This document shows positions 1 to 64,000 of a stretch of DNA of 64,000 bases, piece after piece. The stretch is from Zygnema cylindricum (lineage: Eukaryota; Streptophyta; Zygnematophyceae; Zygnematales; Zygnemataceae), in the NCBI GenBank assembly GCA_037447655.1, contig JBBHKE010000159.1, forward strand, positions 126,402 to 190,401, written 5' to 3'. Each line of letters starts with the position of its first letter. Positions within the stretch are counted from its first letter, which is position 1. The notes beneath the pieces were generated by a model. The model saw only the letters and a list, made by a program, of their open reading frames with translations. It had not been told where the DNA came from and searched no databases. The translations under genes and the position numbers were made by a program.

Positions 1-285
1 AGTATCGTCTAAGACAGTCCAACAGTCTCGGTTCCGAGGTTCTTTTGTCACCTCCCCCTAGAAGGCCTCCCTTCTTCTTCCGTGAACACCAGTGTTTTCA
101 CTTTCCTCTCTGACTCCTACTCAGGAGACTCCTTCTCCTACCCCTCGAGAAAGAACTGCTCTCAGACCTCCTCTTCCTTTAGGGATCCTTTGTTTTCACA
201 CGAGTGCCTCGTTAAGCCCTTCGAGGTGTGCTTTCCTACCTAGTAAGTGAGTCCACGTAGGTACGTATACACACCACTATTAGTG
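1..285. other. Exact mirror-image (reversed, not complemented) copy of 358-642
   Basis: Read backwards without complementing, these 285 bases are identical to 358-642: base 1 matches base 642 and base 285 matches base 358. I checked it line by line and found no mismatch. The source, 358-642, is genuine minus-strand copia gag/protease sequence that aligns with relatives at 22370-22700. Bases 286-357 between the arms are normal element sequence. No replication or recombination pathway makes a long true mirror, so a data-handling artefact or a deliberate edit is the likeliest origin. The stretch encodes nothing recognisable on either strand. It may extend left of the window. Confidence 0.97.
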
Positions 286-1009
286 ATTTGTAGTAACCAG
301 TCTCCTATCCCCATACTCAATCTCTACAATAGGGATCGTTCTTAGCTTAGTAAAGAGGTGATTATCACCACACATATGCATGGATGCACCTGAGTGAATG
401 ATCCATCCTTTCGTGTGGAGCTTCCCGAATTGCTCCGTGAGCACACTTTTGTTTCCTAGGGATTTCCTTCTCCTCCAGACTCTCGTCAAGAAAGAGCTCC
501 CCATCCTCTTCCTCAGAGGACTCATCCTCAGTCTCTCCTTTCACTTTTGTGACCACAAGTGCCTTCTTCTTCCCTCCGGAAGATCCCCCTCCACTGTTTT
601 CTTGGAGCCTTGGCTCTGACAACCTGACAGAATCTGCTATGAAGTGTCGCGACTTTTTGCAAAAGTGACAAAGACCCATTGGGGGCCTCGGTGGTGCAGA
701 CTGATATCTCTCTCCTTTGTACAGTGTCTTCGAATCCTTCCCCCATCAGTTTCCTCCTACAGCTAGAGCTTTGATGATCTTTCCCCTTCTCCTAATCTCA
801 ATTATGTTCTCGTGCACAAGTATCATCTTGACCACTTTGTTCCACTTCCACGAATTGTGAGTCATTTCCAATACTCGGTACACTATGATTTCATACTCGT
901 CGGGTAACTTAATGATGAGAGTGTTGACTTTCATCTTCATTTTACCTATCCACTCGGCACTCTCAATCTCCATATAAAAACAAGAGAGATCATTATAATA
1001 GAATAACAT
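286..1009 (-). pseudogene. Copia element A, gag C-terminal part and protease (broken)
   Basis: Minus-strand reading from 1009 gives Gag (LPDEYEIIVYRV, similar to LPDEFENIVNRV in element C), then a CCHC zinc knuckle near 635-680 whose last Cys is Ser (CHFCKKSRHFIADS). An acidic linker follows, then the retropepsin region near 390-415 with HSGAS in place of D-S/T-G. The protein runs over at least two frames. It continues directly from the Gag N-terminal part at 5217-5732, because element B is inserted between them. The remaining pol lies left of the window, or was lost where the mirror sequence begins. The copy is dead. Confidence 0.8.
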
Positions 1010-1014
1010 CTTTC

Positions 1015-2183
1015 TGTTTTTGTGTATTTTCTAGGTCCGTAATAGGATAGAAAAAAGAAGAGGCAGTTTGCCTCTAAAGCCCCCACACTTGTTGTAGTCA
1101 CTAAAGGCTGGATAAGGAGCTAGAGCCATGACTGCCTAAGCTCTCTAGAGAAGACAGGGGGTAAATTAGTCAGACTTACCAAAAGGTATTTGATGGACCC
1201 AGGAATTGATCGTGGTACCTACCGTCCGTCAATCTGCCGTTAGCCGGTGACTTTATCCATTTAGACTAGAGTTGGTATTACGACGTATGGGGTTTGATAA
1301 TTATTTAAATAGTTACACGTAGACTAGTTCATTTAATTGGAAATATATATATACATATTGCATAGATACAGTTATGTATAGTACGGAGTACAGATTTTTT
1401 TATTGAAACGGATACCGCGCATTTGGTTCGACCGCAAAACAAATACCGCGCGTCTATTTTCAACGGCTAGAAATGTAGCCGGATTTGATCGGACAACCAC
1501 GATAGGCGCCCCGATCGCGGGATATGTACTTTTGGCGGTGTTCGGTCATCGCCACATAGGATGACACATGGTACGTCAACATTGGATTGTGGCTACACGG
1601 GAGATTACAGGAACAAATAGATATATGACATGTGTTGACATTTCAGCCCTATCGTACGATTGTCTTACAGAAAGTACACCAACACCTGGACTTATCTGTA
1701 CGGTACGTGAAGTGATTAGTGCCGTACGTCAGTAGATAGGGTCTTACAGTGAGAATAGGACATAGAATATTTTGAGTAGGTAGTCGCCTCTCCCAGAGAG
1801 CATCTTGTATAAATGACAAACTTTGGGAAGCCATAACTATCAATTTACTTGACCATTTTCAATGATTCTTTTTGCTGCGAACTCAGGGGAGTCCACGCTA
1901 CATAGAGGTGTATTCGGTCAGAGATTTTGTCTGCCAGGGTGGCTGCATTTCAAAGGGAAAGTCAAAGTGGGTGAATGTGTCCAAATCTCATATTCTAACT
2001 TTGCATTCTGTGGTGGAACTGACCACACAGAAAGTGTTATTTCACAAGGGTGAATCTATATTTGAGTTTTGATTGTCAAGTGGTCAGTCATTTAGGTTTA
2101 TATAAAGTGAAGAGTCGGCACTATCTAGATTAGCTTCTTTCGATCTGCTTACTCTGAGGGCCAATGGAGGTCTTAGAGTTTGA
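1015..2183 (+). repeat. 5' LTR of element B
   Basis: Starts TGTTTTTGTGTATTTTC and ends about TTAGAGTTTGA, next to the primer-binding site. Compared with the 3' LTR (4043-5211) it lacks GATA near the start and its terminal CA reads GA. It carries the antisense tRNA-like unit. The gag reading frame opens at ATG 2164 inside the LTR end and runs through the primer-binding site. Confidence 0.88.
1181..1275 (-). other. tRNA-like unit antisense in the 5' LTR of B
   Basis: On the minus strand there is an A-box-like AATGGATAAAG (around 1251-1263) and a B-box-like CGATCAATTCC (1202-1212). An acceptor-like GGGTCCATCAA and a TTTT run (1181-1184) follow. The spacing resembles a tRNA with a long variable arm. 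This copy has decayed: the T-stem is broken by one change relative to the 3' LTR copy. No isotype can be assigned. Confidence 0.6.
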
Positions 2184-3729
2184 GGTTATGGGCCCACCAT
2201 CTAGGGTGCCTATGTTCGATGGAACAGACTTCACTTATTGGGAGTTTACTATGGAGAGATTGCTTTTCAAAAAGCACTTATGGGGAATTGTTTCGGGACA
2301 AGTGAGATGTCCACCACCTAGCTTTGGAGGAGCTTACTATGGAGAATCATCTGAGGCTGCCCAAAATATCAACCAGAGTTCAGATGCAACGGAAGGTGAA
2401 GGGAAAAACCGTTCCGTGGATGGGGAAATAGTGGAGAAGGAAAAAGGGACACCTATGGTGAGGGGAGCTAGGCTCTCAACTATGGTACCACTTGTAGGGA
2501 TTAAAACTGAAAAAAATGACAGAAAAATATGGGAATACAAAAACACTATAGCAAAACATCTCATACTTAGATACGTGTCTAAGTCCACAGCTATCACTCT
2601 TTTAAGTCTAACCAAGTGTTCAGAGATATGGTAAGCACTAAGTTAGATTTATGAGAGTGAGAATGTTCAGAGGCATCAATTAGTAAAACAGGAAATAGAG
2701 GCCTATATTTATAAAGGCGGTAGCATAATAGAGTTTTGAAATGATATTGCTGCGTTATATGTTGAGCTTACTAGTGCGGGATATGTAGAATCTGAGGAGA
2801 GTAAGATTAATACATTACTTATGAAACTCCCAGATGAGTACGAAAATAGCATTTGTCGTATGCAGGCAATGGATGGCTCCTCATAGACTTGGAGCTTTAC
2901 CATGGGGATAATTCTTGTGAGGGAAAGCACTTTGGAGCTTCGTAGGGGAAGGGACAGGGTCAATGCATTTTCAGCTGGTGGTGATTGGCGGAAGCATGAT
3001 GAGAGGAACGGCGGTGACGATCGGAAGCGTGATGAGAGGAACGGTGGTGACGAGCGGAAACGTGATGAGAGGAACGGTGGTGACGAGCGGAAGCGTGATG
3101 AGAGGAAGAAAGACAAAGGTAAACCTTATCGAAACTTTGGTGGAAAGAGAGGGAGAGGAAAAGAAAGGGGAGCTTTGAAAAAGGGGGTTTGTTTCTTTTG
3201 TAGGGAACCGGGTCATTATATGGAAGAATGCCCTTGTTTGGAAAAACTTAGAAGTTGGAATGTGGATGAGGAGGAGGAAGGGGAAGAGGAGAAAAAGGAT
3301 GAATATATTTTAGAGCTTCTCCAGATTAGTAGTATGGGGAAGAGAGAAGAGCACACAGAAATTTCGCGAAAGCAACAATGTGCTTTTGGAGGTATAAGGG
3401 AAGTAAAGAGAGAGGAGATACTTGAGAGAGTTCAAAATATTGAGGATAGTTTCATATATATTTTGGAAATAGAAAATTGGTCGGAAAGGGAGACCTCAAC
3501 GGATTCCGAGGAAAGGGGAGAAGTGAAACTAGAAGGAGTTTTTAAAGATAAGGGAGAAGAGGAATATTTAAAGAAAGGTTTAGGGGAGGAGAAATACTTA
3601 TTGGGAATAAATTTAGAAAGAGAGAGTGGAAAGAAATCCATGGGAGAGAGTGAGGAAGTTCAATTTTTGCGGGTAATGGGTTTGACATCGCTAAAGGGAG
3701 TGATGGTATTTATGAAGGTGTGCTTGTAA
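2164..3729 (+). pseudogene. Gag of element B (zinc-knuckle nucleocapsid, acidic C-terminus)
   Basis: The N-terminus reads MGPPSRVPMFDGTDFTYWEF, typical of copia Gag. Several stops (near 2632, 2737 and 2884) break the middle. From 2902 one frame gives a 33-bp, 11-residue tandem repeat rich in Arg, Asp and Glu (RKRDERNGGDE, about four copies, 2995-3110). A CCHC knuckle CFFCREPGHYMEEC (about 3190-3232) and a Glu/Lys-rich tail follow. The tail ends in LGEEKYLLGINLERESGKK, which matches the RT segment DLGEAKYILGIQVERD of complete copies, so Gag is fused to a pol remnant. Gag forms the particle and binds RNA. Confidence 0.75.
2184..2198 (+). promoter_or_regulatory. Primer-binding site, half initiator tRNA-Met type (element B)
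   Basis: GGTTATGGGCCCACC directly follows the 5' LTR. It is the reverse complement of the anticodon arm of plant initiator tRNA-Met as I know it (GGTGGGCCCATAACC). This implies priming from an internal cut in the tRNA, as known for Drosophila copia, rather than from its 3' end. The ATG at 2188-2190 pairs with the CAU anticodon and begins the conserved Gag peptide MGPPSRVP. Confidence 0.8.
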
Positions 3730-4042
3730 AAGGGTTAGTATCTGGGTGTTAGTTGCAGATTGGAGATGGGGCTGGCTGTTTGGATCGCAATAGGGAAATC
3801 GGTTTGTGTGTGGATGAAAAAGTGATGAGGTGGAAAAAATCTTTGTTCGATTTATGAAAAGTGGGATGTTAAATAAAATGTGTGATGCAATTATTATTTC
3901 AGTTCATTTAATGCACTGTGTTAAATACTTAAGTTTTATGAAAAGAAAAGGAAAAAGGAAAAAAAAAAGAAAAAGGGGAGGTGGTTTTTGTTTACTTTTT
4001 GTGGAAGTTGAAAGGAAAAAAAAAACTAGAAAATAAGGGGAG
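3730..4042 (+). pseudogene. RNase H remnant and polypurine tract of element B
   Basis: Readable pieces (LQIGDGAGCLD, KSLFRFMKSGML, DAIIISVHLMH) line up in order with RNase H parts of complete copies (VGDGACCWSSK, VKSLLGELSHLKSG, DNEAAIAISANPKHH). The catalytic residues are gone. A/G-rich low-complexity sequence follows. The polypurine tract CTAGAAAATAAGGGGAG abuts the 3' LTR and primes plus-strand synthesis in this class. Element S holds the same remnant, so it was already present in the mobile ancestor. Confidence 0.65.
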
Positions 4043-5211
4043 TGTTGATATTTGTGTATTTTCTAGGTCTGTAATAGGATAGAAAAAGGCAGAGGTAGTC
4101 TGCCTCTAAAGCCCCCACACTTGTTGTAGTCACTGAAGGCTGGATAGGGAGCTAGAGCCATGACTACCTAAGCTCTCTAGAGAAGACAGGGGGTAAATTA
4201 GTAAGACTTACCAAAAGGTAATTGACGGACCCAGGAATTGATCCTGGTACCTACCGTCCGTCAATCTGCCGTTAGCCGGTGACTTTATCCATTTAGACTA
4301 GAGCTGGTATTACGACGTATGGGGTTTGATAATTATTTAAATAGTTACACGTAGACTAGTTCATTTAACTGGAAATATATACGTATTGCATAGATACAAT
4401 TATGGATAGTACGGAATACAGATTTATTTATTGAAACGGATACCGCGAATTTGGTCTGACCGCGAAACAAATACCGCGCGTCTATTTTCAACGGCTAGAA
4501 ATGTAGCCGGATTTGATCGGACGGCCACGATAGGCGCCGCGATCGCGGGATATGTACTTTTGCCGGTTTGCGGTCATTGCCACATAGGATGACACATGGC
4601 ACGTCAACATTGGATTGCGGCGACACCGGAGATTACGGGAACAAATAGATATGTGACATATGTTGACATTTATGCCCTATCGTACGATTGTCGTACAAAA
4701 AGTACACCAGCACTTGTACTTATCTTTACGCTACAGTGAAGTGATTGGTGCCGTACGTCAGTAGATAGGGTCTTATAGTGAGAATAGGACTTAGAATATT
4801 TTGAGTAGGTAGTCCCCTCTCCCAGAGAGCATCTTGTATAAATGGCTAACTTTGGGAAGCCATAACTATCAATTTACTTGACCATTTTCAGTGATTCTTT
4901 TTGATGCGGACCCAGGGGAGTCCTGGCTACACAGGGTGTAGTTGGTCAGAGTTTTTGTGTGCCAGGGTCGCTGCATTTCAAAGGGAAAGTCAAAGTGGGT
5001 GAATGTGTCCAAATCTTATATTCTAACTTTGCATTTTGTGGTGGAACTGACCACACAGAAAGTGTTATTTCACAAGGGTGAATCTATATTTGGGTTTTGA
5101 TTGTCAAGGGGTCAGTCATTTGGGTTTATATCAAGTTAGGATTCGGCATTATCTAGATTAGCTTCATTGGTTCTGCTTACTGTGAGGGCCAATGGAGGTC
5201 TCAGAGTTTCA
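4043..5211 (+). repeat. 3' LTR of element B
   Basis: Runs from TGTTGATATTTGTG to GAGTTTCA, 1169 bp, followed by the target duplication CTTTC. It matches the 5' LTR closely, with small indels and substitutions. It contains the antisense tRNA-like unit at 4213-4315. Confidence 0.9.
4213..4315 (-). other. tRNA-like unit antisense in the 3' LTR of B
   Basis: Minus strand: A-box-like AATGGATAAAG, then a perfect 5-bp T-stem with 7-base loop (CCAGG ATCAATT CCTGG). Acceptor-like GGTCCGTCAA and a TTTT run at 4213-4216 follow. The layout is the same as in the other LTRs of the window. Confidence 0.65.
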
Positions 5212-5216
5212 CTTTC

Positions 5217-5732
5217 CCCATTTGTAAGTATAATTCTCTAACTTTTGTTCGGCCGATTGGAGCTCCTGAATAGTACAAGCTCTATATATTTCCACCAATA
5301 TCACCCAAAATTCCTCGCCCTTGTGAATGTGAAGATGAGGGGTTGCCAAAGTTTGGGTGAGGTGTCTTAGAATGATGTTTTTGGCAGCCATGTTAATGAC
5401 TTCCCACGTTTGGGTGTCGTTCTCCGCGGACTTCACCGCCGCTTCTCCCGGTGCCGTGGTAAAAGGAGCAATAGGAGTAGGAGGCGTCACCTTCTCTTTC
5501 CTTTTTGGACACACTGCTGTCCCCATCTTCTGCCTCCTCCGCTGAGGCAGCCGTTGTTGCAGAAAACCTTACTCCCCCAAATCCTGGTGGAGTTCCCGAA
5601 GGTGGACGTTTCACTTGTCCACTGACAATACCCCAGTATCGTTTTTCACACAAAGCTCCCATCATCATGGCTTCCCAATAGATGAACCCAGATCCATTGA
5701 AGGTGGGCACCCTAGAGGGTGGGCCCATAACC
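5217..5732 (-). pseudogene. Copia element A, Gag N-terminal part
   Basis: Minus-strand MGPPSRVPTFNGSGFIYWEA begins in the primer-binding site (5718-5732). YWGIVSGQVKRPP follows and, after a frame change, MAAKNIILRHLTQ and YTYKWGK. The reading continues into MLFYYNDLSCFYMEIESAEW at 1009, on the other side of element B. Within-gag insertion and frame changes make it non-functional. Confidence 0.8.
5718..5732 (-). promoter_or_regulatory. Primer-binding site of element A
   Basis: Minus strand GGTTATGGGCCCACC, identical to that of element B, directly at the LTR end (TGCAATTC on the plus strand). It is complementary to the initiator tRNA-Met anticodon arm. Confidence 0.78.
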
Positions 5733-6731
5733 TGCAATTCTGTGTCCTCATTGGACTGTAGAATTCAGAAAGCCTCTATATAGTTTTTAACTAACCCACT
5801 TTCAGCCAGAACCATTGCTGCCCCAGGAATGAATTTTATAATCTGATTGCATCGTTGTGTAGTGTGGACTCTCTTGAGTCCGTAGCAAAAAGAATCACTA
5901 AAAACGGCGAACAAGCCGATTAGTTATGGGGTGGCAAAAATGCCAATTTATTCAAACTCTCAATGAGAGAGATGAATGTCTACAAAAGTTTTTAAGTCCT
6001 ATATCCCTCTCACAACCCCAATCTACCATAGTACGATCCAATAAAATCACTGTACAGTACAGAAAGGTACTACGGCTGATGTACTTACTGTACGGCCTGT
6101 GTACGACAAGGTCATTAAGTGGACGTATGTCCACTTTTAACTCGTCCTTATGTTCACCGAAATTCTCGTGACCGAATGATATCTCTCCACGTGCCCTTTG
6201 GTCACGCCACGTCCAAAAACCGCCAAAATGACCATTTCGGGATTTTGGCAATGATATGTGTCGTCGGATCGTAAATCGACATTTATGATTAGCTGACGAA
6301 ACAAATGCCCGAGTCATTTGTTTCGTGCAAGATCACGTTCGCACTATATATTAGTTGGTTCTATTTTTTTTTCATTCGCCATTTTGTTAATCGGATTTAG
6401 GATCATAACACAGTTTAAATAATTGACACACCCCATGTATTTTAACGAACTCTTACGACAGACCGGTTAGAGTTGACGGCTACGCCTCGCTCTGCCGTTT
6501 GGAGGTTCGAGTCTTGCCGGACTCAACCTTTTGTTGAGAGTGACTTATGTCACTCTTTAGTCCTGCCAATGGAGCTCAGGAAGCCATGGCTCCACCACTC
6601 TCTCTCCTTTAGTGACTACAACAATTATAGGGGTTAGAGTGACAATGTGGAGGAAAACTCTCTCTACTTTCTTGTCATTTTTTTCTAATATATTTAGACC
6701 TAAAAAATACCCTATGAATTTAGTAATTTCA
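5733..6731 (-). repeat. 5' LTR of element A
   Basis: On the minus strand it runs from TGAAATTACTAAATTC to GAATTGCA, 999 bp, ending at the primer-binding site. The 1000-bp LTR of element D at 23571-24570 belongs to the same subfamily. It holds a tRNA-like unit on the plus strand (6460-6532). The partner 3' LTR lies outside the window. Confidence 0.85.
6460..6532 (+). other. tRNA-like unit antisense in LTR A
   Basis: ACCGGTTAGAG acts as an A-box-like D-arm. ACGGC and GCCGT form a 5-bp anticodon-like stem with a 13-base loop. A clear B box, GGTTCGAGTCT (6504-6514), is followed by GGACTCAACC and TTTT (6529-6532). The spacing is shorter than in the element-B type of LTR, so this is a second tRNA-like subtype. 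It is shared with LTRs D and F. Confidence 0.62.
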
Positions 6732-7102
6732 AGTGAGTATTCTTCCCTTTTTCTCTTTTGGTCATTTTCAATTTTATTCATTTTCATAATATATATATAT
6801 ATATACATTCTTTCCCATCTCATTCATTTTTTGTTTATATATGTGTTTTTGAGCATGACTTTGCTGGTTAGGATGCATAATTCACCATGCTTGCTTCTTA
6901 TGCACGACAGCTGTCATGCCGCATCGTATCTCTGCATGCACATAGGATTTTTAGCACGCACGTGCGATATTAGACGGGCGCTGACGATATCATGTATGTA
7001 CGCATGATTTCCGCACGCATGCATGATTTCCATTCGCGCGCTTGAGGTTTCGCATTTTCATTTACCTTATTGTTGATTCATCTATTTGTAACGTGTACGC
7101 GA
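6732..7102. other. Non-coding spacer with TA microsatellite
   Basis: No gene and no LTR match seen. It contains a (TA)n run near 6789-6805 and alternating GCACGCACGTGCG / GCACGCATGCATG-like motifs (6953-7040). It may be one of the few non-retrotransposon stretches. Confidence 0.5.
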
Positions 7103-7720
7103 TGTAAAAATTAAAGGTTCTTTCAGTATTTTCTAGGTTTAAACTTGTAAATGATAAAATGTAAAAGAGAATCAGAGGCAGTCTCCCTCTAACTCCTCTC
7201 TTCAACTCCCACACTTTTCGCATTCACTGAAAAATGGAGATGGAGATAGAGATAGAGCCATGGCTACCTATGCTATCTAGAAGAAGACATGCAATAGTTT
7301 GGTAGGGTTACTAAATAAGAACTTAACAAAACCCAGATCTGATCCTTGTACCTGCCGTCCGTCAAAGTTGCCGGTAGCCAAAGTTGCCGGTAGCTAGTAG
7401 CTTTATCCTGTTAGTCTAGGACAAGTGCTAAATGCTACAAGGTTTGACAAATATATAAATGTTAACAATTAAACTAATACATTTAACCGAATATTAAAAC
7501 ATAGATACAGTTTGTATTGTACGGGTTATGGAATATCTCAAAACGGATATCGCGCATTTGTTTCAAATGTGAAACAAATACCGCGCAATTATTTATGACG
7601 GCTAAGATTGAAAACCGGTTAGAATCGTTCGGTCAAGTTAAGCCTCAAGATCGCGGAATGCGCGCTTTGGTAGTTAATGGTCGAAGACACATCGGAGGCC
7701 ACGTGGCAGGATATCACTGG
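7103..7720 (+). repeat. LTR fragment (5' part), upstream of element C
   Basis: Starts TGTAAAAATTAAAGG and then has the shared CAGTATTTTCTAGG. It continues through an antisense tRNA-like unit and ends inside the LTR, where a short LTR begins at 7721. It resembles the 3' LTR of C (12724-13785) but is another subfamily, so it may not be C's own 5' LTR. Confidence 0.7.
7328..7420 (-). other. tRNA-like unit antisense in LTR fragment 7103-7720
   Basis: Minus strand: GGATAAAG A-box-like, then a degenerate B box in GATCAGATCTGGG and a TTTT run (7328-7331). AAGTTGCCGGTAGC is present twice in tandem (7366-7379 and 7381-7394), lengthening the middle of the unit. Confidence 0.5.
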
Positions 7721-7869
7721 TGTTGTAATTAGAAATCTTTATTTCAGTAGATAGGGCAGTGAGAAGAGACTTAAATAACTTAGAATATTTTCTAAGTAGT
7801 CTGCTGTACTACTTACCTGAATTAGTATTATAGTAGCAAAAGTACAACAGAGTGTATTGTACTATTACA
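7721..7869 (+). repeat. Short LTR (about 149 bp), G family
   Basis: TGTTGTAATTAGAAATC to GTACTATTACA. It matches, in the opposite orientation, the LTR of element G at 26716-26861. The flanks ACTGG and AGGAT do not form a target duplication, so it is probably a rearranged end. Confidence 0.65.
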
Positions 7870-8705
7870 AGGATGCGCGTTGGCAAGAGAGTCGTATGCA
7901 GGTTTTACAGAGTGGCGCCGAAAGTTAGTTGCACGCGTCACGCAGGAGACGATTGGATTCACCAGATCGGACGAACGAAATTTGAACCGGTTATTCTGAA
8001 AATATATAGTACGGTTTGACGCTATGATCATTGTTTGAATTCTTGCCTACGGAGGCGATTCACCTGGGACCACAAAGCATGATTCACGTGGGACCACAAG
8101 TCGGCAAGAGAAGTTAATGCAGGTATTTCAGAGTTGCGCCGACATCCACGTACACATGTCAAAAATCATACGGGCGGTTTCGGTGAATCTGACGGGCGAA
8201 GAAAGAGTCGGACATTTGGGAGTGTACCGCACAAAATCAAAGGAATGTCGTTGATACGAGACAGATTCGACAAATGCGATTAAGGCGGGGACTCCAATGA
8301 CTGAGTGCGCCGTACGCACTCAGAAAGTTCGTACCATCGACCAACAATCATCTGAACTTTTGCGGCTGATGCTAACTAAGCATCGGCAACATTAGTTGTA
8401 CGGACAATATCTGTAAATATATGGAAAACAATAAGTTAACGTTTAGCGAATTAATTAATCGTGTTTCACTATTCATTTAGCAGCATGTACTAATTAGGTT
8501 TTTGGAGGTATTCACGTTTCAGTAAAGTACAGGCTGGATACTTTGTCGTTAGTCAGGATAGTACTGTTGTACAATCACCCGTATTAGTGTGACCAGTAGA
8601 TACTCACTTTGAGTATATATTTTAGGAATAAGCCAATTTTGTATCATCGAGTTTTGGGATTATGACATTTTAAAGGCATTTTTTGAGAAACTTCCAGTTT
8701 TTTCA
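7870..8705. other. Unassigned non-coding stretch before the gag of C
   Basis: No ORF of note. Two imperfect copies of a unit starting GGCAAGAG and running through CAGAGT-GCGCCGA lie at about 7882-7990 and 8103-8215. ATTCACSTGGGACCACAA occurs twice (8052-8099). The last 200 bp faintly resemble the GTACAGG...TTAGTCAGG part of LTR M. This replaces the LTR, primer site and first third of Gag expected upstream of C. Confidence 0.45.
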
Positions 8706-8710
8706 ACAAT

Positions 8711-10654
8711 ATGGCAGCAAAGCACTTCATCCTACGCCATCTTACTCAAGGACTTGCATGTCCTCATTTGCAGGTAGAAAGGCCATCTAATCTGTGGATG
8801 GCTCTCATAGAGATGTACCAAAGTGGTACAATTCAGCAACAACAACTGGCTGATCAGAAAGTTAAGGAATATGTATACAAAGGGGGGAAAATGTTGGATT
8901 TTTACAATGAGCTTGCTACACTCTTCATAGAGCTAGAGAGTGCGAGAAAAGATTTTAGTGAAAAAGAAAAGGTTAATTGTTTACTGATGAAGTTACCCGA
9001 TGAGTTCGAGAACATAGTCAACCGTGTGCAGGACTTGGAGGACTCGAGGTGGATATGGAACTCAGTGGTAGGGATGATTCTCGTTCAGGAGAATACGATC
9101 GAGATCCGAAGGGGAGGAAAGAGTGGCCAAGCCTTCGCAACTTTGACTGATTGGAGGAACAAGGATTCACGGAAACCGGTCAGAAACTATGGGGGGAGGG
9201 AGCAGAAAAATCAGACCGACGAGTTCGGACCAAGGGCTCCCAAAGGTTTATGTCATTTTTGTAAGAAACCTGGGCACTATATGGCAGAGTGCTCTAAGCT
9301 TACTGAGCTTCGGTTAAAGGAGGGGAAGACCGGTGGTACCCCGAGAGGAAAGAAAAAGGCCCTTGTGACACAAGTACATGAGGCGGAATCCGAGGACGAG
9401 GACGATGAGCTCCTTTTAGATGAGGAGTTGGAGGCGAAAAACGAGGTCGAAATTCCACGAAGGCAAAAATGTGCTTACGGTGGATTGAAAGGTGAAGCAG
9501 GCTGGATTGTAGATTCAAGTGCCTCCATGCACATGTGTAAGGATAGGCACCTGTTCACTAAGATAAGAAATATTCCCACCGTAGAGATAGAGCACGGGGA
9601 TGGGAGGATAGTCACCACTACTCTTGTAGGATCGGTAGATTTGAAAGTGTTAGTAGAAGGAAAGACATCAATAGTAACATTCTTCGATGAATTGTTTATT
9701 TCCGGAGGTGAACAAAAACCTCATCTCTACTTCGTATTAGATGACAAGGGTTTTTTTACTAACACTAGGGAAGGAATCTTTACTGCTAGTTTTGAGGAGG
9801 ATGTCTATTTCTTTGCTGAGAAAGGTAGCCATGGGATGTTTAGGCTCGTTTTAAGTAATAAAAAGAAGAAACTTTATTATGTTGGTGTTCATGATATTAT
9901 GATGTGGCATAAGAGGCTTGGGCATGTGAATCTAGACAAGTTAAGAGAGATGAAAAAGATGGGAGTGGTGGAAAGGATTAAGTTCAGTGAGAATGATAAT
10001 ATAAGTGATTGTAGTGGATGTGCTCAAGGTAAAACACACAAATTACCCTTTCCTAAAACAGCCACCTATAAGGTAGAAAAAAATCTAGATCTAACACATA
10101 CAGATATTTGGGGACCGGCTAAAGTGCCCTCACCGGGGGGGAAGAGATTTATGATGACTATAACTGATGATTGGTCTCGGTATTCCCGAGTGTATTTTTT
10201 GAAAAACAAGTCCGAAGCTTAGGATTGTTTTAGACAATATAAAGCATGGAGCGAAAAACTCCATGAAACTCCAATCAAGAGAATACGGAGTGACAATGGT
10301 GGAGAGTATACTTCTAACCAGTTTGAGGATTTTGTGAGGGAAGATGGGGTCCAACACCAAAAGACAGTTCCAAAAAACTCGGAACAGAATGGGGTAGCTG
10401 AAAGGTTAAATAGAACACTAAGTGATACTGCTAGAAGTATGTTGTCAGATAAGAAGATAGGAAAAAGGTTTTGGGCTGAAGAAATGAACTGTGCTAATTA
10501 CCTAAAAAATAGAGTTTTTACTTCAGCTATAAAAGATCAAACACCTTATGAGAGATGGACAGGCCGGAAACCAGACATATCTCACTTAAAGGTTTTCAGC
10601 AGTCAAGTATTCAGTCTAGATACAGATCGGTCTGAATTAGAAGCTAGATCCTAA
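8711..10654 (+). pseudogene. Element C Gag-protease-integrase part (copia)
   Basis: Gag starts at MAAKHFILRHLTQ; about 130 N-terminal residues present in A and D are missing. Domains in order: UBN2-type Gag; CCHC knuckle CHFCKKPGHYMAEC (about 9250-9292); protease with DSSAS for D-S-G (about 9510); GAG-pre-integrase H-x-H/C-x2-C (WHKRLGHVN..., CSGCAQGK, 9903-10034); integrase start (DIWGPAKVPS, DDWSRYSRVYF). One in-frame TAG at 10220-10222 interrupts integrase. The same frame then continues through DNGGEYTS and QNGVAERLNRTL to 10654, where a frameshift follows. Confidence 0.85.
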
Positions 10655-12709
10655 AGGAAAATCGGGATACTTATTAGGATATGATGAGGATGTTAAAGGA
10701 TATAGAGTTTATGATCTAAAAAGGGAAGACATAATCTTAGTAAAACATCTAGTAGTTATGGATGAAGGAAAGTCTGTGGATCCCTTCAAATATACAAAGT
10801 GAGTAAAAATCAGATTTGACTCAGAAAATTCTGATGACTTTGAGCTTCCTACCTATCCAGGTTTTAAAGACGATGACATTCTTGCAGGTACAAATCAGAC
10901 TGAAAAGGACTCGGCTGTGGAAACTCCAGTGACAACTCTACCCGAAGCGGAAGACTTGGTGGAAATTGATTCGGAATCAAGGGATAGGGGAGAAGCCAAG
11001 TTTGTTCGAAAGAATCCACGAGAACCATCTATTCCGGCCTCAGATTTTGAAGGGGGAAGGAGAAGTAGCAAAAGACTGCAAGAAAAACAGGTTAATAACA
11101 AGGTAACTATACTATCTCATCAAGATGAACCTCAAACTTATGGAGAGGCGATGACTTGTCCAGAAAGAAATCGGTGGAAGACAGCCATCAATAAGGAGAT
11201 GGCCTCAATTATGGCAGCCGATACTTGGGAGCTGGTGGATTGTCCACCTAACCGAAAACCAATCGGTTGTAAGTGGGTTTTCAAATTAAAACTGAACCCA
11301 GATAACACGATCGAGCGCTACAAGGCCCGACTAGTGGCAAAGGGATTTACACAAAAAGAGGGAATTGACTACAAGGAAACCTTTGGCCCGGTCGTCTGAT
11401 TTCCTTCCGTCCGCATACTTCTCAGCCTGGCAGCTGCGGAATACATGGAAGTGCACCAGATGGACATCAAGACAACCTATTTGCATGGAGAATTGGAAGA
11501 GGAGATCTTCATGCGACAACCCGAAGGGTTTGAGGAGGAAGGAGAGGAAAGTAAGGTATACCGGCTGATTAAATATCTTTATGGTTTGAAACAGGCGCCT
11601 TGACAATGGAATAAGAAGCTTGATGAGTTTCTTACCGGTCTGGGATATATCCGGATCAGCTCAGATCACTCAATCTATGTTTTCGAAGATGAGGAAGGTT
11701 TTATATTTATTGCAATTTATGTTGATGATTTGTTTGTTTTAAGTAAATCAATGGAAAATATTAATAAACTGAACACCGATCTTAAGGGGAGTTTTGAAAT
11801 GAATGATATAGGGGAAGCAAAATATATTTTGGGAATTCAAGTAGAGAGAGACCGAAAAAGAAAAATTATAAGATTGACTCTAAAGGAAGCAATATGGAAC
11901 ATGCTTGAAAAATTTCAGATGGATAAAGCTAATAGTTGTACAACTCCAATGGAGTTGAAGAAAGGAAATGAGGGGAGTGACGAAGGAGTCACAGTCTTCG
12001 ACAAGGAATTATCTCTTGATGAACAAAAGTTCATGCAGACTATTCCTTACAGGCAAGTAGTGGGAAGTCTAATCTATTTTATGAATTGTACCCGGCCAGA
12101 TTTAGCTGCAGCTGTAGAAGTGCTGAGTAGAAGTCTAAATGCTCCCACTAAGAGGGATTAGGAGGCAGCTAAAACAATCCTTAGATATTTGATAGGAACT
12201 AGGGATCTATGGTTGCATTTGGGTGGGGAGAATACTGACATCACTACTTTGAGTGATGCCAGTTATGGTGATGCTCCGATGAGGAGATGCACTTCTGGAT
12301 ATGTATTATATGTGGGTGATGGGGCTTGCTGTTGGAGTAGCAAACAGCAAAAAGTTATTTCTCAGTCCACCATGGAGGCTGAGTATATGGCCTCTAGCTC
12401 TGCTGTAAAAGAATTGATGTGGGTCAAGTCTTTGCTTGGTGAGCTTAGTCACCTTAAGAGTGGTGTGCAGAAAATATTTTGTGATAATGAGGCAGCAATC
12501 GCTATTTCTGCCAATCCTAAACATCATTTTAAAGCCAAACACATGGACATTAGACTCAGCTTTGTTAGAGAGAAAGTAGAAAACAAAATAATCAGTTTAG
12601 AGTACCGACCAGAGAGTGAGATGGTAGCATATTTGATGACCAAACCTGTGCCTTCCCCTAAGCTAATATTCTGCAAGGAGAAGTGTGGTCTGAAATTAAA
12701 GATTGACTA
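10645..12709 (+). pseudogene. Element C integrase C-terminus, reverse transcriptase and RNase H
   Basis: Frame 3 continues with KSGYLLGYDEDVKGYRVYDL (the integrase to RT linker) and a Ser/Glu-rich spacer. RT follows: [37 protein letters not shown], the catalytic YVDDL near 11719-11733, and LGIQVERD. RNase H has SDASYGD, MEAEYMA and DNEAAIAI. Stops interrupt at about 10800 (TGA), 11398 (TGA), 11602 (TGA, where relatives have Arg before Gln-Trp) and 12160 (TAG for Trp). It is otherwise the most complete pol of this family in the window. Confidence 0.87.
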
Positions 12710-12723
12710 GAAAATAAGGGGAG
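12707..12723 (+). promoter_or_regulatory. Polypurine tract of element C
   Basis: CTAGAAAATAAGGGGAG directly before the 3' LTR. It is the same as in element B and primes plus-strand DNA in this class. Confidence 0.75.
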
Positions 12724-13785
12724 TGTAGAAATTAATGGTCTTTTAAAGTATTTTCTAGGTCTGAATAGAAATATAGAAAGAAGCCGAGGCAGTCTACCTC
12801 TAACTTCTCTCTCCAACTCTTAAACTTGTCGCACCGAGAAATTGGAGAGGAAACTAGAGCCATGGCTACCTAGGCTATCCAGAGGTTTACGGGATATAAA
12901 TATTAGTTTATTCATAATTAAGGATATATTTACTAAAATATATGTGCCACCTCCAAGATTTGATCATAGAACCTGCTGGCAGGTAATCAGCAGGTAGCAG
13001 GTAGCTTTAACCGTTAACTCTAGAGATAGTGTTACGTAATGTAGGGTTTGATAATTGATTAGACATTTATATATAGGATAGTCCATTTAACTGAAATAGT
13101 TTTACGGGAGACATAGATCCAATAATGTAAAAGTACGGATTACGGTACAGATAAGAAACGAATACCGCGCATTTATTTCTTTACCGAAACGAATACCGCG
13201 CATGTATTTATTACGGCTACGATTAAATGTGAATTTAATCGAACGGCCGAAATTAAACGTCGAGATCGCGGAAGAGAATTTTGACAATTTTTGATCATCG
13301 CCACATCGGATGACACGTGGCGGAATGACATTGAATCGCGGCAACTCCGAGGATTAAGGGAGTGAATCCAGATATACCATGTGTCGACATATAGGCCATG
13401 TCGTACAATGTTCGTACAGAAAGTACACCGGAAGCTGTACTATGTGTACGGAGGAGTAATCTGATTGGATCCGTACATCAATAGATAGAGTCTGTGAGAG
13501 AGATAGGACTTAGAAAAATTAGGAGATAGGACCCTCTCTCCCAAAGAGCTTCTGTACAAAAGGTCAACTTTGACCCTCCATAACTTACTGCTCAGAGGAG
13601 CAAATTCAGAGATTCTTTTTGCTATCGACTCAAGGGAGTCTTGTCTTTATAAGGGTGAAGATGGTCAGAGTTTTTGTGTGCTAGGGTGGCAGTTGTTCTT
13701 GCTGAAACACAAAGGGGTCAGGGTTATCCTAGAGGCTTCTTGGAAGCTATCCACTCTGAGGACTTATGGAGGTCTTAGAGTTTCA
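12724..13785 (+). repeat. 3' LTR of element C
   Basis: TGTAGAAATTAATGG to TTAGAGTTTCA, 1062 bp. It abuts the RNase H of element D (minus) at 13786. No matching target duplication was found, because C's own 5' end is rearranged. Close relatives: 41321-42320 and 56240-57293. Confidence 0.87.
12935..13030 (-). other. Decayed tRNA-like unit antisense in the 3' LTR of C
   Basis: It sits where other LTRs hold the unit. The A-box-like part (GTTAAAGC on the minus strand) is visible. The T-arm is degenerate (TATGATCAAATCTTGG) and the T-run is displaced. It is identified mainly by position. Confidence 0.4.
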
Positions 13786-16355
13786 CTTCATATACCCCAG
13801 TTCTTGCAATAAAGACTTGACCCACATCAGCTCTTTCACAGCAAAACAAGAGGCCATGTACTCAACTTCTATTTTGGACTGAGCAACCACCTTTTGTTAC
13901 TTGCTACTCCAGCAGCAAGCACCTTCCCCCACATACAACACATACCCAGAAGTGCATCTTCTCATAGGGTCATCCCCATAACTGGCATCACTCCAAGTAG
14001 TGATGTCACTGTGCTCCCCTCCTAAGTGCAACCATAAATCCCTGGTTCTCACCAAGTATCTATGGACTCTCTTGGCTGCCTCCCAATCTCTCTTCCTAGG
14101 ATCATTAAGAATCATACCGAGGACTCCGACTGCTGCCGCTATGTTTGGTCTGGTACAATTCATAAAATAAATCAAACTTCCTACAACCTGTCTGTAAGGA
14201 ATATACTTTATAAACTGTCTATGTTTTGGACTCATCTGATCATCTAGTATCATCACTCCTTCTACACTCCTATCACTTACTTTCTTCAAGTCAATGGGAT
14301 TGATACAACTGTTTGCCTTTTCCTTCTGAAATTTCTCATGCATATTTCCGATAGCTTCTTTCTGAGTAAGTCTAATTATCCTCTTCCCCTTATCTCTTTC
14401 CATGTGAATCCCCAAAATATATTTAGCCTCCCCTAAATCCTTCATGTCAAATTTTCTCCTAAGATCTTTCTTTAGATTATTTATCTTTTCCATAGACTTA
14501 CTTAACACCAGCAAATCATCCACATAAATGGTAATAAAAATCACACCATTCTCATCCTCAAACATATAATAGATTGGTCAGATGTGATCCGAATATATCT
14601 TAGACCGGTGAGGAACTGATCTAGTTTCTCGTTCGATTGTCTGGGAGCATGCTTCAGTCCATATAAGGACTTTATGAGCCTGCAAACTTTGCTCTCCTCT
14701 CCTTCCTCTATAAAACCCTCTGGCTGCCGCATAAAGATTTCTTTCTCTAGTTCACGTTGAGGAAGGTGTTCTTGATATCCATCTAGTGAACTTCCATGTC
14801 TTGCCCTGCTGTTAAACTAAGGAGAATCCTTACAGATGGGAACCGAATCACAAGAGCAAAGGTCTTCTTATAATCTATCCCTTCTTTTTGGGTGAACCCC
14901 TTTGCTACCAACCTAGCCTTATATCTCTCAATGGTTTTATCTCGGTTCAGCTTCAGTTTAAATTACCATTTGCTCCCGATAGGCTTTTCTGTCCGGAGGA
15001 CAGTCCACTAGCTTCCAAGTATTCGCTTCCATGATGGAAGCCATCTCATCATTTATGGCTCTGACCCATCGGTCTTTCTCCGGATTGTCCATTGCCTCCG
15101 AGTATGACTGAGGCTCATCTAGGTGAGATAGCTTTGTTACCTTGTGAGCAGCCTGTTTATCTTGTAGTCTTTTGCTGCTCCTCCGTCCTCCCTCGAAGTC
15201 CGAAGCTAGAATGGAGGGAAGTCTTAGATTCCTCTGTACTATCTCATCAACTCCTCTATCCATGGAAACCGATTCTGGCTCCTCTTCCTCTCTCTCCTCA
15301 GAGTGTGTAAAAATATGAGGATATTCCGGTATATCTCCCCCATCTTGGATCTCTTCTGAATCTGCAATCACGTTTTCACTTGTGTCCTTTTTGGGAAGAT
15401 CTAAGTCATCCACGGTTTCAGACTCAAAACAGATTCTGATTATTTTAGTGTATTTGAAGTGATCAAATGCCTTCCGTTCATCCATGACAACTAGGTGCTT
15501 TACCAGAATGATATCTTGTTTACCTAAGTCATAGACTCTATATCCCTTGACATCCTCATCGTATCCCACAAAATATCCCGGTTTTCCTTTAGCATCTAGT
15601 TTCCACTTTTTCTTATATGTGTCAAGACTATAAACTTGGCTACCGAATACTTTAAAGTGAGAGATATCCGGTTTCCTTCCAACCCGTCTCTCATAGGGTG
15701 TCATTCCTTTAATTGTTCTAGTGAGGACTCTATTCTTAATGTAGTTAGCACAGTTCATGTCTTCTGCCCAAAATTTTCTTCCTATTTTCTTATCTGCCAA
15801 CATGCTACACACACTATCTCCCAAAGTCCAATTCAACCTCTCAGCTACCCCATTTTTTTATAGATTATTCGGTACAATTTTCTGATGATGAACTCCCTCA
15901 TCTCTCAAATATTCCTCAAACTGGTCAGAGGTGTACTCTCCCCCATTATCACTTCTTATTCTCTTAATGGGGGTTCCGTGCAACTTTTCACTCCAAACTT
16001 GGTATTCTTTGAAGTACTTTGGTGTTTCAGACTTTGTTTTAAGGAAGTAGACTCTAGAATATCTGGACCAATCATCAGTAATTGTCAGCATATAATTCTT
16101 CCCCAGAAGCGAAGGTACTCTTGCTGGTCCCCAGATATTTGTGTGAACCAGATCTAGTACTTTCTCACCTCTATATGTGGCAGTTTTGGGAAAGGGAAGT
16201 TTGTGAGCCTTACCTTTAGCACAGCCACTACAATCATCCATCATTTCATTATCCACAAACTGAATGCCTTCTACTACACCCAGCTTCTTCATATCCCTTA
16301 GCCTATCAAAATGCACATGCCCCAACCGCTTATGCCAGATCATCAAACTCAGGAC
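13786..16355 (-). pseudogene. Element D integrase, reverse transcriptase and RNase H (copia)
   Basis: Minus strand from 16346: WHKRLGHVHFDRL and CSGCAKGK (GAG-pre-integrase), then the integrase core (DDWSRYSRVYF, SDNGGEYTS) and the linker (DAKGKPGYFVGYDEDVKGY). RT parts are LVDCPPDRK, KSLYGLKHAP and YVDDLLVLSKS near 14507-14525. RNase H parts are SDASYGD, VLYVGEGACCWSSK and VKELMWVKS. Frameshifts near 14740-14960 and a stop near 15850 break it. RNase H is cut at 13786 by the LTR of C. The rest of D lies beyond element E, from 22062. Confidence 0.85.
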
Positions 16356-17061
16356 TGATGTTCTACAACCACCGGTGCAGGTGGAAGAGCAGCACTAGTA
16401 GTGGAAGTAGAAGTAATACACTCTGAAGAAGCTATTAAGAATCCTACCAAACAGTTGTTTACAAGTGCTCACCAAATCTTATACACGCATCCAAAGTTCA
16501 TAAAGCTCTATCACAGTATAGAGCAGCAGAAACACTGACAACTCCCAAAGTTTCACTAAAATTGACCGGACAACACTCAAGATATAATACTCAGAAGTTT
16601 CCCAAAAATTGTCTGCAGTTTTACTACTTGGAATTCTGGATACATCATGTGTTCTGAGTCCTAAGTCTTATACTAGTGTTGTACCGGCAGTACTAGTGTA
16701 CCTGAGAGGTACGTCAAGCTGCCAAGGTAATACTAAGCTACCACTGAGCTACCACTAAAACACCATTGAGCTACCACTGAGCTACCCACTAAGTTGTGAT
16801 CCGTTGACTAGATTCGTATCAATCGCAGCTGTGTTGTCTGTACTGAATCATATCCAAAGTGACCGCAGCTGCGTTGTACTGTATGTGTCGCAGCTTAGCT
16901 GCTGCGCTGCTCTATCTGCATAGCAGCTGCGCTGCTGTATTGCTCTGCTGCTGCGCTGCTCTGTCTGCATAGCAGCTGAGCTGCTGCATTGCTCTGCAGC
17001 TACACTGCTCTGCTGCTGCGCTGCTCTCTCTGCTGAGACTGAATGCTTTCCAAAAACAACA
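16356..17061 (-). repeat. 3' LTR of element E
   Basis: On the plus strand it reads TGATGTTCTACAACC to CCAAAAACAACA, about 706 bp. It contains the 11-bp AGTGGTAGCTY-type array (16738-16800, antisense here) and a GC-rich array of GCAGCTGCGCTGC units (16860-17035). It ends with the codons of the MSTSTTTAAPP leader near 16370-16415, which lies inside the LTR. Confidence 0.85.
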
Positions 17062-18625
17062 CTCCTCTAAAGCTTTAGACTCAGTATACCGGCGCAGCTG
17101 CGATGACAAACTAGCGCAGCATCGCAGCATAGTTGTATAGCAATTAGCAAATCACCCAGTCCCACTACGTCTCAATGTTGGACTTAGCGCAGTATCGTAG
17201 CATAGCAGTATAGCAACTCAACTATTACCTTAGTCCCAGTGCGTCTCTGCAATTCTTTAGCTTAGGAGCGAGAAGAGCTTTAGGGAGGATATCAACAATC
17301 ATTTTTGCATATGGCAAATAACATAATTTAATCACTCTAGAGAAAACTTTTTCTCTTACAAAGTGTAATCTTACATCCATGTTGTTGCTTTTGAAGTGAT
17401 GACTTGGGTTAGACGCAATGACAATGGCAGCCTGGTTATCACACCAGATCACCTGTGGACCATTCTGCATGTATCCTATTCTTGTAACATGGATTTTACT
17501 CATAAGAGTTCTTTGAGGGCCGAGCTTGCTGCCATATATTTTGACTCCATTGTCGACTCTGCTGTAACCTTTTGAAGTTTGCTGCTCCAACAGCAAGTCC
17601 CGTTCCCAATTTGTAGAACAAATCCCGTGGTGGATTTTCGGCTTGGCATGTCGCCAAAGCTTGCATCACTCCATGTTTGCAGCTTGACTTCTCCTCCACC
17701 TAGAGTGAGTTTGAGATCTTTAGTTCCTGCCAAATATCTTAAGACTCTCCTTGCTGGATCAAGATCAGATTTTCTCAGATTTTCTAGACTCCTGCTCAGT
17801 ACCCCGACTGCTGCAGCAATGTCAGGACGGGTACAATTCCTGAAATATATTAAGCTTCCCACTATCTGTCTAAAAGGTATTAGTGTCAAAGGATCATTCT
17901 CCCCTGACTCTAAATACTCGCTAACAATGACACCCGGTTTTGTCTCTTCTCCCTTTAACTTCTGCCAAAACTCCATTGGAGTTAAACATCTTTTTGCCTC
18001 CCGCATTCCATACTCATCTAACGTGTTTCCAATAGCCTCTTTTTGAGTCAATTTTATTACTTTCTTTTTTCTGTCCCTCTCTACTTGGATACCCAAAATA
18101 TACTTTGCCTCACCGAGGTCTTTCATCTCGAACCGTGAGTTTAGAGCAGTTTTGATTTTGTTAATTTCAGTCATTAATTTGCTAATTAACAGTAAATCAT
18201 CTACATACACCGCTATATACACAATCCCATTTTAAAATCTTAGAATGTAGACAGAGTGATCAGAACTTATCCTTTGAAATCCTAGACTAGTTAAGAATTC
18301 ATCAAGCTTCAGATTCCATTGCCTAGGGGCAAAAGGAATTTAACAGTTTGCATACTAAGTGCTCTTTTCCTGGTTCTGCATACATTTCACGCTTCTGCAT
18401 GTAAATGGTTTCTTCTAGTACTCCATGCAAAAAGGTCGTCTTTACATCCATCTGATGAATTTCCATATCTTCTATAGCACTTAGGGACACCAAAATCCTC
18501 ACTGTCGGAAATCTTACAACCGGAGAAAATGTTTCTTCAAAGTCGATTCCTTCCTTTTGATTGCAAACCTTTGCCACAAGTCTGGCCTTATAGCCTTCAA
18601 TGGTGTTATCGCGATTTAACTTCAT
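17062..18625 (-). pseudogene. Element E reverse transcriptase and RNase H
   Basis: Minus strand: RT pieces [20 protein letters not shown] and [10 protein letters not shown]-like sequence (18323-18625), then YVDDLLLISK (about 18179-18208), LGEAKYILGIQVERD and RPDIAAAVGVLSRSL. RNase H has SDASFGD, ESKYMAASS and DNQAAIVIASNPSHH. A break occurs near 18230-18330 and frame changes near 17500-17596. A polypurine tract (GCTTTAGAGGAG on the minus strand) abuts the LTR at 17061. The LPYAKMIVDILPKALLAPKL end is typical of copia Pol. Confidence 0.83.
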
Positions 18626-19728
18626 CTTGAATACCCATTTGCTGCTGATCGCTTTTCAATCCGGAGGAAGGTCCACAAGCTCCCATGTTTGAGCCTCCAT
18701 GATAGACTTCATTTCGTAGTTTGGTGCCTAGATCCAGTGATTCCGCTCCGGTGATGAGAAGGCCTCTTGGATGGTCAAGGGTTCCCTGAGGTTGCCGAGT
18801 AGGCAAAGTGAAAGCTTGCTTGTAGGCGGCTGCTGAATCTTCTTCCCCCCGGAAATTCTGAGGCTGAGATCGTTGGATGCCGCACATTGCGCTGATTGCG
18901 CTGGTTGCGATCTGTGTGTATTGACCGCTGTTGTTCCGGTTGGAACTGAACTTGTTGAGGAACTTGTAGAGAGGCGGACTCCGGAGTCACTACTAGAGAA
19001 TTTTGCATCTGCTGGACAATTTCTTGCATGCAATATAAAATGACATATTCCTGTACTTTTTGCTGCTTTTGTTGCTCTGTCATTTGAAATAAATCTATGG
19101 AGTCAATCTCATCATTTACAATAATATTCCGTGCTACAACAATTTTTTGCCTCTCAAACACAGAGACTCTATAACCTTTTGAGTGATCATCATATCCTAA
19201 CAGAATACCCGGTAATCCCTTTGGTTTCATTTTCCATCTATCTGTAGACGTATCCAAGATAAAGCATTGACTACCAAAGACCTTGAAATGGCTAAGATCC
19301 GGTTTGCTACTTGTCCAGATCTCGTAAGGAGTAGTTTTTACCCTTCTTGATCCTATCCTATTTTTAATATAAATTGCACTATTGAGAGCCTCAGCCCTAA
19401 ATTTTGGATCCACATTTTCATCCGCAAGCATCGACCTAGAGCTCTCCGTGAGAGTTCTATTTAATCTCTCCGACACCCCATTTTGTTACGGTGAATATGG
19501 AACAGTCAATAGATGACTTATTCCCTCCTCGAGTAAAAAGGATTCAAATTCATTTGATGTATATTCACCACCATTGTCCGATCTGAGCTGCAAAATAGGT
19601 AAATTATGAAGCTTTTCAACCCATGCTTTATAGTGTTTGAAGTGACCAAACACATCGCTCTTTTCCTTCATGAAGTAAACTTTTATAAACCTAGAGAAAT
19701 CATCTGTAAATGTGACCATATATTTCAT
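18606..19728 (-). pseudogene. Element E integrase
   Basis: KYMVTFTDDFSRFIKVYF and SDNGGEYTSNEFESF form the integrase core (19486-19728). SERLNRTLTESSRSMLAD, HFKVFGSQCFILDT and GYDDHSKGYRVSVFERQK follow (18775-19476), then a Gln-rich linker. The stop TAA at about 19488 and a frame change near 18890 break it. In this family integrase inserts the cDNA with 5-bp target duplications, as seen here for E itself. Confidence 0.8.
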
Positions 19729-21287
19729 CCCCCTGGCAGAAGGAAACTTCGTAGGACCAAAAACATCTGAATGATTTGTTGTAAAAGTTTTGTTGACCGA
19801 TGCTCAAACTCCTTAGGAAATGGCAGTCTGTGGATTTTGCCTAAAGCGCAACCATCACATGTTTTGACCGGCTGATCTGTGATTGATACACCCTCTATTT
19901 TGCAAGCAAGGACCATTTTTCACAAACTATCATAGTTTAAATGGCCTAATCTTTTATGCCACAACTCATTTGAGTGCAAAGCACCGGAGTACAGATCATC
20001 ATTCTCCTTGGTATTAGCCATATCCATACGGTACATCTTGCTACTATCTTTAGTAGTTGTAACTGCAACCTTGCCATTTTTGCTAACAACCTGCCGACCA
20101 TTTTTTAAATTGACCTCAAAGCCTTTACTCTCTACCAACAACGTAGAAAACAGATTTTTCTTAAAGTTAGGCACAAATAAGACATTGTGAAGAGTCCTTT
20201 CAATTGTTTTTCCTTCTGCATCAACTAGTAAGGACATATCACCCACAGCACGAGTCTGGACAGTCATTCCACAAGCATGATAAATTTTTTTTTGCGGCGT
20301 TGCTTTCAGATTGTTGAAGATGGCCTTGTTCTAGCACATGTGGGCTAACGCTCCTATATCCATTATCCATCCAGGGTCCTTCGCGCCCTCCATTGATGCC
20401 GCCATAGCGAGTAGATCCGTGTCGTCTTTCTGAGAAACTGTCAAAGTCTCGTTTGGAGTGATGAAGAAGCTCAAAACAGTGCATTTCCACGAGGTGTAGG
20501 CACCGTGAAGGTTTTGTAAAACTGACTTTGTTGCCATCCCAGCCTGTATATATCTGTATCGCTAGCTTGTTTAAGTTTAAGACAGAATTTGTATCCATGA
20601 CCTCTCTCACTACAATAAAAACAGGTATTTGTGGATTGTCTATTTCCACCCTGATTAAACTATCTGAACTCGTTAAGCTGATTACGTTGCTGATTGAACT
20701 GATCTTTCCTCCGAATGTCTGAATTAAAAGCCTCTACTTGCTCAACATTGATAATATTAGATGTGGCTTCCTCCTCTAGTAAAATATTGATGGCTAACTG
20801 TAAAGTCCAACCAGCTTTATCTTTTTGTTTGAGCATGTCACATGCTCCATTCATACTACGAAGGAGACCTCTCATGAGCAAAGCTGCCTATTAAACGGAG
20901 GAAACACCCCACGTGCACAAGCATGTTCATCTACAAGGATACGCAATTTGTTAAAATATTCAGCCATTGTACCGCCATAGTACTTATAGTCCCAAATTTT
21001 TCCAGCCAATAGAAGCTCTTCTTAGACATTAGCCTTTTCATAATCATTTTTAAGAGATTTCCAGATATCTATTGTTTTTTTAATTTTTATCCGAGACATA
21101 GCTAAGTCCTCAGATATAAATAATTTCAGAATAGAACGAGCCTGCATATTTTTCATAGACCATGACGGATCAGATTCATCCTGCGAACCATCCAATATAT
21201 CTAAAATCTTGACATTCTCAAAATGTGTCTCCACCATATCCGCCCACTAAACATACTTTTCCCCGGAAAAGATAGGAATTCTTGATA
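19725..21287 (-). pseudogene. Element E Gag, protease and GAG-pre-integrase
   Basis: Minus strand from 21287: PLSRIPIFSG, MVETHFENVKILDILDGS, QARSILKLFIS, then LQLAINILLEEEATSNI and NQQRNQ-rich sequence. The knuckle CFYCSERGHGYKFC seen in Q is broken here (20580-20640). The protease reads GWIMDIGALAHMC (D-I-G instead of D-T-G, 20331-20385). LHNVLFVPNFKKNLFST and WHKRLGHLNYDSL with CDGCALGK follow. At least four frame changes or stops. Confidence 0.78.
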
Positions 21288-21301
21288 GTGGGACCATAAC
21301 C
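21288..21301 (-). promoter_or_regulatory. Primer-binding site of element E
   Basis: Minus strand GGTTATGGTCCCAC, one mismatch from the GGTTATGGGCCCAC of the other families. It is again complementary to the anticodon arm of initiator tRNA-Met and again contains the ATG of the Gag peptide MVPLSRIP. Confidence 0.65.
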
Positions 21302-22056
21302 TTTTGTTCTACAACCACCGGTGCAGGTGGAGGAGCAGCAGTAGTAGTAGAGGTAGACATGATACACTCTCAGGAAGCTATCAAAAATCTTACCAAACAG
21401 TTATTTACAAGTGCTCACCAAATCTTATACACGCATCCAAACTTCACAAAACTCCATCACAGTATAGAGCAACACAAACACTGACAACTCCCAAAGTTTT
21501 AGTACAATTGACACGACAACACTCAAGATATAATACTCAAAAGTTTCCCAAAAACTGTTTGCAGTTTTACTACTTGGAAGTCTGGATACATCATGTGTTA
21601 TGAGTCCTAAGTCTTATACTAGTGTTGCACCGGTAATACTAGTGTACCTGAGAGGTACGTCAAGTTGCAAAGCTAATACTAAGCTACCACTGAGCTACCA
21701 CTAAGCTACCATTGAGCTACCACTGAGCTACAACTAAGCTACCATTGACCTACCGTTGAGCTACCCACTAAGTTGAGATCCGTTGACTTGATTCGTATCA
21801 ATCGCAGCTCCGTTGTCCGTATCGAATCATATCCAAAGTGACCTCAGTTGCGTTGTCCTGTTTCTGTCGCAGCTTAGCTGCTGCGCTGCTCTGTCTGCAT
21901 AGCAGCTGCGCTGCTGCATTGCTCTCCTGCTGCGCAGCTCTGTCTACATAGCAGCTGCGTTGCTGCATTGCTCTGCTGCTGCACTAATCTGCTGCTGCGC
22001 TGTCGTGCTACTGCGCTGCTCCGTCTGTTGAGACTGAAAGCTTTCCAAAAACAACA
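21302..22056 (-). repeat. 5' LTR of element E
   Basis: About 755 bp. It includes an 11-bp array (GAGCTACCACT-type on the plus strand, 21676-21771, about nine units) and a GCAGCTGCGCTGC-rich array (21865-22015). On the minus strand the codons of the Gag leader MSTSTTTAAPPPAPVV lie in the last 60 bp of the LTR, so the Gag frame could open inside the LTR. Confidence 0.85.
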
Positions 22057-22061
22057 AGGAC

Positions 22062-23555
22062 ACCACCATAGTAAGCACATTTTTTTTCATTACTTTGGTT
22101 AAGCCTAAACATTCCTTAGCTACCCTTATCTGTTGTGAAGTGGACTTCATTTCCGTACTTAGCTGCAAATACTCCAATTTAAGTAAAGGTATCAAAATCC
22201 TTGTCATCTAATACAGAAGTAGACATAAGATTTTTACTCATCTGAGGAATGTAGAGCACATCTGAGAAGGTGGGTATGGAAGTCTTACCCACCACTAAAA
22301 CTTTTAGATCTAAAAAGTTCACTAGATCTGTGGTAACTACTCTCTCATCCCCATACTGTATTTCTAGAGTAGGGATCTTTCTTAGCTTAGTGAAGAGGTG
22401 CCAGTCCCGACACATATGCACAGATGCACCTGAATTGATGATCCATCCTTCCTTTAGAGCTTCCCGAATGGCTCTAATGGCACACTTCTGTTTTCGAGGA
22501 ATCTCCTTCTCTTCCAAATTTTTGTCTAGGAGAATTTCCCCATCCTCCTCCCTAGAAGACTTGTCCTCCTCAGTCTCTCCTTTTACTCGTGTGACCACAA
22601 GTGCGTTCTTCTTCTCTCCGGAAGAACCCCCTCCTCGGTTTTTTTGAAGCCTCGACTTTGACTGCTTAATGCAATCAGCTATGAAGTGTCTTGGCTTTTT
22701 GCAGAAATGGCAAAGACCCTTTAGAGGCATGGGTTCACCAGATTGATCCCCTTTGAAGATGTTGTACGGCTTCTTCGGGTACTTCCTCCACCGGTCTGTT
22801 CCGGCAGCTAGAGCTTGAATGCTCTTTCCTCCTCTGCGAAATCTCGAAGGTGTTCTCCTGAATGAGTATCATTCGGACCACTGTGTTCCACTTCCAAGAG
22901 CTATCATCCATTTCTTGCACTTGGTACACTATGTTTTCTTACTCCTCAGGCAACTTCATGATGAGAGTGTAAACTTTCATCTTCATTGTGCCTTTCCCAT
23001 CCTGCACTCTCCATCTCCATATAAAAGCAAGAGAGATCATTACAGTAATCTAACATCTTCCTTCCTTTGTAAGTATAACTCCCCAAACTTTGCTCCACCA
23101 GCTAGAGCTCTTGAATGGTACCAACTCCATAGATCTCCACTAAAGTAATCCACAACTCCTCGGCCTTCAAGATGTGAAGATGAGAGGTCGCCAAAGCTAG
23201 GGTGAGGTGCCTCAGAATGACATGCTTGGCATTCATGTTGGTGTACTCCCACATTTTAATATTGTTTTCCTCGGTCTTCACGACCACCACTCCAAGTGCC
23301 ATGGCAATAGGAGTGCGAGGTGTCTCCTTTCCTTTCCCCTTTTCAAACACACTGCTGTCCCCATCGTCTGTCTCCTCCGTTAGAGCAAATGCTGCTAAAG
23401 AAAACCTGAATCCATCAAAACCTGGTGGAGTCCCCTGAGATGGACGTTTCACTCGTCCACTGACGATACCCCAGTATCGTTTTTCACACAATGCCCCTGT
23501 CATCATGGTTTCCTAGTAAATGAACCCAGATCTGTTAAAGATGGGCACCCTAGAG
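22062..23555 (-). pseudogene. Element D Gag and protease
   Basis: Minus strand: ALCEKRYWGIVSGRVKRP, WEYTNMNAKHVILRHLTLAL, then YQVQEMDDSSWKWNTVV, the knuckle CHFCKKPRHFIADC (about 22665-22705), and a Ser/Glu-rich linker. Protease reads GWIINSGASVHMC (N-S-G; the catalytic Asp is lost). VDFLKVLV-like and FSDVLYIPQMSKNLMST sequence follows. A stop at about 23515 (TAG in YWE) and a gap between 22930 and 23100 show decay. It continues at 16355 after element E. Confidence 0.8.
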
Positions 23556-23570
23556 GATGGGCCCATAACC
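23556..23570 (-). promoter_or_regulatory. Primer-binding site of element D
   Basis: Minus strand GGTTATGGGCCCATC directly at the LTR end. It has 13 of 15 bases of the GGTTATGGGCCCACC form or better and is complementary to the initiator tRNA-Met anticodon arm. Confidence 0.72.
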
Positions 23571-24570
23571 TGCAATTCTGTGTCCCCCATTAGAACACTA
23601 AATGTAGGAAGCCTCTAGATAGCTTTTGGCTAGCCCTCTTTCAATTTGGATCACTTCTACCCAAGCAAGCAGATAGAAAATCTGACTGGACCCTTGAGCA
23701 GTCTGGACTCCTCTAAGTCCATAGCAAAAAGAATCACTGAAAATGCCCAACCACGCAATTAATTATCAGGTGGCAAAGATGCCAACATTTATACAAGCTT
23801 GTTAGGAGAGAGGCGGCTACCTCCTCAATCCTCTAAGTTCTAAAACCCTCTCACAACTTCTATGTACTGATGTACAAACCAATCAAAAGACTTTACAGTA
23901 GAAAAAGGTATTAGGGCCATGTACTTTCTGTACGGCCTGTGTACGACAAGGCTATGGAGGGGACGCTTGTCTCCCTTAACCTTGTCCTCATGCTCCCTGG
24001 GATTCCCGCTTCCCAATGATTTCTTGCCACGAGTCAACAGGTCATGTGACGTCCAAAAACCGCCAAGACAGCCATATAGGGATCCCGGCGAAGATGTGGG
24101 CCGTCAAATAAAAAACCGGTTTTTAATGTTCGCCGTCCAAAATAACAAATGTCTCGTACATTTGATTCGTGCGCACTAAAACTTAACTAGTTTCTATGTT
24201 CTTAATTTATTATTCCGTTGAACGAATTAACGATCTTGCTAATGTTTAAATAGCTATCAAACCCTATGTATCCTAATGAACCACTACAACAGACCGGTAA
24301 GAGCTGACGGCTACGCCTCGCTCTGCCGGTCGGAGGTTCGAGTCCTGCCGGACTCAACCTTTTTGTTGACAGTGACTTAGGTCACTCTTTAGTCTTGCTT
24401 ATGGAGCTGAGGCAGCCATGGCTCAACCGCCCTCTCTCTCCTTTAGTGACTACAACAAGTATGGGGGCTAGAGAGAGAAGGTGGAGGCAGGTTGCTTGTG
24501 CTTTGTCTTTTAATTATTTAACCTAATTTAAGACCTAGAAAATACCTTCCCTAAATCAGTGAATTCAACA
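23571..24570 (-). repeat. 5' LTR of element D
   Basis: Plus strand TGCAATTCTGTG to GTGAATTCAACA, 1000 bp. Same subfamily as LTR A. It carries a tRNA-like unit on the plus strand. Confidence 0.85.
24291..24364 (+). other. tRNA-like unit antisense in LTR D
   Basis: ACCGGTAAGAG A-box-like; GACGGCTACGCCTCGC anticodon-like arm; perfect B box GGTTCGAGTCC (24335-24345); GGACTCAACC then TTTTT (24360-24364). This is the cleanest B box of the A/D/F subtype. Confidence 0.65.
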
Positions 24571-24882
24571 CCTTTCTATACGACACAGTATTGCGATTGG
24601 TGTCGTACATCAGTGGATAGAGTTTTAGAGGGAGATGGGACTTAGAAAAATTTAGTAGGTAGCCGCTTCTCTCTGAGAGAGCTTCTTTACAAAAGGTCAA
24701 CTTTGACCCACCATAACTCATTGCTCAAGGGAGCAAATTCTGAGATTCTTTTCGTTATCCACTCACAGGAGTCTTGCCTTTACAAGGGTGAAGGTGGTAA
24801 GAGTTTTTGTCTTTCAGGGTGGCATTTATTCTTGTGGAAACGCAAAGGGGTCAAGGTTATCATAGAGTCTTCGTATGAGCTG
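24571..24882 (+). repeat. LTR fragment (C-type, 3' part)
   Basis: Matches the inner 3' third of LTR C (GTCGTACATCAGTGGATAG..., GGTCAACTTTGACCC..., AAAGGGGTCAAGGTTATC). It is truncated at both ends, between LTR D and LTR F. Confidence 0.7.
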
Positions 24883-25865
24883 TGTTGAAATAACTAGATT
24901 TATAGAGTATTTCTAGGTCAAAATAGATTAGTAAAAAAAGAAAAGAAAATTGTAGGCAGTCTACCTCCACCTCTTCTCTCCAGCCCCCATACTTATTGTA
25001 GTCATTGAAGGAGAGATAGAGTGGTGGAGCTATGGCTGCCTAAGCTCCATAGGCAGGACTAAAGAGTGACATAAGTAACTTTTAACAAAAGGTTGAGTAC
25101 GGCAGGACTCGAACCTCCGATTGGCAAAGGGAGGTGTAGGTGTTAGCTCTAATCGGTCTGTCGTAGGAGTTCTTTAAATTACATAGTGTGAGATATTTAT
25201 TTAAACTATGTCTTGATCTCTAATTTGATTAACCGAAATACGAATGAAGGGACATAGAACTAGTTAATATATAGTGCAAACATGATCTCGCACGAAACAA
25301 ATGAATCGGACATTTGTTTCAACGGCTAACATCAAAAGTCGTTCTTGATCCAACGGCACATGTCGTCTCGCGGAATGGTCACTTTGGCGGTTTTCAAACA
25401 CGCCACGTGGAGAGATAACATTTGGAAGCGAAAATCCCGGGGACATAAAGACGAGTAAAAAGGAAACATGCATCCACTCAATGGCCTTATCGTACATACG
25501 CCATACAAAAACGACATCGAGCGTAGTACCTTTTTGTACTGTACATTCATATGATTCGATCGTATTGTAGTAGATAGGGGTTGTGAGAGGTGTTTGGAAC
25601 TTAGCATTATTTTAGTATGCACCTGCCTCTCTCTTTGAGAGTTTGTATAAATTGGCATTTTTGCCGCTTCATAACTTATCGCCTAGTTAGGCGTTTTCAT
25701 GGATTCTTTTTGTTGTGGACTCACAAGAGTCCAGACTGCACACGGGTGCAGTTAAAATGAAAATTTGCTTGCTTGATCAGTAGTGGTTGTAGTTGAAAGA
25801 GGGCTAGTTAACACTGCCTACAGGCTTTCTGAATTCTGTAGTACAATGGAGGACAAAGAATTGCC
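24883..25865 (+). repeat. 5' LTR of element F
   Basis: TGTTGAAATAACTAG to AAAGAATTGCC (terminal CA now CC), 983 bp, followed by a perfect primer-binding site. An antisense tRNA-like unit lies at 25087-25165. Confidence 0.82.
25087..25165 (-). other. tRNA-like unit antisense in LTR F
   Basis: Minus strand: ACCGATTAGAG A-box-like, B box GGTTCGAGTCC (25105-25115 complement), a GTACTCAACC acceptor-like end, then TTTT (25087-25090). Confidence 0.62.
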
Positions 25866-25986
25866 GGTTATGGGCCCACCCTCTAGGGTGCCTATCTTCA
25901 ATGGATCTGGGTTCATTTATTGGGTAGCCATGATGACAGAGGCTTTGTGCGAAAAATGATACTGGGGTATTGTAAATGGACAAGTG
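25866..25986 (+). pseudogene. Element F primer-binding site and Gag start (truncated)
   Basis: GGTTATGGGCCCACC (25866-25880), then Gag MGPPSRVPIFNGSGFIYW, one stop (TGATAC, in place of the RYW of relatives) and IVNGQV. Cut at 25986 by an E-type LTR. Nothing else of F remains. Confidence 0.78.
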
Positions 25987-26713
25987 TGCGTATTTTTGGA
26001 AAGCTTTCGGTCTCAGCGCAGCAACGTAGCTGCTATACAAACAGAGCACCGCAGCTGCTATACAGCAGAGGAGCGCAACTGCTATATAGCAGAGTAGCGC
26101 AGCAGCAAAGCAGCGCAGCAGCAAGGCTGCAACACAAACAGGACAACGCAACCACGATTATATTTGATATGGTCCGTACGGACAACGCATCGTCTGATAT
26201 TCTTAATGTGATTCTGTACAGGATAGAGCAACTGCGATAGATACGATTCTACTCAACTTAGTGGGTAACTCAGTGGTAACTTAGTGGGTAACTCAGTGGT
26301 AGCTTAGTGATAGCTCAGTGGTAGCTTGACAGATTAGTGGTAGCTTGGTGGTTTGACGTACCTCTCAAGTACACAGGTGTTGCTTGTTCAACACAAGTAT
26401 AAGACTTAGGACTCATAACATATCTTGTATCCAGACTTCCAAGTAGTAAAACTGCAGACAATTTTTGGGAAACTTTTGAGTATTATATCTTGAGTGTTGT
26501 CGGGTCAATTGTGTTGAAACTTTGGGAGTTGTCAGTGTTTATGCTACTCTGTATTCTGATAGATTTTTGAGAGGTTTGGATCCTTATGTAAGAATTGGTG
26601 AGCACTTGAAAACAACTATTTGGTAGGATTCTTGATAGCTTCTGAGAGTCTATCATGTCTACTTCTACTACTACTGCTGCTCCTCCACTTGCACCGGTGG
26701 TCGTAGAACAACA
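25987..26713 (+). repeat. E-type LTR (solo or end fragment)
   Basis: TGCGTATTTTTGGAAAGC to GTAGAACAACA, 727 bp. It has the GCAGC-rich array (26020-26130), AGTGGTAGCTTAGTG-type repeats (26262-26350) and the MSTSTTTAAPPLAPVV leader codons near its end. The flanks AAGTG and CTTGT are not a direct target duplication. Confidence 0.8.
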
Positions 26714-26715
26714 CT

Positions 26716-26861
26716 TGTAAAAATACAATACACTCTATTGTACTTTTGCTATTGTAACACTAATTAAGGTAATTACTAAAGACTACTTAGAAAATATTGT
26801 ATTTATTTCAGTCTCATCTCACAACACTATCTACTGAAAAAAAGATTTCTAATTTTCAACA
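26716..26861 (-). repeat. Short 3' LTR (146 bp) of element G
   Basis: Plus strand TGTAAAAATACAATAC to AATTTTCAACA, next to a polypurine tract (minus-strand CGAAAGATTTAGGGGAG). It matches 7721-7869. At 146 bp it is much shorter than the 700-1300 bp LTRs of the other families here. Confidence 0.75.
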
Positions 26862-27734
26862 CTCCCCTAAATCTTTCGACCCAGTTACTCACTTAGTCCA
26901 ATAGCCTCTCTGCAAAACTGTAAATTAGGAGCAGGAAGATCATTTGTTAACATGACAGCCACCATCTTTTTATCTGGTAAATAGCACAATTCAATGACTT
27001 TTCCAAGTACTTTTTTTTTCTGACAAAGTAGAATCTAACATCCATGTGTTTGCTCTTAAAGTGATGGCTGGGTTAGATGCAATTGCAATGGCTGCTTGGT
27101 TGTCACACTAAATAGCCTGAGGACCTGTTTGTATGTACCCAAGTTCTTGTAAAATGGATTTGACCCATAGGAGCTCATTGAGGGCGCAAGTTACTGCCAT
27201 TTATTTTGACTCCATTGTGGATTGAGCTGTTACCTTTTATAATTTGCTACTCCAGCAGCAAGTTCCGTCTCCAATCTTCAAAACGAAGTCGGTTGTAGAT
27301 TTCCCGCTTGGCATGTCCACATAGCTAACATCGCTCCACGTCTGTATTTTTTCACTTTTCCTCCCTCAAGTACGGACTTAAGATTTTGAGTACTTGCAAG
27401 ATATCTCAACACCCTTTTTGCTGCTTCCCAGTCTGCCTTTTTAGGATTTTGCAGACTTCTACTTAAAACTCCCACAGCTGCTGCAACATCAGGTCTCGTA
27501 TAGTTCATAAAATATATAAGAATTCCAACTACTTGTCTATATGGACTTGAAGCCATAAACTCTTCCTCCCCTGTCTTTAGACTCTCACACACCATAATGC
27601 CTGAATCTGAATCACTTCCTTCTAACTTTTGTCTAAATTCCATAAGAGTTACATATCCCTTTACATCTTTCATTTCAAATTTTTCTAGCATGTTACCTAT
27701 TGTTTCTTTCTAAGTCAACTTAATCAGTCTTTTG
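26862..27734 (-). pseudogene. Element G RNase H and RT C-terminal part (copia)
   Basis: Minus strand: MLEKFEMKDVKGYVTLMEF, YRQVVGILIYFMNYTRPDVA, AAVGVLSRSLQNPKKADWEA, then after frame changes RNase H pieces (CWSSKL, WCDNQAAIAIASNP, HMDVRFYFV) to 26870. Many stops. It continues beyond solo LTR H at 28758. Confidence 0.78.
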
Positions 27735-27739
27735 TTTCT

Positions 27740-28752
27740 TGCAATTCTGTGTCCTCCATTGGACTACAGAATACAGGAAGCCTCTAGATAGTATTTAACT
27801 AACCCACTTTAAGCCACAACCACTGCTGTCCAAGAAAGCAAACTGACAATTTGACTGCACCCCCGTGCAGCTTGGACTCCCCTGAGTCCGTAGCAAAAAG
27901 AATCACTGAAAACGGCCAACCAGCCGATAAGTTATGAGGCACTAAAAATGCCAATTTGTACAAACTCTCAAAGGAGAGGTGACTACCTACCAATATTTTT
28001 CTAAGTCCTGATTCCCTCTAATAACTTCTATCTACAGAAGTACGGACAAATCAAATTATTGTACCGTACCAAAAAGTACTGCTGCCGGTGTACCTTTTAT
28101 ACGGCCTATGTAAGACAAGACTATTAAGTCGACGCGTGTCTGCTTTTTACTTGTCCGTACATTCCTCGGAATTCCTATGACCGAATGTCATCTCTCCACG
28201 TGGCTCCATGTCATGCCACGTCACAAAACGCCAAGGTGACCACTCCGGAATTTCGGCGATGACGTGCGTCGTCGGGTTCGTAATGAGACGTTATCTTAAC
28301 CGTTATAATTACTTGCGAGATATTTGTTTCGCTGTCAAACAAATGCGAGGTATTCATACTAAAAAGGATGTCGTACTAAAACTGTATCTATGCACGCCGT
28401 ATCTAGTTCTAATTAAATGGATTTCTTACTTCCTAAATGTATATATATGTATCATACCCTATGGCACTTAGCATTGGTCCTAGTATAGTAGGATAAAGCT
28501 GACCACTACCGGCCAACTACGAACCGCAGGTTTCGGGTTCAAATCCCGAGTCCGTCGGGACTATTTTTAGTAAACTAAAAATAACTACGTGTTGAACTAA
28601 GGCAGCCATGGATCAACCACCTTCTCTATCCTTCAGTGACTACAACAAGTATGGGGGCTAAAGAAAGGAGTGGAGGCAGGCTGCCTGTCCTTTTTCTTTT
28701 TCCTAACATGTTTAAACCTAGAAAATACTATAGAAATCTATGAATTTCAACA
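27740..28752 (-). repeat. Solo LTR H with target duplication TTTCT
   Basis: Plus strand TGCAATTCTGTG to GAATTTCAACA, 1013 bp, flanked by TTTCT at 27735-27739 and 28753-28757. It interrupts the RT of G, which reads on across it. A/D-type LTR end, but with the other tRNA-like subtype. Confidence 0.9.
28480..28568 (+). other. tRNA-like unit antisense in solo LTR H
   Basis: TAGTAGGATAAAGC A-box-like. A perfect T-arm follows: TCGGG TTCAAAT CCCGA with B box GGTTCAAATCC (28536-28546). AGTCCGTCGGGA and TTTTT (28564-28568) complete it. One of the best-preserved units. Confidence 0.68.
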
Positions 28753-28757
28753 TTTCT

Positions 28758-29955
28758 GTCCCTTTCTACCTGTACTCCTAAAATATACTTGGCCTCACCA
28801 AGGTCCTTCATCACAAACCTATACCTTAATCCATTGACTTACTTATTAATAATAAGTCATCCACATATACAACAATGTATAGTGTCCCATCCTCTCCTTG
28901 TAAGACATATACAAAATGATTTGAGCTAATTCTCTTAAAACCTAGCCCAGTCAAAAACTCATCTAACTTTAAATTCTATTGTCGCGGGGCTTATTTTTGC
29001 CCATACAAAAATTTCATCAATTTACACACTAATTCTTCCTTTCTTTTTTCTACATACATTTCAAGTTGCTTCATGTAAATGGTTTCTTCTAACTCTCCAT
29101 GCAAAAAGGTCGTTTTAACATCCATTTGTTGTATTTCCATATTCTCTATCGCTGATAGACCTAGCAAAGTTCTGACTGTGGAAAAGCTGACAACAAGAGA
29201 GAAGGTTTCTCCAAAGTCAATACCTTCTTTTTGATTATACCCTTTGGCCACGAGTCTGGCCTTTTACCTTTTAATGGTGTTGTTCGAGTTCAGCTTCACC
29301 TTGAATACCAATCAGTTGCCGATCGCTTTTTTCTGTTTGGAGGAAGATCCAGTAGCTCCCATGTTTGTGCCTCTATAATAGACTTCATTTCATCGTTTCT
29401 TGCCTCGATCCACTCATTTCTCTTGGGTGATGAAAAAACCTCTTAAATTTTTAGAGGCTCCTTTATAGCTACAAAAAAAGTAAAGTGAGAGCTTGCTTGC
29501 AGACGGCTGCTAGATCTCTTTTCCCCTGGAAATTTTGAGGCTGAAATCGTGGGCATCCTCTGATTTTTCTGTTTTGTTTAAACCGTAACTTGAGCTGGTA
29601 CTAATTGTGTAGCAGTTCCTTCCGCCTGAGTTGTAACTTGTTGTGAAGCATTTTGTGAAGACACCGGAGGAATTGAAAGAAGAGGTTTCCCACCTGCCGA
29701 TGGAAAGTAGACTCGCTGCGTATGGTGAAAAATAACATATTTATGTTTTTCCTTCCCGGTTGATCTGACACTTTAAATAAGTCAACCGAATCGAGTTCAT
29801 CTTTAATATGGATATTCCTCTAAATAATCACTTTTTGTTTCTCAAATACAAAAACTATATACCCTTTCGCATTATCATCATACCCCATGAAAATCCTAGG
29901 TAAGCTTTTAGCCTCCATTTTCAATCTATCTTGTGAAGTATCTAAAATAAAACAC
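28758..29955 (-). pseudogene. Element G RT N-terminal part, linker and integrase C-terminus
   Basis: Minus strand: YGAKYILGVQ-type sequence, the YVDD region near 28857-28880 (with small deletions), [37 protein letters not shown] (28991-29251). Upstream come KIDRKR, VHLKWRLDR, FEKQKVI and GYDDNAKGYIVFVFEKQK-like linker sequence (29780-29955). Frame changes throughout. It continues beyond solo LTR I. Confidence 0.72.
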
Positions 29956-31088
29956 TGAAACTCTAAGACCTCTATAGTCCTCAGAGTAGGCAGCTCTCAA
30001 GAAGCTTATCTAGTTAGTGTGGACTCCAAGTTGATACAAACCCAAATGATTGACCCCTTCACAATCAAAACCCCAATACAACTTCACCCCTGTGAAATAT
30101 GACTTTCTGTGTGCTCAGTTCCACCACAGAATGCAAAGTTAGAATATGAGTTTTGGACACATTCACCCAATTTTACTTTCCCTTAGAAATGCAGCCACCC
30201 TGGCAGGCAAAAACTTTGACCAAATGCACTCCTCTGTAGCGTGGACTCCCTTGAGTCTGCAGCAAAAAAAATCACTAAATTTGGTTAACCGAGTAAATTT
30301 TAATTAAATGGCAAAGTTTGCCTATTTATACAGATGCTCTCTGGGAGAGAGGCGACTACTTACCAAAAATTCTAAGTCCTATTTCCTATCTAAAACCCCT
30401 TCTACTAAATTACGGTCCAATCATGGGACCGTACCGTATAAAAAGTACAAGTACCAGAGTACTTTATGTATGGTAGCGGTTCTACATGGCCAAAACAGTG
30501 ATATATGTCACATCCGGATTTGTTGTCTTACTCCCCGAAGATTCTGAAAAACCTATACGATGCTGCGACGTGTTATCCGGAGTGGCGACTTCCGGAAAAC
30601 GCCAATATACCCTTTCCGCGATATCGGCTCCTATCACGACTGTTCGATGAAGTCCGGATTGAATATTTGCCGTTGAAATGAATGTTCGCAACATTTATTT
30701 TGTGCGGTACTATAGTACACAACTTGTTATATGTTCTACTGTACCATGTATTAGTTAAACGAAATATCCTATTTGTAAACGTTTATATAACTATCAAACC
30801 CTGTATAATTCATCAGTAGTCTAAGACTTAATGGATAAAGCTAACGTCTACTAGGTTTGTCAAACCGTAGGTACCAAGATCAAGCCTTGGGTCCGTCAGC
30901 CACCTTTTTGGTAAATTTACTAGTTTCTACCCCTGTCTCTTTATAAGACCTACGCAACCATGACTCTAACTCCCTATCCAAACCTTCAGTTACTACAAGT
31001 GTGGGGGCTTGGAGAAGGGAGTTAGAGGCAGACCGCCTATTCTTTTTTCTATTCTAAAACAGACTTAGAAAATACACAAATATCAACA
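29956..31088 (-). repeat. Solo LTR I with target duplication AACAC
   Basis: Plus strand TGAAACTCTAAGACC to AAATATCAACA, 1133 bp, B-type. Flanked by AACAC at 29951-29955 and 31089-31093. Inserted into the integrase of G. Confidence 0.9.
30823..30909 (+). other. tRNA-like unit antisense in solo LTR I
   Basis: GACTTAATGGATAAAGC resembles the D-arm of a tRNA. T-arm CCAAG ATCAAGC CTTGG (about 30873-30890) has a perfect 5-bp stem. GGTCCGTCAGCCACC then TTTTT (30905-30909). The GCCACC end looks like a CCA-type 3' end, though this could be chance. Confidence 0.66.
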
Positions 31089-31093
31089 AACAC

Positions 31094-31219
31094 TTGCTCC
31101 CAAATATCTTAAAGTGACTAACATCAGGTTTTTCTCCTGTCCAAAGCTCATAAAGTGTAGTGCTAACAGGTCTAGAAGCAATTCTGTTCTTAATATAAAT
31201 AACACATTTAAGTGCTTCC
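31094..31219 (-). pseudogene. Element G integrase fragment
   Basis: Minus strand readings around KCVIYIKNRIASRPVSTTLYEL and TGEKPDVSHFKIFGSKC match the integrase C-terminal region of E and Q. Cut at about 31219 by a Gag fragment of another element. Confidence 0.7.
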
Positions 31220-31424
31220 CTTTTTTGGACACACTACTGTCCCCATCATTTGCCTCCTCTGCTGCAGCAGAGGTTGCTGCTAAAAACCTTATTCCACCAA
31301 ACCCTGGTGGAGTTCCCTAAGGTGGACGTTTCACTTGTCCACAGACAATACCCCAGTATCGTTTTTGGCACAAAGCCCCATCATCATGGCTTCCCAATCG
31401 ATAAACCCAGATCTATTGAAGATG
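31220..31424 (-). pseudogene. Element J Gag N-terminal fragment
   Basis: Matches A and D Gag (SGFI-WEAMMMG, YWGIVCGQV, RPPGGVPPGFGGIRF region), minus strand. Its start joins the LTR at 31425 with about 35 bp, including the primer-binding site, deleted. Confidence 0.68.
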
Positions 31425-32460
31425 AAACTATGTGTCCTCCATTGGACTACAGAGTACGAAAGCCTCTAGATAGTTATTAACTAACCCATTTTCAATGGCA
31501 TCCACTACAACCCAAGAAGACAAGCAGACAATCTGACTGCACCCTTGTGCAGCGTAGACTCCCCTCAATCCGTAGGAAAAAGAATTTATGAAAACGCCCA
31601 ACCAGGCGATAAGTTATAAGCTGACAAAAATGCCAATTTATACAGCCTCTCAAAGAGAGAGAAGACCATTTACAAGATTTTTCTAAGTCATAGCTCCCTC
31701 TCACAACCCCTATCTACTAACTGTACAAACGATTATGAATAATGTACAGTACATAAAAGTACTACTGCCGATGTGCTTTTTGTACGACCTTTGTACGACA
31801 AGGCCATTAAGCGGATGCGTGTCCATTTTCCACTCGTCCGTACGTTCCTCGAAATTCCCGTGACCGAATGTTATCTCTCCACATGGCGCCAGGTCATGCC
31901 ACGTCACTCATTGCCAAAGTGACCATTCTGGGATTCCGGTGATGATGTGCGCCATTGGATTTGACTTGAAATGTAATCTCAGCAGTTATAAATACTTGCG
32001 CAATATTTGTTTCGCTGTCGAAACAAAATGCGCGTTATCCGTTTCAAAGTAGTATCGTACTTCGTACTTTATAAAACTGTATCTATGCATGCCGTATAGA
32101 GTTTCAGTTAAATGAATTTGTTCTCTCCTAAATACATATATTTTTATCACATAGAATAGCATTTAGCAATGGTTCTAGTTTAATAGGATAAAGCAAACCG
32201 CTATCGGCCAACTTGATGAACGGTAGGTACAAGGATCGAATCCCGGATCCGTCAGGTATATTTTTAGTAACCTACTAAAAATAATTGCCTGTTGAACTAA
32301 GGCAGCCATGGATCAACCACCCTCTCTACCCTTCAGTGACTACAACAAGTATGGGGGCTAGAGAGAGGAGGTGGAGGCAGGCTGTCCGTACTTTTCTTTT
32401 CCTTTTATACTAACATATTTAAACCTAGAAAATACTCTAGAAATCTATTAATTTCAACAC
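31425..32460 (-). repeat. LTR shared between elements K (3') and J (5')
   Basis: Plus strand CTATGTGTCCTCCATTGG to ATTAATTTCAACA, about 1036 bp. On the minus strand RNase H of K and a polypurine tract precede it and a Gag fragment (J) follows it. It therefore serves as 3' LTR for K and 5' LTR for J, as expected after LTR-LTR recombination. Confidence 0.72.
32172..32268 (+). other. tRNA-like unit antisense in LTR J/K
   Basis: TTAATAGGATAAAGC A-box-like; B box GGATCGAATCC (32232-32242); GGATCCGTCAGG then TTTTT (about 32261-32265). Confidence 0.62.
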
Positions 32461-33285
32461 TCTTTTTATTTTCTAGTCTAATTTTACCTTCAGTTTTAGT
32501 CCACATATTTCTCTACAATATTTCAATTTAGAAGAGGGCACTGGTTTTGTCATCCTATCAGCCACCATTTCCTCATCAGATCTATATACAAGATTCACAA
32601 TCTTATTCTCAACTTTTTCCCTCACAAAACTCAATCTTATGTCCATATGCTTAGCGTTAAAATGATGTTTTAGATTAGCTGCAATTGCAATGGCAGCTTG
32701 ATTATCAGAAAACACTTCATGCACTCTCTCTTTCATATACCCGAGTTCTTCTAGCAAGGATTTGACCCACATCAACTCTTTTACAGCAAAACAAGAGGCC
32801 ATGTACTCAGCCTCCATAGTAGACTGAGCAACCACTTTTTGTTGCTTACTACTCCAACAACATGCACCTTCCCGAACATACAAAATATACCCAGAAGTGC
32901 ATCTTCTCATAGGTGCGTCCCCATAGCTGGCATCACTCCAAGTAGTGATGTCAGTGTGCTTCCCTCCCAAAGAGAACCATAACTCTCTAGTTCCCACCAG
33001 ATATCTCATTACTCTCTTGGCTGCCTCCCAGTCTCTCTTCCTAGGATCATTAAGACTCCTACTGAGTATTCCAACTGCTGCCACTATGTTCGGCCTTGTA
33101 CAGTTCATAAAGTAGATTAAAATTCCTACGGCCTGTCTATAAGGGATAGACTTTGTAAACTCTCCCTCCTCTGGACTCATCTCATCATCTAAGATCATCA
33201 CTCCTTCTACACTCCCATCACCTACTTTTTTCAAGTCCATGGGAGTGGTACAACTATTAGCATTTTCCATCAAGAATTTTGTCAT
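32461..33285 (-). pseudogene. Element K RT C-terminus and RNase H (copia)
   Basis: One uninterrupted minus-strand frame of 270 residues: CTTPMDLKKVGDGSVEGV, IPYRQAVGILIYFMNCTRPN, VAAVGILSRSLNDPRKRDWE. RNase H: TWSDASYGD, VLYVREGACCWSSK-like, QSTMEAEYMASCFAVKELMW, DNQAAIAIAANLKHHF. It ends LKYCREICGLKLKVKLD near the polypurine tract. The D, E, D residues of RNase H appear intact. Cut at 33285. Apart from truncation it is the least decayed copy of the A/C/D family here. Confidence 0.85.
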
Positions 33286-33950
33286 ACCGCATCTCGTCGG
33301 CCGTTTTAGTTGTTTATATTTAGGTGTTAGGACGGGCAGCCGCTACACTAATTTGTATTTGGGTGTTATTTGGGTTTCGCAGAACTGTACGACGTGTACC
33401 GTACAACCTACATTTTCCGTAAATTCCGGGATGACGATTTGGACCGTACCCGCGATCCTACCGTACGATGTATATTTTCCGCGATTTCCGTCGACGCTGG
33501 ATTTGAGTATTTCGCGTCGACCGTAGGACTTACGTTGACCGCAATTCTCGCGGCCACAAATTGGACCGTACTTGCTGTCTTGCCGTACCTTTTTTAATTT
33601 TTCGGATTTTCCGCCGAGGACTCATATTCGAATTCACGTCGGTGCAAATAATCTTTACGTGCCACCTCTATCGCCCGCGATTTTGGCCGACGGCTACTTT
33701 GGTGATTTCACGTAAACCGTACGATTTACCTTTTTCGGAATTTTCGCGACTACAAATAGGATCGTACCTTAGGTCCTACCGTACCTACTTTCATTTCCCG
33801 AAATCTCGGCCGACGACAATTTGGAATCATTTGGCGCGAGGGAGCATCTCGACCGTCGACGCAAAGTATACGATTTTCGTAATTTCTCATCTGGACCGTT
33901 GACGCGTGTGACAGACAAAGCGACTGTCAGTTCTGACGAAGTGACGTGAT
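33286..33950. repeat. Diverged tandem repeat region (CCGTAC / TTTTCCG units)
   Basis: At least five diverged copies of a unit with the order CTACCGTACGAT, TTTTCCGCGATTT, GACGACAATTTGGACCGTAC lie at about 33395, 33460, 33515, 33714 and 33775. The spacing is irregular (about 60-200 bp). No coding capacity beyond chance frames. It is not seen elsewhere in the window, although CGTAC words are common in the LTRs. Confidence 0.55.
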
Positions 33951-35246
33951 TGGACATTTAAAGGTCGTGAACCATTTGGAGGTTCACGCATTCACATGTA
34001 GATAGGAAGGGTTTTAATCCGTAGGTTTTAGATTGTGTAACGTTGGGCATAGGATTTCGGCCTCCTATTGGCTGAATCCAAACTAGACGCAAATACTTAC
34101 ATAGCACGCTATACTCTGATTGGCCTATTTTCGCTAGGCGTAGTTTTTGTTACTTAGTTCTTTTCGGATCATTTCCTGTACACAATTTTCAAGTGCAGGA
34201 ATTATTCATTTTATTTATTTTCAGTATTGAGGATTTTCTGAAGCCAACTTTTTATTTGTAAAATTGTCCGGACAGCTTAGAGGTGATTTTCTGCCTTTGC
34301 GTGAAGCGTCTAGTTTTCCATTACATTATCAATATCTTGTAAAGCCTTACATATTAATCTATACGGCTTCGGCCAAGACCTACACGGTTTCCCTTCACTT
34401 TTCTCGTTCTTTTGAGTGGATTTCGACCGCGATCTCACAACACAAACTTCTTTCCCCGGCTGTGGCTGAAGTTTAATCAGTGTGGAAGTTGCATGTTGGG
34501 ATTATTGAATTGTTGTTTTATTTCTTGAGATTGTGTATTTATTTCTATTTGGCTTTTGCGCATCTTTTGAGTTTGGTTATCTCAAACCTCATAAGTGTTC
34601 GGCATATTGTCATTTTCAGTTTTTATTTATCTTTCGCGGTTGTTTATGTTTAGATTCATTTTATTTAAGTATAAATTCAGATTATTCTCGATAAAGATAA
34701 CTCTTGCAAGGAAAATAAATAGACCGTGGGGCCTAGTGGTCATCCATCGACTTAGTATTCCTGCACTTAAAAATTGTTTCATTTTCTTTTCTCGCTTGTT
34801 TGTTTTTATTTCATTTTCGATTTTCTTTTTATTTAGAGAAAAAAAAAACAAAAATATTAAAAAAATATATATATATATATATATATATTTCAAATATATA
34901 TATTTATAGATACATTTCTACAAATATCTATAAATAACTTTACATTTATAAATTTGTTAGTTGACATCTTATCTTATTGGCCAATTTTCGGCCAACGATA
35001 TACTACACTAACTTATATATTTGGTTTTTGTTTTCCCCATTTTCTTTGTTATATATCTTGAGCATTTTTTGCTCACACTGAGACATACTTCACTAAGGAG
35101 TGGAGTTAGTGGAGCGGATCCGTTCTTGGGAGCTCTGCAAAACTTCCGTTGTAGCGAAATACCGCAGTTCACCCTTGGCAATCACTAGATTGCTAAGAGT
35201 GTTATGTAAGTATCATGATGCCTTGCGGGTACAGGCGCGTGTTAAG
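33951..35246. other. Non-coding stretch of unknown origin
   Basis: No gene or known element recognised. It includes CTATTGGCTGAA / CTGATTGGCC / TTATTGGCCAA (CCAAT-like words), an A-run and (TA)n track at 34845-34915, and an imperfect hairpin CTTGGCAATC ACTA GATTGCTAAG (35174-35197). It could be an LTR or 5' leader of an unrecognised family ending at the LTR that starts at 35247. Confidence 0.4.
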
Positions 35247-36435
35247 TGAAACTCTGAGACCTCCATTGGCCCTCAGAGTATGCAAATCCAAAAGAAGCTA
35301 ATCTAGATAGTGCCGACTCCAAGTTGATATAAACCCAAGTGACTGACCCCTTGACAGTCAGAACCCCAATATAGATTCACCCCTGTGAAACAACAATTTG
35401 TGTGTGCTCAGTTCTACCACAGAATGCAAAGTTAGAATATGAGATTTGGACACATTCACCCATTTTGACTCTACCTTAGAAATGCAGCCACTCTGGCAGA
35501 CAAAAAATTTGATGGACTACACCCTTGTATAGCCTGGACTCCCTCGAGTCCACAGCAAAAAGAATCAGTGAAAATGGTTAAGTAAATTGATAGTTATGGC
35601 TGCCCAAAGTTAGCCATTTATACAAGGTGCTCTCTATGAGAGAGGGTCTTATCTGCCAAATTTTTCTAAGTCCTATCTCCCTCTAAAACTCTATCTACTG
35701 AAGTACGGCACCAATTAAAATACTGTGTCGTAGAGAAAAGTATAGGTGCCGGTGTACTTTCTGTACAGCCATAGTACGACATGGCCAAAATGTTGACACA
35801 TGTCATATCTGGATTGGTTTCCGTAATCCCCGGAGTTGCCACAATCCAATGTAGATTTTCCACGTGTCACTTGATGTGGCGGTGATCGCAAACCGCCAAA
35901 ATCCTACTCCGCGATCTCGGCATCCTTCGCGGCCGTCCGATCGAAACTGGATTTCAATCGTGGCCGTCATAAATACTTGCGCGGTATTCTTTCCGACGTC
36001 AAACAAAATGCGCGGTATTTATTTCGTAGCTGTACCGTACGTCGTACTTTACACAATTGTTTCTATACACTATGTATATAGTTCCCGTTAAATGAATTAG
36101 TCAAATTGTTATTATTTATATAACAATCATAAACAATATATTCTATCCCATAACCTAGACTATTAGGATAAGGTTATCGGTTACTGCGGGTTTGATGCAG
36201 GTAGGTACCAGGATCAAATCCTGGCTCCGTGAAACCACCTTTTAGAAAACTCAATGAAACAACTACCTGTCTCTCTCTAGACAACACACGCAGCCATGGC
36301 TAACTCCTCCTCCAGTCTTCAGTGAGTGCGACAAGTGTGGGGACTTGAGTGAGGAGTTAGAGGCAGGCTGTCAATATCTACTATTTGCTTTTTATTTTGC
36401 AATCTCTAGACCTAGAAAATACTTAAATTCCAACA
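35247..36435 (-). repeat. LTR L (B-type, minus)
   Basis: Plus strand TGAAACTCTGAGACC to AAATTCCAACA, 1189 bp, very similar to the LTRs of B. The flanks TTAAG (left) and TGAAG (right) differ by one base: an imperfect target duplication or a coincidence. Confidence 0.82.
36155..36243 (+). other. tRNA-like unit antisense in LTR L
   Basis: CTATTAGGATAAGGTTA A-box-like; perfect T-arm CCAGG ATCAAAT CCTGG (36208-36224); CTCCGTGAAACCACC then TTTT (36240-36243). Confidence 0.65.
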
Positions 36436-36489
36436 TGAAGTAGGGCACCAATCAAAATACTGTGTTGTACAGTAAAGTACAGGTGCCGG

Positions 36490-37451
36490 TGTTGTTTTGA
36501 AAAGTCAGTTTCGTGCGTAACTGCTAATTAGATTTAATATGGAGGTTTGAATAGATTCATGGATTGGGGGAGCGAACGGATTGATAATTAAAGTTACGTA
36601 AAAGACTCATTGAGTGGTGTGAACAAGCAATGACAAATGGACGGCGGATCGCGAAGCGATCCGATGTAAAATAAACGGAATGTTGAAATAGGCGCCGCCG
36701 GTACGGAGCAGCTGCGACGCAGTTAAGTCAACGCAGTTGCGGCTATTTTTATGATCCGTACGGAAAGCGCAGCCAGCGCAGCTAGCGCAACTATGGATAA
36801 TATGAATAGGATAGATTTCAAGTAATGATGATTAAAGAATAGTGGTAGCTTAGTGGTTGCTTAGTGGTAGCTTAGTTTCTGACATACGAAGAGTACGGTG
36901 TAAATATTATGTACAACAGAGGTTTGTCCATTTGACTAGTTAGGTTATTAGAGTAGATACAGTACGGCTGGTATGCCTCCGTACTCTGAGTATAACTTGC
37001 AGGACTTAGATTATTTTACGGATCGCAGTCAAGTTAATCAAAGTAATGGCAAACTGTTTTCTGCATCTTTGACCTGTTGGTGTGATCACTCTGATTGGTG
37101 CTTTCATGTGTAATTTTGTGGAGTCATTTTATGGTATATCATCTATATTTGTGTGAAGTTTCATTGTATTCCAGTATCTCTGTAAGATTCTGTGAACAGT
37201 CTAAGTGGTTAGTTTGTGAAGTTGTCAGCTATTTTCGGGAAACTCTGGAGCCCATATCTTCTAGATGCCTTGGTTGATTTGGCTGTAACTTTAGGAGTTT
37301 ACAGTGTATATGATATACTGCACATTGGTGCAGTTTGCGATCTTTTTTTTAGGTGTGGAGTAATCTGTGTCGTCTGAAACACAGCTGTTTTTGAGGTAGT
37401 ATGTGGGTGTTTTCGTGAGTTATCCATGGCTGAAATAGGCTATGGACAACA
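36490..37451 (+). repeat. Solo LTR M with target duplication GCCGG
   Basis: TGTTGTTTTGAAAAG to TATGGACAACA, 962 bp, flanked by GCCGG at 36485-36489 and 37452-37456. The first 190 bp match solo LTR O (58430-59741), including the hairpin CGGATCGC GAA GCGATCCG (36645-36663). The rest has the CAGCTGCG words and AGTGGTAGCTTAGTGG repeats typical of E-type LTRs. Confidence 0.88.
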
Positions 37452-37860
37452 GCCGGTGTACTTTCTATACGGCCATTGTACAACTTGGCAAAATTGTCGA
37501 CACGTGTCATAGCCGGATTTGTTCCAGCAATCTCCGGAGTCGCCGCAATCCAACATTGTCGCGCCACGTGTCACATGAAGTGGCGATGGCTGAAAAATGC
37601 CAAAAGTACATGTTCCGTGATCGCGGCACCTATCACGGCCGTCCGATCAAAACCGGCTATAATCTTAGCCGCTAAAATTCGACGCGCGCTATTTGTTTCG
37701 CTATCGAAACAAATGCGCGGTATCCGTTTCGTACCCGTACCGTACTCCGTACTAAATTAAACGGTATCTATGTACTAAGAATCTATTTCCCGTTAAACGA
37801 TTTAATCTACGTGTAACAATTTATATAGTAATCAAACCCAATGTAATGTAACACTAGTTC

Positions 37861-37947
37861 TAGACTTAACGGTTAAAGGTAACGGCTACGCCGACTTGGC
37901 GGACGGCAGGTTCCAGGTTCAATTCCTGGGTCCGTCAAGTACATTTT
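37861..37947 (+). other. tRNA-like unit antisense in the split B-type LTR
   Basis: GACTTAACGGTTAAAGG A-box-like (compare TGGTTAAGG of class II tRNAs). Perfect T-arm CCAGG TTCAATT CCTGG with B box GGTTCAATTCC (37916-37926). GGTCCGTCAAG then TTTT (37944-37947). About 48 bases between the start of the A-box-like motif and the B box suit a tRNA with a long variable arm. Confidence 0.68.
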
Positions 37948-37984
37948 GGTAAATCTACCTAATTCACTTCCTGTCTTCTCTAGA

Positions 37985-38363
37985 CGTACGGAACTCAATT
38001 TTGATTGGTTCCGTACATCAGTAGATAGAGTCTGTGAGAGAGATAGGACTTAGAAAAATTAGAAGATAGGACCCTCTCTCCCAGAGAGCTTCTGTACAAA
38101 AGGTCAACTTTGACCCTCGATAACTTACTGCTCAGGGGAGCAAATTCAGAGATTCTTTTTGGTACTGACTCAGGGGAGTCTTGCCTTCACAGGGGTGCAG
38201 GTTGTCAGGGCTTTTGTTTGCCAGGGTGGCAGTTAGTTTTGCTTAACACAAAGGGGTCAGGATTATCCTAGAGGCTTCTTGGAAGCTGTCCACTCTGAGG
38301 ACTTATGGAGGTCTCAGAGTTACAGGTTATGGGCCCACCCTCTAGGGTACCAATCTTTAATGG
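37985..38363 (+). repeat. C-type LTR end with primer site and Gag start
   Basis: LTR 3' third (37985-38324, ending GAGTTACA), primer-binding site GGTTATGGGCCCACC (38325-38339), then about 24 bp of Gag (LGYQSLM-type, matching SRVPIFNG of relatives). Cut by the LTR remnant of Q at 38364. Only the 5' end of this element survives. Confidence 0.75.
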
Positions 38364-38543
38364 TATAGCAGCTGCTCTGTTGTATAGCAGCTGCTCTGCT
38401 GTATAGCAGCTGCGCTGCTGTATAGCAGCTGCGCTGCTCTGTTGTATAGCAGCTGCGCTGCTCTGTCTGTATAGCAGCTGCGTTGCTTTGTCTGTAAAGC
38501 AGCTGCGCTGCTCTGAGACTGAAAGCTTTCCAAAAAGACAACA
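38364..38543 (-). repeat. 3' LTR remnant of element Q (E-type)
   Basis: Consists mainly of TATAGCAGCTGCGCTGC units (38364-38510), then GAAAGCTTTCCAAAAAGACAACA. Only about the first 180 bp (element sense) of the LTR remain. A polypurine tract follows at 38544. Confidence 0.75.
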
Positions 38544-40223
38544 CTCCCCTAAAGCTTTAGACTCAGTATCCCGGCGCAGCTGCGGTGATAAACTAGCGCA
38601 GCATCGCAGTATAGCAATATAGCAATTAGCAAGTCACCCAGTCCCACTACCTCAAAATGGTGGAGTTATCGCTGAGTGTCAGTATAGCACTGCAGCAATT
38701 CTGCTATTCACTTAATCCCACTGCGTCCCAACAATACTTCAGCTTAGGAGCAGGAAGGGCTTTAGTGAGCATATCAACAATCATTTTTGCATCTGGTAAA
38801 TAACATAATTTAATCACTCTAGAGAACACCTTTTCTCTTACAAAGTGTAATCGTACATCCATGTACTTGCTTTTGAAGTGATGACTCGGGTTAGAAGCAA
38901 TGGCAATGGTAGCCTGGTTATCACACCAGATCACCTGTGGACCAACTTGCATGTATCCTAGTTTTTGTATTATGGATTTTACCCATAAGAGTTCTTTGAG
39001 GGCCGAACTTGCTGCCATATATTATGACTCCATTGTCGATTGTGCTGTAACCTTTTGAAGTTTGCTGCTCCTACAGCAAGTACCATTCCCAATTTGTAGA
39101 ACGAATCCCGTGGTGGATTTTCGGCTTGGCATGTCGCCATAGCTTGCATCACTCCATGTTTGCAGCTTGACTTCTCCTCCGCTTAGAGTGAGTTTGAGAT
39201 CTTTAGTTCCTGCCAAATATCTTAAGACTCTCCTTGCTGCATCAAGATCAGATTTTCTCGGATTTTCTAGACTCCTGCTCAGTACCCCGACTGTTGCAGC
39301 AATGTCAGGACGGGTACAGTTCATGAAATATATTAAGCTTCCCACTATCTGTCTATAAGGTATTATTGTCATAGGATCATTCTCCTCGAGTCTAAATACT
39401 CGCTAACAATGACACCTGGTTCTGTCTCTTCTCCCTCTAACTTTTGCAGAAACTCCATTGGAGTTAGACATCCTTTTGCCCCCCCATTCCGTACTCATCC
39501 AACATGTTTCCAATAGCCTCTTTTTGAGTCAATTTTATTATTTTCCTATTTCTGTCCCTCTCTACCTGGATACCCAAAGTATATTTTGCCTCACCTAGGT
39601 CTTTCATCTCGAACTGTGAGTTTAGAGCGGTTTTGATTTTGTTAATTTCAGCCATTGAATAGCTAATTAATAGCAAATCATCTACATATACTGCTATATA
39701 CACAATCCCATTTTCACCCTTTAAAACGTAGACAGAGTGATCAGAACTTATCTTTTGAAATCCTAGACTTGTCAAGAATTCATCAAGCTTTATTTTCCAC
39801 TGTCTGGGGGCCTGTTTTAGGCCGTACAAAGATTTTAGCAACTTGCATACTAAGTGCTCTTTTCCTGGTTCCACATACTTTTCAGGCTGTTGCATGTAAA
39901 TGGTCTCTTCTAGTTCTCAATGCAAAAAGGTTGTCTTTACATCCATCTGATGTATTTCCATATCTTATATAGCAGCTAGAGACAGCAAAATCCTAACTGT
40001 TGGAAATCTTACAATCGGAGAAAATGTTTCTTCAAAATCGATTCATTCCTTTTGATTCTACCCCTTCGCCACAAGTCTGGCCTTATAGCGTTCAATGGTG
40101 TTATCAGGATTTAACTTCACCTTGAATACCCATTTGCTGCCGATGGCTTTTCGGTCTGGAGGAAGGTCGACAAGCTCCCATGTTTGAGCCTCCATGATCG
40201 ACTTCATTTCGTCGTTTGCCGCC
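38544..40223 (-). pseudogene. Element Q reverse transcriptase and RNase H
   Basis: Minus strand: WVFKVKLNPDNTIERYKARL, MQQPEKYVEPGKEHLVCKLL, KSLYGLKQAPRQW, YVDDLLLISYS (about 39660-39695), LGEAKYTLGIQVERD (39464-39895). Then RPDIAATVGVLSRSLENP, SDASYGD, DNQATIAIASNPSHHF and LPDAKMIVDMLTKALPAPKL (38704-39372). In-frame stops at about 39019 and in the 39896-40100 stretch, plus a frameshift near 39400-39470, disable it. The active-site YVDD is intact. Confidence 0.83.
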
Positions 40224-41270
40224 TCAATTTAGTGATTTCGCTCTGGCGATGAGAAGGCCTCTTGGATGGTCAAGGGCTCTTCGAGACTGCCGAGTAGGCA
40301 AAGTGAGAGCTTGCTTGCAGGCGGCTGCTTGATCTTCTTCCCCCGAAAATTTTGAGGCTGAGATCGTCGGATGCCGCGCATTGCGCTGATTGGGCTGGTT
40401 GCGATCCGTGTGTATTGACTGCTCTGGGTCCATCTGGACCCGAAGTTGGTGAGGAATTTGGAGAGAGGCTGACTCAGGAGTCATTACCGTAGTTTGTGGA
40501 ATCTGCGGGACAATTTCCTGTATGCAATCTAAGATGACATACTCTTGTACTTTTTGTTGCTTTTGCTTCTCTGTCATTTGAAATAAATCTATGGAGTCTA
40601 GTTCATCTTTAACAATGATGTTTCTAGCTACAACGATTTTCTGCCTTTCAAACACAAAGACTATAACCTTTTGAGTGATCATCATATCCTAACAGAATAC
40701 ACGGTAATCCCTTCGGTTCCATTTTCCATCTATCTTTAGACGTATCCAATATAAAGCATTGACTACCAAAGACCTTGAAATGGCTAACATCTGGTTTGGT
40801 ACCTGTCCAGATTTCGTAAGGAGTTGTTTCTACCGATCTTGATCCTATCCTATTTTTAATATAAACTGCACAATTTAGAGCCTCAGCCCAGAATTTCGGA
40901 TCCACATTTTTATCTGCGAGCATAGACCTAGAGCTTTCCGTGAGAGTTCTATTCAGTCTTTCCGACACCCCATTTTGTTCCGGTGAATATGGAACAGTCA
41001 ATAGATGACTAATGCCTTCCTCGAGTAAAAAGGTTTCAAATTCTTTCGATGTATATTCACCACCATTGTCCGATCTGAGCTCTAAAATAGATGAATTATG
41101 AAGTTTTTTAGCCCATGCTTTATAGTGTTTGAAGTGACCAAACACTTCACTCTTCTCCTTCGTAAAGTAAACTTTTGTAAACCTGGAGAAATCATATGTG
41201 AAGGTGACCATATATTTCATCCCTCCGGCAGATGGAACATTCGCCGGACCAAAGACATCCGAATGAATTT
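40224..41270 (-). pseudogene. Element Q integrase
   Basis: KYMVTFTYDFSRFTKVYFTK, SDNGGEYTSKEFETFL, QNGVSERLNRTLTESS, NRIGSRSVETTPYEIWTG and HFKVFGSQCFILDTSKDRW in one 190-residue frame (40648-41220). A one-base shift near 40665 leads to VFERQKIVVARNIIVKDELD and a Gln/Pro-rich linker. The D-D-E core is mostly readable, but TYDFSR replaces the usual TDDFSR, so one catalytic Asp is changed. Confidence 0.8.
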
Positions 41271-42367
41271 GTTGTAAAAGTTTCGTTGACCGATGCTCAG
41301 ACTCCTTAGGAAATGGAAATTGTAGAAGCTAATGGATTTATTAGTATTTTCTAGGTCTAAATAGAAATAGAAAGAAGCCGAGGCAGTCTATCTCTAACTT
41401 CTCTCTCCAACTCTCAAACTTGTCGCAGTCACTGAGAAGTTGGAGAGGAAGCTGAGCCATGGCTACCTTGGCTATCCTGAAGTTTACGGGAATTTAATAT
41501 TAGGGTTTATTTATTTAATTAAAAGTTATGCGCCGGCGGCAGGATTTGATCCCTGTACCTACCGGTCGGCAGATAGGAAATAGCCGGTAGCCTTAGCCGT
41601 TAGGTCAAGCTATAGTGTTAGGTACTATATAGTTTGATAATTATTTAAAGATGTATACGTACGATAAATTCATTTAACTGTTACGGATTACGGGATACAT
41701 AGATCCGGTACGGATGACGGTACGGATTACGAATCAATACCGCGCATTTGTTTCGGAAGTGAAATAAATACCGCGCATGTATTTATTACGGCTACGATTA
41801 AATCTGAATTTAATCGGACGGCCGGAATTAGCGCCGAGATCGCGGAGGAAGATTTTGGCGGTTTGTGGCCATCGCCACATCGGATGACGCGTGGCAAAAT
41901 TCCGTTGGATTGTAGAATCTCCGGAGATTATGGCACCGAATCCGGATTTGACATGTGTCGACATTTAGGCCATGTCGTACAATGTCCGTACTGAAAGTAC
42001 ACCGGCGGCTGTACTTTTGCGTACGGAACTCAATTTTGATTGGTTCCGTACATCAGTAGATAGAGTCTGTGAGAGAGATAGGACTTAGAAAAATTAGAAG
42101 ATAGGACCCTCTCTCCCAAAGAGCTTCTGTACAAAAGGTCAACTTTGACCCTCCATAACTTACTGCTCAGGGGAGCAAATTCAGAGATTCTTTTTGCTAC
42201 TGACTCAGGGGAGTCTTGCCTTCACAGGGGTGCAGGTTGTCAGGGCTTTTGTTTGCCAGGGTGGCAGTTAGTTTTGCTTAAACACAAAGGGGTCAGGATT
42301 ATCCTAGAGGCTTCTTGGAAGTTGTAAAAGTTTCGTTGACCGATGCTCAGACTCCTTAGGAAATGGC
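41271..42367 (+). repeat. Truncated C-type LTR flanked by a 46-bp duplication inside Q
   Basis: LTR sequence 41321-42320 (TGTAGAAGCTAATGG to GAGGCTTCTTGGAA) lacks the last 45 bp or so. GTTGTAAAAGTTTCGTTGAC and the following 26 bases occur at 41271-41316 and again at 42321-42366. These are the same piece of Q's GAG-pre-integrase coding sequence. A 46-bp duplication is far longer than the 5 bp made by the other insertions here. Confidence 0.82.
41521..41612 (-). other. tRNA-like unit antisense in the LTR inside Q
   Basis: Minus strand: ACCTAACGGCTAAGGC A-box-like; B box GGATCAAATCC (41542-41552 complement); CTGCCGCCGGCGCA, then a TTTT run (41521-41524). Confidence 0.58.
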
Positions 42368-43821
42368 AATCTGTGGATTTTGCCTAAAGCGCAACCATCG
42401 CAAGTTTTGACCGGCCCATCTGTGATTGATACACCCTCTATTTTTCCATCAATGACCATTTTCCTCAAACTATCATAATTTACATGGCCTAATCTTTTGT
42501 GCCACAACTCATCTGAGTGCAAAACATCATTCTCCTTTGTATTAGCCATATCCATGCGATACATCTTGCTACTATCTCTAGTACCTGTAGCCGCAACCTT
42601 GTCATTTTTGCTAACAACTTGCCGACCATTTTTCAAATTAACCTCAAAGCCTTTTACCAACGACGTAGAAAACATATTTTTCTTAAAGTCAGGCACAAAT
42701 AAGACATTGTGAAGAGACCTTTCAAGTGCTTTTCCCTCTACATCAACTAGTAAGGACACATCACCCACAGCACGAGTTTGGACACTTATTCCACAAGCAT
42801 AATAAATATTTTTCTCCGGCGTTGCTTTCAGATTTTTGAAGATGGCCTTGTTCCAGCACATGTGGGCTGACGCTCCTGTATCCATTATCCATCCGGGGTC
42901 CTTCGCGCCCTCCATTGCAGCCGCCATAGCGAATAGATCCGTATCGTCCTCCGTAGAAACCATCAAAGTCTCGTCTTGGAGCGACGAAGAAGCCGAAAAT
43001 AGTGCATTTCCACGAGGTGTAGGCCCCGTGAAGCCTTTGTAAAACGAGCTTTGTTGCCATCCCGGCCTGTATAAACCTGTATCGTTAGCTTTTTTAAGCT
43101 TAGGACAGAATTTGTATCCATGACCTCTCTCACTACAATAAAAGCATGCATTGTTTGATTGTCTATTTCCACCTTGATTAAACTGTCTGAACTGATTAAA
43201 TTGATTCCTTTGCTGATTAAACTGTCCTTTTCTCTCAAAGTCCGAATTAAAAGCCTCTACTTGCTCAACATTGAGAATATTAGACGTAGCTTCCTCTTCT
43301 AGTAAAATATTGATGGCTAACTGCAAAGTCCAGCTAGCTTTATCTTTTTGTTTGAGCATGTCAGATGCTCCTTTCATACTACGAGGGAAACCCCTCATGA
43401 GAAATGCTGCCTGCTGAAAAAGAGGAAACACCCCACCCGCACAAGCATGTGCATCTACAAGGATACGAAATTTGTTAGAATATTCAGCCATTGTACCGCC
43501 AGTGTACTTATAGTCCCAAATTTTTCCAGCCAATAGAAGCTCTCCTTGGACATTGGCCCTTTCATAATCACTTTTAAGAGATTTCCAGATATCAATTGTT
43601 TTTTTCATCTTTATCCGAGACATAGCTAAGCTCTCAGATATACAAAACTTCAGAATAGAACGAGCTTGCATATTTTTCTTAGACCATGATGGATCAGATT
43701 CATCCAGCGAACCATCCAATATATCCAAAAGATTGACATTTTCAAAATGTGTCTCCACCATATCCGCCCAGTAAACATACTCATCCCCGGAAAACATAGG
43801 AATTCTTGATGACAGGCCCAT
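42321..43821 (-). CDS. Element Q Gag, protease and GAG-pre-integrase (open 505-residue frame)
   Basis: The longest intact coding frame of the window. Gag begins MGLSSRIPMFSGDEYVYWAD, with UBN2-type Gag to about residue 190 and an Asn/Gln/Phe-rich stretch. The CCHC knuckle CFYCSERGHGYKFC lies near residues 225-240. Protease follows with intact DTGASAHMC near residue 335 and LHNVLFVPDFKKNMFSTS after it. GAG-pre-integrase is WHKRLGHVNYDSL with CDGCALGK near residues 440-485. Pol is cut just after by the inserted LTR and its 46-bp duplication. Gag would assemble particles; the protease would process the polyprotein. Confidence 0.87.
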
Positions 43822-43826
43822 AACTG
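43812..43826 (-). promoter_or_regulatory. Degenerate primer-binding site of element Q
   Basis: Minus strand GCAGTTATGGGCCTG, matching GGTTATGGGCCCAC at its core (GTTATGGGCC). The ATG is the Gag start. Decay or drift from the initiator tRNA-Met match. Confidence 0.5.
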
Positions 43827-43829
43827 CCG

Positions 43830-44420
43830 TTGTTCAAATGCGTAGTGGAGGAGCACGAAGTAAGACATATCCGAGCTATCAAATCTACTCAAACAATCGA
43901 AAGCAAGTGCTCACTAATTCTTATACAAGCATTATCACAAAACTCTACCAGTATAGAACACGAAAACCCCGTTATAACACGGACTAACAACACTCAAGAT
44001 AAACAATGTATGTTTTTGAATAATGCTTTCGCTTACAAGTCCGGATACATGTTAAGAGTCCAAGCTCCATGGTGTAACCGCAACACCATCGATTTGAGAG
44101 GTACATCAACCACCGCTACCACTAACGTTGCTACCATCGAAGATACTAGCACACGAAAGCATCCAATAGAATCGATCATTCCAGCTCTATCCCAGTGTAA
44201 TCACATTAAGAGTATTAGATTGCTAAACCGAATCACCATATCAAATATAATCATGGTTGCCTTGTCCTCTTTTGCCTGCAGCCTCATGATGCCTGCTCGC
44301 TGTATAGAGCCATCTGCTCGCCGCTGCTCGTCAGCGCAGCTTCTTTAGGGCAGCATTCACAGTAAGCATTGTACGCCTGGTGCTTGTTGTGCCAGTTGAT
44401 GAAAGCTTTCCAAAAAGACA
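43830..44420 (-). repeat. 5' LTR of element Q (diverged E-type)
   Basis: Minus strand starts TGTCTTTTTGGAAAGC, like the 3' LTR remnant of Q. It shares with E-type LTRs the CAAGTGCTCACTAATTCTTA, AACACTCAAGATA and GAGAGGTACATCAA segments. The GCAGC array is short (44285-44345) and the 11-bp array is absent. Confidence 0.68.
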
Positions 44421-45298
44421 AATGAGAGTTTAGATAGCTATGGCTCTAGCTCCCTTTCCAGCTTTCAGTGACTACAGCAAGTGTGGGGGCTTGGAGAAGG
44501 GGAGTTAGAGGCAGACCGCCTTGTTGTATTTTTGGAAAGCTTTCAGTCTCAACGCAGCAGCGCAGCTGCTATACAGACAGAGCAGCGCAACTGCTATACA
44601 GCAGAGCAGTGCAACTGCCATACAGTAGAGCAGCGCAGCAGCCATACAGCGCAGCAAAAGAGCAGCGCAACAGCGTAGCAGGAGAGCAGCGCAGCAGCGA
44701 GGCTGCAACACAGAGGACAACGGAACCATGATTATATTTGATATGGTCCGTACGGACAACGCACCGTCTGATATTCTTAATGTGATTCTGTACAGGATAG
44801 AGCAATTGCGATAGATACGATTCTAGTCAGCTTAGTGATAGCTCAGTGGTAGCTTGACAGATTAGTGGTAGCTTGGTGGTTTCACGTACCTTTGAAGTAC
44901 ACTGGTGTTGCCAATGCAACACAAGTATAAGACTTAGGACTTAGAACATATCTTGTATCAAGACTTCCAAATAGTAAAACTGCAAACAGTTTTTGGGAAA
45001 CTTTTGAGTATTATATCTTGAGTGTTGTCGGGTGAATTGTGCTGAAACTTTGGGAGTTGTCAGTGTTTATGCTACTCTATATTTTGATAGAGTTTTGAGG
45101 GGTTTTTGATGCTTGTGTAAGAATTGGTGAGCACTTGAATACAACTGTTTGGTAGGATTCTTGATAGCTTCTGAGAGTGTATCATGTCTACTTGTACTAC
45201 TACTGCTGCTCCTCCACCTGCACCGGTGGCTGTAGAACAACACGCCTCAACTCTTTTTCTATCCTAATACAGACCTAGAAAATACTGAAATATCAACA
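44421..45298 (-). repeat. 3' LTR fragment of element S, split by solo LTR R
   Basis: 44421-44521 and 45248-45298 join to the first 150 bp (element sense) of a B-type LTR, ending at AAATATCAACA next to S's polypurine tract. It is truncated at 44421 against the LTR of Q, so it has lost its tRNA-like unit. Confidence 0.78.
44522..45242 (+). repeat. Solo LTR R with target duplication CGCCT
   Basis: TGTTGTATTTTTGGAAAGC to CTGTAGAACAACA, 721 bp, flanked by CGCCT at 44517-44521 and 45243-45247. E-type: a GCAGC-rich array (44560-44700), GTGGTAGCTT repeats (44826-44880) and the MSTCTTTAAPPPAPVA leader codons near the end. Confidence 0.9.
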
Positions 45299-45930
45299 CT
45301 CCCCTTATTTTCTAGTCTATTTTCCTTTCAACTTCCACAAATAAGTAAACAAACACCCCCTCCCCTTTTTCCTTTTCTTTTTCCTTTTCCTTTCATAAAA
45401 CTTAAGTATTTAACAGAGTGCATTAAATGAACTGAAATAATAATTGCATCACACATTTTATTTAACATACCACTTTTCATATATCTGAGCAAAGATTTTA
45501 TCCACTTCATTACTCTTTCATCCACACACAAACCGATTTCCCTCTTGCTATCCAAACAACCAGCCCCATCTCCAATCTGCAACATACACCCTAATGCTAA
45601 CCCTTTTACAGGCACACCTTCATAAATACCATCACTCCCTTTAGCGATGTCAAACCCATTACCTGCAAAAAATGAACTTTCCTCACTCTCTCCCATGGAT
45701 TTCTTTCCACTCGCTCTTTCTAAATTTATTCCCAATAAGTATTTCTCCTCCCCTAAACCTTTCATTAGATATTCCTTTGTCTCACTTATCTTTAAAAACC
45801 TTTTATAGTTTCACTTCTCTCCTTTCCTCGGAATCCGTTGAGGTCTCCGTTTCCGACCAGTTTTCTAATTTTAAAATACCTGTAAAATTATCTTCATTAA
45901 TTTTATGTTTCCCGTTTTCACTTATGGATC
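45299..45930 (-). pseudogene. Element S RT/RNase H remnant
   Basis: Minus strand MKGLGEEKYLLGINLERASGKK, GNGFDIAKGSDGIYEGVPVK, LQIGDGAGCLDSKREIGLCV, KSLLRYMKSGML, DAIIISVHLMHSVKYL. The segments and fusion points match element B, showing a shared internal deletion of pol. Starts at the polypurine tract (CTAGAAAATAAGGGGAG, minus strand). Confidence 0.7.
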
Positions 45931-47120
45931 ATAGATCTGACTTTCTCATTTCTAAGTCATACACTTGACACTCCTCAACATCCTCAAGTACCTCCTCTCT
46001 CTTTACTTCCCTTATACCTCCAAAAGCACACTGTTGCCTTCGAGCAATTTCTGTGTACTTTTCTCTCTTCCCCATTTTACCGATGTGAAGAAGCTCCAAT
46101 TTTTCTTCATCCTCTTTCTCCTTTTCTTCTTCGTCCTCCTCATCCACATTCCAACTTCTAAGTTTTTTCAAACAAGGGCATTCCTCCATATAATGACCCG
46201 GTTCCCTACAAAAGAAGTAAACCCCTTTTTTCAAATCTCCCGTGTCTTTTCCTCTCCCTTTTTTTCCACCAAAGTTCGATAAGGTTTACCTTTGTCTTTC
46301 TTCCTCTCATCACGCTTCCGCTCGTCACCACCGTTCCTCTCACCATGCTTCCGCCAATCACCGTCGTTCCTCTCATCAAGCTTTCGCCAATCACCACCAG
46401 CTGTAAATGCATTCACTTTGTCACTTCCCCTACGAAGCTCCAAGTGCTTTCCCTTACAAGAATTATCCCCATGGTAAAGCTCCAAGTCCATGAGGAGCCA
46501 TCCATTGCCTGCATACGACAAATAATGTTTTCGTACTCACTTGGGAGTTTCATAAGTAGTGTATTAATCTTACTCTCCTCAGATTCTACATATCCCGCAC
46601 TAGCTAGCTCAACATATAACGCAGCAATATCATTGCAAAACTCTATCATGCTACCGCCTTTATAAACGTAGGCATCTATTTCCTGTTTTACTAATTGCTG
46701 CCTCTGAATAGTCTCACTCTTATAAATCTGAATTAGTGCTTCCCATATCTCTGAACTCTTGGTTAGACTTAAAAGAGTGATAGCTATTGACTTAGACACA
46801 TATCTAAGTATGAGATGTTTTGCTACAGTGTTTTTGTATTCCTATATTTTTCTGTCATTTTCTTCAGTTTTAATCCCTACAAGTGGTACCATAGCTGAGA
46901 GCCTAGCTCCCCTCACCATAGATGTCCCTTTTTCCTTCTCCCCTATTTCTCCATCCACAAAGAGGTTTTTCCCTTAAACTTCCGTTGCATCTGAACTCCG
47001 GTTGATATTCTGGGCAGTCGCTGATGATTCTCCATAGTAAGCTCCTCCAAAGCCAGGTGGCGGACATCTCACTTGTCTCGCAACAATTACCCATAAGTGC
47101 TTCTCGAAAAAGCAATCGGG
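45930..47120 (-). pseudogene. Element S Gag (gag-only family)
   Basis: Minus strand: RQVRCPPPGFGGAYYGESS, KHLILRYVSKSIAITLLSLT, MAIEFCNDIAALYVELASAG-like sequence, LMKLPSEYENIICRMQAMDG. About three copies of the RKRDERNGGDE repeat follow (46290-46400), then the knuckle CFFCREPGHYMEEC and a Glu-rich tail. The first 30 residues of Gag, the primer site and the 5' LTR are missing; the copy is cut at about 47120. A frame change lies near 46440. Confidence 0.76.
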
Positions 47121-47522
47121 AGAGATTTTGTCTCCTCTTGTTGTCAGCGTTACTTTTGGGGGTAGGTTGAGCTCGCTTGCTATCATTCTACAATCTGCCT
47201 TTATTCTCTATTTTTCTAGGGCAAGGTGATATTGATAATTCTCAGACAGCATATCTATATTTTATTATCTTCATTAATTTGAGTGAAGGTATGTTTGTTC
47301 TCTCTGTGGCAGTCCTTTTTGGGGCTTTGGTCGGTTTTCTTCCGGGGTCGATTTATAGAATCTTTTGGACCAGAATAGTGCATTTTGAGGGAATCTTTGT
47401 TAGACTTTCATCAACTAGCCATAGTACTGATACAGCCACCTGTCTCTTTAGGTTAAAGAGGATAGGGGGCTTAGGGCGAAACACTTATATAACTGGATTT
47501 AGCTCTTCTTTTCCCAGTCAAC
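47121..47522. other. Stretch before the gypsy Gag, unassigned
   Basis: Between truncated element S and the first recognisable Gag-like codons of T. It may be the 5' leader or LTR end of T, but I see no TG/CA boundary or primer-binding site. Confidence 0.35.
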
Positions 47523-50500
47523 TATGGAAGGAGGAGAAGTCCAAATTAAAGATCTTCCGCGCGTCAGATCAAAAGAGCAAGAGAGGTAAGAAGCAGTGGC
47601 CCAGGAAGAAAAGTCACAGGTGCCCGAGGAAGCAACCCTTTTCGGCTCACCGGCGCATGTTGAGCAATTTCTTACGGGAATGGTGCCTCCGGCTGTCGCA
47701 TCTGAGACCTCCCCGAAGCAGCCAAAGGAGAGACCCTCTCCTCTGTTGTTCTTTGGTCTAAAATAGACCGCAGAAGTGACCCAAATTATCATTCAAGAAG
47801 CTAAGCAAAAATAGGTCGACGAACAATTGTATGAAATGCATCCTCTATATGCGTACACAGACGCAACAAACAACATATAGGGTTTCATGGAATAATCAAC
47901 ATAAATAAACCCTATGACAACAACTAAGGTTTGATGGAATAATCAACATAAACAAACCCTAGGACAAATGCATTAACAATGCATAACAAACAAACAAATA
48001 TAGATATAACATATATATAAATAATAACACATGAATGCATCACACATAAACAAATGCATTATCAAAGTAAAATCAAATAATCAATATATCACTCAAAGTG
48101 CATGACCTAATCGAAAACCCTAAAATACTATATCTTTGGTCCCTACTTTTCTTAACAAGCATTGAAGATTAATTCCTAACAAAGCTCCTTCATGTATATA
48201 CACTTGTGACCTGTCAACGAATCACTAAGTGTGAAAATAACCGACATAAATTACGTAACTGTCATTAAGTTCTATTTAACCATAATAACCCTTTACTAAG
48301 AAATAAATTAATCGTAAGCGCACACCTGAAAGTCAAGCAATCGTAAGCGTACACTGTCTGCAAATATGACACATAAAGACACACAAATTAAACTTTCGAT
48401 ACCCTCATTGATCACGTAAAATATACCTATTTTAATCAACACTAAATCATTATCTCTAATAAGACAAAACATTGATGTTTCAAATATTCACACCGACGCA
48501 TCTACAAATCCGCGTCATAAGTGACAACTTGCTTAGTCACTTGTCGATAAGTCCACGTTGCAAGCCGATATTACCTACGTACGGCCCACTTGATCATACA
48601 TCCTCAAAATAGTGTGAACCATAAAAAGCAGCGGACGCCGTCCGCCTTCAAAGTACAACACATTCTATTGTCGAAACGACACGGTACCATCCAAATGTTG
48701 TCTGTACTGAAACCGCGTACTTCGTCATAAATGCGCTTTGTCGCATATAAGGTACACGTCATTTTCAATAAATGCCTGTCGCAAATAAAGTACACCTAAT
48801 AGTACACCTGTCCAAAATAGATTATATGTACAATCGCGTACTTTCCATAATTGCCGATAGTCACACTAGATTCCGTACGGCCGGCGTACAATTTAAAACA
48901 TTTCGAATATTAATCATCGTCTGATAACTTCGCGATCCGCCGTGTATTTCAATTACGCATTCCGTATTTTTCGTACGCTTTTTCGCGTCACTCAAACGAC
49001 AATCTTCAATTAATTTTTCTTCTACCCCAAACCCGTAAATCCATTCGTCCCACCACATTATTTTCAGTATTTACGTACGCACGCAAACATGCGCACGCAC
49101 GTACGAAACTCAATCTTCAAAAACAACATCCTCCACCTCCACCTGTCTTTTCGCCCGAGAATTTCCCAACGTTGTCCGAAGCTGTCAGAGCCAGGGCCTT
49201 GGAGAAAGCGGAGAGACCTGCATTATCTCCTAAATTACGTAGAAAGAGGTTGGCCCACCAGGAAACGGTTCTTGGTCACCTCCCCGAAATCGGTCCCTAT
49301 ACCAGATCTAAGGCTCCAACAGCTAAAATCTACATAGATCCGGCGATATTGGCAGACCCCACCCGGCTCGGTCGGAAAGAAATCTTAGCCCTTCACAATC
49401 TCCATGAGTTGAAGGTTAAGAATGAGTTGGTGCAGCGGGTAGCCAGAAGCGACAACGCCAGGATTGTACGGCCACTGGAAGGTTTCGTTGAAATATTTAG
49501 TAGTTCTCTGAGAGCTGCTTTCAACTCCTCCTGTTCGGAGCAAACAAGGTACACCCTCAATTTCACTCCAGCAACCCACCCAATCTCTTGACACTCCGAC
49601 CAGCAAACTGTCTAAGGGAAGAGCCACATCTCGGACCTGAGTTGGAGGGGGGAAAGGCTAGCACAAGTTAAGAGAGCTAAGGAGAGTACATCGGTTTGAT
49701 CATTAGGACCAGAAGGGCAGGTTTGCTCCCGGACCTAAACAAGAGCCGTTCTTCCCCTCAGCCTCAATCTCTCCGACCTCTCTATCTCCTCCAGCACCGG
49801 TTGTTCGACCTTTCGAAGAGTTGTGGCGTTCAAGACCCACGGTCCCCGAGGTACTAGGTTTAGGGATTGCGGATCTCGCAGGGGTAATGAGCAGCACATA
49901 GAAACTTGTTGGCATTCTTCGATCTCAGGGTGAGCCTACGGCGGGGACCGGACGCGTCAACATAGACAGGGAATCTCTTGAAAGGGAGAAGAAGGGGGAA
50001 CTTGAACAGGATATGATTCTCATTCGAGAGGCTAAATGGAGGGTAAGAGGAATTCTTAGGGGACAGGTAGCTCCACCTCAGAGTACAGGTCCCTGCGCAA
50101 GAAGACCACCCGAGGTCAAGCAACTCAGCCTGCAACTTAGGCTCTAAGGACTTCACCGGGATCCAGACCGGAATCTCCTCTTCACCGGTTAGGGGAGGAA
50201 ACCTTAGGGCCTAACATGAAGGGTTTGGGTGTAGATCTACCGCTTGAGTCCGCTTCCCTCCGCCGGGGGGAGCCTACCTTTGTCTTAGTGGAGGTTGCTT
50301 CCGCCGTGGAGGCTTTGGTGGAGTTACGACCAAAGGAGAGGATTCACATTCCCCTGAGGGCGTCAACCCCCCCTTCTCCATCTCCTAGGATACCATCAGA
50401 TTTCCCACATTCTCCTTCTTATCATTCCTCTCAATCCCCGAGTCCCACCACGGAGCCCAAAGATAGTCCTTCTCCATCTGTTTCTCCCGCAGCCATCGTC

Positions 50501-52686
50501 CGTGGGTCCCCAGATCAGCCAGTTCTACCGTACAAGTACGACGTACCCGCCTACTCCCTGTTTGATTGACGTTCTCTTTCTTCCAGCCCCGGAATTCAAC
50601 CTTCAAAAACTTTTAGGAGGCGAAACACGAGACAGACCCCTTTTGCTTCAGGGCCCCTGCAGTCTCCATCCCCGTCTCCGCCATTGTCAATTCCCCAAAT
50701 TTTGGGCTGACCTCGTCTCCATATCCTATTAGTGGAGATAGTTCTGAGAGAGGAACAATACCCTCCTGGATTTAGAGGAGCCAAGAATCTGACTCTTCCG
50801 TTATCAACCAGACCATCCTTAGAGGGCGGAAAGATAACAGAAGTTTCACCCGTCCATTCTAACGGAGGAGAAGGCTGTCCGCATCTCAAAGACAATGATC
50901 CAGAGGTCGTCTCACCGGCTCAATTTGTCAGTCCCCCCTAGCTTTCTTCTCCCCAGTTTATCAACCTCGCGGAGGAGGAGAAAATGTGTGACGTAAGGAT
51001 TTTTACACGGGATAGTTTGGGGATCGCTTTCTCAAATTTCGAATTGTTGTGGACATTTTTCACACAATCCGAGATAAACAAATATTGAGGGGGGCAATTC
51101 CGGATGACTTTGAAACTATCTTTTTTCCCATGATGGTAAATTATCTCGCTTGGGGCGCTTTAGCAGATTACAAAGAGTAAAAACCTCTCCTAATGGGTCC
51201 CAACATCAAAATTTTAGACCTTACCCTTGATGCAGCAGTCTTACAAGCCGAAGCAGACTTAGATGCAGCTGCAGCCGCTCCAGTCATAGCCGCCTTCACA
51301 GATGACATGAAACTTCAGGCACAAGGTCAAGCCTATGTCAATCACCTACAGGCAATCCAAGCCGCCAGAGCTGCCACCCAGATGGTTGCCGATCCAACAC
51401 CCTGTACCACTCTTTTAAACACCTAGAGGCTCCTTTACACCGAAAGGAATGAATCGACTATCAAGGAATTTACGGAATTTCGTTGCCAGAAAAGTGAAAC
51501 TCCCCAGACTATTTTCAACAAATTGTCGAGCCTCTGTCAGAAGACAAAGTTATCAACCATTGATCTCCTCGATATGGCAACCAAATACTTTATCGCGGTT
51601 CGAGACTCTTTTGGACCCACGGGGCAGACATCCCTCGATAATTGGATTGTCGGACAAGCTATTCAAGACGTTAATCCATTCGCTAAAGAAATCTCGCTGC
51701 CAGCCATGAAGCTTTACAACCATTTCGTCTATAGAGAGGCCCAATAGAAGGCGGTCACCAGCAAAACTAGGGGAAACTTTGCAGGATTTGCCGGAGAAAT
51801 TCCCCCTGAAAATGATGAGTCAGCAGAACTCCTAGCTTTGCGGAAGCTCAAGGGGAAACAAGTGGTGAATGGCAAATTCGAAGCCGCCATGGGGGCCAAT
51901 GATCGGGTCTTCTTGTACAACTATTTAAACTGTCACAAACAGGTCATGGATGGAAGTGCTGCCCTCGGAAACTCAAACCAGAGCTAGCTCTCAAACAAAA
52001 GGAATGGGAAAAGGAGAGAGCTGAAAGGACCAATAGGCAGCAGGAAAGGAAACAAGGAGCAAGATCGGAAGACAAAACTCCGATTAACAAAGATAATTAC
52101 CGCCCAACCCCCCGATCCAAAACTGCAACAAGCCTAATTGCGACAGATCAAACTTCCAAAATTCGATGACGCACAAATCTCCAACGAATTAAAGGGCAAA
52201 TATACCACTGAGGGCTCCAAGTGTGAGGCTTGCGGATTCATGGGTCACAAGGAGGGGTAGTGATTCCAAAAGAATGGTGTCCCAAAGGAGATGATGCAAT
52301 ATGCACTCTTTACCGGCGGAGGTGAAATAACCATGAATCCTCTCCCTCTGCAACTTCTTTATCCTTAGGGACGTCATACCACGGAAGAACCGGAACGACA
52401 GCCAACAGGTCGAGCAAGACTCACCTCGGAGATGATCATCCAATAGCAGAGCTAGCAAATGGCCGCCACTGCAGCAATATTGGCAGCCCTGCGGTTAGAA
52501 TCTCCCTCCTGGACTCCTACTCTCATGGCGACTCAGAAACTCCATCAGAGAAATCAAGAATTACTACAAAAGCTTGCGGAGCTTGAACAAGAAGTTGCGG
52601 CGGACGAAGATGATGACGATGTGATAGGGTGGGACATGGAACCTCCTAAAGGACATCATGCACAAACCTTCCTCTTTGGAGCCTAG
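47523..52686 (+). pseudogene. Element T (Ty3/gypsy) Gag region, highly decayed
   Basis: MEGGEVQIKDLPRVRSKEQE starts at 47523. Solo LTR N interrupts at 47744-49128. Afterwards short frames continue (LEKAERPALSPKLRRKRLAH; YTRSKAPTAKIYIDPAILAD). A Pro/Ser-rich part spans about 50216-50940. An Ala/Gln-rich part with DAAVLQAEADLDAAAAAPV and DMKLQAQGQAYVNHLQAIQA spans 51193-51426. FIAVRDSFGPTGQTSLDNW and a knuckle-like CEACGFMGHKEG then stop follow at 52222-52263. No family profile is certain; Gag is inferred from position and the knuckle. Confidence 0.6.
47744..49128 (-). repeat. Solo LTR N with target duplication TCCTC
   Basis: Plus strand TGTTGTTCTTTGGTC to TTCAAAAACAACA, 1385 bp, flanked by TCCTC at 47739-47743 and 49129-49133. 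Same family as solo LTR O, opposite strand: shared AATCGTAAGCG repeats (48308, 48340) and AGGGTTT...ATTCCATGAAACC-type repeats (47880-47965). Confidence 0.9.
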
Positions 52687-54113
52687 AATGTCAGTGTGGG
52701 AGATAGTCGTAGGCAGCTTCGTAACTTGACCTCGGCGCAGAGAAAAGACAAGCAAAGACTGGCTCAAGGAGACCACAACAGTAAGACCAGTGGATCTTTG
52801 TCTTTCACACCTAGGGCATTCATCATGAACGAAAACATAGGCCTCAAAATCTAACCCACAAACCCGCCACCTCCAGCCGCAAAGAAATTGCCTCTCGGAT
52901 TCGAGAATTACTAGACGAGTAACACCAAGGAAACAAGCAAAAGAGGAAGAAAAACAGAACAACCAAGACTGGTTCGAAAAATGTTTAGTGGAACATCCGG
53001 AAGATACCACATCCGAAACGCCACCCGAAAAGGAATCCGACCAGGAAAGTGAAGAAACTAGAAGTGGGGAGCAAGAAAAATTGGAGGAACCCACCGATTC
53101 CCCGAATTCGTCGCCGAAATCTCAACCCCCTTCCTCCAAACCAGCAGTGATGTTAGTAAGGCATCTAATGCCCTACGCCCTCATTTACCTGAAAACACTA
53201 GCATCATACCATAACTTGCCACAAGAAATTCTCATCCAGGCCCTCGGAGAGGAGATTCACTCAGGGTGGGAGAACAAAGATCGACCTAATCAGGACAGAT
53301 CAGTCTTCTTGTCAACAGACCCAAAGACACCTATAACGGATAGGGATTATAAAACGTTATCTGTGGCGCTAATACTCAATCGAACAAGAAATTTCAAACT
53401 CAACAGATACACCGGATATCACGACGCGGTTGTCGATACCGGAGCACTCCCAAATCTAATTACCACATCGGCTCTGCAGCAAGTGCATAAAGAACTCCGA
53501 CCGAAAATTTGCCCAAGTAACATCTGCCTAAGCACTGATAGCAATGGGAGCCAGCCAGTCCATGGAATAATCAAAGATATATTAATCGAGTTCTTTGATG
53601 ACGCTGGTCAGAAGGTTTGACTTCAGCTTCTTTTCTTGGTGGTGGAAGGTAAGCAGTTTGAAATCCTGCTGGGAATGGCCACCTGGACCAAGTTGAATAT
53701 GGAATTAAGTGTATGGAAGGAACAATTTACTGTTTCGGATCCTGATGATCCGGAAGGGGTCAAGGTGGTGGTCCCCCTAGATCTATGGAATAGGGGGAAA
53801 AACAATGCTCCCATAGCCGGATGATATCTTGTCTATGCAACGCACACTCCCACAGAACTGCTCGCCAGCGCCACAGATATCATAGACAAAATATTGCAAT
53901 TCCCTATTTCTATGCGGCGGGAAAAAGAATACCTGAGTAGATTGAGACAAATAGCAAAACTCTGGCGGGAAGTTGCCCACTCCTTCGCAACTCTGTTTGC
54001 CAGGGAGAAAACACCTCGGGTAGAACCTTCGGAGGTTCCACCCGAAAATCAAACATTCCATCGACAGGTGGTGTTATTATCAATTCTGGATTCTGGTCTC
54101 TGAATATTATCTT
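52687..54113 (+). pseudogene. Element T retropepsin-like protease and linker
   Basis: Frame 2. After a Glu/Ser-rich region (52988-53140) comes YLKTLASYHNLPQEILIQAL. Then come VVDTGALPNLITTSAL (D-T-G at about 53437-53445) and, beyond a TGA at 53618-53620, FLVVEGKQFEILLGMATWTK. This is the D-T-G...I-L-L-G layout of gypsy proteases. A basic linker (RREKEYLSRLRQIAKLWREV) follows another TGA at 53822 and leads, after a one-base shift, to the methyltransferase. Confidence 0.75.
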
Positions 54114-55080
54114 TATTTTTCTGGAATTAGCTCGGACCTAGAGGCTGTATTGAAAGCAGGATATAAAGTGGAGTCTTATGTAACCGTGGAAATCTCACCT
54201 GAGGCTCGGGCCGTCAGTGAACACCGACTACAACAACTCCACCAATTGTATCCCCAGCAACTTACAGTATCCTCCATCAGCAGATCCCACAAAAGCCTTC
54301 AACAAAATATAGACAACATCTTGAAACCTCATCTAGTTATGTTGGAGCGAGTAGATGTGGTAATATTATGATGGCCATGCTAGGGATACTCCTTAGCAAG
54401 GAAAGGCGAGGGACATCAAGACAACAGAAGTCAAACCTTCTTCCAGATGATAAATTTACTTTCCTGGCTGCAGCAATCCCATAACACACCAGTGGGGTAC
54501 GTTTTGGAAAATGTTCACTCGGGAGATGACAAAAGAAAACAGGTCGCCCATAGCTAGAATCAAGTCAAGCAAATTCTAGGAGCTCCACTTGTTTTCGATG
54601 CACCGCAAATGGGATCCAGGGCTCACAGAGTTTGGGCGTATTGGACCAACTTGATACCGTTGTCAGTCCTCAACCAACTCTTAGAGAACCACAAGACAAA
54701 TCCCCAAATAACTGTGCCACAATTACTAGGGCCAGGTCGTATGGCCACTCCAATTATCAAAGCTGATTGACCTCTGTTCTTCCGGTGCAACCAACCAGGG
54801 TCACCACGGTGAGCTTTGCCAACCTTGGTTTCCTTCCCCAACAGCCATGCGTATCGCAAGGGAGCAGCAAGAATGATATTCGACACCAAACGTGTAGTTT
54901 GGACCACACCAATGGTGACATATCGAGAACAACCAACGGGATTCCAACCAGACACCACGGCAACACCAGGTATTTTAGACCTCAATAGGTGCAGCCTTCT
55001 CGGACAAAGGAAGGATCTCAATGCAATCACATGGGTGATCAAATATTCTCTTGCCTTTTCCACCTTACAGTCTCCCCAGT
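54114..55080 (+). pseudogene. Cytosine-5 DNA methyltransferase domain inside gypsy Pol (element T)
   Basis: Frame 3, about 320 residues. SAM-binding motif I: YFSGISSDLEAVLKAGYKV, followed by VEISPEARA. Catalytic motif IV: VDVVIL-stop-WPC-stop-GYSLARKG, with the catalytic Cys at 54378-54380. Motif VI: GYVLENV (54498-54515). Motif VIII-like: SRAHRVWAYWTNL (54618-54655). A target-recognition-sized stretch is followed by motif IX/X: REQPTGFQPDTTATPG and SLLGQRKDLNAITWVIKY (54990-55045). Stops at 54369, 54381, 54555, 54768 and 54810 disable this copy. The frame continues into the RT linker, so it was part of Pol and not a host gene. It would have methylated cytosine in DNA. Confidence 0.85.
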
Positions 55081-56239
55081 CACGTGCAAGCAACCTTCAA
55101 GCCCCACAGTTGTTAGCAGTGCAGGCCAACTTGCAGCTTGAGAGGGGTAGGAAAGCAAGGAGACAGATTTTATCATCAAAATTTTCCACTCCCAACATTT
55201 CACCCAAAATAAGGGATTCCTTAGTAGGGGGGAGCAGAGGCTCGGAAAGGGACAACTTAGGGAAAATTGTTAACAGCAGCATTCAGATAGGAGGAGGGGA
55301 AGTACACCCAGAAGTAGGGTTGGAATTTGATATCTCCCAGTGGGGTTGACCCCTTGAGGCTTGGGCAGCGGTGGAACCCAAGGAGATGGATTGGACCTTA
55401 GGGGAGCACTTAGACCCTTATCAAAAGACCCGACTCTCTAACTTGTTGGAGAAGAACAAAAAGGTGTTCTCCTGGTCAGACACCGATGTTGGCATCTGCA
55501 AAGGGACCCCTTTTTGATCGATTTAATAGAGGAGACGGTTACTGTTTTGCAGAAGCAGTACCCGCTCACTTCAAGGAAAAGTATTTTTTCACGACAAAGG
55601 CAAAAACCTTGGTGGAAGCAGTATTGGTGGAGGAAAGAACAAGACTCCATGGATTTGCGTCCCCAATCGTTCTTCCTCCAAAGAAAGACTCGTCTGGGAA
55701 AATGATCGACTTTCGTATGTGTGGAGACTACTGGATGCTTAACATGGCAACCATTCATGATTGATACCCAATGCCTACTCCAGAAGAGATTTTCGACTCG
55801 CACGCCGGGGCCACCATTTTTTCCACATTGGACATGAAGAATGGGTTCCACTAGATTGCAATGGAGCCAAAGCACCGGGAAAGGACAGCGTTTTGGGCGG
55901 GGTCCTGGTTGAATGAATGGCTCTACATGCCATTCAGGCTAAAGAATGTACCACCAAAATTCCAACGTGCCATGGACGAGGCGCTACGGGGAATTGACTG
56001 TGCACGGTGCTACATCGACGATGTTATTATCTTCTCAAAGAATTTCAAGGAACATTTGGCGCACATACAGATTGTACTCCGAGCTCTCCAGGCAACGGGC
56101 TTGAAATGTGACCCGAGTAAGGGAATTTTTGGGGTGCAGAAAATTATTTACCTGGGACATGAAGTTACACACGGGACAGTGGGTCCCCATATGGTCAAGG
56201 TGGCAACCATTGATGCCCTTCCCCCTCCTCGACCGTCTA
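55081..56239 (+). pseudogene. Element T reverse transcriptase (Ty3/gypsy), truncated
   Basis: The frame-3 linker ends LLEKNKKVFSWSDTDVGICK, typical before gypsy RT. After a shift to frame 1 come SPIVLPPKKDSSGKMIDFRM and CGDYWMLN, then a stop at 55762. YPMPTPEEIFDSHAGATIFS and TLDMKNGFH, a second stop, WLYMPFRLKNVPPKFQRAMD, YIDDVIIFSKN (catalytic YIDD, about 56011-56043) and YLGHEVTHGTVGPHMVKVAT follow. It stops at 56239 against an LTR. RNase H, integrase and the 3' LTR are missing. Confidence 0.87.
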
Positions 56240-57293
56240 TGTAGAAATTAGTGGTACATTTTTAGTATTTTCTAGGTCTAAATAGAAATATAGAAAGAAG
56301 CTGAGACAGTCTACCTCTAACTTCTCTCTCCAACTCTCAAACTTGTCGCAGTCACTGAGAAATTGGAGAGGGAGCTAGAGCCATGGCTACCTAGACTATC
56401 CAGAGGTTTACGGGATATTTATATTAGTTAGGGTTTATTTATTTAAAAGGAATGTGCTGGCGACAGGAATTGATCCTTGTACCTACCGGCCGACAGACAG
56501 GAAATAGCCGTTAGCCTTAGCCGTTAACTCTAGGAATTACGTTACATTGTATGTAGTTTGATAATTATTTAAACTTTATTACGTAGGATAAATCATTTAA
56601 CTGTAACTGTTTACGGTATACATAGATCCGGTAATATATAAGTACAAAATTTGGTACATGCAAGAAATCAATACCGCGCATTTATTTCGTAAGTGAAACG
56701 AATACCGCGCATGTATTTATTACGGCTAAGATTAAATTCGATTCTAATTGGTCGGCCGGAATTAGCCCCGAGATCGCGGAAGAAGATTTCGGCAGTTTGT
56801 GGCCATCGCCACATCGGATGACGCGTGGCAAAATTACATTGGATCGTGGAAATCTCAGGAGATTTTGGCACCGAATGCGGATATGACATGTGTCGACATT
56901 AAGGCCATGTCGTATAATGTCCGTACATAAAGTACACCGGCAGCTGTACTTTTGCGTACGGAACTGTATTCTGATTAGTTCCGTACATCAGTAGATAGAG
57001 TCTGTGAGAGAGATAGGACTTAGAAAAATTAGGAGATAGGACCCTCTCTCAGAGATCTTCTGTATAAAAGGTCAACTTTGACCCTCCATAACTTACTGCT
57101 CAGGGAAGCAAATTCAGAGATTCTTTTTGCTATCGACTTAAGAGAGTCTTGCCTTCACAGGGGTGTAGGTGGTTAGAGTGTTTGTCTGCCAGGGTGGCAG
57201 TTATTCTTGCTGAAACACAAAGGGGTCATGATTATCGTAGAGGCTTCTTGGAAGCTGTCCACTCTGAGGACTTATGGAGGTCTCAGAGTTTCA
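56240..57293 (+). repeat. LTR U (C-type)
   Basis: TGTAGAAATTAGTGG to TCTCAGAGTTTCA, 1054 bp, complete. The flanks GTCTA and ACACG do not match, so it may be one end of a rearranged element or a solo LTR formed by inter-element recombination. It removed the end of T. Confidence 0.86.
56444..56534 (-). other. tRNA-like unit antisense in LTR U
   Basis: Minus strand: GTTAACGGCTAAGGC A-box-like; B-box-like GGATCAATTCC (56467-56477 complement); CTGTCGCCAGCACATTCC then TTTT (56445-56448). Confidence 0.6.
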
Positions 57294-57676
57294 ACACGTG
57301 GCGCAACATAATTGGAATGCGGAATTTCTGGAGAGCATCAGGACGAGTCTTAAGATGATTGACGTCCTCACCATGGCTATGCCGTACCTTGACCGTACAA
57401 AGGTACAACAGGGCCAGTACCTTCTTGTACGGTATAGTCTTATGATTCATGTTGTATATCAGTATAAAGGGGTTTAGAGTAGGATTTAGGACTTAGTCAT
57501 ATTGGTAGGTAGCCGCCTCTCTCTTAGGGAGCTCCAGTACAAATAGGTATTTCTGCCTCTTCGTAATTTATCGCCTGATTAGGCATTTTGAGAAATTATA
57601 TTTGCTCCAAACTCAAGGGAGTCAAGGCTACACAAAGGTGTAGCTGGTTAGAGTCATTGCCTGCCAGGGTGGCAAG
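57294..57676 (+). repeat. LTR fragment V (A-type, 3' part)
   Basis: Resembles the 3' half of LTR F (GTACCTTCTTGTACGGTA..., GTAGGTAGCCGCCTCTCTCTT, TTATCGCCTGATTAGGC, GGGAGTCAAGGCTACACAAAGG). It starts abruptly after LTR U and ends in CCAGGGTGGCA. Confidence 0.7.
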
Positions 57677-57724
57677 AGGCAAAACTTCTACCAGGCAAAA
57701 CTTCTACCAGGCAAAACTTCTACC
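57677..57724 (+). repeat. Three exact tandem copies of a 16-bp unit
   Basis: AGGCAAAACTTCTACC at 57677-57692, 57693-57708 and 57709-57724. It sits at the boundary between LTR fragment V and a purine-rich stretch. Confidence 0.9.
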
Positions 57725-58097
57725 TAACTAATAAGAGAGGGGTGGGCAACCGATAAGACAAAGAGGGAGGGAGAAGAGGTAGGAGGAGGAGGAAGTGAAG
57801 AGGTTGAGGGGGAATTGAGGCGAGGAGCGGGAAGAGCCAAGCCATTAACGATTAAGGGATTGGATTGTGTAATATAGGACAAGTCAGATGGGTGAATAGA
57901 TTGAGGGGGAAGGCTTGGGGGAAATGGAGAGTGGAGGGTGAAGGGAGGGTAATCGACTAATTAGGAAAGAGGGGAAAGGAGAGGTGCGCGAGACAAAGTC
58001 TAGAAAAGTGGAGTTTCGTTGTACGTCACCTCTCTTGTGGTGATGACACAACGTTGAGAGGGACACCATACACGGTACACTTTGGTGTTTGGAGCAT
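57725..58097. other. Purine-rich non-coding stretch
   Basis: Strongly G/A-rich plus strand (GGAGGGAGAAGAGGTAGGAG and similar) with no recognisable coding sequence. It could be a decayed 3' region of an element. Confidence 0.4.
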
Positions 58098-58429
58098 ACT
58101 GCAATTCTGTGACCTCCATTGGTGCACAAAATGAGTAGCTTACTTTAAGCCTCTAGGTTAATTTAAAGTGCCTCTCTTTCTTCCCTAACAACTGCCACCT
58201 TAGCAGACAAAATCCTTTCTTCTGGCAGGTTAGGCAGCCATGGCTCAATCTCTCTCTAACCAGTCTTCAGTGATTGCAACAAGTATGGCAACTAGAGAGA
58301 GAGAGAGAGCTGAGCTTAACTATCAATTAAGTCTTTTTATTTGTATCTTAACCCAGAAAATACAATAAAAACCTCAAATTTCAACACGTACTCAACGAAT
58401 ATGTAGCAAAATTCTTCCCTAACAACTGC
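58098..58429 (-). repeat. Deleted A-type LTR P with tandem-duplicated part
   Basis: Begins (plus strand) TGCAATTCTGTGACCTCC and jumps to the LTR start region ending AAATTTCAACACG, with the middle, including any tRNA-like unit, deleted. The segment from TTCTTCCCTAACAACTGCC is present twice, at 58178-58411 and again from 58412 (period 234 bp). The second copy is split by solo LTR O and resumes at 59742. Confidence 0.78.
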
Positions 58430-59741
58430 TGTTGTTTTTGAAAACTTAGTTTCGTGCGTACGGAGCGTTTCGTGCGTGCGCGTGTTCGCGTGCGTGCGCA
58501 TTTACGCGATGTAGTGTGGAGGTTCGAATAGATTTGCGGATTGGGGGAGTAAATGTACAAAGAAAATTAAATGTACGTGAAGGACTAATTTAGTGGCGCG
58601 GAATGCGCAATGTAAATGGACGGCGGATCGCGAAGCGATCCGATTTGAATTTTTCGAAGTGTGAAAATGTACGCATGGCGTACGAAACAAAATGCGACAA
58701 GCGCATTTATTACAAGGGACGCGCTTGCGGTACGAAAATGATTTCGGCTGTACGATATTATTTCGGCAAGTGGACGTGAATTCACTTCGCGACAGTTGTG
58801 GGATATTTAACGACACGCGCAGATTTCACTTGGATTTTTGTGACCACGTGGCGCGACATCGAAGGTGCCGAATAAAGAGCTACGGACGGCGGACAAAGGT
58901 CGCCGCTATTTTCAAATGAGTGGGGAGCGAAATCACGTCAAATCACAAGAATCATATTTTGGACGTCCCGGATTCTTTGACGAAAATCAAGGAGTTTCGC
59001 TGAGTGACTCAGCATGACTCAGCATGACTCAGCATACGATTATATGAGATTGTGTGTACTTCAAAATATTTGAAACAACATTGTCTTGTCTTATGTGTAT
59101 TAATAAAATAGAATTGATTGTGATATTTATTTTTATGTGGTCAATCAGGGTCTCGACACTTTAATTTATGTGTCGCGTTTGCAGACAAGTGTACGCTTAC
59201 GATTGCTTGACTTTCAGGTGTACGCTTACGATTAGTTTGATTTAATGACAGTTACGTAATTTACGTTGGTTATTTTGACACTTAGTGATTTGTTAACAGC
59301 TCACAAGTGTATATATAGATTTGAGCTTCATTAGAATAATCATTAATGCTGGTTAGTAAAGTGGGGACCGAAGATGTAAACTTTTAGGGTTGCCGATTAG
59401 GTCATGCATTTGAGTAATATGTTTATTGATATACTTTTGTTTATCTAATGTTTATGTGAGATTGCACTCTTTTTGTTATTATTTATTTATGTTATTTTAT
59501 GGTTGTTTGATATGCATTATTTATGCATTTGTCCTAGGGTTTGCTTATGTTGATAATTCCATCAAACCTTAGATGTTGTCATAGGGTTTATTTATGTTGA
59601 TTATTCCATGAAACCCTAAATGTTGTTGTATGTTAAATGGAGGATGCATTTCAAATGATTGTTCATTGGCCTAGCTTCGCTTAGCTTCTTGCATGATAGT
59701 TTGGGTGGCTTCTGCGGTCTATTTTAGACCAAAGAACAACA
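58430..59741 (+). repeat. Solo LTR O with target duplication ACTGC
   Basis: TGTTGTTTTTGAAAAC to CAAAGAACAACA, 1312 bp, flanked by ACTGC at 58425-58429 and 59742-59746. It contains the hairpin CGGATCGC GAA GCGATCCG (58624-58642), three TGACTCAGCA units (59005-59034), two GTGTACGCTTACGATT repeats and two AGGGTTT...ATTCCATSAAACC repeats (59534-59615). Confidence 0.92.
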
Positions 59742-59965
59742 ACTGCCACCTTAGCAGACAAAATCCTTTCTTCTGGCAGGTTAGGCAGCCATGGCTCAAT
59801 CTCTCTCTAACCAGTCTTCAGTGATTGCAACAAGTATGGCAACTAGAGAGAGAGTGAGAGCTGAGCTTAACTATCAATTAAGTCTTTTTTTTTGTATCTT
59901 GACCCAGAAAATACAATAATAACCTTAAATTTCAACACGTACTCAACGAATATGTAGCAAAATGC
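59742..59965 (-). repeat. Second copy of the duplicated LTR P segment
   Basis: ACTGCCACCTTAGCAGAC to GTAGCAAAATG. Near-identical to 58190-58411, with a few substitutions. It abuts element W at about 59966. Confidence 0.85.
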
Positions 59966-60829
59966 GCGAGCGCCCTATTTGTCGTTTGTTTGAAGAAAAT
60001 ATTTGTACCAGACTTGGCATCCAAAAATTTGAAGGTGTCGAACTTTTGGTTTAACGGAGGACCACACTTCCATAGGATTAGATTTGAGTAAAGCGTTCGT
60101 GAGTCAAAAATTGTGTAAGTGATTTGCCCATACGACAGCCTCTGCGAATATTCAAACGACAAATTTGAAAACTCGCAACGACAAATTTGAAAACAAAATA
60201 GAGTGTGCCATGTCATGTAATGTAGTATTATACCTTTTTGCAATGCCATTTTGATGGGGAGTATGAGGTGCATTTAATTGGTGCGCGATTCCATGTTGCG
60301 CAAGAAAAGTAGAAAATTGAATAGAGACAAAATTGCCAATATTATCTGTTCGGAAGATTTTGATTCGTTTTTGATGAAAGTTTTGTGCCAACGCTTCAAA
60401 CCGTGCAAACACGTGAAACTTTGGAAAAACTGTGTACACGTGGGAAAAACGAGTGGTGTAGTCAATGCATGTGAGAAAATAGCGCAATCTACTATAACTT
60501 ATCGTGCGTATGGGTTCACAGACGTGAGCATGTATAAGTGCAAGTGGTTTATTGACAAATGTAATACTAGTTGGGAATGAGTGACGCAGCATCTTGCCTT
60601 GTATGCAACTATGACAAAAATCCAAAGATTTGTTAGAAAACGAATTTAGTCCAGCTACAAGATTTGGTAAGGTTCTTAAATTGTCTCTATTTAAGTGGCC
60701 ATATCTTAAATGCCAAGGTGGCAAACTCTCGACCCTAGCATTTAACGTGAATATTTTTGGTGTACTATAAGAATGTAAAGCGTATATAAAATCTTGTGCT
60801 ACGCGAAAACCAACAATTCTTTCTATCAA
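59966..60829 (-). pseudogene. Element W integrase (different copia lineage)
   Basis: Minus strand: WHLRYGHLNRDNLRTLPNLV and CHSCIQGKMLRHSFP (GAG-pre-integrase), TCIDYTTRFSHVYTVF, IFRTDNIGNFVSIQFSTFLA and HTPHQNGIAKRYNTTL (integrase core; Asn-Ile-Gly for the usual Asn-Gly-Gly). After a small duplication (CGACAAATTTGAAAAC twice, about 60158-60194) another frame gives EAVVWANHLHNF and HLQIFGCQVWYKYF. RT and RNase H are absent. Distant from the A/C/D and E/Q families. Confidence 0.8.
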
Positions 60830-61250
60830 TAAAAGTTACTTCATTGTCATCTAATTTAGCTTTTAAGCCATGAGAAGTGGCGATTTTTACAGAAAATAGA
60901 TTTATAGCTAGACCAGATACAAAAAGTACGTTCCGAATGTGAACACATACATTAAGAACGTTTACGTTGCTAGAGTGAATGGCCAATAGAATGCGATCGT
61001 CTCCTTAGCCAATCTGCATAGTAGATGACAAAGGACAAGTGACTAAACCAATCGGATCTTGGTGAAAAGTAGTGACTAACACCACTGTCGATTAGCCAGT
61101 CGTGAGGGGTTTGAGATAAAAAACGTACCCTTGTGGAAATCGAGTATCGAGAATGACAAGATTTGCGAAATGATGAGGGACATTGCCCTATCCAAATTTT
61201 GGGGATGGAGGGAGTCCAATTGGGGTAACTAATGGAGTGGGAGAATTAGA
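60765..61250 (-). pseudogene. Element W protease region
   Basis: VNVCVHIRNVLFVSGLAINL and FSVKIATSHGLKAKLDDNEV follow the protease in many copia elements (60765-60986). Upstream, around 61085-61105, a degenerate W-L-I-D-S-G-V-type reading marks the active site. Frameshifts prevent a continuous frame. Confidence 0.6.
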
Positions 61251-62215
61251 GGTAAATTGTGAAGAGGAGGGAGTGATCAGCCAAGGAAGATTAGCGAAGA
61301 TTGAGGAGGCATAGTGCGCTGCTGCGATAGAATATTGTGAGAGGTATGGAGAAAAAAAATAAGGGTAAGAACGAGGAAAATGTGGAGGAAAGAAATGGTG
61401 TGAGGGATGAGGGGAGTGGGAAGATTTGGTGGAGTGGCATGGGCAATTTCGGCATCTCTCCCGAGTTTTGCGGGATTGGAAACCTCGGCGGCCTTACGCC
61501 TAGCCAATTTTTGACATTCTTCAATGGCATGTCCTTTTGTTTTTCAATACGCGCAAAAAAAAACGTTGCGCCCCCCTTAAGTTAGATTTGTCGACATAAA
61601 TAGCATTTGCATGGGAAAGATTTGTACCGAAAAAAGAGAGAATTTTGGTTTCTTTATGCAAGAGTTTTGTACACAGAGAGTGAAAAGGAATAGATTGGTT
61701 TAAATTGTCAAACAAGAAAATGAAAGGGGAAAAAGTTTCAAGGAGGGCTCCTAAGAGGGTAAAAGAGAGATCCTTGTGGGAAAGACGCACTCCTAACATG
61801 GTGCACTTTTCGGCGGACAATTTGACCGTGCTGATCCAATCTTGCACGAACTCTATAGGCTTTTTCATGGAATTAAAGAATGCTCGTTTTTGAATTCAGT
61901 GGGTGGCCCATCTAGTTTGAATGTAAGCCGCTAGAAGACAATTCTTAGCCTCGGCGACAAAAGAGGCAACGCGAATAAGACGAGTGCGCTCAATAGTAAA
62001 TGACATCACCAAGCGAGGGTGTGCATCCTCATCCTTTTGTTTCCATGCAAATGTTTCCGATTTTTTTTAGGTGTTTCTGATCCCAAATCTTCTTGTGTTT
62101 GAAAAAATGCATGGTGGAGAAGACTAATCATATATGTTATGGCCATCAAACTTTTGAATTCATGGCCGGGCCCATAACCTATTGGAGGTGGATTTGCGGA
62201 TGCCATGAAATTATA
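61251..62215 (-). pseudogene. Element W Gag
   Basis: Starts near 62205 with MASANPPPIGYGPGHEFKSL. The later frame has FVQDWISTVKLSAEKCTMLG, LSFTLLGALLETFSPFIFLF and FFGTNLSHANAIYVDKSNL (61521-61868), UBN2-type Gag. Then comes a CCHC knuckle whose second Cys is a stop codon (C-A-Y-stop-KTKGHAIEEC, about 61505-61550), and a Pro-rich tail. Several frame changes. Confidence 0.7.
62166..62179 (-). promoter_or_regulatory. Probable primer-binding site of element W, inside the Gag frame
   Basis: Minus strand GGTTATGGGCCCGG, matching 12 consecutive bases of the GGTTATGGGCCCACC site of the other elements. It is translated as part of IGYGPGHEF, so the Gag frame would start upstream, in the LTR end or leader. 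Confidence 0.5.
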
Positions 62216-63030
62216 AACAATAGTACAGGTCAATGCATCAAAAGAGAAATTGAATTGAATTTGGGATAATTTCATTAAGTGAGACGATCAAATATATAAA
62301 ATTTACACAGTGCTAATTACTGTGGAGTCTAAGCGCTCTTTCGTACGTTGTAACTAAAGTATCCTACTTTGGATTTTAATAAATGTGGTATAGATTCTGA
62401 AGGATTGACTTTAGGGCGGCAATGTACAATGTAAGTAAGACCTAAAGTAATGACATAGAGTCAAGCTAAAAGAAATAAGACGACAATACTAACAATAATA
62501 TAAAAGAGAATTAAGACAAGGTGAAATAAATAGACATAGGACAAAAAGAGAACCTCGCCTAAAAGACTTGTACGCAGGAAATCAAAGAGAGATCTGCGCA
62601 TTAATGATCAGAACGGAAGAGACCGAAAAGACAAAAAAAGACTGACGCTTAGTGACCCGTAACATGAAGATGGTACCTGAAGAGTGACGAAGAAGATTGA
62701 AGGAGTAAAACAGATCCGGATCAAAACAAAGATGTAATATGAAGTGTGGATAGCAAAGATTGAAGCGAGAAAAACAAAGCGAGAAAAACAAGTCGGAATC
62801 AAAACAAAGATATCTATAGAGTGGACGGGAGATATTAACGGTTAAAACAAAAATGCAAGATGAATTGTGGACGGCAAAGATTGAAGCGAGAAAAAACAAG
62901 GGATTAAACAAAGATTGTACTTGAACAGTGGACGACACAGATTGACAAAATGAAAATAGATTGGGATCAGAACAGAAGTTGGTGTATGCACAATATCAAT
63001 CAAAGTTGGTGTATGCACAATATCAATCAT
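62180..63030 (-). repeat. Probable 5' LTR of element W with internal repeats
   Basis: Follows the primer site; the outer boundary is not identified. It contains diverged repeats AACAAAGAT...GATTGAAGCGAGAAAAAACA (about 62715-62775 and 62845-62895) and an exact 27-bp tandem pair starting AGTTGGTGTATGCACAATAT (62977-63003 and 63004-63029). Confidence 0.45.
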
Positions 63031-64000
63031 AAAATCTTTCGTTACTCGTCACAGAGGTGGGCAATATTTTGACTATTTGATTCACTACACCGCCTGTTTC
63101 TATTAGGGTTAGGAAAGTATCAGCTTTCCACTTTATAAAGGCGGTGTGCCCATGTAACTGAAATTTTAGAATGTTATTTTGGATTTCAGCGCGATTTTTT
63201 GGTGTGCTTTTCAAAGTGTTCCTATGTCCAAGAACGAAATCGTTATTTCGGCCTTTGTTACTTTAAATATGTAAAAGTTGTAGACGTCTACAAAATGTAC
63301 GACATACTACAAAACCAAATGTAGACGATTACGAAATTGCCTAAAATTGATGATGTTTACAAAAACAGCGACGGTTGTAAACGTCTAGTTTTTTGTGACA
63401 TTGTAGACGATTAAGGTTTGTGACATTGCGAAGTCATGCTACCTTGTGACGTCATTAGTACGTAAAAATTACGCCATGGCTTCCAGATTTTTTTTTTTTT
63501 ATCTTTTATCATTCGATATGCCATCAAACTACGACCATAGATATTAAAAAAATAAAATAAAAAAATCTCTTTCATTTGATACCATTGTTGTTGTATTTTA
63601 TTTAGAGAAGACAGAAAAAAGAGTGGTCGAGTGAGAAAGAGGGGGAGAGACGAGGACGACTTAAACTTTTGCAAAGGACCCAAGAATGAATGTGGAGGTT
63701 CGTATCCTTGTCATTTTCCTATGTACATGTGCATGACGAGCTGGGAAAAAAATAGCATGCGACAACACAAATTGTAGACGCTGATAACCGTCACATGCAT
63801 TGTTGATGTAGACAATCGCCACAGATGTAAGTAACAATTTCGTTCTTACGCACTGGGACACTTGAAAATTGTGTATGGAGAATCTTTGCTAGAATACAAA
63901 AGTAATTTGGGTAAGTTACAAGAACAATCTGCAGTAAAAATGTTAAAAAAAAAAAAAAAAACAAAACAAAACAGTACGTCCCCGTACGGAAATTAACGAA
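63031..64000. other. Non-coding end region with GTAGACG words
   Basis: No gene recognised. GTAGACG or its complement recurs (63278-63420 and 63775-63812), including the perfect 16-bp palindrome TTGTAGACGTCTACAA (63278-63293). Homopolymer runs lie at 63489-63500 (T) and 63943-63961 (A). Confidence 0.45.

Follow-up and report, generated by a model that had tools for sequence, protein, structure and literature searches.

The first 285 bases of the 64-kb stretch of DNA analysed here (the window) are an exact mirror image of a neighbouring sequence, and it is very probable that they are not biological sequence and represent a string that was reversed without being complemented. When positions 1-285 were reversed as a string, uncomplemented, and compared directly with positions 358-642, the identity was 285/285, as a first-pass annotation of this DNA had reported together with the 72-bp spacer between the arms; in the 24 neighbouring registers compared, 62-87 of the 285 positions matched. 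The mirror identity breaks at 286/357, where A stands against G, and the 72-base spacer (286-357) has no mirror symmetry of its own, with 16/72 positions equal. Because the outer end of the left arm coincides with window base 1, where it is cut by the window edge, 285 bases is a lower bound, and the mirror arm may extend beyond this minimum length. Under a simple composition model, about 10^-159 exact mirror runs of this length are expected, and none of 200 randomly chosen 285-base stretches, set ungapped against the 1500 bases after it, gave a mirror match above 117/285. The 285/285 identity together with these two values rules out a chance origin. No tandem repeats were found in 1-1100 at a score of at least 30, and the numbers of distinct 4-, 6- and 8-mers in 1-285 (145, 255 and 276) are in the ordinary range for the window, the means of 650 window stretches being 150.6, 259.0 and 273.5. 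The mirror is thus not the symmetry of a simple repeat, and a low-complexity or microsatellite mirror was ruled out on the same results.

In an exact-match search of the whole window, the 285-base pair was the single exact mirror pair of at least 24 bases, and no other exact match in the window, of whatever kind, is as long. The longest exact direct repeat spans 117 bases and the longest exact reverse-complement repeat 68 (exact matches of at least 24 bases), complement-only exact matches of at least 24 bases were absent from the window, and the next-longest mirror outside low complexity has 17 bases. We also searched the window with its own reversed string, allowing gaps and with the low-complexity filter on, and considered the best 15 matches, three of which were the mirror pair or the copy of the source arm (358-642) that lies near 22 kb in the window. 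The other twelve covered 17-61 aligned bases with E values from 0.002 to 0.99. Given the single exact mirror of at least 24 bases and the shortness of these other matches, a wider habit of string reversal across the window was ruled out. Matching the reversed sequence to itself exposed the mirror at once, whereas it went unseen in a search for repeats in direct and reverse-complement orientation. A 30-base sequence across the junction had no match in viral_contigs, a viral collection, and 26 bases taken from the genuine arm had none in genome_contigs, a prokaryote collection; since both may exclude the window's own or near records, these negatives carry little weight. With 0 mismatches in 285 bases, the 95% upper bound on divergence between the arms is approximately 1%. 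The second copy of the copia fragment at 22 kb differs by 18-25% depending on the part, and the long direct repeats near 1.0-2.2 and 4.1-5.2 kb (families D1-D4) differ by 4-8%; the mirror event, if real, would rank among the newest in the window.

Homology to this second copia fragment, which lies at 22325-23070 on the minus strand, is collinear with 285-1023 at 76% identity and served as the reference for genuine sequence, distinguishes the two arms. The whole of 286-1023 is 75-82% identical, by part, to the copia gag/protease copy at 22.3-23.1 kb, all on the minus strand. The spacer at 286-357 is genuine copia protease-region sequence in normal orientation and agrees with the 22 kb copy at 59/72 aligned bases; the source arm at 358-642, a degraded copia gag containing a zinc-knuckle-like stretch and followed by the start of the protease, agrees at 221/284; and the remainder of the degraded gag fragment at 643-1023 agrees at 286/381 aligned bases. 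The minus-strand frame at 280-540 matches Pfam Pol_BBD (28.6 bits, narrowly over the cut-off of 27; E 1.8e-6), and the match, at residues 46-83, lies wholly inside 286-540. ORF 22179-22868 on the minus strand of the 22 kb copy matches the same family with an E value of 5.8e-16. The minus-strand frame at 746-1030 gave a weak Retrotran_gag_2 match (E 0.0019, 18.1 bits) that falls below the cut-off of 27, and no Pfam matches were found for the middle minus-strand frame at 365-745 or for the two open plus-strand frames of 1-285. The zinc-knuckle-like stretch was seen by eye in the translation of the frame at 365-745; this stretch and an HSGAS motif, likewise seen by eye in the translated frames, resemble a zinc knuckle and a protease motif, respectively.

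Past the break point, the 22 kb copy runs on into protease-region sequence. Aligned with this continuation, 1-285 scored -63, which is no better than 300 shuffles (mean -63.6, SD 7.5), whereas the control stretch 286-570 scored 154 against its 22 kb counterpart. A local search of 1-285 against the same continuation returned chance-like pieces only, the best of 12 bases with an E value of 0.47, and a search against both strands of the window gave the self-match only at E values up to 1e-3. As a reversed string or, equally, as a complement-only string, 1-285 finds both 358-642 and the 22 kb copy, and 1-273 read backwards matches 22410-22684 at 78%. An ordinary inversion or reverse-complement duplication was ruled out, since the arm matches only in these two forms. 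In its dinucleotide asymmetries 1-285 behaves as its source does when read backwards, with CG/GC counts of 10/5 against 5/10 in the source arm; because this is implied by the exact mirror, it adds no separate evidence. The homology switch at 285/286 is abrupt. Judged from the copia collinearity of 286-1023 and the lack of homology of forward 1-285, the latter is the odd arm and occupies the place where normal protease-region sequence should continue. Set against Copia-type LTR retrotransposons (Retrotran_gag_2 / Pol_BBD), 286-1023 is a degraded fragment of such an element, whereas the mirrored arm carries no trace of one unless it is read backwards. The fragment is bounded by 1-285 on one side, and on the other side the homology to the 22 kb copy stops at 1023. 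Two further statements of the first-pass annotation are borne out here, namely that 358-642 is real copia gag/protease sequence, given its agreement with the 22 kb copy and the Pol_BBD match of the overlapping frame, and that 1-285 is the odd arm, given its shuffle-like score. The hexamer GTGATT spans the junction (283-288) and also opens the source arm (358-363). As GTG is palindromic as a string, only the following ATT counts, which would be shared by chance in about 1 in 64 cases, and it may be fortuitous or may reflect the way in which the break arose.

The first-pass annotation had also proposed that the T/C-rich parts of the mirror could form a triplex (H-DNA) and that a mirror of this length would be unprecedented. 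In PMC11879447, a mirror repeat is defined as a reversed, uncomplemented same-strand copy with arms of at least 10 bases and a spacer of less than 8, and the working definition of H-DNA is more than 90% purine or pyrimidine with a spacer of less than 8 bases. Measured against these definitions, the arms at 1-285 and 358-642 qualify as reversed, uncomplemented copies (285/285), and the 72-base spacer is too long. The arm at 1-285 is 62% pyrimidine overall and 83% in its best 30-base stretch, both short of the 90% in that definition, and its longest pure pyrimidine tract has 16 bases. With 62% pyrimidine and a 72-base spacer, the mirror falls outside the published definition of H-DNA, and the triplex proposal is not supported. 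The likeness to the H-DNA mirror repeats described in that text lies in the arrangement of two same-strand arms that flank a spacer and are each other's reversed string; the difference is that here the sequence is mixed, the spacer has 72 bases and there is no tandem repeat. The largest H-DNA motifs of primate genomes often overlap microsatellites, according to that paper, and its search was restricted to spacers of less than 8 bases and hence blind to a mirror laid out as here. Since the same paper classes as H-DNA a mirror repeat of the human genome whose arms have 797 bases each and stand one base apart (PMC11879447), length alone is not without precedent. Judged from titles and the beginnings of abstracts, none of the papers listed in the literature searches dealt with a long mirror of coding sequence. 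The claim stands for a mirror of this particular kind, as no long mirror built from ordinary, non-repetitive coding sequence is known to us.

Watson-Crick copying is antiparallel, and inversion, fold-back and template switching all give reverse complements. By this reasoning, a mirror made in one step needs either parallel templating or the reversal of a text without complementing, and string reversal without complementing is an easy programming slip. We propose that 285 or more bases of this locus would have been reversed as a string without complementing somewhere between the reads and the window, possibly during assembly, gap filling, scaffolding or later data preparation, or by a deliberate edit, and that the reversed string would then have been written in front of base 286. 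The anatomy of the feature, which reaches the very edge of the window, points to software or a person as the probable maker of the reversal and to one of these steps. The exact mirror and the abrupt break at 285/286 argue for such an origin, in agreement with the earlier view that an artefact or an edit is likeliest, whereas the 100% identity of the arms could also have come from a real event of very recent date. The layout resembles fold-back duplication artefacts, which commonly arise from snap-back copying or missed hairpin adapters, in its order of arm, spacer and arm and in its perfect identity beside the source, but those are reverse complements and here the complement step is absent. 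Reflection padding at the window edge was ruled out by reasoning, as padding leaves no 72-base spacer. Among the papers listed, a report of such a mirror artefact in an assembly was not recognisable from titles and the beginnings of abstracts. One paper that uses the phrase 'reversed but not complemented' (PMC8920891) reportedly concerns human regulatory elements and reporter assays, to go by its title and the start of its abstract.

Within this non-biological explanation, we give about an even chance to an assembly or gap-filling fault in the source record, in which a read or contig piece would have been placed reversed and uncomplemented. The fold-back-like layout with its 72-base spacer, the location at the edge of the window and possibly of a contig, and the repeat-rich surroundings with many similar copies are in line with such a fault; on the other hand, the papers listed name no assembler that does so, and we know of none that reverses without complementing. 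A deliberate edit or a later data-preparation step, by which a reversed piece would have been set at the start of the window, for instance as a test item, is a candidate that we rate somewhat under even. The exact match, the start precisely at window base 1 and the single instance in 64 kb fit an edit well, although a test item would more naturally be placed inside a window than at its edge. If it was an edit, the mirror would be absent from the public record, and in this the edit differs from the source-record fault; the sequence itself offers nothing to tell the two apart, and the small remainder of our confidence in a non-biological cause goes to causes that we do not name. That the organism really carries mirrored DNA, however it came about, is in our estimate very improbable. 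A possible route is that at least 285 bases were copied once from a parallel-stranded template into a complement-only strand, the complement of which would be the mirror, and that this was joined beside its source. In favour of real DNA stands the sequence as given, and by reasoning a single parallel-templated copying event gives exactly this arrangement. However, a literature search for parallel-template synthesis found no paper that contained all of its terms together, the arm is ordinary mixed sequence, so that stable parallel or triplex pairing is not expected, and 285 error-free bases would be required; moreover, we know of no polymerase or other enzyme that copies a parallel template. 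The specific claim of error-free parallel templating in a living cell, by which true mirror DNA of 285 bases or more was produced and ligated 72 bases from the source, is slightly less credible still. That the mirror built up gradually, through mutation, slippage or selection for symmetry in the manner of the purine/pyrimidine mirror repeats of H-DNA, has next to no probability. Such a gradual origin could draw on the four pyrimidine tracts of 11-16 bases in each arm and on the long mirror repeats known in the human genome (PMC11879447), but the arm has no tandem repeat, ordinary k-mer diversity and only 62% pyrimidine, and these composition, k-mer and tandem-repeat results refute it in practice. 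In addition, the source arm is 78% identical to an unmirrored copy, which means that only one arm was ever odd.

The mirror itself is thus confirmed as an observation, and we consider it almost certainly not a feature of the organism's biology. If it is an artefact, as we favour, it provides a clean and easily scanned marker of string-reversal faults. If it were real, it would overturn the rule of antiparallel template copying and imply a copying mode outside all polymerases known to us.

Beyond the copia fragment, the window contains several other repeats. Direct repeats at 1019-2181 and 4051-5209 are 92-96% identical, approximately 3,030 bases apart and LTR-like. The first of them begins where the copia gag fragment ceases to match its 22 kb copy, at 1023, which suggests a nested insertion. 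A tandem repeat with a 33-base spacing is present at 2977-3107, the 65-base copies of which are 86-89% identical to the first; it lies within an open frame with a zinc-knuckle match of 20.1 bits, the Pfam cut-off being 20.8. Two long open copia gag/protease frames at 8687-10222 and 42304-43833 have distant relatives only. With scoring confined to the 8000 candidates that had most words in common, the first (8687-10219) matched 75 proteins at 20-44% identity, all distant copia relatives, and the organisms named among the listed matches were all plants (Malus, Mikania, Tanacetum), so that the host, too, is probably a plant. The second (42304-43833) matched four proteins, also distant copia relatives, at 23-35% identity in a very large protein set. 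As the two frames are only 20-44% identical to their relatives, the host genome seems to be poorly represented in the protein set searched. The window contains no Rfam match at the gathering score and no tRNA. The element at 3066-3917 recurs in reverse orientation at 45417-46342, with exact stretches of up to 68 bases, and the two copies of the longest exact direct repeat, at 58187-58303 and 59738-59854, lie 1,551 bases apart.
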